Origin: an uncultured Selenomonadales bacterium
GTDB taxonomy: Bacteria; Bacillota; Negativicutes; Selenomonadales; Selenomonadaceae
Assembly: GCA_900314765.1 (NCBI GenBank)
Contig: OMWN01000077.1
Coordinates: 1-35,184 of the forward strand
Length of the DNA: 35,184 nucleotides
Direction: 5' to 3'
Below the pieces are notes generated by a model. It did not search any database. It worked only from the letters and a program-made list of their open reading frames with translations, and was not told the origin of the DNA. The translations under genes were made by a program, and so were the position numbers. How positions within the stretch are numbered: position 1 is the stretch's first letter; every line of letters starts with the position of its first letter. This document shows positions 1-35,184 of the stretch, piece by piece.

Positions 1-201
1 AGTTTGTTTGGTCACTTCTACTATAGCAGAGTGTGCAAGTGGTTTCTTTTTATGCTGTTTTACCCACAGTTATGGGGGAAGCCTCATTTTTTATTGAAAT
101 TCATCCTGCCGCACCTCGATGGACGCGACGCGGCAAACGTGATAAAATTGCGATTATCATGATGATACGTGTTTCCCATAATATTTTTTGGAGGTCGTAT
201 T

Positions 202-972
202 TTGATCATATATTTCACGGGGACGGGCAACAGTCTCACGATAGCGCGCGCTATAAAGGACGCCACGGGCGACAACATGATGCACGTGTACGAGGCGATG
301 AAGCCCGATGTGCTTTCGCGGCTCGAAAGCGAGGAGACAATCGGGCTCGTCTTTCCCGCTTTTTTCTTTAATCCGCCGGAGCCTGTCATGTCGCTCGTCG
401 AGCGCGTGAAGCCGAAAAGTGGCGCGTATATTTACGCCGTGGTGACGTGCGGCAGCAATCCCGGCAGCTCCGTCTGGGATATAAAGACGGCGCTCGCGAA
501 AAAAGGCGCAAGGCTCAGCTACAGCCGCATCATCCCGCAGCCGGACAGCAGCGCCATCGCCTTTGGCAACGATGCCAACAGCCAGCTCGCGAAGCTCGAT
601 GCGTCGCGCGAGACGGTGAAAAGTGTCATTGATGATATAAAAGTGAAAAAGATTTCACTTGAAAATGAAAGCAAGACGCTGCTCGGCTCGATTTTCGCCG
701 TGAAATCCCTATATCATCTCGGGCTGAAACTGCTGAAAAAGGATGTCAATCCCTCGAAGTGCATAGGCTGCGGCGTCTGCGCGCGTGTCTGCTCGGCGAA
801 CAACATCAAAATCGAGGGCGGCAAGGCCAAAATGGGCGATAACTGCGACTATTGCTACGCATGTGTCCAGTGGTGCCCGTCGCAGGCCATCGAGGTGCGC
901 CGCAAGACGACGCTATCAGCGCTCCAGTACCGAAATCCAAAGGCGAAGGCCAACGACATCGCGGGAAAATGA
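202..972 (+). CDS. EFR1-type flavodoxin-ferredoxin fusion protein
   Basis: Predicted cytosolic electron-transfer protein of 256 residues. The N-terminal two thirds is a flavodoxin-like domain that opens with an FMN phosphate-binding loop (YFTGTGNS). The last 70 residues form a bacterial 2x[4Fe-4S] ferredoxin domain with CIGCGVCARVC and CDYCYACVQWCP. This architecture matches the EFR1 family; the physiological partner is unknown. I chose TTG at 202 because GGAGG at 190-194 lies 7 bases upstream, while the in-frame ATG at 169 has no such site. A small ferredoxin and a TSCPD-domain gene follow on the same strand, so it is probably the first gene of a redox cluster. Family assignment is firm, role is not. 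Confidence 0.85.
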   Translation: MIIYFTGTGNSLTIARAIKDATGDNMMHVYEAMKPDVLSRLESEETIGLVFPAFFFNPPEPVMSLVERVKPKSGAYIYAVVTCGSNPGSSVWDIKTALAKKGARLSYSRIIPQPDSSAIAFGNDANSQLAKLDASRETVKSVIDDIKVKKISLENESKTLLGSIFAVKSLYHLGLKLLKKDVNPSKCIGCGVCARVCSANNIKIEGGKAKMGDNCDYCYACVQWCPSQAIEVRRKTTLSALQYRNPKAKANDIAGK

Positions 973-1066
973 TGCGTTGCCATTATCCTTAATTTTTTCA
1001 GATTGTTCTTCTATTGTAATAATTATATTTACAAAAAATATCGCATCTCATAAGGAGGTCACTTTA

Positions 1067-1252
1067 ATGAAAGGATATGTCAATAAGGATTTGTGCGTCG
1101 GCTGCGGCGCATGCGTGGCGACGTGCCCAGAGGGATTTCGCATGGGCGACGACGGGCTCGCTGAGGGCTATCAGGATATACCAGCCGAGGCAAAGGACAA
1201 CGCGACGGAGGCCGCTGAGAATTGCCCCGTAGCGGCCATCGAGCTGAAGTAA
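1067..1252 (+). CDS. Small single-cluster [4Fe-4S] ferredoxin
   Basis: A 61-residue ferredoxin. The cluster loop reads CVGCGACVATCP near the N-terminus and a last Cys-Pro pair (ENCPVAAI) lies near the C-terminus, as in small monocluster ferredoxins of Thermotoga and clostridia. The middle (GDDGLAEG) is acidic, typical of a protein that docks to oxidoreductases. A strong AAGGAGG site at 1052-1058 precedes ATG 1067; a longer in-frame extension upstream lacks a ribosome site and overlaps the preceding gene. It lies 94 bases after the flavodoxin-ferredoxin gene and 24 bases before the TSCPD gene, so co-transcription is likely. Electron donor and acceptor cannot be told from sequence. Confidence 0.9.
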   Translation: MKGYVNKDLCVGCGACVATCPEGFRMGDDGLAEGYQDIPAEAKDNATEAAENCPVAAIELK

Positions 1253-1276
1253 ATCGAAAATTTTGGAGGAATGAAT

Positions 1277-1531
1277 ATGAAATCTTTTGATGTTGTGCCG
1301 CAGGGTGTCTGCGCGAAGAAAATATCTTTCGACATCGATGAGGCTGGAAAGCTCCACGATGTCCACTTCACGGGTGGATGCCCGGGCAACACGGCGGCCA
1401 TCGGCAAGCTCATCGAGGGCAGCGACGCGAAGAAGGTCGCTGACATACTGCGCGGCAATCTCTGCGGCGCAAAGCCGACGTCGTGCGCTGACCAGCTCGC
1501 GCACGCCATCGACAACGCACTCGCGTCGTGA
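1277..1531 (+). CDS. TSCPD domain protein (TIGR03905-like)
   Basis: An 84-residue protein matching the short TSCPD family related to TIGR03905. The same fold occurs as a C-terminal domain of some class II ribonucleotide reductases and as stand-alone proteins. The signature Cys residues are visible in FTGGCPGN, GNLCGAKPTSCADQLA and near the N-terminus (QGVCAKK), suggesting metal or redox-linked Cys chemistry. GGAGGA at 1265-1270 touches the ATG at 1271 but is 6 bases from the second in-frame ATG at 1277, which I take as the start. It is the last gene of the three-gene redox cluster and is followed by a clear hairpin terminator. Biochemical function is unproven. Confidence 0.85.
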   Translation: MKSFDVVPQGVCAKKISFDIDEAGKLHDVHFTGGCPGNTAAIGKLIEGSDAKKVADILRGNLCGAKPTSCADQLAHAIDNALAS

Positions 1532-1576
1532 TTCGACAGGCGCATCACAAATGAAAATTTGAAATTTTGGAATCAA

Positions 1577-1615
1577 AAATGCTCTGCTTCACGAACGAGG
1601 CAGAGCATTTTTTGT
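1577..1615. terminator. Bidirectional rho-independent terminator
   Basis: The arm AATGCTCTGC (1578-1587) pairs with GCAGAGCATT (1600-1609), with a 12-base loop and T/A runs on both sides. It ends the redox cluster on the plus strand and can also end the convergent MFS gene on the minus strand. Confidence 0.9.
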
Positions 1616-1637
1616 TGGGTGTTATTGAGTATGGAGC

Positions 1638-1661
1638 TTAGAATATGAATTTATATTCTAA
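1638..1661. repeat. Short perfect inverted repeat
   Basis: The arms TTAGAATAT (1638-1646) and ATATTCTAA (1653-1661) pair perfectly around a 6-base loop just beyond the stop codon of the MFS gene. There is no T-run on either side, so it is not a classical terminator; it may be an mRNA 3'-end hairpin. Confidence 0.5.
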
Positions 1662-1669
1662 ACGTCTCT

Positions 1670-2848
1670 TCATTTTTTCTTCGTGGCGAGCGATGGCGGC
1701 GTCTTCAAAAAGAACGAAAATATCGCAGCGATGATGGCGATGACCCACAGCACCTGAAGCGCCGCGGAGACGCCGTAATAGTCGGCGGCACGACCAATGA
1801 ACGGCGAGACGATGCCGCCCATCGTCGTCGAGAGGCCGAGCGTTATGCCCGAGGCAAAGGCGATGTTTTTGCCGAGGTACGTCTGGCCGAGCACGACCTG
1901 CGCGCTGTACGGCGCGAAAAGCGCGAACGCCGCCGGTATGAGGAAGGCCGTCGCCGTCATGACGTCGCTGCTGTTGACGAGCAGAAACATTGCGGGAATC
2001 ATCACGATGTACGACAGTCTGAGGATGCGCACGGAGCCGAGACGGTCAGACAGGAGACCGCCAAAGTACGTGATGAACGCGCCCATCGTGAACAGCACCG
2101 TGAGCGCGAAGCTGCCATCGGACGGCGAGGCCCCGAGCACATTGATCCAGTAGAGCGGAATGAACGCATTGCACGCCGAGAATGCAATAGAGCGCGTGAA
2201 GATGAGCACTGTGAGCTTGCCAAAAGAAAACCAATCATTTTTGAGCTCGCCCGTCGGATGAACCTTTTGCTCCTCGCGCTTCATGGAAGCAATGTCGGCG
2301 ATGACGCCCGTGATGCGGCTATGAAGCAGCGCCGCGACGATGACGTTGAAAATGCCAAAGACGACGAGGCCATGAATGTCGAAGACGTACGCGCAGAATC
2401 CCGAGAACATCGGCCCCACGGCAAAGCCCGCATTGCCGCCGACTGAGAATGTACCGAGCGCTCTGCCCTTGGCGTCACGCGCGAGGCCATTCACCATGCG
2501 CGCGGCCTCTGGGTGATAGATGGCCGAGCCAAATCCCGAAAGCATCGAGCAAATGAACAGCAGCCAATAATTCGTCACGAACGGCATCGCGGCTATCGAG
2601 AGGCCGCTGATGACGGGGCCGAGCGGCGCGAACCACGGCTTTGAGACGCGGTCGGCATAGTAGCCGAATATCGGCTGACTCACGGACGCGAGCAAGATAT
2701 TCGCGAACACGAGCGTGCCCGCGTCCTGATAATTTAAGCCCAGCGTGGCAATGAAGTACGGCAACAGCGCAGGGATGGCGCTCTGCGCCCAATCGACGGA
2801 GAAATGCCCCAACGAAAAAAGATAAATGCGCGAATCAAAACGATTCAT
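1670..2848 (-). CDS. MFS exporter, Fsr (fosmidomycin resistance)-like
   Basis: Inner-membrane major facilitator superfamily transporter of 392 residues with about 11-12 hydrophobic helices. The first helix carries a His-Phe-x-x-Asp-x-x-Gln-x-x-x-Pro pattern and helix 4 the motif GSAIYHPEAARM. Both resemble E. coli Fsr (GSSVFHPESSRV), pointing to the Fsr branch rather than to sugar transporters. The A-like loop is YYADRVSKPW. A weak ribosome site (AAGGGG) precedes the ATG. The gene stands alone, convergent with the redox cluster. Family members export fosmidomycin or other small compounds; the natural substrate here cannot be inferred. Confidence 0.8.
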   Translation of the reverse strand: MNRFDSRIYLFSLGHFSVDWAQSAIPALLPYFIATLGLNYQDAGTLVFANILLASVSQPIFGYYADRVSKPWFAPLGPVISGLSIAAMPFVTNYWLLFICSMLSGFGSAIYHPEAARMVNGLARDAKGRALGTFSVGGNAGFAVGPMFSGFCAYVFDIHGLVVFGIFNVIVAALLHSRITGVIADIASMKREEQKVHPTGELKNDWFSFGKLTVLIFTRSIAFSACNAFIPLYWINVLGASPSDGSFALTVLFTMGAFITYFGGLLSDRLGSVRILRLSYIVMIPAMFLLVNSSDVMTATAFLIPAAFALFAPYSAQVVLGQTYLGKNIAFASGITLGLSTTMGGIVSPFIGRAADYYGVSAALQVLWVIAIIAAIFSFFLKTPPSLATKKK

Positions 2849-2897
2849 AAAAATTGCCCCTTAAAAAATTTACAAGCGGTTTATCGATGTGAATATC

Positions 2898-2926
2898 ATT
2901 ATACGACGAATAACGATTGATTTACA
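2898..2926 (-). promoter_or_regulatory. Possible promoter of the MFS gene
   Basis: On the minus strand a perfect TATAAT (plus coordinates 2898-2903) has a weak -35 TGTAAA (2921-2926) 17 bases upstream. It lies about 50 bases upstream of the MFS start codon. Confidence 0.45.
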
Positions 2927-2965
2927 GAAAAACTTTATATGTGCTGCGTGATAAGAAATAATGAA

Positions 2966-3050
2966 TGACCCTCTCCGCCTCGCATTCGCTCGGCACCTCC
3001 CCCAGAGTGGGAGACTGGCTTCACAGATTCTGAATTATTTACTCTAGCTA
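2966..3050 (+). repeat. Intergenic repeat, family A, copy 1
   Basis: The unit begins TGACCCTCTCCGCCTCGC, carries an inner hairpin formed by ACCTCCC and GGGAG, and ends with a tail reading CTGGCTTCACAGATTCTGA. The same head and a diverged tail recur at 30535-30640, and part of it recurs inverted at 30748-30795. It fills most of the gene-free stretch between the MFS gene and the tRNA; nothing else there looks coding. Confidence 0.7.
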
Positions 3051-3110
3051 TGTATATTCTTTATGACTGTTGCAAAATAAGCTCAAAATATTTTTCATAA
3101 ATTTATAAAC

Positions 3111-3142
3111 GAAAAAGGGCTCCCGATTACTCGAGAGCCCTT
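3111..3142 (-). terminator. Terminator of the tRNA-Thr gene
   Basis: On the minus strand AAGGGCTC (from 3142) pairs with GAGCCCTT (ending at 3115), followed by TTT. It sits 10 bases beyond the tRNA 3' end. Confidence 0.85.
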
Positions 3143-3152
3143 GGAATTTCTA

Positions 3153-3228
3153 TGGAGCTGATGGTAGGATTTGAACCTATGACCTGCGCATTACGAATGC
3201 GCTGCTCTACCAACTGAGCTACATCAGC
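3153..3228 (-). tRNA. tRNA-Thr (anticodon CGT)
   Basis: A 76-base cloverleaf on the minus strand. The acceptor stem GCTGATG pairs with CATCAGC; the D arm has GCTC/GAGC around AGTTGGTA; the anticodon stem GCGCA/TGCGC encloses the loop TTCGTAA, so the anticodon is CGT, reading ACG (Thr). The T loop is TTCAAAT; the outermost T-stem pair is an A-C mismatch. The 3' end TCCA is encoded. It has its own promoter and terminator, so it is a single-gene unit. Confidence 0.97.
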
Positions 3229-3267
3229 AAAACTTAAGCAAAGTGCCAATCGCGATTGACGAAATAT

Positions 3268-3296
3268 ATTTTAGCGATTTGAGACGCTTTTGTCAA
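3268..3296 (-). promoter_or_regulatory. Sigma-70-type promoter of tRNA-Thr
   Basis: On the minus strand, TTGACA (plus 3291-3296) and TAAAAT (plus 3268-3273) are separated by exactly 17 bases, ending 40 bases upstream of the tRNA. It is near consensus. Confidence 0.85.
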
Positions 3297-3316
3297 GCAA
3301 TTTTTATTTTATCCTG

Positions 3317-4681
3317 TTATTTTGTGGCGATTTCCTCGCAGGCTGGCTCTTCGCCCGCCTCTGCCGCGCGACTCGCTATCATGTCCATCACGCCGCCCAC
3401 GATGCCGCCGATGACTGCGGGCGCGATCCAGCCGAGGTTCACGTCGTAAAACGGCACGCACGATGTGAGCAATGCGTCGATGGCCGAGAGGTCAAATCCC
3501 GCCGTCTTCAGTCCCGTGATGACGCTGAAAACAGCCGTCAGAGCGAGGCTCATGCGGTAAACGCTTCTGTTGCCGCCGATGAGGCGATCGAACAGCGTCA
3601 GCACGACGAGCACGATGACAATCGGATAAATGGCGACGAGGAACGGCACCGATATGCGGATGAGCTCGGTGAGGCCGACATTTGACGCCGCGAAGCCGAA
3701 CAGTGCGCCGACCTGCACGAAGCGACGATAGGCGACCCTTCTCCCTGTCGCCTCATGGAAATACGAGGAGAACGCCGAGAGCATGCCGACGCTCGTCGTG
3801 AGGCATGCGAGCGCAATGATGAGCGCGAGAATGATTTGGCCGAACTGGCCGAAAAGAATGCTGGCCGCTGTCGAGAGTATGACGCCGCCATTAGCCGAAA
3901 GGCCGAGGCGCATGGCCGACGTCGCGCCGAGATAGCTGAGCGAAACGTAGACGAGGCTCATGAGGAATATCGCGATGACGCCGCCCATGAGGCAGATGCG
4001 GCCAATCTGGCGCGTCTCCTCGACGCCCGCCGTGCGCACGGCGCTCACGACGATGGCGCCGACGGCGAGCGACGCGAGCAGGTCCATCGTCAGGTAGCCA
4101 TTCTGGAAGCCCTGCGCGAATGGGATGGAACGATATATGCCCTGCGGCTCGAGTATGGGTCCTAGCGGAGTCACGAACGATTTCACGAAGAGTATCACGA
4201 GGAAAGCAAGCAGCGCCGGCGTGAGTATCTTTCCCACGCGGTCAACAATCTTTCCTGGTGAGAGCGAGAGCCAATATGTGAGCGCGAAGAAGATGGCCGT
4301 GTAGATGGCCTGACCAGCCATGACCTCATCCCACGCGAGGAACGGACGAATGCCAATCTCAAACGATACGGCGCCCGTGCGCGGTATGGCGAACAGCGGC
4401 CCGATGGCGAGATAGAGAAGCCCCAAAAGCAGCGCCGCAAACCGTGGATGCACGCGCCGCGAGATGAAGCTCGGATAGTCGCCGCCTGTCGTCGCGATGG
4501 CGACGATGCCGAGGAGCGGCAGCCCGACGCCCGTGAGCAGAAAGCCGATGATGGCCGTCACAAAATTCGTGCCCGCAGACTGGCCGAGAGACGGCGGGAA
4601 TATGAGATTGCCCGCGCCGAAGAAGACCGAGAACATCATGAGCCCAATCGACAGTATTTCCGTTTTTTTCATTTGTTTCAT
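3317..4681 (-). CDS. brnQ: Branched-chain amino acid carrier, BrnQ/LIVCS family
   Basis: Inner-membrane cation-coupled symporter for leucine, isoleucine and valine, 454 residues, the usual family length. The N-terminus carries the family hallmark FFGAGNLIFPPSLGQ, followed by about twelve hydrophobic helices. A short C-terminal tail rich in Glu/Ala (AAEAGEEPACEE) is cytosolic. The ATG at 4681 has GGGTGA 6 bases upstream; a second in-frame ATG three codons later has no suitable site. The gene is a single unit between the guanylate-kinase-like gene and the tRNA; no T-box or leucine-responsive leader is evident upstream. Exact amino acid preference cannot be read from sequence. Confidence 0.92.
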   Translation of the reverse strand: MKQMKKTEILSIGLMMFSVFFGAGNLIFPPSLGQSAGTNFVTAIIGFLLTGVGLPLLGIVAIATTGGDYPSFISRRVHPRFAALLLGLLYLAIGPLFAIPRTGAVSFEIGIRPFLAWDEVMAGQAIYTAIFFALTYWLSLSPGKIVDRVGKILTPALLAFLVILFVKSFVTPLGPILEPQGIYRSIPFAQGFQNGYLTMDLLASLAVGAIVVSAVRTAGVEETRQIGRICLMGGVIAIFLMSLVYVSLSYLGATSAMRLGLSANGGVILSTAASILFGQFGQIILALIIALACLTTSVGMLSAFSSYFHEATGRRVAYRRFVQVGALFGFAASNVGLTELIRISVPFLVAIYPIVIVLVVLTLFDRLIGGNRSVYRMSLALTAVFSVITGLKTAGFDLSAIDALLTSCVPFYDVNLGWIAPAVIGGIVGGVMDMIASRAAEAGEEPACEEIATK

Positions 4682-4780
4682 TCAATTCACCCAATTCACA
4701 TTTGTTATTCTTATCGGTTGTAATTTTGTTCATATATACAGCTTTACAATTATATAAAAATTAAGGCCATATTGCAAGCA

Positions 4781-4816
4781 AAAAAATATCCCACGCCATA
4801 AAGCATGGGATATTTT
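4781..4816 (-). terminator. Terminator of the guanylate-kinase-like gene
   Basis: AAAATATCCCA (4783-4793) pairs with TGGGATATTTT (4805-4815). On the minus strand a run of T follows. It separates the upstream minus-strand gene from brnQ. Confidence 0.85.
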
Positions 4817-4831
4817 CGTCTTTAAAATTTT

Positions 4832-5422
4832 TTACTTCACGATTCTCTCCGTAAATTTTTTTAGTTTTTCATTAGGAATCGGCTCCATGAGCCCCATGAT
4901 GGACAAAAGCTGGCTCAGCGCTTTCTGCTCGCTTGAGACGTTCTTTATGATGTGCGTCGCGATTTTCCAGTTGTCGAACTCGCCGTTGTTCTCCGCGTAC
5001 TCGATGTTCGCCTTTATCTCGTTGTTCGTATGGCCGAGCTTCAGCATGCGTTCGATGAGCGTGACGTAGTCGACCATGACGAATATCGACTCAAAGTTGC
5101 CCTTGATGAGCTTCGCGAGCTGCTTCACCGCGTTCGCGTCGGCGATGCAGACCGTGATGGGGTACTCCTGTATCGAGCCGAGGATGTCCTGCTTCAAGAG
5201 GCCGTAGTAGTTCCCTTGGTTCGTCGTCTTGATGAGAAAATCTTTTTTGAAGAAATCGATTTTGCTGATGAAATTATAGATTGCAGGGTCGCTCGAGACG
5301 TTCCCCGGCACGCGCGTCGTATACTGCGGGATGTAGTGAATGCCCATTTTCTGCAGGTGCTTCACGAGTGTCGTCTTGCCGGATGCGTGCGGCCCGAAAA
5401 GAGCGTAAATTTTATTAGTCAT
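4832..5422 (-). CDS. Guanylate-kinase-like P-loop protein
   Basis: A 196-residue protein opening with a Walker A loop (GPHASGKTTLVKHL) followed by a region like the GMP-binding part of guanylate kinases (YTTRVPGNVSSDPAIYNFIS, later GNYYGLLK). The canonical guanylate kinase Arg/Glu set is only partly conserved: TTRVPGN replaces the usual TTRxPRxGE. A nucleotide other than GMP, or a non-catalytic role, is therefore possible. I chose ATG 5422 because GGGAGA lies 6 bases upstream; an in-frame ATG 18 codons earlier lacks a site. It is single, followed by its own terminator. A housekeeping gmk would be expected elsewhere. Confidence 0.65.
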   Translation of the reverse strand: MTNKIYALFGPHASGKTTLVKHLQKMGIHYIPQYTTRVPGNVSSDPAIYNFISKIDFFKKDFLIKTTNQGNYYGLLKQDILGSIQEYPITVCIADANAVKQLAKLIKGNFESIFVMVDYVTLIERMLKLGHTNNEIKANIEYAENNGEFDNWKIATHIIKNVSSEQKALSQLLSIMGLMEPIPNEKLKKFTERIVK

Positions 5423-5694
5423 CGCAATTCTCCCATTTCTGTTTTCACAAAAATTTTCGCCATATATATTATCCACAAATCAACAGATTTTTGTCAATAA
5501 GATTCCTTTTTATTGTTAATTCTATAAAAATTTATTTTTTCCTGCTTGAATGAATAATTTTTAGGAAATTTATCAATAAATTTTTTGACAAGTTTACATT
5601 TCTTTGCAGGAATTTTCAAAAATAAGGCGAACTATATCATATAAAGGATTTTTGATGAGATTAATTGATTTTAATCGAAAAAGAAGGCCATAAT

Positions 5695-6660
5695 ATGCTT
5701 AAGCGAATAGGAGTGCTGACGAGCGGCGGCGACAGCCCGGGCATGAATGCCGCGACGCGCGCCGTCGTGAGGACAGCGATACACTCGAACGTCGAGGTTT
5801 TCGGCATACGAAACGGCTACAAGGGCCTCATCGAAGGCGACATTTTCGAGATGAACACGCGCTCCGTGTCGGACATCATACAGCGCGGCGGCACGGTGCT
5901 CGGCACGGCGCGCTCAAAGGAATTCACGACGCCCGATGGACGGCGTGCGGCGTACGAGATGATGAAGAAGTTCGGCATGGAGGGGCTCGTCGTCATCGGC
6001 GGCGACGGGAGTCTGCGCGGCGCGCAGGCGCTGAGCGAGGAGCAGCCCATCTCTGTCGTCGGGCTGCCCGGCACCATCGACAATGACATCTGGGGCATGG
6101 ACTACACTATCGGCTGCGACACAGCCGCGAACACGATTGTCGATGCCATCAACAAACTGCGCGACACGGCGTCGGCTCATCAGCGCATCGCGATACTCGA
6201 GGTCATGGGGCGCCACTGCGGCTGGCTCGCGCTCATAGCGGGAGTCGCAGGCGGCGCGGAGTTCATCCTTGTGCCGGAGGAGTCGTACGACGTCGATGAA
6301 ATCTGTACAGAAATAACACAAATGTATGCTCAAAGCCGCCATCGCTATGTGCTGATTGTCATCGCGGAAGGCGCGGGCAGCGGCATCGAGCTCGGCAAGA
6401 CGATAGAAGAAAAGACGGGCATAGAGACGCGCGCTTCCGTGCTCGGGCACATACAGCGCGGCGGCTCACCGACGGTGGAGGACCGCGTCTATGCGAGCCT
6501 CCTCGGCGAAGAGGCGGCGCTCGCGCTCATATCCGGCGTATCGAACGTCGTATTCTCGCGCAACAACGGCATGCCCGTGTCCGTGAATTTGCACGACGCC
6601 GTGACACGCAAGAGAAAGCTGAACATGGACCTTTTCCACATGGCAAAGCTGCTCGCGTGA
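5695..6660 (+). CDS. pfkA: ATP-dependent 6-phosphofructokinase
   Basis: Cytosolic glycolytic enzyme phosphorylating fructose 6-phosphate to the 1,6-bisphosphate; 321 residues, the normal size for bacterial PfkA. Visible motifs are GGDSPGMNAA (ATP loop, residues 11-20), GGDGS (102-106, with the Gly typical of ATP rather than pyrophosphate use), PGTIDNDI (125-132, catalytic Asp), MGRHCGW and HIQRGGSP. I chose ATG 5695 because GAAGG (5683-5687) sits 7 bases upstream; an in-frame TTG at 5665 lacks one. No pyruvate kinase gene follows, unlike the common pfkA-pyk arrangement; the downstream 340 bases are non-coding. Confidence 0.95.
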   Translation: MLKRIGVLTSGGDSPGMNAATRAVVRTAIHSNVEVFGIRNGYKGLIEGDIFEMNTRSVSDIIQRGGTVLGTARSKEFTTPDGRRAAYEMMKKFGMEGLVVIGGDGSLRGAQALSEEQPISVVGLPGTIDNDIWGMDYTIGCDTAANTIVDAINKLRDTASAHQRIAILEVMGRHCGWLALIAGVAGGAEFILVPEESYDVDEICTEITQMYAQSRHRYVLIVIAEGAGSGIELGKTIEEKTGIETRASVLGHIQRGGSPTVEDRVYASLLGEEAALALISGVSNVVFSRNNGMPVSVNLHDAVTRKRKLNMDLFHMAKLLA

Positions 6661-6727
6661 ATTGTGATTAAATGATTGGCAACATAAAATATCTTGTTTG
6701 TCATCCAAGGTATAATAATCATTGCAA

Positions 6728-6928
6728 ACGTCGCGAAGGCACACAATTTTTTTACGCTTAATGGCTCACTTTGACGTCTGCGCTTCGTATTACAGCGGTC
6801 TTTCGACCGCATCTTATCCGTACGGATGCTATTTCCATTTTTATTCATTGTTCGCCACCCTGCGGGCTACGCCATGCCTATGGCATGGCTAGGCGCTCCA
6901 AAAAACTTGTGTTGCCTTCGCTTACGAC
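6728..6928. repeat. Structured intergenic element with terminal inverted repeats
   Basis: The left arm near 6730-6752 (GCGAAGGCACACAATTTTTT) pairs imperfectly with the right arm near 6900-6928 (read inverted: GCGAAGGCAACACAAG then T-run). Inside are three further palindromes: GCGGTC/GACCGC (6795-6810), ATCCGTACGGAT (6816-6827) and GCCATGCC/GGCATGGC (6871-6889). It occupies the gap between pfkA and fic. Short open frames through it have no ribosome site. It looks like a non-autonomous repeat or a structured RNA; which is unknown. Confidence 0.6.
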
Positions 6929-7004
6929 TGACGATATTTTTAAAGTTAGTAACCTAACGTCACCTTTATAACCCATAAATTTCAAGAAAAGGAGAGAATG
7001 CAAA

Positions 7005-7727
7005 ATGGTTCCAGAAAATCTGCAAAAGAAAATCGACGCATTCAATGAGGCTGTTCAGAAGATGGATGAACAGGAGCGAAAAGCGGCGGAGATGGACTTC
7101 GTCGCACGGTTCACCTATCACTCCACAGCGCTAGGCGGCAACACGCTCTCGCAGGAGGAGATCAACAAGATTCTCATTGACGGCGTCGTGCCGAAGCCAA
7201 TGACACTCCGCGAGCTCGACGACATTCGCGGCCATGAGAAGGCATGGGAGCTCGTGAAGAATGCGGCGCAGAAGAAGAAGCCGCTGAGCGAAAATCTCAT
7301 AAAGGACATTCATCAGGCCGCCATCCCGATGCCGGGCGTCGGCGGCATCTATCGCACGGTGCCGCTCTCCGTGCGCGGCGCAGTGCACGTCCCGCCAGCA
7401 CCGGAGAAAGTTCGTGCGAAGATGAAGTACCTCATCGCCGACTACGGCTATCTCGAGTTCGACAACGAAATCGAAAAAGCCGCATGGCTCTCAGCAAAGT
7501 TCTACAAGATTCATCCATTCGTCGAAGGCAGCGGACGCACGGCGCGCCTGCTTCTCAACTATCAGCTCATGCTCGGCGGCATGCCTCCGACATTCATCAA
7601 AAAGGAAAATGCAACGGTCTACTACAAGGCGCTCGACACATTCGCAGCAGAGGACAACCTTCGCCCATTCTGTGATCTCGTGAAGAAAACACTCGAAGAG
7701 GACATCGACGCCTTCCTCAAAAAATAA
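7005..7727 (+). CDS. Fic-domain protein with altered motifs
   Basis: A 240-residue Fic (Fido-fold) protein. Family members transfer AMP or related groups from a nucleotide to target hydroxyls. The catalytic motif at 170-178 reads HPFVEGSGR, keeping the base His170, the acidic residue and Arg178 but with Ser in place of the Asn of HPFxxGNGR. Near the N-terminus, residues 40-46 read STALGGN where relatives have an inhibitory S/TxxxE(G/N) helix; the Glu is Gly44 here. The beta-hairpin flap region GGIYRTVPLSVRG is present. GGAGAG lies 8 bases before the ATG. No antitoxin-like gene is adjacent. Fold is certain; target and activity are not. Confidence 0.9.
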   Translation: MVPENLQKKIDAFNEAVQKMDEQERKAAEMDFVARFTYHSTALGGNTLSQEEINKILIDGVVPKPMTLRELDDIRGHEKAWELVKNAAQKKKPLSENLIKDIHQAAIPMPGVGGIYRTVPLSVRGAVHVPPAPEKVRAKMKYLIADYGYLEFDNEIEKAAWLSAKFYKIHPFVEGSGRTARLLLNYQLMLGGMPPTFIKKENATVYYKALDTFAAEDNLRPFCDLVKKTLEEDIDAFLKK

Positions 7728-7742
7728 AAATGAGCATAGCAT

Positions 7743-7789
7743 AAAAAAATTTGGTGATGTCTCACGTGAAACATCACCGAATTTTTTTA
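7743..7789. terminator. Bidirectional terminator between fic and metH
   Basis: AAATTTGGTGATGT (7747-7760) pairs with ACATCACCGAATTT (7771-7784), 13 of 14 positions, with T-runs on both strands. It ends both convergent genes. Its loop contains the core of a parS-like site. Confidence 0.92.
7758..7773. promoter_or_regulatory. parS-like site (15 of 16 to consensus)
   Basis: The sequence TGTCTCACGTGAAACA differs at one base from the ParB-binding parS consensus TGTTTCACGTGAAACA. It lies in the apical part of the terminator hairpin, about 4.6 kb from the perfect parS next to parAB. Confidence 0.7.
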
Positions 7790-7797
7790 TATCCGAT

Positions 7798-10194
7798 TCA
7801 ATTCTTTTTCACAATCTCTTTCGCTTGCTGCACGGCCGTGACACCGTCCGCTGCGTAGTAGTCCGCGCCGGCCTCGTTCGCGTAGCCCTCCGTGACGGCC
7901 GCGCCGCCGACGATTGTCTTTGCGCTGACACCCGCGTTTTTCATGAGCTTCACGACGGTCTCTATTTCCGTCATCGTCGTCGTCATGAGCGCTGAGAGTC
8001 CGACAATCTCCGCATGCTTTTCCTTTGCGACTTCGACGATTTTCTCACTCGGCACGTCCTTGCCGAGATCGATGACATCGAAGCCGCTGTTCTTCATCAG
8101 CGCGCTGACGATGTTTTTGCCGAGGTCGTGCACGTCGCCCTTCACAGTCGCGAGCACGACGGTGCCGAGTTTCTCACTCGCCACGGCAGGCGCGACTTCC
8201 TGCAGCTTTTTAAAGCCCTCTCTCATGGCTTCAGCCGACAGCAACACTTCCGGCAGGAAAATCCTTCCCGCACCGAAGTCCTCGCCGAGATCATTCATCG
8301 CCGCCGTGAGGCCGTTTTCCGTGATGTCGTTCGGCTCTGCGCCGTCCTTTATCGCCGACTCGACGAGCTCGCCGATGAGCTCCTTTTCGCCATCGATGAC
8401 TGCCGCCTTTATTTTGTCGATGGCTGTCATGTTCTCATTCACGGGCGCCGATGCTGGAGCTTTCGGATTTGGCTCCGCGCGTCCGCTCATGATGCGGCTG
8501 AACTGCTTGCCGTTCGCGTCGACGCCAAGAAGCGCATTGCTCGTGACGAGCGTGTCTATCATGTTCGTGTCGTACGGATTCATGATAGGCGCGTCGAGTC
8601 CCGCAGCGAGGCACATCGCATAGAATGTGCGATTGACGAGCGGGCGATTTGGCAGGCCAAACGAAATATTTGAAAGGCCCATCGTCGATGGATAGCCGAA
8701 TTTCTCACGATAGAGCCTCAGCGTCTTGAGCGTCTCGCTCGCGGACGACGGCGATGCCGCAACCGTGAGCACGAGCGCATCCAAGAGGAAATCTCCATCC
8801 CTGAGTCCCGCATTTTTTGCGGCCTCAATGATTTTCGTCATCACGCTGATGCGCTCATCGGCGGTTTTTGGCACGCCTTCGTTCGTGACAGGCAGGCACA
8901 GTATCGCGGCGCCGTATTTTTTCGCGAGCGGCAGGAACTTCTCTATGCGCTCCGACTCAAAGCTGACGGAGTTGATGAGCGCGCGGCCAGGGTATATGCG
9001 GAGCCCCGCCTCGAGCGCCTCGGCGTCGCTCGTGTCGAGCGACAGCGGCGTCGGCGTCATCTGCGATATTTCCTTCACGGCACGACGCATCATTTTCGTC
9101 TGATCGACGCCGGCAGCTCCCATGTTCACATCGAGGACCGAGACGCCCGCCTTTGTCTGGCCGACGGCCTCCTTTTTCACCATGATGAGCGAGCCTTCGC
9201 GTATCTCGGCCGCCATCTTCTTTCTTCCCGTCGGATTGATGCGCTCGCCGATGAGCACGGGCGAGAGCGTCTTATCAATCGTGACGACTTGACTGCGGCT
9301 CGCGATGCGGAGCATGCTCGGCACTTTCGCGCGCTCAGGCGGCTCGACGCCCTTGAGCGAGTCCACGATGGCGCGTATATGCTCGGGCGTTGTGCCGCAG
9401 CAGCCGCCGATATACGTCGCGCCCGCCGCGACGAGCTTTGGCGCGTAGTATGCGAAATCGTTCGGCGTCATCGGGTACAGCGTCTTGCCATTGTAAAACA
9501 TCGGCAGTCCCGCGTTCGGCTGAACGCTGATGGGCTTGTCCGTATTTTTTGCGATTGTTTCGACGACAGGCAACAGTTCCTTTGGTCCGAGCGAGCAATT
9601 CACACCGATGATGGACGCACCGAGCGCATCGAGAATGACGGTGGCCGTCGCAGGGTCTGTGCCCGTCACCGTGCGGCCATCCTCGCTGTACGACATCTGG
9701 CAAATCACGGGAAGATTCGTCGCATCTTTTGCAGCGATGAGCGCCGCGCGCATCTCCTGTATGTCTATCGACGTCTCAATGATGAGATAGTCAACGCCGC
9801 CCTCAGCGAGCGCCGAAGCCTGCTCGTAATAGCACTTATACGCTTCCTCAAATCCGAGGTCGCCAAGCGGCTCTATGAGGCGTCCCGTCGGACCCATTGA
9901 GCCCGCCACCTTCACATTCTCGCCGACGGCCTCACGCGCGATTTTTGCGCCCGCCACATTTATCTCTCGCGCCCTGTTTGATAGCCCAAAATGCGCGAGC
10001 TTAAGCGCAGACGCGCCAAACGTGTTCGTCTCAACAATGGTCGAGCCCACATCGACGTAGGCTTTATGTATCTTCTTCATGATCTCGGGGCGCTCGATAT
10101 TCACGAGCTCAGGGCACTCGCCCACTTTGAGCCCTGCGGCCTGCAGCATCGTGCCCGTGGCGCCGTCGAAAATTTCTATTTTTCTATTGCTCAT
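7798..10194 (-). CDS. metH: Cobalamin-dependent methionine synthase (lacking reactivation domain)
   Basis: Transfers a methyl group from methyltetrahydrofolate via methylcobalamin to homocysteine. The protein has 798 residues instead of about 1200 because the C-terminal AdoMet reactivation domain is absent. Domains in order: homocysteine-binding barrel (1-290) with zinc ligands Cys200 and Cys265-Cys266 (GGCCGTTPEH); pterin-binding barrel (about 305-570, starting with LIGERINPTGRKK); cobalamin cap and Rossmann domain (about 580-798) with DVHDLG, whose His689 is the lower cobalt ligand. I start at ATG 10194 (GGAG 8 bases upstream) rather than the ATG two codons before. The missing domain is encoded just upstream at 10298-10981. 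Confidence 0.95.
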   Translation of the reverse strand: MSNRKIEIFDGATGTMLQAAGLKVGECPELVNIERPEIMKKIHKAYVDVGSTIVETNTFGASALKLAHFGLSNRAREINVAGAKIAREAVGENVKVAGSMGPTGRLIEPLGDLGFEEAYKCYYEQASALAEGGVDYLIIETSIDIQEMRAALIAAKDATNLPVICQMSYSEDGRTVTGTDPATATVILDALGASIIGVNCSLGPKELLPVVETIAKNTDKPISVQPNAGLPMFYNGKTLYPMTPNDFAYYAPKLVAAGATYIGGCCGTTPEHIRAIVDSLKGVEPPERAKVPSMLRIASRSQVVTIDKTLSPVLIGERINPTGRKKMAAEIREGSLIMVKKEAVGQTKAGVSVLDVNMGAAGVDQTKMMRRAVKEISQMTPTPLSLDTSDAEALEAGLRIYPGRALINSVSFESERIEKFLPLAKKYGAAILCLPVTNEGVPKTADERISVMTKIIEAAKNAGLRDGDFLLDALVLTVAASPSSASETLKTLRLYREKFGYPSTMGLSNISFGLPNRPLVNRTFYAMCLAAGLDAPIMNPYDTNMIDTLVTSNALLGVDANGKQFSRIMSGRAEPNPKAPASAPVNENMTAIDKIKAAVIDGEKELIGELVESAIKDGAEPNDITENGLTAAMNDLGEDFGAGRIFLPEVLLSAEAMREGFKKLQEVAPAVASEKLGTVVLATVKGDVHDLGKNIVSALMKNSGFDVIDLGKDVPSEKIVEVAKEKHAEIVGLSALMTTTMTEIETVVKLMKNAGVSAKTIVGGAAVTEGYANEAGADYYAADGVTAVQQAKEIVKKN

Positions 10195-10297
10195 AATCAT
10201 TGCTCCTATTGCTCATACTTCATTGAAAAATTTTTCAAATTATATCACATAAATCATACCATTTAAATATGGATTATTTAATTTTAATCGCAAACAT

Positions 10298-10981
10298 TCA
10301 ATTAACTCGCCTCGAAATGCAGTCCACCTTGCCGCATCCTGCGCAGCCTCTCCTTATATCATGTTCCGAATCACCTTTGGCGAGGCCAATCACGGCGGTG
10401 ATGGATTTGCTCGGCTCCAGCATCAGGCTTTCGCTGAGGCTAATGCCTATAGACTCAGCGCGCGTGAGCCTCATCATGTCTCTCTGCGCGTCTATCGGCC
10501 AATCGCCATACCCAGGACTGTAGCGCCAGCGTAGCTTGTAGCCCTTGGCCTTCGCCATTTGCTCTATCGGCTGCTCGACTTTCGCGGCGGCGACCTCCAC
10601 GGCATCCGTAGCCGCAGCATCCATGAGGAGCCCCTCCGCATATTTTCCATCGTCGAATGATTTTGTAATCATTTCGTCGATTTCGCGTCCGAGCGTCAGC
10701 GCGAGGCAGATAATCTCGTCTGAGCCCTCGAGGTGACGGCCTGCCATTCGGCTTTCTATACGAATATTTTCGCCATTGGCTTTGATATTTTGCGTGCTGC
10801 AATCATAATCGTATTTCTCGAAGCTCACGACAGGCGACGCATAAATGATGACGTTTTCCATGGCCGCATCTACGAGCTCGACTGGAAACGACGCCTTTCC
10901 GTTGCTCCTCATGCCCGCATATCTTAGCACCTCATCACGGCTCAGCTCATCATACGAAAGCGTCGGCCGGCAAATCGTCAT
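10298..10981 (-). CDS. Stand-alone methionine synthase reactivation protein
   Basis: A 227-residue protein matching the AdoMet-binding activation domain normally fused to the C-terminus of MetH. It would remethylate oxidised cob(II)alamin with S-adenosylmethionine and an electron. The signature RYSPGYGDWPIDAQ is present, followed by LMLEPSKSITAVIGL. A Cys-rich end, CAGCGKVDC, follows; I take it as a possible metal or redox site, which E. coli MetH lacks. GAGGTG precedes the ATG. It starts 24 bases after the stop of the histidine kinase gene and its stop is 103 bases before metH, so the three are probably one operon. A flavodoxin donor may come from genes elsewhere in this window. Confidence 0.88.
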   Translation of the reverse strand: MTICRPTLSYDELSRDEVLRYAGMRSNGKASFPVELVDAAMENVIIYASPVVSFEKYDYDCSTQNIKANGENIRIESRMAGRHLEGSDEIICLALTLGREIDEMITKSFDDGKYAEGLLMDAAATDAVEVAAAKVEQPIEQMAKAKGYKLRWRYSPGYGDWPIDAQRDMMRLTRAESIGISLSESLMLEPSKSITAVIGLAKGDSEHDIRRGCAGCGKVDCISRRVN

Positions 10982-11005
10982 ATAAACACCTCAAAATAAA
11001 ATCAT

Positions 11006-12277
11006 TCACTTTAAATATTTCTTCAATGCCGTCTCTATGTCACTGATATTGAGCGGCTTCGTCAGAAATTCATTCATGCCGGCGTCCTCCGCGCGCTCCT
11101 CCGACTCCCTGTAGACATCAGCCGTCATCGCGATGATGGGCACGGTGCGCGCGTCATCCCTCTCGTCCGCCATTGAGCGAATGTTCTTCGCGGCCTCAAA
11201 TCCATTCATGACAGGCATGCGCAAATCCATGAAAATCACGTCAATCTCATGAGCAGCACTTTGCTCGAATAACTCAACGGCTTTTTCACCATTTTCCGCG
11301 CGCAAAACATCGAGGCCGAGTTCGCAAAATACGCGCATCGCAATTTCCGTGTTTATCTCGTTATCCTCTGCCAAAAGCACGCGACCGCTGAATTTACGCT
11401 CTGACTCATCTGATTTCATATCACTTTCCGCTTCTGATGAATGTGCATTTTCCGCATCCTGCGGCAGCTCGTACGGCAGCCTGACCGTGACGCTCGTGCC
11501 GCCGCCGAGGCGCGAATGAACAGATATGGAGCCGCCCAAAAGGTCCACCATTCTCTTTGTGATGAAGAGGCCGAGCCCCGAGCCAATCTCATTTTTATTT
11601 CTGTAGGGATTTTCCGTGTCCTGCGCAAATTTTTCGAAGACGTGAGCCTTGAAATCGTCTGTCATGCCTATGCCTGTGTCGTTCACAGTGAATCCGAAGA
11701 CGGCTTTGCCGCTCGCATCGATGTGACCCTCAGAGCGATAAGTGATTGTGCCGCCTGGCGGCGTGTATTTCACCGCGTTCGATATGACATTGATCAAAAT
11801 CTGCTTTATGCGCATGAAATCCGCATAAAGATCAGGCGGCGTCGCTTTCGTCTGCACGATGATGCGGCAATGGATGTCCTTTTGCTCGCACATAGGCACG
11901 ATGATATTTCTGAGCTCCTTGAGATATTCCTTGTACGACGTGCGCGACGGCGTGATGCGCATCCTGCCCGACTCAATCTCAGATATGTCGAGCGCGTCAT
12001 CCACGAGCGACACGAGAAATCGTCCCGACAAATCTATGCGCTCTATGTCTTTTTTGAGCGCTGCAGCGTTGTCCATGTCGACCAGCGCAAACTGCGCGAG
12101 ATTGCATATCGCTCCTGCGGGCGTCCGTATGTCGTGACTAAGCCTCGCGATGAATTCATTTTTTGAGCGATTAGCCTCACGCTCCTTCTCGACCTCACGC
12201 TCGAGCTCTCTTATTCTTTCAAGGCACTTCTCGACTGTGTCTAATTTTTCTTTTTCTTCATTATATCCGTTGTCCAT
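11006..12277 (-). CDS. Cytosolic hybrid histidine kinase/response regulator without sensor domain
   Basis: A 423-residue signalling protein. Residues 1-40 are charged and likely coiled coil; no membrane segment and no PAS or GAF domain is visible. The dimerisation helix carries the phospho-acceptor His48 in ARLSHDIRTP. The ATPase domain shows NAVKYTPPGG (N box), NDTGIGM (G1) and GSGLGLFITKR (G2). A Ser/Glu/Asp linker leads to a receiver domain with phospho-acceptor Asp351 (MDLRMPVMNG) and the conserved TKP near the end. ATG 12277 has GGGGA 5 bases upstream; ATG 12289 has none. It is the first gene of the apparent operon with the MetH reactivation protein and metH. The signal and the downstream phosphotransfer partner are unknown. 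Confidence 0.88.
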   Translation of the reverse strand: MDNGYNEEKEKLDTVEKCLERIRELEREVEKEREANRSKNEFIARLSHDIRTPAGAICNLAQFALVDMDNAAALKKDIERIDLSGRFLVSLVDDALDISEIESGRMRITPSRTSYKEYLKELRNIIVPMCEQKDIHCRIIVQTKATPPDLYADFMRIKQILINVISNAVKYTPPGGTITYRSEGHIDASGKAVFGFTVNDTGIGMTDDFKAHVFEKFAQDTENPYRNKNEIGSGLGLFITKRMVDLLGGSISVHSRLGGGTSVTVRLPYELPQDAENAHSSEAESDMKSDESERKFSGRVLLAEDNEINTEIAMRVFCELGLDVLRAENGEKAVELFEQSAAHEIDVIFMDLRMPVMNGFEAAKNIRSMADERDDARTVPIIAMTADVYRESEERAEDAGMNEFLTKPLNISDIETALKKYLK

Positions 12278-12312
12278 GATATTCCCCATGCAGTCTATAT
12301 ATTAATGATAAA

Positions 12313-12341
12313 ATCATATCATAGCAATTCACCAATATCAA
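12313..12341 (-). promoter_or_regulatory. Promoter of the kinase-reactivase-metH operon
   Basis: On the minus strand TTGATA (plus 12336-12341) and TATGAT (plus 12313-12318) are spaced by 17 bases, 36 bases before the kinase start codon. No cobalamin or SAM riboswitch is evident in the short leader. Confidence 0.75.
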
Positions 12342-12380
12342 CGTGAGATTTCATGAATAACTTATAATTATATTCAGTGA

Positions 12381-12396
12381 TGTTTCACGTGAAACA
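12381..12396. promoter_or_regulatory. parS: parS centromere site (perfect)
   Basis: TGTTTCACGTGAAACA is an exact 16-base match to the chromosomal parS consensus bound by ParB/Spo0J. The palindrome extends one base each side. It lies 7 bases upstream of the parAB -35 element and 39 bases from the -35 of the divergent kinase operon, so bound ParB could affect both promoters. Confidence 0.97.
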
Positions 12397-12403
12397 TTTT
12401 TTA

Positions 12404-12432
12404 TTGCGCAAATATTTTTGATTGCGTATAAT
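12404..12432 (+). promoter_or_regulatory. Promoter of parAB
   Basis: TTGCGC (12404-12409) and a perfect TATAAT (12427-12432) are separated by 17 bases, 34 bases upstream of the parA start. Confidence 0.8.
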
Positions 12433-12466
12433 AAACGTATATCATCAACGAAATCAGGTGAAAATT

Positions 12467-13225
12467 GTGTCAAAAATCATCGCCGTTGCAAATCAAAAGG
12501 GCGGCGTAGGCAAGACGACAACGGCTGTGAATCTCGCGTCTTCGCTCGGCGCGCTCGGTGTCAGAGTTCTGCTCGTCGATTTTGACCCGCAGGGCAACGC
12601 GACAAGCGGCGTCGGCGTCGACAAAAACGCGCTCGACACATCCATCTACGAAGTGATGCTGTCAGACGTTGACGTCACAAAAGCCATCATTCATACGGAG
12701 TACGGCCTTGACATATTGCCATCAAATATCAATCTTGCGGGCGCGGAGATAGAGCTGTCGAACCTAGAGAACCGCGAATACAGGCTGAAATGGGCACTCG
12801 ACAAGATAAAGGAAAACTACGATTTCATCATCATCGATTGCCCGCCGTCGCTCGGACTCTTGTCGCTCAATTCGCTCACGGCAGCCGACGGCGTGCTCAT
12901 GCCCGTGCAGTGCGAATTCTACGCGCTCGAGGGCATCACGGAGCTCATGAACACAATACAGCTAGTCAAGCAGGACCTCAATCCAACACTGTCAGTGTTC
13001 GGCGTGCTCTTGACGATGTACGACTCCCGCACAAAGCTGTCTAATCAGGTAGCGGACGAAGTCAGAAAGTACTTCAATGAGCAAGTATTCAACACAATCA
13101 TCCCGCGCACCGTCAGACTGTCGGAAGCACCGTCATACGGCATGCCGATTGCGTACTACGATGAAGCCGCAAAGGGCACAGAAGTATACAAGGCTCTCGC
13201 TCAGGAGGTGATGTTCCGTGAGTAA
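12467..13225 (+). CDS. parA: Chromosome-partitioning ATPase ParA (Soj)
   Basis: Cytosolic Walker-type ATPase of 252 residues that binds nucleoid DNA and works with ParB-parS to segregate origins; in Bacillus its homologue Soj also regulates DnaA. The deviant Walker A motif NQKGGVGKTTTAVNLA lies near the N-terminus; VDFDPQGNAT and IIDCPPSLG follow. The short N-terminus without a helix-turn-helix marks the chromosomal (type Ia-short) class. I chose GTG 12467 because AGGTG at 12456-12460 is 6 bases upstream; an upstream in-frame TTG at 12422 overlaps the -10 element. The gene overlaps parB by 8 bases. Confidence 0.96.
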   Translation: MSKIIAVANQKGGVGKTTTAVNLASSLGALGVRVLLVDFDPQGNATSGVGVDKNALDTSIYEVMLSDVDVTKAIIHTEYGLDILPSNINLAGAEIELSNLENREYRLKWALDKIKENYDFIIIDCPPSLGLLSLNSLTAADGVLMPVQCEFYALEGITELMNTIQLVKQDLNPTLSVFGVLLTMYDSRTKLSNQVADEVRKYFNEQVFNTIIPRTVRLSEAPSYGMPIAYYDEAAKGTEVYKALAQEVMFRE

Positions 13226-14276
13226 AAATCAGCATGGCCTCGGCAAAGGACTCGGAGCACTCCTGCCAAAGCGAAAACAATCAAAGGAAACTTTGAAAAA
13301 TGAGGCAACGCAAATAAAAAAGACCTCGCCAGAAAATTTGGCGAAGTCAAACGAGAATAGCTCAGATGAGCGCGTATCAGAGATTTCCATCATGCGCATC
13401 TGGCCAAATCAAAATCAGCCGAGACATCAATTCGACGAGCGCGCACTCGAGGAGCTGAAGGACTCCATAGTGGAGCACGGCGTGCTGCAGCCAATCATCG
13501 TGAGGAAAGTAGGCAACGTCGGCAGCTATGAAATCATCGCGGGCGAGAGACGTTTCCGCGCGGCAAAGATGGCTGGGCTCAAGACGATACCCGCCATCGT
13601 GCGCGATTATTCGAGGGAAAAGCTCACGGAGATTGCGCTCATCGAAAATCTCCAGCGCGAGGACTTGAACGTCATCGAGGAAGCAAAAGCGTACGACTCG
13701 CTGATGGACAAATTCAATCTGAAGCAGGCAGACGTCGCAAAGAAAATTGGCCGCAGCCGCTCTCATATTGCCAACATCATGCGTCTCCTGTCGCTCCCCG
13801 AGAAAGTGCAGAGCGGACTCATCGAGGAAGTTATCACAATGGGACAAGCAAAGCCGCTTTTGAGCCTTGAAGATGCGGCGCTCATGCAGAAGGCTGCGGA
13901 CTTCATCGTCGACAATCACCTCTCATCGCGCGAATCAGAAGAGCTCGTCTCAAAGCTCAAGAAAAACCCACGATTGCTTGATGAAAAAGAAACGCCATCG
14001 AAGGCGAAAAAAGAGGACAAGCCACGCGACATTCACGTCGTCGATGCCGAGGAGCGCATGGCGAATTTCTTTGGCACGAAAGTCAAAATCATTCCGATAG
14101 CGAATGGCAAGAAAAAAAGTAAAATCGAGATAGAGTATTACAGCGATGATGACATATCACGCATACTCGATGCGCTCGACGCGCTTCAGCCAAAATCGCC
14201 AGCCGTTGATGAAATAGATGATATAGAAAGAAAAAAAGAGCTTTTAAGAAAAGCATCGAAAAAATTCACCGTATAA
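13218..14276 (+). CDS. parB: Chromosome-partitioning protein ParB (Spo0J), CTPase
   Basis: A 352-residue parS-binding CTP hydrolase that spreads around parS and loads SMC. Visible in order: an N-terminal basic, Lys-rich stretch that in relatives stimulates ParA; the ParB/Srx domain with the CTP-binding box IIAGERRFRAAKMAG (around residues 110-125) and ENLQREDLNVIEEA; a helix-turn-helix (QADVAKKIGRSRSHIANIMRLL); and a C-terminal dimerisation domain. It is longer than B. subtilis Spo0J (282 residues) owing to a charged linker before the C-terminus. The GTG start at 13218 has GGAGGTG 7 bases upstream and overlaps the parA end, indicating coupling. Confidence 0.96.
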   Translation: MSKNQHGLGKGLGALLPKRKQSKETLKNEATQIKKTSPENLAKSNENSSDERVSEISIMRIWPNQNQPRHQFDERALEELKDSIVEHGVLQPIIVRKVGNVGSYEIIAGERRFRAAKMAGLKTIPAIVRDYSREKLTEIALIENLQREDLNVIEEAKAYDSLMDKFNLKQADVAKKIGRSRSHIANIMRLLSLPEKVQSGLIEEVITMGQAKPLLSLEDAALMQKAADFIVDNHLSSRESEELVSKLKKNPRLLDEKETPSKAKKEDKPRDIHVVDAEERMANFFGTKVKIIPIANGKKKSKIEIEYYSDDDISRILDALDALQPKSPAVDEIDDIERKKELLRKASKKFTV

Positions 14277-14306
14277 AATAATTTAAATTTTAAAAGGAGC
14301 AAATAA

Positions 14307-14813
14307 ATGAGCAAAGAAACACTTGCCTTATTCGAGGCCAGCGCGCCCTACATCATGATTGCGCTCGGCGCACTGTGCCTCATACTTTTGATACTCGTCA
14401 TCGTGCTTTTCTCAAAAGTCAGCACGCTGCGCGCGCGCTACGACAATATGATGCACGGCGAGGAGACCGGCACGAGCTTTGAGCAGATGATGCTCGACCA
14501 CATCAAAAAGACGGAGCAAGTATCACAGGAAAACGCGCACCTAAAAGAGGAAAATGAGCGCATATCGAAACTTCTCGACATGGCAATCACGCGCATCGGC
14601 ATCGTGAGGTTTTCGGCGTTCGCCGACACAGGCGGAGACCTTTCTTACGCAATGGCGATGCTCGACCAGCACAATGACGGCGTCGTCGTCTCGAGCATAT
14701 TTGGCCGCGACGGCTCGCGAAGCTACGCAAAGCCCATAAAAAATGGTAAATCGGAATACAAACTCTCCACAGAAGAAGAAAGCGCGCTCAAAGAAGCAGA
14801 GCATCATTCATGA
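14307..14813 (+). CDS. DUF4446 family membrane protein
   Basis: A 168-residue protein with one N-terminal membrane helix (about 14-36, rich in Ile/Leu), then a coiled-coil stretch (about 55-95) and a C-terminal globular domain containing RFSAFADTGGDLSYAMAMLD and GVVVSSIFGRDGSRSYAKPI, typical of DUF4446. In Bacillus relatives (YyaB region) it also sits next to spo0J. A good AAAAGGAG site precedes the ATG. It follows parB by 30 bases and overlaps the next gene by ATGA, so it belongs to the parAB operon. Function is unknown; the position suggests a link to the cell envelope or chromosome segregation, which is inference only. Confidence 0.85.
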   Translation: MSKETLALFEASAPYIMIALGALCLILLILVIVLFSKVSTLRARYDNMMHGEETGTSFEQMMLDHIKKTEQVSQENAHLKEENERISKLLDMAITRIGIVRFSAFADTGGDLSYAMAMLDQHNDGVVVSSIFGRDGSRSYAKPIKNGKSEYKLSTEEESALKEAEHHS

Positions 14814-15481
14814 GCCAAACAAATCAAAAGAATCAAACGCGTCAAAAAAATCGTCTCACGCTCACTCGTCTCGACGAATGGGAAGAGCCGCTAAGGCTTG
14901 ATGGTTTTACCGTGCGTGAAAACATGAGCGATGATGACATGCTCGCCGTTCTCTCGGCCATTATCCATCACTATGAGAGCCCGATGGAGAAAATCATCAA
15001 TCAATACACGCGCCCCGGCATACACCTCGCCCTGCGCAACATAGAAAAACTTCGGCTCTCAAACGGCATTCGTGAGATGGGCTCGTGCACGATTTCCCGC
15101 GCAAATGACAAAATTTGTCGCATCACGATTTCGAGACGACTATTTTTCAAAGGCAACGAGAACGAAATCATCAACGTCGTATGTCATGAAATGCTCCACG
15201 CGTTTCTGCCTGCGCGCGAAGGCCACGGCCAAGCGTTTAAGTTTCTGATGGACAGGCTGAATAAAAAACTCTCATTAAATATCAGAGTACATTCATCGAG
15301 AGACTCCATTCAGCAGTCGGAAAGCCTTTACAATTACAAGGTGACCTGCACGAAATGCGGCGCGGAATCATACTACATCCGAGCGGGCAGCGTCGTGAAA
15401 TATCCGAGACGATATATCTGCTCACACTGCGGCTCAAAATCTCTCAAGGTCGAACGAATTATAACAAAAAATAAGCAATAA
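14810..15481 (+). CDS. SprT-like zinc metalloprotease-fold protein
   Basis: A 223-residue protein of the SprT-like family, related to Spartan/SprT DNA-protein-crosslink proteases. The active-site motif VCHEMLHAF contains HEMLH (His126, Glu127, His130), followed by a third His in GHGQAFK. A C-terminal zinc ribbon has Cys180/Cys183 (CTKC) and Cys204/Cys207 (CSHC). The ATG overlaps the stop of the DUF4446 gene (ATGA), so translation is coupled. It closes the parAB operon and is followed by a bidirectional terminator. Protease activity is assumed from the family; substrate unknown. Confidence 0.88.
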   Translation: MSQTNQKNQTRQKNRLTLTRLDEWEEPLRLDGFTVRENMSDDDMLAVLSAIIHHYESPMEKIINQYTRPGIHLALRNIEKLRLSNGIREMGSCTISRANDKICRITISRRLFFKGNENEIINVVCHEMLHAFLPAREGHGQAFKFLMDRLNKKLSLNIRVHSSRDSIQQSESLYNYKVTCTKCGAESYYIRAGSVVKYPRRYICSHCGSKSLKVERIITKNKQ

Positions 15482-15482
15482 A

Positions 15483-15520
15483 AAATGCAAACTCACGTGA
15501 AAGTGAATTTGCATTTTTTA
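15483..15520. terminator. Bidirectional terminator between sprT-like and DUF721 genes
   Basis: AAATGCAAACTCAC (15483-15496) pairs with GTGAATTTGCATTT (15503-15516) with one mismatch, followed by T-runs. It overlaps the stop region of the convergent DUF721 gene. Confidence 0.88.
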
Positions 15521-16528
15521 TTGCTTATTTTCGTTTCTTTTTCTCAGTCTCTTGAGATACTCTTTTCTTTTTCTCTCGCCGTATTGCTCGCACACATTTT
15601 TTGATTTTTCTCTTTTTATCTTGTCCCAGTCCTGCCGCTGGTCGTAGCGGAACCTTCTGAGCGTCTTTTGCATGAGCTCCGCCGTGAGGTCCTCGGGATG
15701 GCATTTTGTCACGAGCATCACAAGCATCCTCGCCTCGTCTGACGTCGTGTCGCCGTACTCTATTTTCTGCGCCACGTTATGTATCATCGTCATGCGCTCG
15801 GCCATGACGAGATGCGCATCGCAGTTCAATATATTCGCTATCTCCGCAAATGTCAGCCACGGCTTTTTCCGCAAAATCTTTCTGATTTCTCGCGCCTTAT
15901 CTTCATTCTCCCTGCGCTCGCACGCATAGCAAATTCTGCGCTCCGGCGCCACGAGATGACCACATATCGGGCACGCATGGTAATGCTCATTCATGAGCTC
16001 TCTCTTTTTCGCAATGCTCTTCGACAGCGCGCTCGCCGCCGCTGCCTTCAGCGCCTCGTCCCCTATCCTCTCGCACGACGACAGTGCCTTTCTTTCTTCC
16101 TCATTATTTGGCTTCACGCGCTCCCTGAATTTCTCTTCATCCTGCGCGTCGTCATGTCTCATGCTCTTGAGGCGCACTATATTCTTATAATTTTTTTTGA
16201 AATCAAATGAAAATCGTATGGCCGTGACGACCTCGCCGGCGACATACGCATTGATTTTTTGAATCAAATCGTATTCCATGAATTTGAGCGTGTTTGACCA
16301 GACGGGCGAGTCGGAATGAAGATACAGCGTCTTGAAATCAAAACGCACGGGATAGACATTCATGGCTATATCCTTGCCGACGATTTTATCCCAAGCGTAA
16401 AAGACGCGATGCTGCTGAAATGAGCGTCGCGTCGAGGCATTGCCATTGCCAATTATCCGATACAGGATTGAATTGACATTCTCTATTTTTTTGTTGCTGT
16501 AGCTTCTGCCATTTTTTACGTTTTCCAT
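15518..16528 (-). CDS. DciA-like (DUF721) protein fused to a zinc ribbon
   Basis: A 336-residue protein. Residues 15-115 match the DUF721/DciA domain (AWDKIVGKDIAMNVYP, then HSDSPVWSNTL), the family that includes the helicase operator DciA of bacteria lacking DnaC/DnaI. The rest is not part of a typical DciA. A charged linker is followed by a four-Cys zinc ribbon (Cys186, Cys189, Cys200, Cys203 in CPICG and CYAC) and a long basic helical region ending in KRKEYLKRLRKRNENK. The start is uncertain: ATG 16528 begins one base after the recF stop, fitting coupling, but no good ribosome site is visible; ATG 16552 and 16585 overlap recF. Last gene of the dnaN-recF transcript. Confidence 0.75.
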   Translation of the reverse strand: MENVKNGRSYSNKKIENVNSILYRIIGNGNASTRRSFQQHRVFYAWDKIVGKDIAMNVYPVRFDFKTLYLHSDSPVWSNTLKFMEYDLIQKINAYVAGEVVTAIRFSFDFKKNYKNIVRLKSMRHDDAQDEEKFRERVKPNNEEERKALSSCERIGDEALKAAAASALSKSIAKKRELMNEHYHACPICGHLVAPERRICYACERRENEDKAREIRKILRKKPWLTFAEIANILNCDAHLVMAERMTMIHNVAQKIEYGDTTSDEARMLVMLVTKCHPEDLTAELMQKTLRRFRYDQRQDWDKIKREKSKNVCEQYGERKRKEYLKRLRKRNENKQ

Positions 16529-16529
16529 T

Positions 16530-17657
16530 TTAAATGATATGTCCACTCTTGACATTGTAGATTTGAAATCTGTCCTGCATGCCATTGTTTGGAAAATATG
16601 CGTCGTCCGTCGCCGTGATGAACGTCTGTATATTTTCCGCCTTCAAAAAATCGAGGAGCGATGATCTGCGGCTCTTGTCGAGCTCGCTCATCACGTCGTC
16701 GAGGAGCAGCACGGGATATTCGCCCGTCTCGTCCTTGAAAAATGAAAGCTCCGCCAGCTTCAGCGCCAATGCGCCCGTGCGCTGCTGCCCCTGCGAGCCA
16801 AACGTGCGAAGATCGACGCCCTTGACCTCGATTTTGAGATCGTCGCGATGCGGCCCGAGGCTCGTATATCCGCGCGCTATGTCGTTTTCCGTTATCTCAT
16901 TGAAAAGCGTCATATACCATTCGGCCATATCGTCGACAGAAAGTTGCTCGTCAAATTCATGTTTCTTGCCCGACATTACCTCGTACGAAATATTGAGGTC
17001 TTCCGTCTCGCCCGCAATGCTCTTCTGCAGGTCGTTCGCGATGACATTCAGCTTCGCCACGGACTTGAGCCTTTTTTTCACGACGCTGGCCGCCGCCTTC
17101 GCCAAAGGCTTGCTCCAGAGCTCAAGCATCGACCTGTCTGTTATTTCCTCATCGCGAATTTTCTTTAAGAGCGCATTCCGCTGCGTGATAATGTGCGTCA
17201 GCATCATGAGATCGCTGAAATACGCTGGGTCCGCCTGTGAAATCTCCATGTCGAGAAAGCGGCGCCTCCCTGCCGGCGCCCCCTTCACGATAAATAAATC
17301 CTCGGGCGAAAACATCACGACATTTATGGCGCCGATGAGCTCCTTCATCGCTATCGGGACGCCGTTGTATATGATTTCGCGCCTTTTGTTTGAGTGGAAC
17401 TTGAACTCGAGGGAATTGCCGACGTCCGCGCGCTCGAAATCCAGCCTCACAAGAGCCTGCTGCTCATTCCAGCGAATAAGCTCATTGTCGCTTTTCGTCC
17501 TGTGCGAGCGCCCCAGCGCCGAATAATACACAGCCTCTATGATGTTCGTCTTCCCCTGCGCGTTCGGCCCCAAGAAAAGATTAATGCCGTTAGTCGGCTC
17601 TATCTCAAGCCTCTCGTAATTTCTGAAGTTCCTGAACAATAATTTTTTTACTTTCAT
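16530..17657 (-). CDS. recF: DNA replication/repair protein RecF
   Basis: A 375-residue SMC-like ATPase that helps load RecA at gaps. N-terminal LLFRNFRNYERLEIEP leads to the Walker A loop FLGPNAQGKTNIIEA. The region SLGPHRDDL and the signature FGSQGQQRTGALALKLAEL are followed by Walker B LLLDDVMSELD. Length is normal. The gene begins 13 bases after dnaN with only a weak ribosome site and ends one base before the DUF721 ATG. Between dnaN and recF most Firmicutes carry a small S4-domain gene (yaaA/rlbA); there is no room for it here. Confidence 0.96.
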   Translation of the reverse strand: MKVKKLLFRNFRNYERLEIEPTNGINLFLGPNAQGKTNIIEAVYYSALGRSHRTKSDNELIRWNEQQALVRLDFERADVGNSLEFKFHSNKRREIIYNGVPIAMKELIGAINVVMFSPEDLFIVKGAPAGRRRFLDMEISQADPAYFSDLMMLTHIITQRNALLKKIRDEEITDRSMLELWSKPLAKAAASVVKKRLKSVAKLNVIANDLQKSIAGETEDLNISYEVMSGKKHEFDEQLSVDDMAEWYMTLFNEITENDIARGYTSLGPHRDDLKIEVKGVDLRTFGSQGQQRTGALALKLAELSFFKDETGEYPVLLLDDVMSELDKSRRSSLLDFLKAENIQTFITATDDAYFPNNGMQDRFQIYNVKSGHII

Positions 17658-17670
17658 ATATCACACTATA

Positions 17671-18804
17671 TCAGTGAAATTCACGTGTCCTGACTGGTGT
17701 CGCGATGTAAATGAAATTACCGTCGCCTTCCTCGCGTATGGCGGCAGGCTTCAGCGATTCATTGAGTGAGAGATAAAATTCTTTCGACGTCAATGTTTTC
17801 AGCACATCAATCAAATACGCCACATTAAACGATATTTCCACATCGGGACCATCAATCACAACAGGCATCGTCTCGCTCGTCTCGCCGACCTCTGGATTTG
17901 ACGATGAAAGATGAACCTCTCCCATCGAAAAATTCATGCTGATCACGTTGTAGTCAGAAGAGCGTGCGACGAAGGAGATGCGATCCACGGCCGACTTGAA
18001 TTCATCAACGGGAATCGTGACGCGCGTCGCAAATTCCTGCGGTATCGCGTAGCGATATTCTGGGAACTGGCCTTCTATGAGGCGCGATGTGATGTACGTG
18101 TCGCCAAACGAAAAGCATATTTCACTGTACGTGCGGCCAATCTCTATGTCATCGGGAATCTCGGATGTGAGGTCTCTCAAGAGCTCCTCGAGAATGCGCT
18201 TAGGTATGATGCACTGTTCTTTTTTCTCGAAATTGACGCCCTCAAGCTTGTCCTCAGCGAGCGCGAGACGATGAATGTTCGTCGCGACCATTCGAATGGT
18301 GTTTCCCTCGAGCTCGAGAAGGCATCCCATGAACACAGGGCGCGCATCGTCGGTCGAGCAGGCGTATGACGTGCGGCGAATAAGCCGTTTCAGTATGTTG
18401 TCGCGCAGCTTGAAAGAGCCCTCGCCCGTGATTTGATTGATTTTAGGGAAATCCTCCGCATTCATGACATTGAGCTGCACATGGTAGGCGTTTGACGATA
18501 TTTTCGCCAATTTACTCTCATTGCCATTCTTGGCGAAGTCCAGTTCCATGATTTCGCCCGGCAGCTTTCGTGCCGTCTCCTGAAGGAAATGGCCTTCGAT
18601 GACTATTTCTCCCGTCTCTATGACGTCTGCGGCAATTTTCGTCACGATGCCGATCTCATAGTCTGTGGCTATGATGACGAGCCCGTCTTCCTCCGCTCTC
18701 ATGTAAATGCCCGAGAGAATCGGGGTCTGCGGCTTCGTGGCCACGGCATGGCTTGCTATTTGAATCGCTTCTGAGAATTCCGATGTCTGGCATTTGAACT
18801 TCAC
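17671..18804 (-). CDS. dnaN: DNA polymerase III beta subunit (sliding clamp)
   Basis: Ring-shaped processivity clamp, 377 residues, three repeated clamp domains. I begin it at GTG 18804: the encoded start V/M-KFKCQTSEFSEAIQ aligns with the usual MKFTxxxxxLxxALQ start, and AAGGGAG lies about 9 bases upstream. Upstream in-frame ATGs at 18828 and 18972 would add residues that no clamp has and would run into the origin. Family features seen: PILSGIYMRAEEDGL, the domain-2 segment around RPVFMGCLLELEG and the C-terminal FIYIATPVRTREF. It leads the dnaN-recF-DUF721 transcript. Confidence 0.95.
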   Translation of the reverse strand: MKFKCQTSEFSEAIQIASHAVATKPQTPILSGIYMRAEEDGLVIIATDYEIGIVTKIAADVIETGEIVIEGHFLQETARKLPGEIMELDFAKNGNESKLAKISSNAYHVQLNVMNAEDFPKINQITGEGSFKLRDNILKRLIRRTSYACSTDDARPVFMGCLLELEGNTIRMVATNIHRLALAEDKLEGVNFEKKEQCIIPKRILEELLRDLTSEIPDDIEIGRTYSEICFSFGDTYITSRLIEGQFPEYRYAIPQEFATRVTIPVDEFKSAVDRISFVARSSDYNVISMNFSMGEVHLSSSNPEVGETSETMPVVIDGPDVEISFNVAYLIDVLKTLTSKEFYLSLNESLKPAAIREEGDGNFIYIATPVRTREFH

Positions 18805-18828
18805 TTGTGAACGCTCCCTTGTGGTCAT

Positions 18829-19180
18829 TTGGTTAACTTTACGAGTAAATTTTATCTCATTTTGCACCGTCTCGCAAATATTTTTATAGCACATAATTTT
18901 GATTTTTATTGTGGGGCGCTGAGTTTTCCACAGACCTTTATTATTATTATTAAAGTAATAGAATCTAGTCATAATAGTAATAGGCGGTGTGGAAATGTGG
19001 AAAAGCGATTTCAGTCCGCGAAATCAATGCGATTCTGACGTTGATAAAGTGTTGATAACAGAGAAAAAGTTATCAACACTATTCACAAAAATATTTTTGA
19101 TGGTAAATTATCAACAGAAATCGCTGAGTATTTTACAATATATTCACGGCTTTATGCACAGAAAATTTATGAAAAAAATA
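18829..19180. other. oriC: Predicted oriC: DnaA-box cluster and unwinding region
   Basis: The dnaA-dnaN gap carries many DnaA boxes (consensus TTATCCACA). On the plus strand: TTTTCCACA 18924-18932, TTATCAACA 19070-19078 and 19108-19116, TTATGCACA 19152-19160. On the minus strand: TGTGGAAAT 18988-18996, TGTGGAAAA 18996-19004, TGTTGATAA 19050-19058. AT-rich trinucleotide runs (18938-18965) and a DnaA-trio row (18966-18983) abut the tandem boxes. I infer this is the unwinding side of a two-part origin whose other part lies upstream of dnaA. Confidence 0.85.
18966..19004. promoter_or_regulatory. Candidate basal unwinding system: DnaA-trios, GC spacer, two DnaA boxes
   Basis: Triplets TAG-TCA-TAA-TAG-TAA-TAG (18966-18983) touch the GC spacer GCGG (18984-18987), which touches the tandem boxes TGTGGAAAT (18988-18996) and TGTGGAAAA (18996-19004). 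Read 3' to 5' from the spacer the triplets are GAT, AAT, GAT, AAT, ACT, GAT, fitting the published trio consensus 3'-(G/A)A(T/A) at five of six positions. Confidence 0.75.
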
Positions 19181-19181
19181 G

Positions 19182-19221
19182 ATAAAAAATCCCAGAGAAC
19201 ATGATGCGATTCTCTGGGATT
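19182..19221 (-). terminator. Terminator of dnaA
   Basis: AATCCCAGAGAA (19188-19199) pairs with TTCTCTGGGATT (19210-19221) around a 10-base loop; on the minus strand it is followed by TTTTTT. It implies that dnaN is transcribed mainly from its own promoter inside the origin region. Confidence 0.92.
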
Positions 19222-19237
19222 CTGTCGTGTTTTTTTT

Positions 19238-20734
19238 TTATACGCGCTCAATATTTTTTATGAGCTCTTTTATGATGGCGTCCTTTTTGGCGTCTTCCTC
19301 GCGGATTTTTTCTATTTTCTCGCAGGCGTGGATGACCGTCGTGTGGTCTCTGCCGCCGAAGCGCTTGCCAATCTCCGGCAGCGACATGTCTATGAGGCTT
19401 CGGCAAAGGTACATGGCTATTTGGCGCGCCATCGCGAGCTCCTTCGTGCGTTTTTTGTCGAGGAGGTCTGAGACGTTCAGCTTGAAATATGACGCGACGA
19501 TTTGCTGTATGAGTTCAACCGTTATCGATTTCGCGCGCTTCGTCTGGTATATTCCGTTCATTGCCTCAGCTGTGAGCTCCGTCGTTATCGGCTTATTGTT
19601 TATCGACGCGAAAGCGACGACACGCGTGAGGACGCCCTCGAGCTCTCGAATGTTGTTGTCGACGCGGCTCGCGATGTAGTACATCACGTCCTGCGGCACG
19701 TCGAGATGCTCTATCGAGGCTTTTTTCTTCAGTATCGCGATGCGCGTCTCGAGGTCCGGCGCCTGTATGTCCGTGATGAGTCCCCATTCAAATCTCGACT
19801 GCAGACGATTTTCGAGCGTCGAGAGCTCGCGCGGATTTCTATCGCTCGAGATGATGATTTGCTTTTTCGCGTTGTAGAGCTCGTTGAACGTGTGGAAAAA
19901 TTCTTCCTGCGTGCTGACCTTGTCCTGCAGGAACTGTATATCGTCAATGAGCAGCACGTCAATCGTCCGATATTTTTGACGGAACGATGTCGTTTTGCCG
20001 ATGGAAATTGAATTGATGAGCTCGTTCGTGAATTTTTCGCTCGAAATGTAAAGCACTCTTTTGTTTGGGTCATTCTCGAGAATCTTGTTGCCAATCGCGT
20101 GCATCAAATGCGTCTTGCCGAGGCCGACGCCGCCATACATGAAAAGAGGATTGTATACGTTGCCCGGTGACTCTGCGACTGCGTCCGACGCAGCACGTGC
20201 AATCTTGTTTGAGTTGCCCGTGACAAATGTCTCGAATGTGTATTTTGGATTAAGCGTCGATCTGTCGCCGGGTGCTATCGGCGAGACAGCCTCGATGTAA
20301 GACGTGCCCTTCTCCTGATTTTTCATCGGAAGATTGAGCGTGGGCTCAGGCTCTTTTGTATCCTGCGCGTTTTCGCTGCGCTTCACATCGTATGATGGCG
20401 TATCGGCTTTGCTCTCGTGGACCTCCGGCATCACGGGATACGTGACGTTTTCTTTTTCCTTTGAGGATTCATCGTCGCTTGACTCTATGGCCACTATCTT
20501 TATTTTAAGCTCTTTGCCTGTGACAGTTTTTGCCGCGTCGCTTATGAACGGTATATATCTGCCCTCTATATATTTTTTGCTGAATTCGCTCGGAGTCGCG
20601 AGCGTGAGCGTGTCCTCCTCTATCGCGAGCGGGGCGAGAGGCAAAATCCAATGGTTCATCGCGCTTTCGACAATCGTGTGTTTTAGCTCATTCAGTATTT
20701 GTTCCCAAATTTCATCGAGTTCAAGCTGTTCCAT
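19238..20734 (-). CDS. dnaA: Chromosomal replication initiator DnaA
   Basis: A 498-residue AAA+ initiator that binds DnaA boxes and opens oriC. Domain I spans about 1-85. A long Ser/Glu/Lys/Pro-rich linker (about 86-160) explains the length above the usual 450. The AAA+ core starts at YTFETFVTGNSNK and holds Walker A GGVGLGKTHL (201-210), Walker B LLIDDIQFL and a sensor segment SSDRNPREL. Domain IV ends with the DNA-binding signature GGRDHTTVIHACEKI. AAGGA lies 9 bases before the ATG. DnaA boxes upstream (20771-20877) overlap the likely promoter, so autoregulation is expected. Confidence 0.98.
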   Translation of the reverse strand: MEQLELDEIWEQILNELKHTIVESAMNHWILPLAPLAIEEDTLTLATPSEFSKKYIEGRYIPFISDAAKTVTGKELKIKIVAIESSDDESSKEKENVTYPVMPEVHESKADTPSYDVKRSENAQDTKEPEPTLNLPMKNQEKGTSYIEAVSPIAPGDRSTLNPKYTFETFVTGNSNKIARAASDAVAESPGNVYNPLFMYGGVGLGKTHLMHAIGNKILENDPNKRVLYISSEKFTNELINSISIGKTTSFRQKYRTIDVLLIDDIQFLQDKVSTQEEFFHTFNELYNAKKQIIISSDRNPRELSTLENRLQSRFEWGLITDIQAPDLETRIAILKKKASIEHLDVPQDVMYYIASRVDNNIRELEGVLTRVVAFASINNKPITTELTAEAMNGIYQTKRAKSITVELIQQIVASYFKLNVSDLLDKKRTKELAMARQIAMYLCRSLIDMSLPEIGKRFGGRDHTTVIHACEKIEKIREEDAKKDAIIKELIKNIERV

Positions 20735-20770
20735 GTAAATAAAATCCTTCCAAAAACGAGAAAATTTAAT

Positions 20771-20877
20771 TTATCCACTTTTTTATACACAAGGTGTGGA
20801 TAAAATTTTGTTCAAAACATATCTATCTAAAATTAATTCAGCAATAATAATATCAAAACGATGAAAAGTTATCAACA
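20771..20877. other. DnaA-box cluster upstream of dnaA (second part of a bipartite oriC)
   Basis: Four boxes lie between dnaA and rpmH: TTATCCACT 20771-20779, TTATACACA 20783-20791, the perfect TGTGGATAA (minus-strand box) 20795-20803, and TTATCAACA 20869-20877. The surrounding sequence is very AT-rich. The cluster probably serves both origin architecture and dnaA autoregulation. The rest of this 340-base gap holds the rpmH promoter and leader. Confidence 0.85.
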
Positions 20878-20925
20878 GAATTTTGTTAATTTCGCGAATC
20901 GGCGGCAAGAAAAGTTATTATTTTA

Positions 20926-20954
20926 TTGACATGCCTTATCTATTCATCTATAAT
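20926..20954 (+). promoter_or_regulatory. Consensus promoter of the rpmH operon
   Basis: A perfect -35 TTGACA (20926-20931) and a perfect -10 TATAAT (20949-20954) are spaced by 17 bases. Expected transcription start near 20961 gives a leader of about 115 bases before rpmH. Confidence 0.95.
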
Positions 20955-21074
20955 TATTAGGCAACGCTGATGGATTCCGTTGATATTGTTGGTTTATTCA
21001 ATTTATCATAGGAGCAGCAATATTGTCCGATTTATTCGGGAGTTCATTTCGTAGGACGCAAGGGGGGATACTAC

Positions 21075-21209
21075 ATGAAGAGGACATTTCAGCCGAACAA
21101 TCATCGTCGCAAAAAGAATCATGGTTTCCGTGCACGCATGAAGACGATCGGTGGCCGTCAGGTTTTGAAGGCACGCCGTCAGAAGGGTCGCGAGCGTATC
21201 TCCGCCTAA
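21075..21209 (+). CDS. rpmH: 50S ribosomal protein L34
   Basis: A 44-residue basic ribosomal protein. It begins [20 protein letters not shown] and ends [10 protein letters not shown], a near-invariant L34 sequence. AGGGGGGA precedes the ATG. It is the first gene of the rpmH-rnpA-yidD-yidC-jag-mnmE cluster, driven by a fully consensus promoter. A longer frame in another register covers the same bases but has no family resemblance. A strong terminator hairpin follows, so L34 is probably made in excess over the genes behind it. Confidence 0.99.
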
Positions 21210-21229
21210 TGCAGAAGCGGAAGTGTATA

Positions 21230-21254
21230 GGTCACTTCGGTGGCCTTTTTTATT
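21230..21254 (+). terminator. UUCG-tetraloop terminator between rpmH and rnpA
   Basis: GGTCAC (21230-21235), loop TTCG, GTGGCC (21240-21245), then TTTTTTATT. The stem includes one G-T pair. Placed 21 bases after the rpmH stop and before the rnpA ATG, it would trim downstream expression (attenuation by partial readthrough). Confidence 0.88.
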
Positions 21255-21266
21255 GATTTTATTGCG

Positions 21267-21710
21267 ATGAAACAAACACTGAAGAGAACAGACATCATCA
21301 AAAGCAAGACTATTTTCCAGCGCGTCTACAAAAAGGGGCGTTCATTCGCGAGCCGGTACGTGGTGCTTTACGTCATGAGGCGTGATGATATGGAAAATGA
21401 GGCAGAGCCCAAAAGGAAGATGAATGACAAGGATAGGGCAGTCGGCCATGCAGGTCATACAAATCGTACGGACCATACAGACCATACAATGGTGGGTTTT
21501 GCCGCCGGCAAAAAACTTGGTCATGCTGTCACGCGCAACCGCCTCAAGAGAATCATGCGCGAGAGTTTTCGTCATCAGAAAAATAATATCAAGGATGGGT
21601 ACTATATGCTGATGGTCGCGCGCAAGGCGGCGGTCGACGTGAAGCAGCCAGTGATGGAGAAGGCGCTCGTCGAGCTTCTGTCGCGGGCGAAATCGTTCAA
21701 GAAAAACTGA
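21267..21710 (+). CDS. rnpA: Ribonuclease P protein component with internal insertion
   Basis: Protein cofactor of RNase P, which matures tRNA 5' ends. The RNR signature TRNRLKRIMRESFR and the N-terminal LKRTDIIKSKTIFQRVYKKG are canonical. The 147 residues exceed the usual 110-120 because about 30 extra, hydrophilic residues lie between strand VVLYVMRR and strand MVGFAAGKKLGHAV. This insertion ends in the repeat-like stretch GHTNRTDHTDHT, encoded by imperfect tandem copies of a CCATACA-type unit (about 21463-21490). ATG 21267 lacks a clear ribosome site, suggesting low or coupled translation. Confidence 0.93.
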   Translation: MKQTLKRTDIIKSKTIFQRVYKKGRSFASRYVVLYVMRRDDMENEAEPKRKMNDKDRAVGHAGHTNRTDHTDHTMVGFAAGKKLGHAVTRNRLKRIMRESFRHQKNNIKDGYYMLMVARKAAVDVKQPVMEKALVELLSRAKSFKKN

Positions 21711-21773
21711 GAGAACTGTAAAAAGCAGCAAGAGAAAAAGAAACGGGAAATGAAATAGAGAAAGCAAAGCGAT

Positions 21774-22004
21774 ATGAATATGCTGATGAATATATTGAAA
21801 AAAATTTGCATTCTTCTCATCGAGGGCTATCGCATATTTATTTCACCGCTTCACATGCCATGCTGCCGATATGTGCCGACGTGCTCGGAGTACGCGATGA
21901 TTGCCATCGAGAAATACGGGCCGATACGCGGTGGGTGGCTGGCAGCAAAGAGAATACTTCGTTGTCATCCTTTTCATGAGGGCGGGTACGATCCCGTTCC
22001 TTGA
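21774..22004 (+). CDS. yidD: Membrane protein insertion efficiency factor YidD
   Basis: A 76-residue peripheral inner-membrane protein that aids YidC-dependent insertion. An N-terminal amphipathic helix ([20 protein letters not shown]) is followed by the family core [12 protein letters not shown] with its conserved Cys residues, then [24 protein letters not shown]. Three Met codons near the start (21774, 21780, 21783) leave the exact start uncertain; none has a strong ribosome site. Lies between rnpA and yidC, its usual place. Confidence 0.95.
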
Positions 22005-22115
22005 TTTTTATGTGAAGGCGTTTTACTGAGTTATTGTTTTATGTTACACGAAATTTTTAGCGTGTCAGAGTCTATTTTATTATTTTGAGTGACTGGCTTA
22101 TTAGGATGTGATATA

Positions 22116-22946
22116 TTGGATTTTTTGTGGTCAATTTTTCAGCCACTTGTTGAGCTCCTGCAAAAGGTCATGGAGCTCCTATACGGATTTACGGTATCAA
22201 TCGGCGTGCCAAGCTATGGCCTCGCCATCATCATTCTCACGATTATCATCAAGATGATCCTCTATCCGCTGACGGTGAAGCAGCTGAAGTCGATGAAGGC
22301 CATGCAGGAGCTGCAGCCGAAGATGAAGAGGATACAGGAGCAGTACAAGACAAACCCGCAGCAGATGCAGCAGGAGATGCAGAAGCTCTACCGCGAGGGC
22401 GGTGTCAATCCGCTCGCCGGGTGCTTGCCGCTCCTCGTGCAGATGCCTTTCCTCATGGCGATTTTCTACGCATTGCGCGATGCGGCGTATGAGGGCGACC
22501 CATCTTTTTTGTGGCTAACGAGCCTTTCTGAGACAGACCCATACTACATCTTGCCGATACTCTCAGCGCTGTCGACGTATGTCGTTTCTCGTCAATCTAT
22601 GGACCCATCGAACGCGCAGACGAAGATCATGGGCTACATCATGCCGCTCGTCATTGGCTACATGAGCATGCAGTTCGCGTCGGGCCTTGTGCTGTACTGG
22701 GTCACGATGAACGTTGTGCAGATTGCGCAGCAGTGGTGGATGTTCAGAAATGAGGAGAAGCCTCAGAAGAAGAAAAAAGAAGCAAAGCAGGAAAAATCTC
22801 CCGCTAAAAAATCAAAACCAGAAAAAGTAGAAAAAGCAGAGAAAACAGAACAGCCAGAAAAGGAAAACAGTGACGAGTCCGACGAGACAAGCGATGACAA
22901 GAAGGACTCAAAGAAGAACGGCAGAAGAAACAAGAGGAAGCACTGA
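22116..22946 (+). CDS. yidC: Membrane protein insertase YidC (Oxa1 family)
   Basis: A 276-residue insertase of the short form lacking the large periplasmic domain of proteobacterial YidC. Hydrophobic segments appear near SYGLAIIILTIIIKMILYPL, CLPLLVQMPFLMAIFYAL, the YYILPILSAL segment and SGLVLYWVTMNVVQIAQQW; the cytosolic loop contains QELQPKMKRIQEQYK. The last 60 residues form a Lys/Glu-rich tail that could contact the ribosome. I prefer TTG 22116, giving MDFLWSIFQPLVELL, because AGGATGTGAT just upstream resembles an extended ribosome site; GTG 22089 is the alternative. No lipobox is seen. Confidence 0.94.
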   Translation: MDFLWSIFQPLVELLQKVMELLYGFTVSIGVPSYGLAIIILTIIIKMILYPLTVKQLKSMKAMQELQPKMKRIQEQYKTNPQQMQQEMQKLYREGGVNPLAGCLPLLVQMPFLMAIFYALRDAAYEGDPSFLWLTSLSETDPYYILPILSALSTYVVSRQSMDPSNAQTKIMGYIMPLVIGYMSMQFASGLVLYWVTMNVVQIAQQWWMFRNEEKPQKKKKEAKQEKSPAKKSKPEKVEKAEKTEQPEKENSDESDETSDDKKDSKKNGRRNKRKH

Positions 22947-22965
22947 AAAAGGAGTTGAACGCCCG

Positions 22966-23820
22966 ATGGCGTTAAGCGTTGAAAAAACAGGCAAGACGAT
23001 AGATGAGGCGCGCGAGGCGGCACTGGCTGAGCTCGGCGCAAAGGAAGACGAGGTCGCATTCGAGATACTCGAGGAGCCATCAAAGGGATTTTTTGGTCTG
23101 ATTGGCAGCAAGCCGGCAAAAATCCGCGCGACAATCATTGAGCGCGAGCGTGGGCCGATTGACAAGGCATACGACCTTCTGAAGCAGATTTTCGAGAAGA
23201 TGAATCTCGATGTCACGATTGAAAAGAAAGAGACGGAGGACGGAGAGCTTTTGACGCTCGTCGGCGAAAATCTCGGCATCCTCATCGGCAAGCATGGCCA
23301 GACGCTCGATGCGTTGCAGTACGTCGCAAATCTCGCGGCGAACAAGGGACGCGAGGAGGACCGCGTGCGCGTCATCGTCGATGTGGAGGGCTACAGGGAA
23401 CGCCGCGAGGAGACGCTCAAGACGCTCGCCTCTCGGCTCGCTGAGAAGGCGCGTCGCACGGGACAGAAAATAATGCTCGAGCCGATGAACCGCCATGAGC
23501 GTAAAATCATTCACATGGCGTTGCAGGATGACAGCTCCGTCTCGACGTACAGCTCAGGCGATGAGCCGTTCCGTAAAGTCGTCATTGAGCCGAAAAATCG
23601 TCGCCGTGGTGGATTCAGAAAGGGCTATCGCCGCGATGACAGATTTGGCCACGGCGAGGGCGGCTACAGGCGCAGACGCGACAGCTATGAGCATAGCGAG
23701 AGCGAGAAAGTTGACGACAGAGAAGTCTACTCTCCCGATGAGAAAGAGGAACTTGTCGACGGCATCACGTATGCGGGAAGCTATGACGGCAAGGCGCACG
23801 AATATCCAGCGAATAAATAA
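22966..23820 (+). CDS. khpB: RNA-binding protein KhpB (Jag)
   Basis: A 284-residue RNA-binding protein. The N-terminal Jag_N domain (ALSVEKTGKTIDEAREAAL to FFGLIGSKPAKI) is followed by a KH domain with GILIGKHGQTLDALQYVAN and an R3H domain ending with MNRHERKIIHMALQDD. A C-terminal extension of about 75 residues rich in Arg, Gly and Tyr (GGFRKGYRRDD, GGYRRRRDSY) then turns acidic; it is longer than in Bacillus Jag. AAAGGAG lies 11 bases before ATG 22966. Directly behind yidC, as in most Firmicutes; relatives act with KhpA in RNA binding and cell-envelope control. Confidence 0.93.
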   Translation: MALSVEKTGKTIDEAREAALAELGAKEDEVAFEILEEPSKGFFGLIGSKPAKIRATIIERERGPIDKAYDLLKQIFEKMNLDVTIEKKETEDGELLTLVGENLGILIGKHGQTLDALQYVANLAANKGREEDRVRVIVDVEGYRERREETLKTLASRLAEKARRTGQKIMLEPMNRHERKIIHMALQDDSSVSTYSSGDEPFRKVVIEPKNRRRGGFRKGYRRDDRFGHGEGGYRRRRDSYEHSESEKVDDREVYSPDEKEELVDGITYAGSYDGKAHEYPANK

Positions 23821-23841
23821 TTGAAAATGTAAATTGCTGTG

Positions 23842-23879
23842 AAAGGGCAATCTCAAACGTTGAGATATGCCCTTTTTTT
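23842..23879 (+). terminator. Terminator between jag and mnmE
   Basis: AGGGCAATCTCAA pairs with TTGAGATATGCCCT around ACG, with a small internal mismatch, followed by seven T (23873-23879). It partly separates mnmE from the upstream genes. Confidence 0.88.
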
Positions 23880-23896
23880 GTAAGCAGGTGAATGTA

Positions 23897-25303
23897 ATGG
23901 AAAATGACACTATTGCGGCTATTGCCACACCCATAGGCGAGGGTGGCATCGGCATCATTCGCATATCGGGCGATGATGCCATAGAGGTCGCATCGAAAAT
24001 ATTCAGACCGCGGAGCAGCGCGTATCGTTCGCTCGCCGATGTGGAGTCGTACCGCGCCGTCTACGGCGACATCGTCGACGATGATGTGACCCGCGACGAA
24101 GCCATCGCTATTATCATGCGCGCGCCGCATTCGTATACGACGGAGGACGTCTGCGAGCTCCAGTGCCACGGCGGCGCGACCGTCATGCGCGTCGTGCTCG
24201 AGCTCGCACTCAAAAATGGCGCGCGCCTCGCGGAGCGGGGCGAATTCACGAAGCGCGCTTTCCTCGGCGGCAGGCTCGACCTCTCAGAGGCGCAGGCCGT
24301 CATGGACGTCATCACGGCGAAGACGGAGCGCTCGCTCGACGCCGCGCACGGCCATCTGTCGGGCAGATTTTCATCGGAAATCAAAACCATGAGGCACGAC
24401 ATTTTGTCGATGATTGCGCATCTCGAGGCGACGATTGATTTCCCAGAGGACGACGTCGAGGATGTCGTGATGGACGAAGCCGAGGAAAAAATAAAAAATA
24501 TAAAAAATCGCGTGGACGAGATGATCGCCTCGGCACACGCGGGGCGCATACTGCGTGAGGGCATCGTGACAGCCATCATAGGTCGGCCGAACGTCGGCAA
24601 GTCGAGCCTGCTCAATCATCTGCTGCGTGAGGAGCGCGCCATCGTCACGGATGAGCCGGGCACGACGCGCGACAGCATAGAGGAGTACGTCAATATCGCA
24701 GGCGTGCCGCTCCGCATCGTGGACACGGCGGGCATCAGGGAGACAGAGAGCCGCGTTGAGGAGATTGGCGTCAGAAAAGCGGAAAAATATATCGATGACG
24801 CGCAGCTCGTGATAGCGATGGTGGATGCATCGGAGTCGCTCTCAGACGAGGACAAAAAAATCCTCGCGCTCCTCGACGAGAAGCGCAAGGATGTGATATG
24901 TCTCCTCAATAAAAGCGACAAGGAAACAGAAATCAGCCGAGAAGAAATATCGTCGCTCATGAAATTTGATTCAGCTGATGATGTTATTTCATTCTCCACG
25001 AAATCGGCGATGGGCGACAGCGAGCTCGAGAGTGCGATACTGCGCCGCGTCTACGGCAAAGGCGCGAACCTTGACACGAACGATGGCGGCGTGATGGCGG
25101 CGAACGAGCGCGAGGCCGACATACTGCGCCGCGCAAGCGAAAGCCTGCAGGCGACGCTGCTCACGCTCACGAATGGCATGAGTGCCGACTTCGTGACGAT
25201 AGACCTGCGCGCCGCATGGGAGACGCTCGGCGAAATCACGGGCGAGACCGTCGGCGACGATGTCGTCGATGAGATTTTCAGCAAATTTTGCATTGGAAAA
25301 TGA
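23897..25303 (+). CDS. mnmE: tRNA modification GTPase MnmE
   Basis: With MnmG it installs the 5-aminomethyl-type group on wobble uridine of several tRNAs. The 468-residue protein has the N-terminal folate-binding domain (TIAAIATPIGEGGIGIIRIS), a helical domain and an inserted G domain: GRPNVGKSSLLNHLL (G1), DEPGTTRDSIEE (G2), DTAGIRE (G3), LLNKSD (G4). It ends with the obligatory FCIGK, whose Cys is functional. AGGTGA sits 6 bases before ATG 23897; an earlier in-frame ATG at 23867 lies in the terminator stem. Confidence 0.97.
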   Translation: MENDTIAAIATPIGEGGIGIIRISGDDAIEVASKIFRPRSSAYRSLADVESYRAVYGDIVDDDVTRDEAIAIIMRAPHSYTTEDVCELQCHGGATVMRVVLELALKNGARLAERGEFTKRAFLGGRLDLSEAQAVMDVITAKTERSLDAAHGHLSGRFSSEIKTMRHDILSMIAHLEATIDFPEDDVEDVVMDEAEEKIKNIKNRVDEMIASAHAGRILREGIVTAIIGRPNVGKSSLLNHLLREERAIVTDEPGTTRDSIEEYVNIAGVPLRIVDTAGIRETESRVEEIGVRKAEKYIDDAQLVIAMVDASESLSDEDKKILALLDEKRKDVICLLNKSDKETEISREEISSLMKFDSADDVISFSTKSAMGDSELESAILRRVYGKGANLDTNDGGVMAANEREADILRRASESLQATLLTLTNGMSADFVTIDLRAAWETLGEITGETVGDDVVDEIFSKFCIGK

Positions 25304-25377
25304 TATGATGTATGATATAGCGAAATAAATCAGAATCAGAGTAGAATCAGAGTGAGCAAGAAAATAGGAGAAAGAAT

Positions 25378-25578
25378 ATGGAAATATTTAATGAAGTCGT
25401 GCTGTTCATCATCTGTGCCGTCGCGTCGCTGCCGCTCGCCATGGGCATCGGCTACGTCGCGGCCTCGCTGTACGACGGCGTTGCCATCCACGTCGCGGCC
25501 ATCAACGAGATATTTCTCATCATCGTCATGCGCCAGCTCATTAATCTTCACACGAAAAGGCGCGCTGTGAAAAAGTGA
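25378..25578 (+). CDS. Small hydrophobic membrane protein, unrecognised
   Basis: A 66-residue protein with two probable membrane helices (about 5-28 and 38-52) and a basic end (HTKRRAVKK). GGAG (25368-25371) precedes the ATG by 6 bases, and base use resembles neighbouring genes, so I consider it real. It lies 74 bases after mnmE. I do not recognise a family; small helical membrane proteins of this kind can be regulators or subunits of larger complexes. Confidence 0.6.
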   Translation: MEIFNEVVLFIICAVASLPLAMGIGYVAASLYDGVAIHVAAINEIFLIIVMRQLINLHTKRRAVKK

Positions 25579-25671
25579 ATGATGACGGATGACAATATAT
25601 CGAGCAAGATAAAAGCGAGAACATGAAAATTATCATCGTGTGAGTTTGTAATATTATAGGGAAAATGACTC

Positions 25672-25812
25672 GGCGATGCCAGTCCTCATCCACTGCGCAA
25701 TTTCGATAGGCTCTAAGGCTGGCTTCCTCGCAGCAAAAGCGAAGACACGCCGCTTCGGAGCCAGCCAAAGAGCCTATAAGAAATTGCTAAATTACTTCAG
25801 ACTGGCATCGCC
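25672..25812. repeat. 141-bp near-perfect hairpin element
   Basis: The outer arms GGCGATGCCAGTC (25672-25684) and its exact complement (25800-25812) enclose a symmetrical 12/12-base internal loop. The inner arms of 31 bases (25697-25727 and 25757-25787) differ at only a few positions. The apex is a 29-base loop. The element has no coding potential and no ribosome site. It looks like a MITE-type or REP/BIME-like repeat, or a structured RNA. It lies between the small gene at 25378 and the AT-rich membrane-protein pair. Confidence 0.8.
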
Positions 25813-25854
25813 TCTGGAATATTCAAAAACTCATGATTTTTGAGGTGATATGAC

Positions 25855-26109
25855 ATGCAGCCAAGCAGAATAATTAAACGATTTCTTGAGGCATATTTTG
25901 GCTACGATGAAAAATCAAGCCTTGCCACTAATATAGTATTCGCATTGGTTTCGCTCATTGTGATTGGAGCTGTCGAGATTCTGGTCTCCATGATTGTAAC
26001 AGCATTTATCTGCGTTATTTTTATGGAAACGGAAATAAATTTTCTGGTTAGAATTTCTGAATATGGTGTCGTCATGTCAAAGGGCGGAGCTATTTTTTAT
26101 ATATTTTGA
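25855..26109 (+). CDS. Hypothetical membrane protein, first of an AT-rich pair
   Basis: An 84-residue protein with a hydrophobic centre (about 23-57, one long or two short membrane helices) and a positively charged start (MQPSRIIKRF). A good ribosome site, GAGGTGAT (25842-25849), precedes the ATG. Composition is visibly more AT-rich than the flanking mnmE and mnmG. Its stop overlaps the TTG start of the next frame in TTGA. I recognise no family. A frameshifted single gene is an alternative to a coupled pair. Confidence 0.6.
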   Translation: MQPSRIIKRFLEAYFGYDEKSSLATNIVFALVSLIVIGAVEILVSMIVTAFICVIFMETEINFLVRISEYGVVMSKGGAIFYIF

Positions 26110-26468
26110 CACTGGCTAATTTGAAGAATTTAAGGCAGCATCCAGAAAAATTAAAGGAAATGGTTTCTATTGCTTTCAGCGTTATTCGTTGTGCAGGTAT
26201 TGCCATTTTGCCAGCGTTGGCTTTTTCGGCTGTCTTAGGAGCAACTATTGTCATAGTAGCAAAACTAGTATTTAATTCATCTGTGAATCCACCATTTTCT
26301 TTCTGTGTATTTTGGTGGATTTTGTTTACGCCTATTGTATTTGTCTACAAAAGTCGACTTAGTGAAATTTTTACAAAAATAAAAAATAAAAATCAAGAAA
26401 ATATCGAAATAAAAAATGACGAAAAAAAGAAAGACTATTATGATGGTGAAGAAATTTTCCACGATTGA
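26106..26468 (+). CDS. Hypothetical membrane protein, second of an AT-rich pair
   Basis: A 120-residue protein with two or three membrane helices (about 22-56 and 65-82) and a hydrophilic tail rich in Lys, Asn, Glu and Asp. The proposed TTG start overlaps the preceding stop (TTGA), indicating coupled translation; an ATG at 26160 is a shorter option. Strong A/T bias and Lys/Asn/Ile content set it apart from neighbours and suggest acquisition. No family recognised. mnmG starts 26 bases after its stop. Confidence 0.5.
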   Translation: MTLANLKNLRQHPEKLKEMVSIAFSVIRCAGIAILPALAFSAVLGATIVIVAKLVFNSSVNPPFSFCVFWWILFTPIVFVYKSRLSEIFTKIKNKNQENIEIKNDEKKKDYYDGEEIFHD

Positions 26469-26494
26469 TGATATTTTTGGCATGGAGGAAATAT

Positions 26495-28414
26495 ATGAGC
26501 AACAGATTTGAAGCGGGCGAGTATGATGTCATCGTCATCGGGGCGGGTCATGCCGGCGTCGAGGCGGGGCTCGCTGCCGCACGCATTGGCATGAGGACGC
26601 TGCTCGCGACGCTCTCAATGGACAATATTTCTCTCATGCCGTGCAATCCGTCTGTCGGCGGGCCAGCGAAAGGGCATCTTGTGCGCGAGATTGACGCGCT
26701 CGGCGGCGAGATGGGCGTCAATGCCGACAAGACGTGCATACAGTTTCGCATGTTGAACACGGGCAAGGGTCCCGCCGTGCAGGCACTGCGCGCGCAGGCC
26801 GACAAAAAGCTCTATCAATTCACGATGAAGGAGACATGCGAGCGCCAAGAAAATCTCGATGTGAAGCAGCTGCTCGTCGATGAGATCATCGTCGAGGACG
26901 GCACAGTGAAGGGCGTCGTCATCGAGACGGGCGAGATATACCGCGCGCCTGCCGTCATCATCGCGACGGGCACGTACCTACGGGGACGCATCATCATCGG
27001 CGAGACGACGTACTCGGCGGGGCCAAACGGCCAGCGCGCCGCGATGAAGCTCACGGACTCGCTCAAAAAAATTGGGCTGAGGCTCATGCGCTTCAAGACG
27101 GGCACGCCTGCACGCGTCGACAAAAATTCTCTCGATTTCGACGAAATGACGATACAGCCGGGCGACGATGTGCCGCGCTGTTTTTCATTCATGACGGACG
27201 AGGACGAAATGGAGCGCATCGGCGCCGTCGCAAATCTCGCGGAGCAAGTGCCGTGCTGGCTTTCTTACACGAACGAGGAGACGCACAAAATCCTCCGCGA
27301 CAATCTCTCGCGCGCGCCGATGGCGAACGGCGTCATAAAGGGCGTGGGGCCGAGGTATTGCCCATCGATTGAGACGAAAATCGCGCGCTTTCCCGACAAG
27401 GAGCATCATCAGCTTTTCATAGAGCCCGAGGGACTTCATACGCAGGAAATGTACGTGCAGGGCATGTCGACGTCCATGCCGATGGATGTGCAGATAGCGT
27501 TCCTGCACACGATACCGGGGCTAAGGCATTGCCGCGTCATGCGCGCGGGCTACGCCATAGAGTACGATTGCCTCGACCCGACTCAGCTCAAGCCGACACT
27601 CGAGGTGAAAAATATCCACGGGCTTTTCTCGGCGGGCCAATCGAACGGCACGTCGGGCTACGAGGAGGCGGCGGCGCAGGGACTCATCGCGGGCGTCAAC
27701 GCGGCGATGATGATAAAAGGTGAGGAGCCGCTCGTCCTCAAGCGCTCCGAAGCGTATATCGGCGTCCTCATTGACGACCTCGTGACGAAGGGGACGAATG
27801 AGCCGTATCGATTGCTGACGAGCCGCGCCGAGTATCGATTGCTTCTGAGGCAGGACAATGCCGACATGCGGCTCACGGAGCATGGTCGTCGCGTCGGACT
27901 CGTGACGGATGAGCGCTACGCGAAATACAAGAGCAAAATGGCGGAAATAAAAGGCGCTATGGACGCGATAGAAAAAATAAAACTCTCGCCGAGCCGCGAG
28001 ACGAATGAGAAACTTAAATCAGCGGGATTAAGCGAGATACACGTCGTGACGCCGCTTTATGATTTCCTGCGCCGCGCCGATGTGAGCTACAAAGACGTCG
28101 CGCCGCTCTTTGACCTGCCGAAAATCTCCCGCGCCGCGGAAAAAGAAATCGACATCACCATCACATACGACGGCTACATCAAAAGACAGCGCGAGCAAGT
28201 CAGGCGCATGGAAAAACTCGAAAATCACCTGATACCTGAGACAATAAACTACGACGACGTGACGAGCCTTCGCCTCGAGGCGCGCGAGAAAATGAACAAG
28301 ATAAGACCGCGCTCCGTCGGGCAGGCCGCGCGCATCTCCGGCGTCTCGCCAGCGGACGTGTCGGTGCTGCTGGTGTATTTGGAGCAACAGAAGAGAATGG
28401 CGAAGAAAAAATAA
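26495..28414 (+). CDS. mnmG: tRNA uridine-5-carboxymethylaminomethyl modification enzyme MnmG (GidA)
   Basis: FAD- and NADH-dependent partner of MnmE in wobble-uridine modification; 639 residues, normal length. The FAD dinucleotide-binding motif VIGAGHAGVEAGLAAARIG lies at the N-terminus; CNPSVGGPAKGHLVREIDALGG, RGRIIIGETTYSAGPNG and the C-terminal helical region for MnmE contact follow. The GGAGGAA at 26484-26490 selects ATG 26495 over an upstream in-frame ATG at 26465. In most relatives rsmG follows; here a convergent unrelated gene does. Confidence 0.97.
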   Translation: MSNRFEAGEYDVIVIGAGHAGVEAGLAAARIGMRTLLATLSMDNISLMPCNPSVGGPAKGHLVREIDALGGEMGVNADKTCIQFRMLNTGKGPAVQALRAQADKKLYQFTMKETCERQENLDVKQLLVDEIIVEDGTVKGVVIETGEIYRAPAVIIATGTYLRGRIIIGETTYSAGPNGQRAAMKLTDSLKKIGLRLMRFKTGTPARVDKNSLDFDEMTIQPGDDVPRCFSFMTDEDEMERIGAVANLAEQVPCWLSYTNEETHKILRDNLSRAPMANGVIKGVGPRYCPSIETKIARFPDKEHHQLFIEPEGLHTQEMYVQGMSTSMPMDVQIAFLHTIPGLRHCRVMRAGYAIEYDCLDPTQLKPTLEVKNIHGLFSAGQSNGTSGYEEAAAQGLIAGVNAAMMIKGEEPLVLKRSEAYIGVLIDDLVTKGTNEPYRLLTSRAEYRLLLRQDNADMRLTEHGRRVGLVTDERYAKYKSKMAEIKGAMDAIEKIKLSPSRETNEKLKSAGLSEIHVVTPLYDFLRRADVSYKDVAPLFDLPKISRAAEKEIDITITYDGYIKRQREQVRRMEKLENHLIPETINYDDVTSLRLEAREKMNKIRPRSVGQAARISGVSPADVSVLLVYLEQQKRMAKKK

Positions 28415-28421
28415 AAAAATA

Positions 28422-28476
28422 AAAAATCTGCGATGAATGACGTTTGAATTGTCATTCTCTCGCAGATTTTTTTATT
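28422..28476. terminator. Nested bidirectional terminator after mnmG
   Basis: The outer stem AATCTGCGA pairs with TCGCAGATT and an inner stem GAATGAC pairs with GTCATTC. A and T runs lie on both sides, serving mnmG and the convergent gene. Confidence 0.88.
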
Positions 28477-28485
28477 TGCGTGAAA

Positions 28486-28836
28486 TTATTCAGCTTTTTT
28501 TATGTACACCCAATCGTCGTCAGCGGTGAGGATAAGTTTGCCCTCGGCGGCGGCCGCGTCGTCGAGCTGCGCGTCGTTGAATTTGTAGTCGCCGCCGCAG
28601 CGCGCGTTCGCGTAGTGCGCGCCCGCGTCGTCGTCCGTGATGTTCAGCGCGTGCCACTCGGAGTAGTGCTTCTTCGTGAACTTCTTGCAGTCGAGCATCG
28701 CCTGATCGACGCTTGACGGGTGAATGTTGTAAATCGTGAGGCCGACAGGGAGCTCCTTCTCGTAAATCATCAACAGCGACGAGAGATAGCTCTCCGTGAA
28801 GTAGTCGAAATTATTTTCATAGCCATTCCATTCCAT
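28486..28836 (-). CDS. Small acidic protein, unrecognised
   Basis: A 116-residue soluble acidic protein with many Asp, Tyr and Trp residues (MEWNGYENNFDYF at the start; LTADDDWVYIKK at the end) and two Cys. GGAGGAAA lies 5 bases before the ATG, a very strong site, and a good promoter is visible, so expression is likely high. No membrane segment, signal peptide or motif is seen. I cannot assign a family. It stands alone between mnmG and a divergent flavodoxin gene. Confidence 0.75.
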   Translation of the reverse strand: MEWNGYENNFDYFTESYLSSLLMIYEKELPVGLTIYNIHPSSVDQAMLDCKKFTKKHYSEWHALNITDDDAGAHYANARCGGDYKFNDAQLDDAAAAEGKLILTADDDWVYIKKAE

Positions 28837-28880
28837 AAAAATTTCCTCCTTTGAGAAATGTAACCGATTCAGCTTACTTC

Positions 28881-28909
28881 ATGTTATCAAACATCATAAA
28901 AATTTTCAA
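28881..28909 (-). promoter_or_regulatory. Promoter of the small acidic protein gene
   Basis: On the minus strand TTGAAA (plus 28904-28909) and TAACAT (plus 28881-28886) are 17 bases apart, 45 bases upstream of the ATG. Confidence 0.65.
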
Positions 28910-28937
28910 GCGAATACGGCGACAGGGAAAAGGAATT

Positions 28938-28965
28938 TTGAAGTATTTGTCGAATATGGTAATAT
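28938..28965 (+). promoter_or_regulatory. Possible promoter of the flavodoxin gene
   Basis: TTGAAG (28938-28943) and TAATAT (28960-28965) are 16 bases apart, about 49 bases before ATG 29014. Confidence 0.5.
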
Positions 28966-29013
28966 GATAAGTGATGAGTGAAATCAATGCGGAATTTTTT
29001 AGGAGTGATTTTT

Positions 29014-29649
29014 ATGTGGAATAAAAGAAATTGGCTGATTGCGATAGCGGTCATCGCGCTTTTCGTCGTGGGGTACAATATTTACTACACGCCGAAGGTG
29101 CATGGCTGGTTCATGATGTCGAAGACGCGGCGCACGGAGGACCCGTCGAGGACGAATCATATCGGCGCGCCATTCTCGCGCAGCGGCAAGAAGGTGCTCG
29201 TCGTGTACTTCACGTGGGGCGGCAACACGCGCGAGGTCGCGCAGCACATACATGACGTGATTGGCGGCGATGTCTACGAGATACGCACGGTGAATGAGTA
29301 TCCGAGCGATTATGACAGCTGCACGAAGGTGGCAAAAAAGGAGCTTGAGGAAAATGCGCGGCCTGAGCTCATCGGCAGAAATATTCGCGTTGATGAGTAC
29401 GACACGGTGTTCATCGGCTACCCGATATGGTGGTACGCCGCGCCGAGGGCGGTCTTGAGCTTCGTCGAGCGGTACAGCTTCGCGGGCAAGGAAGTCGTGC
29501 CTTTCTGCACGAGCGGCGGCGATGATCTCTCTGAGACGCTCGACGAGCTCAAAGGGCTCAAGGCAATGCAGGGCGCGGAGTTCAAGGACGGCCTCACAGC
29601 GAATGTGTGGGACGACATCGACCCGTGGCTCGTGAAATTGGGATATTGA
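29014..29649 (+). CDS. Membrane-anchored flavodoxin
   Basis: A 211-residue flavodoxin-like protein. After a short basic start (MWNKRN) comes one hydrophobic helix (about residues 7-24), a linker, then a flavodoxin fold. The FMN phosphate loop is YFTWGGNTREVAQ, and GYPIWWYAAPRAV and CTSGGDDLSET look like the isoalloxazine-contact loops. The helix lacks a lipobox and is followed by no clear cleavage site, so it is probably an anchor. AGGAGTGA lies 5-6 bases before ATG 29014; an earlier in-frame ATG at 28978 does not have one. A terminator follows. Redox partner unknown. Confidence 0.87.
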   Translation: MWNKRNWLIAIAVIALFVVGYNIYYTPKVHGWFMMSKTRRTEDPSRTNHIGAPFSRSGKKVLVVYFTWGGNTREVAQHIHDVIGGDVYEIRTVNEYPSDYDSCTKVAKKELEENARPELIGRNIRVDEYDTVFIGYPIWWYAAPRAVLSFVERYSFAGKEVVPFCTSGGDDLSETLDELKGLKAMQGAEFKDGLTANVWDDIDPWLVKLGY

Positions 29650-29655
29650 GGCAAA

Positions 29656-29697
29656 TAAAAAAGATTGGAAATCGTGACGGTTTCCAATCTTTTTTTA
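29656..29697. terminator. Bidirectional terminator after the flavodoxin gene
   Basis: AAGATTGGAAA (29661-29671) pairs perfectly with TTTCCAATCTT (29681-29691), with T/A runs on both strands; shared by the two convergent genes. Confidence 0.93.
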
Positions 29698-29713
29698 TGC
29701 AATTTTTCAATTT

Positions 29714-30349
29714 TCATGCAGACATCTTGAGCTGGAGCTCATCCTCGAGCTCTTTGACTCGTGCCTCGCTGTCTTCCATCGCGTGAAGTGTCTTTGATGT
29801 GAGGATGCCTATCTCGATGGAGAGTTTTTTCGCGCCGTCGAGTATGGTCGAGCGCGACACGGCGGAGTTAAACCGCCTGTCCTCGAATTTTTTCTTGACG
29901 GCAGAGACTTTGATTCCTTTGACGCTTCTCTTTGGCCTGTCCGCTGTCATGGTCTCTATGAGCGTCATGAGGTGGTCGAGCACGACGAGGCATGTCCTGA
30001 GCTCGTCTTCCTGTGTGAGCTTTTTTGGCGCGGGCAGCGATTTTCTCGGCTGTCCTTTTTTGCGGATGACGACGCCCGTCATGTCGACTTCTCCCTCTGA
30101 TATGATGTCGAGGAATTCTTCATCGGCGCCCGCCTCTATGTATTTTTTCATCGGCGTCGATGACTGGCGCGCGAGGAAATGAAGGAGCCCTGCGGCCTCC
30201 CATGTGTCGGCGCTGTCCTCGTAGCCTCGCATGACAGCGAACTCCCGCATGATGCAGCCGAGCATGAGCGCGGAGTGAAGGGCGGCAGATGATGATGCTG
30301 CATCGCGGAGGAGATTCCTTGCCGAATCCACCGTGATAGATGCGGTCAT
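29714..30349 (-). CDS. HD-like protein with degenerate metal motif
   Basis: A 211-residue cytosolic, mostly helical protein. Residues about 20-65 resemble HD-superfamily hydrolases: an early His in AALHSALMLGCIMREFAV, then TWEAAGLLHFLA where active relatives have GLLHDxD. The Asp of the HD pair is Phe here, so phosphohydrolase activity is doubtful. The C-terminal third ends in a Glu/Lys-rich coiled coil (ARVKELEDELQLK). I start at ATG 30349, with GGAGG 8 bases upstream; the preceding in-frame ATG lies beside that ribosome site. Monocistronic. The HD assignment is tentative. Confidence 0.65.
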   Translation of the reverse strand: MTASITVDSARNLLRDAASSSAALHSALMLGCIMREFAVMRGYEDSADTWEAAGLLHFLARQSSTPMKKYIEAGADEEFLDIISEGEVDMTGVVIRKKGQPRKSLPAPKKLTQEDELRTCLVVLDHLMTLIETMTADRPKRSVKGIKVSAVKKKFEDRRFNSAVSRSTILDGAKKLSIEIGILTSKTLHAMEDSEARVKELEDELQLKMSA

Positions 30350-30534
30350 TTTTTCAGCCTCCATTGGAAATGAGAATTTTTCTATTTATATATGATATGG
30401 CAACGATAGATATTGTATAGATAGATTTTATCATATTGACTGAAAAATTGAAAGAAGTTACAGAAAATTTACTTATATTTTGTGAATTTTATTCGGATTT
30501 GCGAAGGTGTTGCTTTTGAGGGAAATGAGATAGC

Positions 30535-30640
30535 TGACCCTCTCCGCCTCGCATTCGCTCGCGTAAACATGCCACTGGCATGTTTACCCCCCATTGGGGA
30601 GGCTGGCGCTACAGATGCTGAGATTATTTACGTTAGCCGA
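30535..30640 (+). repeat. Intergenic repeat, family A, copy 2 with palindromic insert
   Basis: The head TGACCCTCTCCGCCTCGC and tail CTGGCGCTACAGATGCTGA match copy 1 (2966-3050). Between them is a 25-base perfect palindrome (30563-30587, arms of 12 around one C) replacing part of the inner hairpin. The rest of the 456-base gap between 30349 and 30806 shows no gene. Confidence 0.7.
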
Positions 30641-30747
30641 ACAATCTACTAATGAGAGGATGAAGTCTTTTATTTTTTATGCAATTAAAATTTGAAGGAA
30701 GAATGTAGTTCACTCTCAATTATATCTTGAAGGACTGCTTTCGCTTT

Positions 30748-30795
30748 GCCTCCCACTCTGGGGGAGGTGCCCCCGTAGGGGGCGGAGAGGGTCAT
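30748..30795 (-). repeat. Intergenic repeat, family A, copy 3 (inverted)
   Basis: The sequence from CCTCCCACTCTGGGGGAGG to GGCGGAGAGGGTCA is the reverse complement of the head of copies 1 and 2, with a small hairpin GCCCCCGTAGGGGGC inserted. It ends 11 bases beyond the stop of the EAL gene and may act as its 3' hairpin. Confidence 0.65.
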
Positions 30796-30805
30796 GATTT
30801 CCCCC

Positions 30806-32899
30806 TCAAATGAGAATCGGGGACTCCATCAAGAGGCGCTCGAATTTTTTGACGGGGAGCGGCTTTGAGAAGTAGAAGCCTTGTATGTTGTCGCAGCCTG
30901 TCGTCCTGAGGAAGTCGAGCTGGAATTTCGTCTCGACGCCTTCGGCGATGGTCGCCATGCCGAGATGCTGGGCGATGCTGATGACGCCGAGGAGTATGAC
31001 GGCGGCGCGCGACGATGACTCGAGGTTGTCGAGGAATTTCATGTCGATTTTGAGTATGTCGAGCGGGATGTCTTTGAGCATTTTGAGCGACGAGTAGCCG
31101 CTGCCGAAGTCGTCGATGAGGACGGTGAAGCCCGCATCTCTGAGCGCGGTCGTGGCCTGTATGAGCTGCTCGGGGTTGTCCATGTACGCGGACTCGGTGA
31201 TCTCGAGGCGGAAAAGCGTCGGCTTGACGCGGTAGCGTTTGAGGAGATTGAGGAGGTCCTGCGGCAGGTTCGTGTTGAAGAGGTTCATGCGCGAGACGTT
31301 GACGGAGATGGGGACGGGCGTGAGGCCATTTTTCTCGCGCTCAGCTAGGTAGGCAGCCGCCTTTTCCCACATGTAGTGGTCGAGGTTCGTGATGAAGCGA
31401 TTTTTCTCGAAGAGCGGAATGAATTGGCCCGGCGAGACGAGGCCGTGCTGCGGATGATTCCAGCGAATGAGCGCCTCGGCCGCGACAATTTTGTCGAAGT
31501 GGAGGCTGTAGACGGGCTGCAGGAACATGACGAAGTCGCCGTTTTCGAGCGCGGCGTGCATGTCGTTAAGTATCTGCTGCTCGGCGAGCATGGCTTGGCG
31601 CATGCTCTCGTCGTAGAAAGCGTAGCGCTGTATGTAGTTGCCCTTGACGCTCGAGAGTGCGATCTTTGCGCGGTCGCACATCTGCGAGATCTCGATGTCG
31701 GGTTCTGTCACGGGGTAGATGCCGTTGTGCACGGTGAGGTTGTAGCGCAGGTCGAGCGTCGAGGAGATGTCTGTCTGATTTTTGAGGTAAGTATTGAGGT
31801 CGAAATCGCGCTCGGGCATGCAGCAGCAGAATTTGTCGGACTCGTATCTGCCGAATGTGCCGCGGCCATTGACGTATGATTTCACGCGGGCCGCGAACTG
31901 CATGAGTATGTTGTCGCCGACGCGCGTGCCGAAAAGGTCGTTCACGACTTTGAATCGGTCGATGTCGCTGATGATGAGCACGAATTTCTCTTGGCGATTT
32001 TCGTCGAGCATTTTGCGTGTGTCGCGGAAGAAGCTGATGCGGTCAGGCAGTCCCGTGAGCGCATCCGTGCCGTCCTTGCCGGGGAAAAGCGGCTTCGTCC
32101 GCGAGACGTCTTTGTCCGTGCTGTCGGGTATGGGGACGACGACGGCGTGGCAAATGAGCTGCTCGACGGCGCCATCGAATATGTCGGCGTAGACCGTGGC
32201 GTGGTGGATGGAGCCGTCTTTTCGCTGGATGCGGAGCGTCTCGCAGAATGGCTTTCTGTCGGCGGCGAGGCCCTCGAGCGATTGCCTCAGGCTGCTGTAG
32301 TCGTCGGGGTGAATGACGCGCGGCAGTATGCTGTCCTCTTTGCTGAGCTCCGCGAATTCGGCGACGGTGTAGCCGCAGATTTTCGCGCATGAGTTGCTCG
32401 CGTAGAGAAATTTGAAGTGGCCGTCGGAGAGCTCGAGCGCGGCGATGCCGGAGCCATCCTCCGTGCTGCGCTCGAACATCTCGTAGTCGAACGACTCGGG
32501 GTCGATGGCCGGCGCGGGCATCGGTATCCTGAGGAGATTGGCGACGCGCTGGCGAAGGAGCGGCCCGTGGTATGGCTTTGTCGCGAAGTCTGTGGCGCCA
32601 AGCTTCAGCGCGCGCGTGCGGAGGTCGACGTGTGCGGCGCCCGAGAGGAGCAGCACGGGCGTATGAGCGAGGTACGGCGACATCCTCATGCGCGTGAGGA
32701 CCTCGAGGCCGTCCATGCGCGGCATGAGGTAGTCGAGCAAGACGAGCGCCGTATCGGGATTGCGCGCGAGGAACGACATCGCCTCGACGCCGTCCGTTGC
32801 CTCGAATATATTTGAATAGTCGTGGAGTATGCCCCGAAGCATGATGCGGCTCGGCGCGTCGTCCTCGGCGATGAGGATTTTTTGGCTTTTTACGTCCAT
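30806..32899 (-). CDS. REC-PAS-GGDEF-EAL protein, predicted c-di-GMP phosphodiesterase
   Basis: A 697-residue cytosolic signalling protein. A receiver domain (1-125) has phospho-acceptor Asp56 (LLDYLMP) and ATKPY. A PAS domain (about 150-260) and a GGDEF domain (about 275-425) follow. Its signature reads ESDKF (353-357) instead of GGDEF, so cyclase activity is unlikely, though nucleotide binding may remain. The EAL domain (about 440-690) keeps EAL (475-477), NVS, EITES, DDFGSGYSS, a conserved Lys (LKID), AEGVE and IQGF, the set expected for an active c-di-GMP phosphodiesterase. GAGGGC precedes the ATG. The divergent chemoreceptor gene is the nearest neighbour; the cognate kinase is unknown. 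Confidence 0.93.
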   Translation of the reverse strand: MDVKSQKILIAEDDAPSRIMLRGILHDYSNIFEATDGVEAMSFLARNPDTALVLLDYLMPRMDGLEVLTRMRMSPYLAHTPVLLLSGAAHVDLRTRALKLGATDFATKPYHGPLLRQRVANLLRIPMPAPAIDPESFDYEMFERSTEDGSGIAALELSDGHFKFLYASNSCAKICGYTVAEFAELSKEDSILPRVIHPDDYSSLRQSLEGLAADRKPFCETLRIQRKDGSIHHATVYADIFDGAVEQLICHAVVVPIPDSTDKDVSRTKPLFPGKDGTDALTGLPDRISFFRDTRKMLDENRQEKFVLIISDIDRFKVVNDLFGTRVGDNILMQFAARVKSYVNGRGTFGRYESDKFCCCMPERDFDLNTYLKNQTDISSTLDLRYNLTVHNGIYPVTEPDIEISQMCDRAKIALSSVKGNYIQRYAFYDESMRQAMLAEQQILNDMHAALENGDFVMFLQPVYSLHFDKIVAAEALIRWNHPQHGLVSPGQFIPLFEKNRFITNLDHYMWEKAAAYLAEREKNGLTPVPISVNVSRMNLFNTNLPQDLLNLLKRYRVKPTLFRLEITESAYMDNPEQLIQATTALRDAGFTVLIDDFGSGYSSLKMLKDIPLDILKIDMKFLDNLESSSRAAVILLGVISIAQHLGMATIAEGVETKFQLDFLRTTGCDNIQGFYFSKPLPVKKFERLLMESPILI

Positions 32900-33128
32900 G
32901 ATGTTTGCCCTCTTTCATGTTGTTCGCCCAATGAATTACTCGTTGTTATTATTTCGACAATGATTGCGAGATTCCTTTATTTTGCGAAGGAAAAAATGGG
33001 CGCGGGTATAAAATTTTTTATGAGCAGATATAATCATATTATTAGAAAATTAAAAGAGATTTCTTTTTTTTAATAAAATATTTTAGCTTTAATGGACATA
33101 CGGCGAATATTGTGATATATTAATTCTA

Positions 33129-33152
33129 CAACATCTAGAATTGGGGATGTTG
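33129..33152. promoter_or_regulatory. Inverted repeat upstream of the chemoreceptor gene
   Basis: CAACATC (33129-33135) and GATGTTG (33146-33152) form a dyad with a 10-base centre, 44 bases before the chemoreceptor ATG, possibly an operator. The rest of the AT-rich 296-base gap between the divergent EAL and chemoreceptor genes shows no clear promoter, riboswitch or gene. Confidence 0.35.
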
Positions 33153-33195
33153 GCGATATAAATATTTTCTATGGTATCTTTTAGGGGGTATATGT

Positions 33196-34899
33196 ATGGA
33201 TAATATCAAGACATCCGGCAAGATACTCATTCTTGTCGTGATTGCCGCCATCGGCATGGTGGCAATCGGTGTCCGCGGATGGTCATCGCTCTCTAAGGCG
33301 GGCGACGACATGACGCGCATGTATGAGAGACAGCTGCAGGAGATTCGCCTCCTCGGCGACATGAACGAGGCCATGCGCGTCGCTCAGGTGCGCGTGTATC
33401 AGGCGGTGGTAGACCCTGTTCGCGCGTCTGAGGTCAAAAAGGGCATGGATCAGAAGCTTGGCGAGTTCGAGAGAGATCTCGTCGAGTACAAGAAGATCAC
33501 GGCGCATCGCCCAGAGATGGCCTCTCAGGTAAGCGAGATGGAGGGCAACTGGAACAAGTTCCGCGACGCCGCAAAGGCGACGATGGCTGTCGCGGAGAAG
33601 GGCAACACGAAGGCCGGCCTCAACACGTACAACTCCCAGATGAAGAAGCCGACGGCTGATCTCCGTGACAACATGGGCAATCTCCTCAAGGGCGTAGAGG
33701 AGAGAGCTGAGGGCATCAACAAGCAGAACGCGGTCGACAACCGCAACGCCATCATCTCGATGGTGGTCATCACCGTCATAGCGCTCGTGATACTCGTGGT
33801 GCTCTCGATCATCACTATCAAGGCAATCACTGGGCCGCTCTACGCGATGATCGACACGTGCAACAAGCTCAAAGCGGGCGATTTCCGTCATGAGGGCGAG
33901 AAGGCGACGCGTGGCGACGAGTTCGGCGACGCGGAGCGTGCTCTCTTTGAGACGAGCGAGACGATCAACAAGTTCATGAGGAATATCTCGATGTCGGGCG
34001 AGCAGATCGCGGCGTCGTCTGAGGAGCTCACTGCGAACTCGAACGAGACGGCGAAGGCGGCAACGCAGGTCGCGGAGAATGTCACGACTGCGGCAAATGT
34101 CGTCGGCGATCAGCAGAAGTCTGTCGACTCCGGCTCCGAGAAGGTAGCGATGATCTCGACGTCGGTCGATGGCATGAAGATGCAGGCAGATCAGGCGTCC
34201 GAGAGCGCGATGACGGCAGTGAAGGAAGCGACGACCGGCGCAAACGAGGTCGATGGCTCCGTCCAGCAGATAAAGAACGTCGAGCAGACCGTCCAGCAGA
34301 CGGCAGAGCTCGTGGACAAGCTCGGCGAAAGGTCGCAGGAAATCGGCAGCATCGTCGAGACAATCACAGGCATTGCGGGACAAACGAATCTCCTCGCGCT
34401 GAATGCGGCCATCGAGGCTGCGCGCGCAGGCGAGCATGGCCGTGGATTTGCGGTCGTCGCCGAGGAGGTCAGGAAGCTCGCAGAGCAGTCGCGTGAGGCG
34501 GCAGAGAAAATCTCTACGCTCATCGGCGGCATCCAGACAGACACGGCAACGGCAGTCACGTCGATGCAGGAAGGCCGCAAGGCCGTCATCGAGGGCGCAC
34601 AGTCTGTCGATGGCCTGAGGGAGACATTCGACCATATCAAAAACCTCATCCAGCAGGTCTCGGAGAAGGTCGATGCGATGGCGAAATCTGTCGACGGCGT
34701 CGCAAACGAGGCAGATGGCATCACGTCAGAGATGCAGGCCATAAACAGCGACGCGAAGAAAGTCGCGGACGAGATGCAGAGCGTCTCGGCAGCGGCGCAG
34801 CAGCAGAGCGCATCGAGCCAAGAAATCGCAAGCGCATCCGATGCTCTCGCACAGCTCGCGCAGGACATGCAGAACGAGCTCTCGAAGTACAAGTTCTGA
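33196..34899 (+). CDS. Methyl-accepting chemotaxis protein
   Basis: A 567-residue transmembrane chemoreceptor. Helix 1 spans about residues 7-27, a periplasmic four-helix-bundle-type ligand domain about 30-185, helix 2 about 187-210 ([20 protein letters not shown]). A HAMP linker follows (about 211-265), then the long cytoplasmic coiled-coil hairpin. Its tip carries the invariant contact region for CheA/CheW, with [20 protein letters not shown] followed by [16 protein letters not shown]. No CheB/CheR-binding pentapeptide ends the protein. A ribosome site (AGGGGGT) precedes the ATG. Ligand unknown. It implies flagellar motility encoded elsewhere. Confidence 0.96.
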
Positions 34900-34913
34900 T
34901 CATAAGAAAATTT

Positions 34914-34949
34914 CAAGCGGTGGGGATTATCCTCACCGCTTTTTGTTTT
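34914..34949 (+). terminator. Terminator of the chemoreceptor gene
   Basis: AAGCGGTGGGGAT pairs with ATCCTCACCGCTT with one mismatch, followed by TTTTGTTTTG. Confidence 0.88.
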
Positions 34950-35044
34950 GCGATGAAAGAGTGTGGGGAGGTGAATTTGCAGTTGATTTTAATTCGCTTA
35001 AATTTGCAGGATTGTATTGTTTTTGTTATGATTAAAGGAAACAC

Positions 35045-35184
35045 TGATTATTTCAGCAGTCGTCTTGACGGATCTTTTTCCGTATATCTTCGTCGCGGCT
35101 CATCAGCGTAGCACCACTACGCTTCTTCGCCTCTTCTTGATATACGAAAAAATCTCTCGTCAATACTCCTACTTCAATTAATCA
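35045..35184. repeat. Long hairpin repeat, cut by the window end
   Basis: The left arm (35045-35088) pairs imperfectly with the right arm (35139-35184): TGATTA with TAATCA at the ends, TTGACGG with CTCGTCAA, CGTATATC with GATATACG near the apex. The loop contains a perfect inner stem AGCGTAG/CTACGCT (35105-35123). No coding frame is convincing. It is probably a member of a dispersed intergenic repeat family continuing past the window; the preceding bases AAAGGAAACAC likely have their complement just outside. Confidence 0.7.

Follow-up and report, generated by a model that had tools for sequence, protein, structure and literature searches.

The closest known system to the locus described here is the basal unwinding system (BUS) of Bacillus subtilis (incC), in which the DnaA boxes 6 and 7 are combined with DnaA-trios (PMC6669920, PMC8287927, PMC10721633). 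Cryo-EM of the B. subtilis complex revealed that DnaA captures two of the three bases of a trio: Arg202/Glu228 hold the first, Asn187 contacts the amino group of the second, and the third base faces away; the spacer pairs G19:C24 and G20:C23 are lost in this structure (PMC10721633). A central cytosine allowed near-native strand separation in vitro and outgrew guanine or thymine in vivo, and the possibility was raised that DnaA homologs might accept a wider range of sequences (PMC10721633). The strand opposite the trios is the site of DnaD in B. subtilis, and DnaD has been proposed to serve the second helicase (PMC10201434).

The DNA analysed by us, referred to below as the window, is a stretch of 35,184 nucleotides from a member of the Selenomonadaceae whose genome (2.33 Mb) is assembled in 103 contigs. 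Its dnaA, dnaN and recF genes and a gene for a DciA-type protein all lie on the minus strand, dnaA and dnaN are separated by a gap of 432 bp, and the GC skew turns near 18 kb of the window, as expected at an origin. Within this gap, the initial annotation had proposed tandem DnaA boxes, an abutting GC-rich spacer of four bases and a row of triplets, followed by AT-rich DNA. All of these elements are present in the sequence, and the coordinates 18966-19004 given for boxes, spacer and triplets are exact (Table 1). The upstream box TTTTCCACA deviates at one position from TTATCCACA, and the downstream box reads ATTTCCACA at 18996-18988 when the base shared with the upstream box is counted. The trios begin 4 nt from the downstream box and 12 nt from the upstream box; on the strand presumed to be bound by DnaA, the plus strand of the window, they read 3'-GAT AAT GAT AAT ACT GAT-5' from 18983 down to 18966. 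The run thus consists of four consecutive 3'-NAN-5' trios, a fifth trio centred on C, and a sixth trio. An additional, out-of-phase run of CTA TTA CTT is located at 18961-18953 inside the AT-rich stretch.

The published BUS definition asks for a DnaA box with at most two mismatches, at least three consecutive 3'-NAN-5' trios and a distance of 0-16 bp between box and trios. The box mismatches, the trio number and the box-trio distance at 18966-19004 all fall within these limits, so that the B. subtilis-like arrangement suggested initially agrees with this definition in both its elements and their spacing. Judged from its sequence, the segment can firmly be assigned to the BUS, a known kind of element. 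Its C-centred trio and an inverted second array at 18924-18952 make it a variant of the BUS and not a plain copy; the first inventory of the gap had recorded the BUS correctly and had overlooked both of these features.

Table 1. Position, strand and supporting evidence of the features at and around the dnaA-dnaN gap (window coordinates).
Feature	Position	Strand	Evidence
dnaA	19238-20734	-	Pfam Bac_DnaA, Bac_DnaA_C, DnaA_N
Upstream DnaA box TTTTCCACA	18996-19004	-	exact TTWTCCACA match; aligned in 105/110 family gaps (anchor-biased count, see text)
Downstream tandem DnaA box TTTCCACA	18988-18995	-	1 mismatch; spacing to upstream box constant across family
GC-rich spacer CCGC	18984-18987	-	family consensus GSCC, 4 nt
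Six DnaA-trios CTA TTA CTA TTA TGA CTA (dnaA to dnaN direction)	18983-18966	minus-strand reading	sequence, substitution pattern
AT-rich stretch past trio 6	18938-18965	.	AT-rich at same place in family
Inverted trios, five times TTA read on plus	18938-18952	bound strand would be -	sequence, pattern searches
Spacer GACCT of inverted array	18933-18937	+ reading	sequence
Inverted DnaA box TTTTCCACA facing the BUS	18924-18932	+	exact match
dnaN	17671-18804	-	Pfam
recF	16530-17657	-	sequence
DciA-type helicase operator gene, downstream of recF	15518-16585	-	Pfam DciA 6e-16

AT-rich gaps favour YTW triplets, and a run of T-rich triplets could consequently come to lie beside DnaA boxes by chance. When the 432-bp gap was shuffled 20,000 times with its dinucleotides preserved, tandem boxes with four trios never arose, and a single box with at least four trios arose twice (2/20,000). 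An exact box with at least four strict trios within 16 nt is found at two places in the 2.33-Mb genome, both of them in the dnaA-dnaN gap, and a reversed-pattern control recovered no box-trio array in the whole 2.33-Mb genome. These results speak against a chance run, which is refuted in the main by the conservation of phase and spacing in the family and which we consider exceedingly improbable. The family sample comprised 110 regions downstream of dnaA, aligned by register. The alignment check that the initial annotation had called for bore out its expectation: boxes, 4-nt spacer and trios stand in the frame of the window in 105 of the 110 gaps, a count biased toward the trio consensus, part of which was included in the anchor string (looser anchors were used in further comparisons, among them that of the 51 loci from other groups described below). 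Among the five remaining gaps, those of genus g7 (L154, L156) carry one extra spacer base, and three gave no comparable gap. The nearest genome in the comparison shares approximately 62% DnaA identity with the window; one further genome of the same genus is available as an assembly that lacks dnaA and dnaN. In the family alignment, trio 1 is CTA in 104/105 cases, trio 6 is CTA in 103/105, and trios 4 and 5 are variable. The trio model alone gives no explanation why trio 6 (18966-18968) is as rigid as trio 1.

The DnaA protein encoded in the window retains each of the seven side-chain residues for base capture and oligomerisation that were checked: N237, I240, I243, R252, K272, E278 and R314 correspond to Asn187, Ile190, Ile193, Arg202, Lys222, Glu228 and Arg264 of B. 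subtilis. Glu223, which makes a main-chain contact in B. subtilis, is replaced by Val273. With a high degree of confidence, we regard 18966-19004 as the origin-opening module, a BUS at which DnaA would open the duplex at the spacer/trio junction toward dnaN. Following the B. subtilis precedent for binding, oligomer growth and melting, domain IV of DnaA would bind the tandem boxes at 19004-18988, and adjacent AAA+ domains would then assemble on the plus strand of the window, starting at the spacer/trio junction, and would capture bases one and two of every trio along the way from 18983 to 18966. The duplex would open at the spacer/trio junction and opening would proceed toward dnaN, the first unpaired pairs being predicted at the trio-proximal end of the spacer. 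The six trios present here are as many as seven DnaA protomers engage in the B. subtilis structure. Melting had initially been predicted to begin near 18983; by analogy, this position is supported to within two bases by the start that the cryo-EM data imply, because the final two pairs of the spacer have already come apart in the B. subtilis complex. Melting toward dnaN, with DnaA on the plus strand of the window, would follow from the geometry of the elements.

The proposal that the triplets fit 3'-(G/A)A(T/A) holds for trios 1-4 and 6 and fails for trio 5 (TGA), which is 3'-ACT-5' on the bound strand and thus has C, not A, as its central base. Substitutions inferred by parsimony on the family protein tree differ between the three trio positions. 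The first base interchanged between C and T in 23.5 of 31 changes, so that a purine is kept on the bound strand; the middle base interchanged between T and G (as read) in 35.5 of 47 changes, so that A or C, each a base with an amino group, is kept there; the third base is looser, with mixed changes. The change between T and G is otherwise rare here, with 18/372 in the AT-rich flank and 12/213 upstream (Fisher 7e-29 and 4e-24, respectively, treating parsimony changes as independent). As a sequence pattern, the changes at the three trio positions agree with the way in which B. subtilis DnaA reads the bases in the structure, and the A/C swap thereby provides evolutionary support for the readout of the amino group. 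At 51 loci from other groups, mostly Bacillota with some other phyla, and anchored on the boxes and trio 1 only, the middle bases of trios 2-5 are T in 84%, G in 13% and A or C in 3%.

Most likely, trio 5 with its central C is a working trio, since C retains the amino group read by Asn187 (here Asn237). Furthermore, the published 3'-NAN-5' search rule is too narrow, because A and C swap at trio centres and because of the published biochemistry on C. The natural A/C pattern at trio centres is what our data add to the suggestion made previously (PMC10721633); we found no report of natural C-centred trios in a literature search, which is not proof of absence. Of the 15% of origins for which the published NAN search gave no BUS, some may be recovered with a 3'-N(A/C)N-5' rule, and several Lachnospiraceae and Actinobacteria resemble such origins missed by the NAN rule. 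The trios of Lachnospiraceae with their relatives and of Actinobacteria (L073, L091, L096, L105, L111, L076, L077, L108, L110) are often or mostly C-centred on the bound strand; they read CGG, CGA and TGA, and a NAN search would undercount them. Since DnaD reads the other strand, we considered a restriction of C-centred trios to genomes lacking DnaD, and rejected it: G264 and G285 possess both DnaD-type domains and a middle G.

The substitution pattern also bears on another reason for which the triplets might be kept, namely as a dnaN promoter or as a DnaD recognition element (DRE, TnnT) on the complementary strand. DnaD of B. subtilis occupies the strand opposite the trios, and the rigidity of trio 6, for which the trio model offers no explanation by itself, speaks for such a role. 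Yet the DnaD domain (PF07261) was not detected in the source genome or in eight chosen relatives, whereas the search recovered it in the positive controls B. subtilis and L. lactis; TnnT is broken by G at the middle positions; and the swaps fit a readout of the strand bound by DnaA. A promoter or DRE as the cause of triplet conservation is hence very improbable, and we retain the BUS as the explanation.

Downstream of the BUS, the inverted array, in which an exact box is followed after 5 nt by five TTA trios, likewise lies within the published BUS definition of a box, at least three trios and at most 16 bp. It has a single box and all of its trios are 3'-AAT-5'; the tandem boxes and 3'-GA-5' trios that are usual, and not required, are missing. 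The only two box-trio arrays of the 2.33-Mb genome face each other. When 190 dnaA-dnaN gaps were scanned, reverse-strand arrays with at least four trios were found in three genomes only, in all of which a perfect box faces a forward BUS. In the class, this face-to-face pattern occurs in 3/380 genomes, that of the window and those of two species of genus g15 (loci L167 and L176), with no control matches; an inverted box as a general feature of the family is rejected on these numbers. The lineages of the window and of g15 are separated by approximately 1.75 substitutions per site in the tree, the array ends are 13 nt apart in the window and 14 nt in g15, and the inverted box-to-trio spacer measures 5 nt and 11 nt, respectively. 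The inverted trios of g15 are mixed (TTA CTA TTA TTA CTA). At L167 and L176, long GC-rich repeats close to either end enlarge the gap and flank the BUS pair.

The inverted array could be a functional BUS. Two DnaA filaments, one per strand, would then converge, each guiding a helicase, and DnaA would open the origin from both sides with one helicase per strand and without DnaD, replacing the DnaD/DRE route of B. subtilis. This reading would add to the preferred explanation without contradicting it. The pairing and orientation of the genome's only two arrays, the perfect box facing a forward BUS wherever reverse arrays occur, the nearly equal separation of array ends in the distant g15, where the mixed trios do not form a simple repeat, and the lack of detectable DnaD in all three genomes argue for it. 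On the other hand, the array is missing from almost all of the family, relatives without it lack DnaD as well, and in the window it consists of (TTA)5, a repeat that could have arisen by slippage. All of its trios are of the weaker 3'-AAT-5' type, and an origin with 3'-AA trios throughout is defective in B. subtilis (PMC10721633); moreover, the box is single, and the box-to-trio spacer differs between the window and g15. Many relatives have boxless TAATAATAA-like runs at this place: runs of at least three repeats downstream of trio 6 occur in 48/103 gaps, against a shuffle mean of 25 and a maximum of 35; poly-A close to the ribosome site of dnaN swells this excess, part of which also shows up in the complement control. 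On balance, we consider a functional inverted BUS rather unlikely. As DnaD was not detected, the face-to-face pair could, in principle, load one helicase on each strand, and it suggests how replication might be initiated bidirectionally by simple means. How bacteria load two helicases on opposite strands is an open question (PMC10721633, PMC10201434), which could be put to a direct test at a natural origin such as this one, where a second BUS is inverted and DnaD is not detected. Convergent BUS arrays did not turn up in our literature search, which does not prove their absence.

Other features of the region deserve mention. A perfect 12-bp inverted repeat at 19048-19080, AGTGTTGATAAC...GTTATCAACACT, consists of two facing sequences resembling DnaA boxes; many relatives likewise possess an inverted repeat whose stem contains or adjoins DnaA boxes, and its distance upstream of the BUS is often some 55-60 nt (for example, GGGGAGGTTATC...GATAACCTCCCC). 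Upstream of dnaA, a cluster of DnaA boxes at 20771-20877 suggests that the origin is bipartite, like that of B. subtilis. The likely start codon of dnaN, judged from the sequence, is the GTG at 18804 (MKFKCQ...), chosen because relatives start with MKFTC and because a ribosome site, AAGGGAG at 18820-18814, lies upstream; by the same evidence, the start of the longest dnaN reading frame at 18972, inside the trios, is improbable. The DciA-family protein comprises 355 amino acids and is longer than the DciA domain alone (residues 38-125); a weak zinc-ribbon match is present at residues 204-223.

The oriC of E. coli combines DnaA boxes with an AT-rich unwinding element, as does the window, and is not located beside dnaA. 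Its BUS score is weak (PMC8287927). With the DRE (PMC10201434), which lies on the strand opposite the trios, the locus would share a bearing on the loading of a second helicase; it differs in that no DnaD domain was detected in the window genome and in that trio 5 interrupts the TnnT rhythm. Collectively, the tandem boxes, the GC-rich spacer, the six trios, the location between dnaA and dnaN and the DnaA contact residues connect the locus to the B. subtilis BUS, whereas the C-centred trio 5, the facing inverted array, the lack of detectable DnaD and the nearby DciA gene set it apart from that system.
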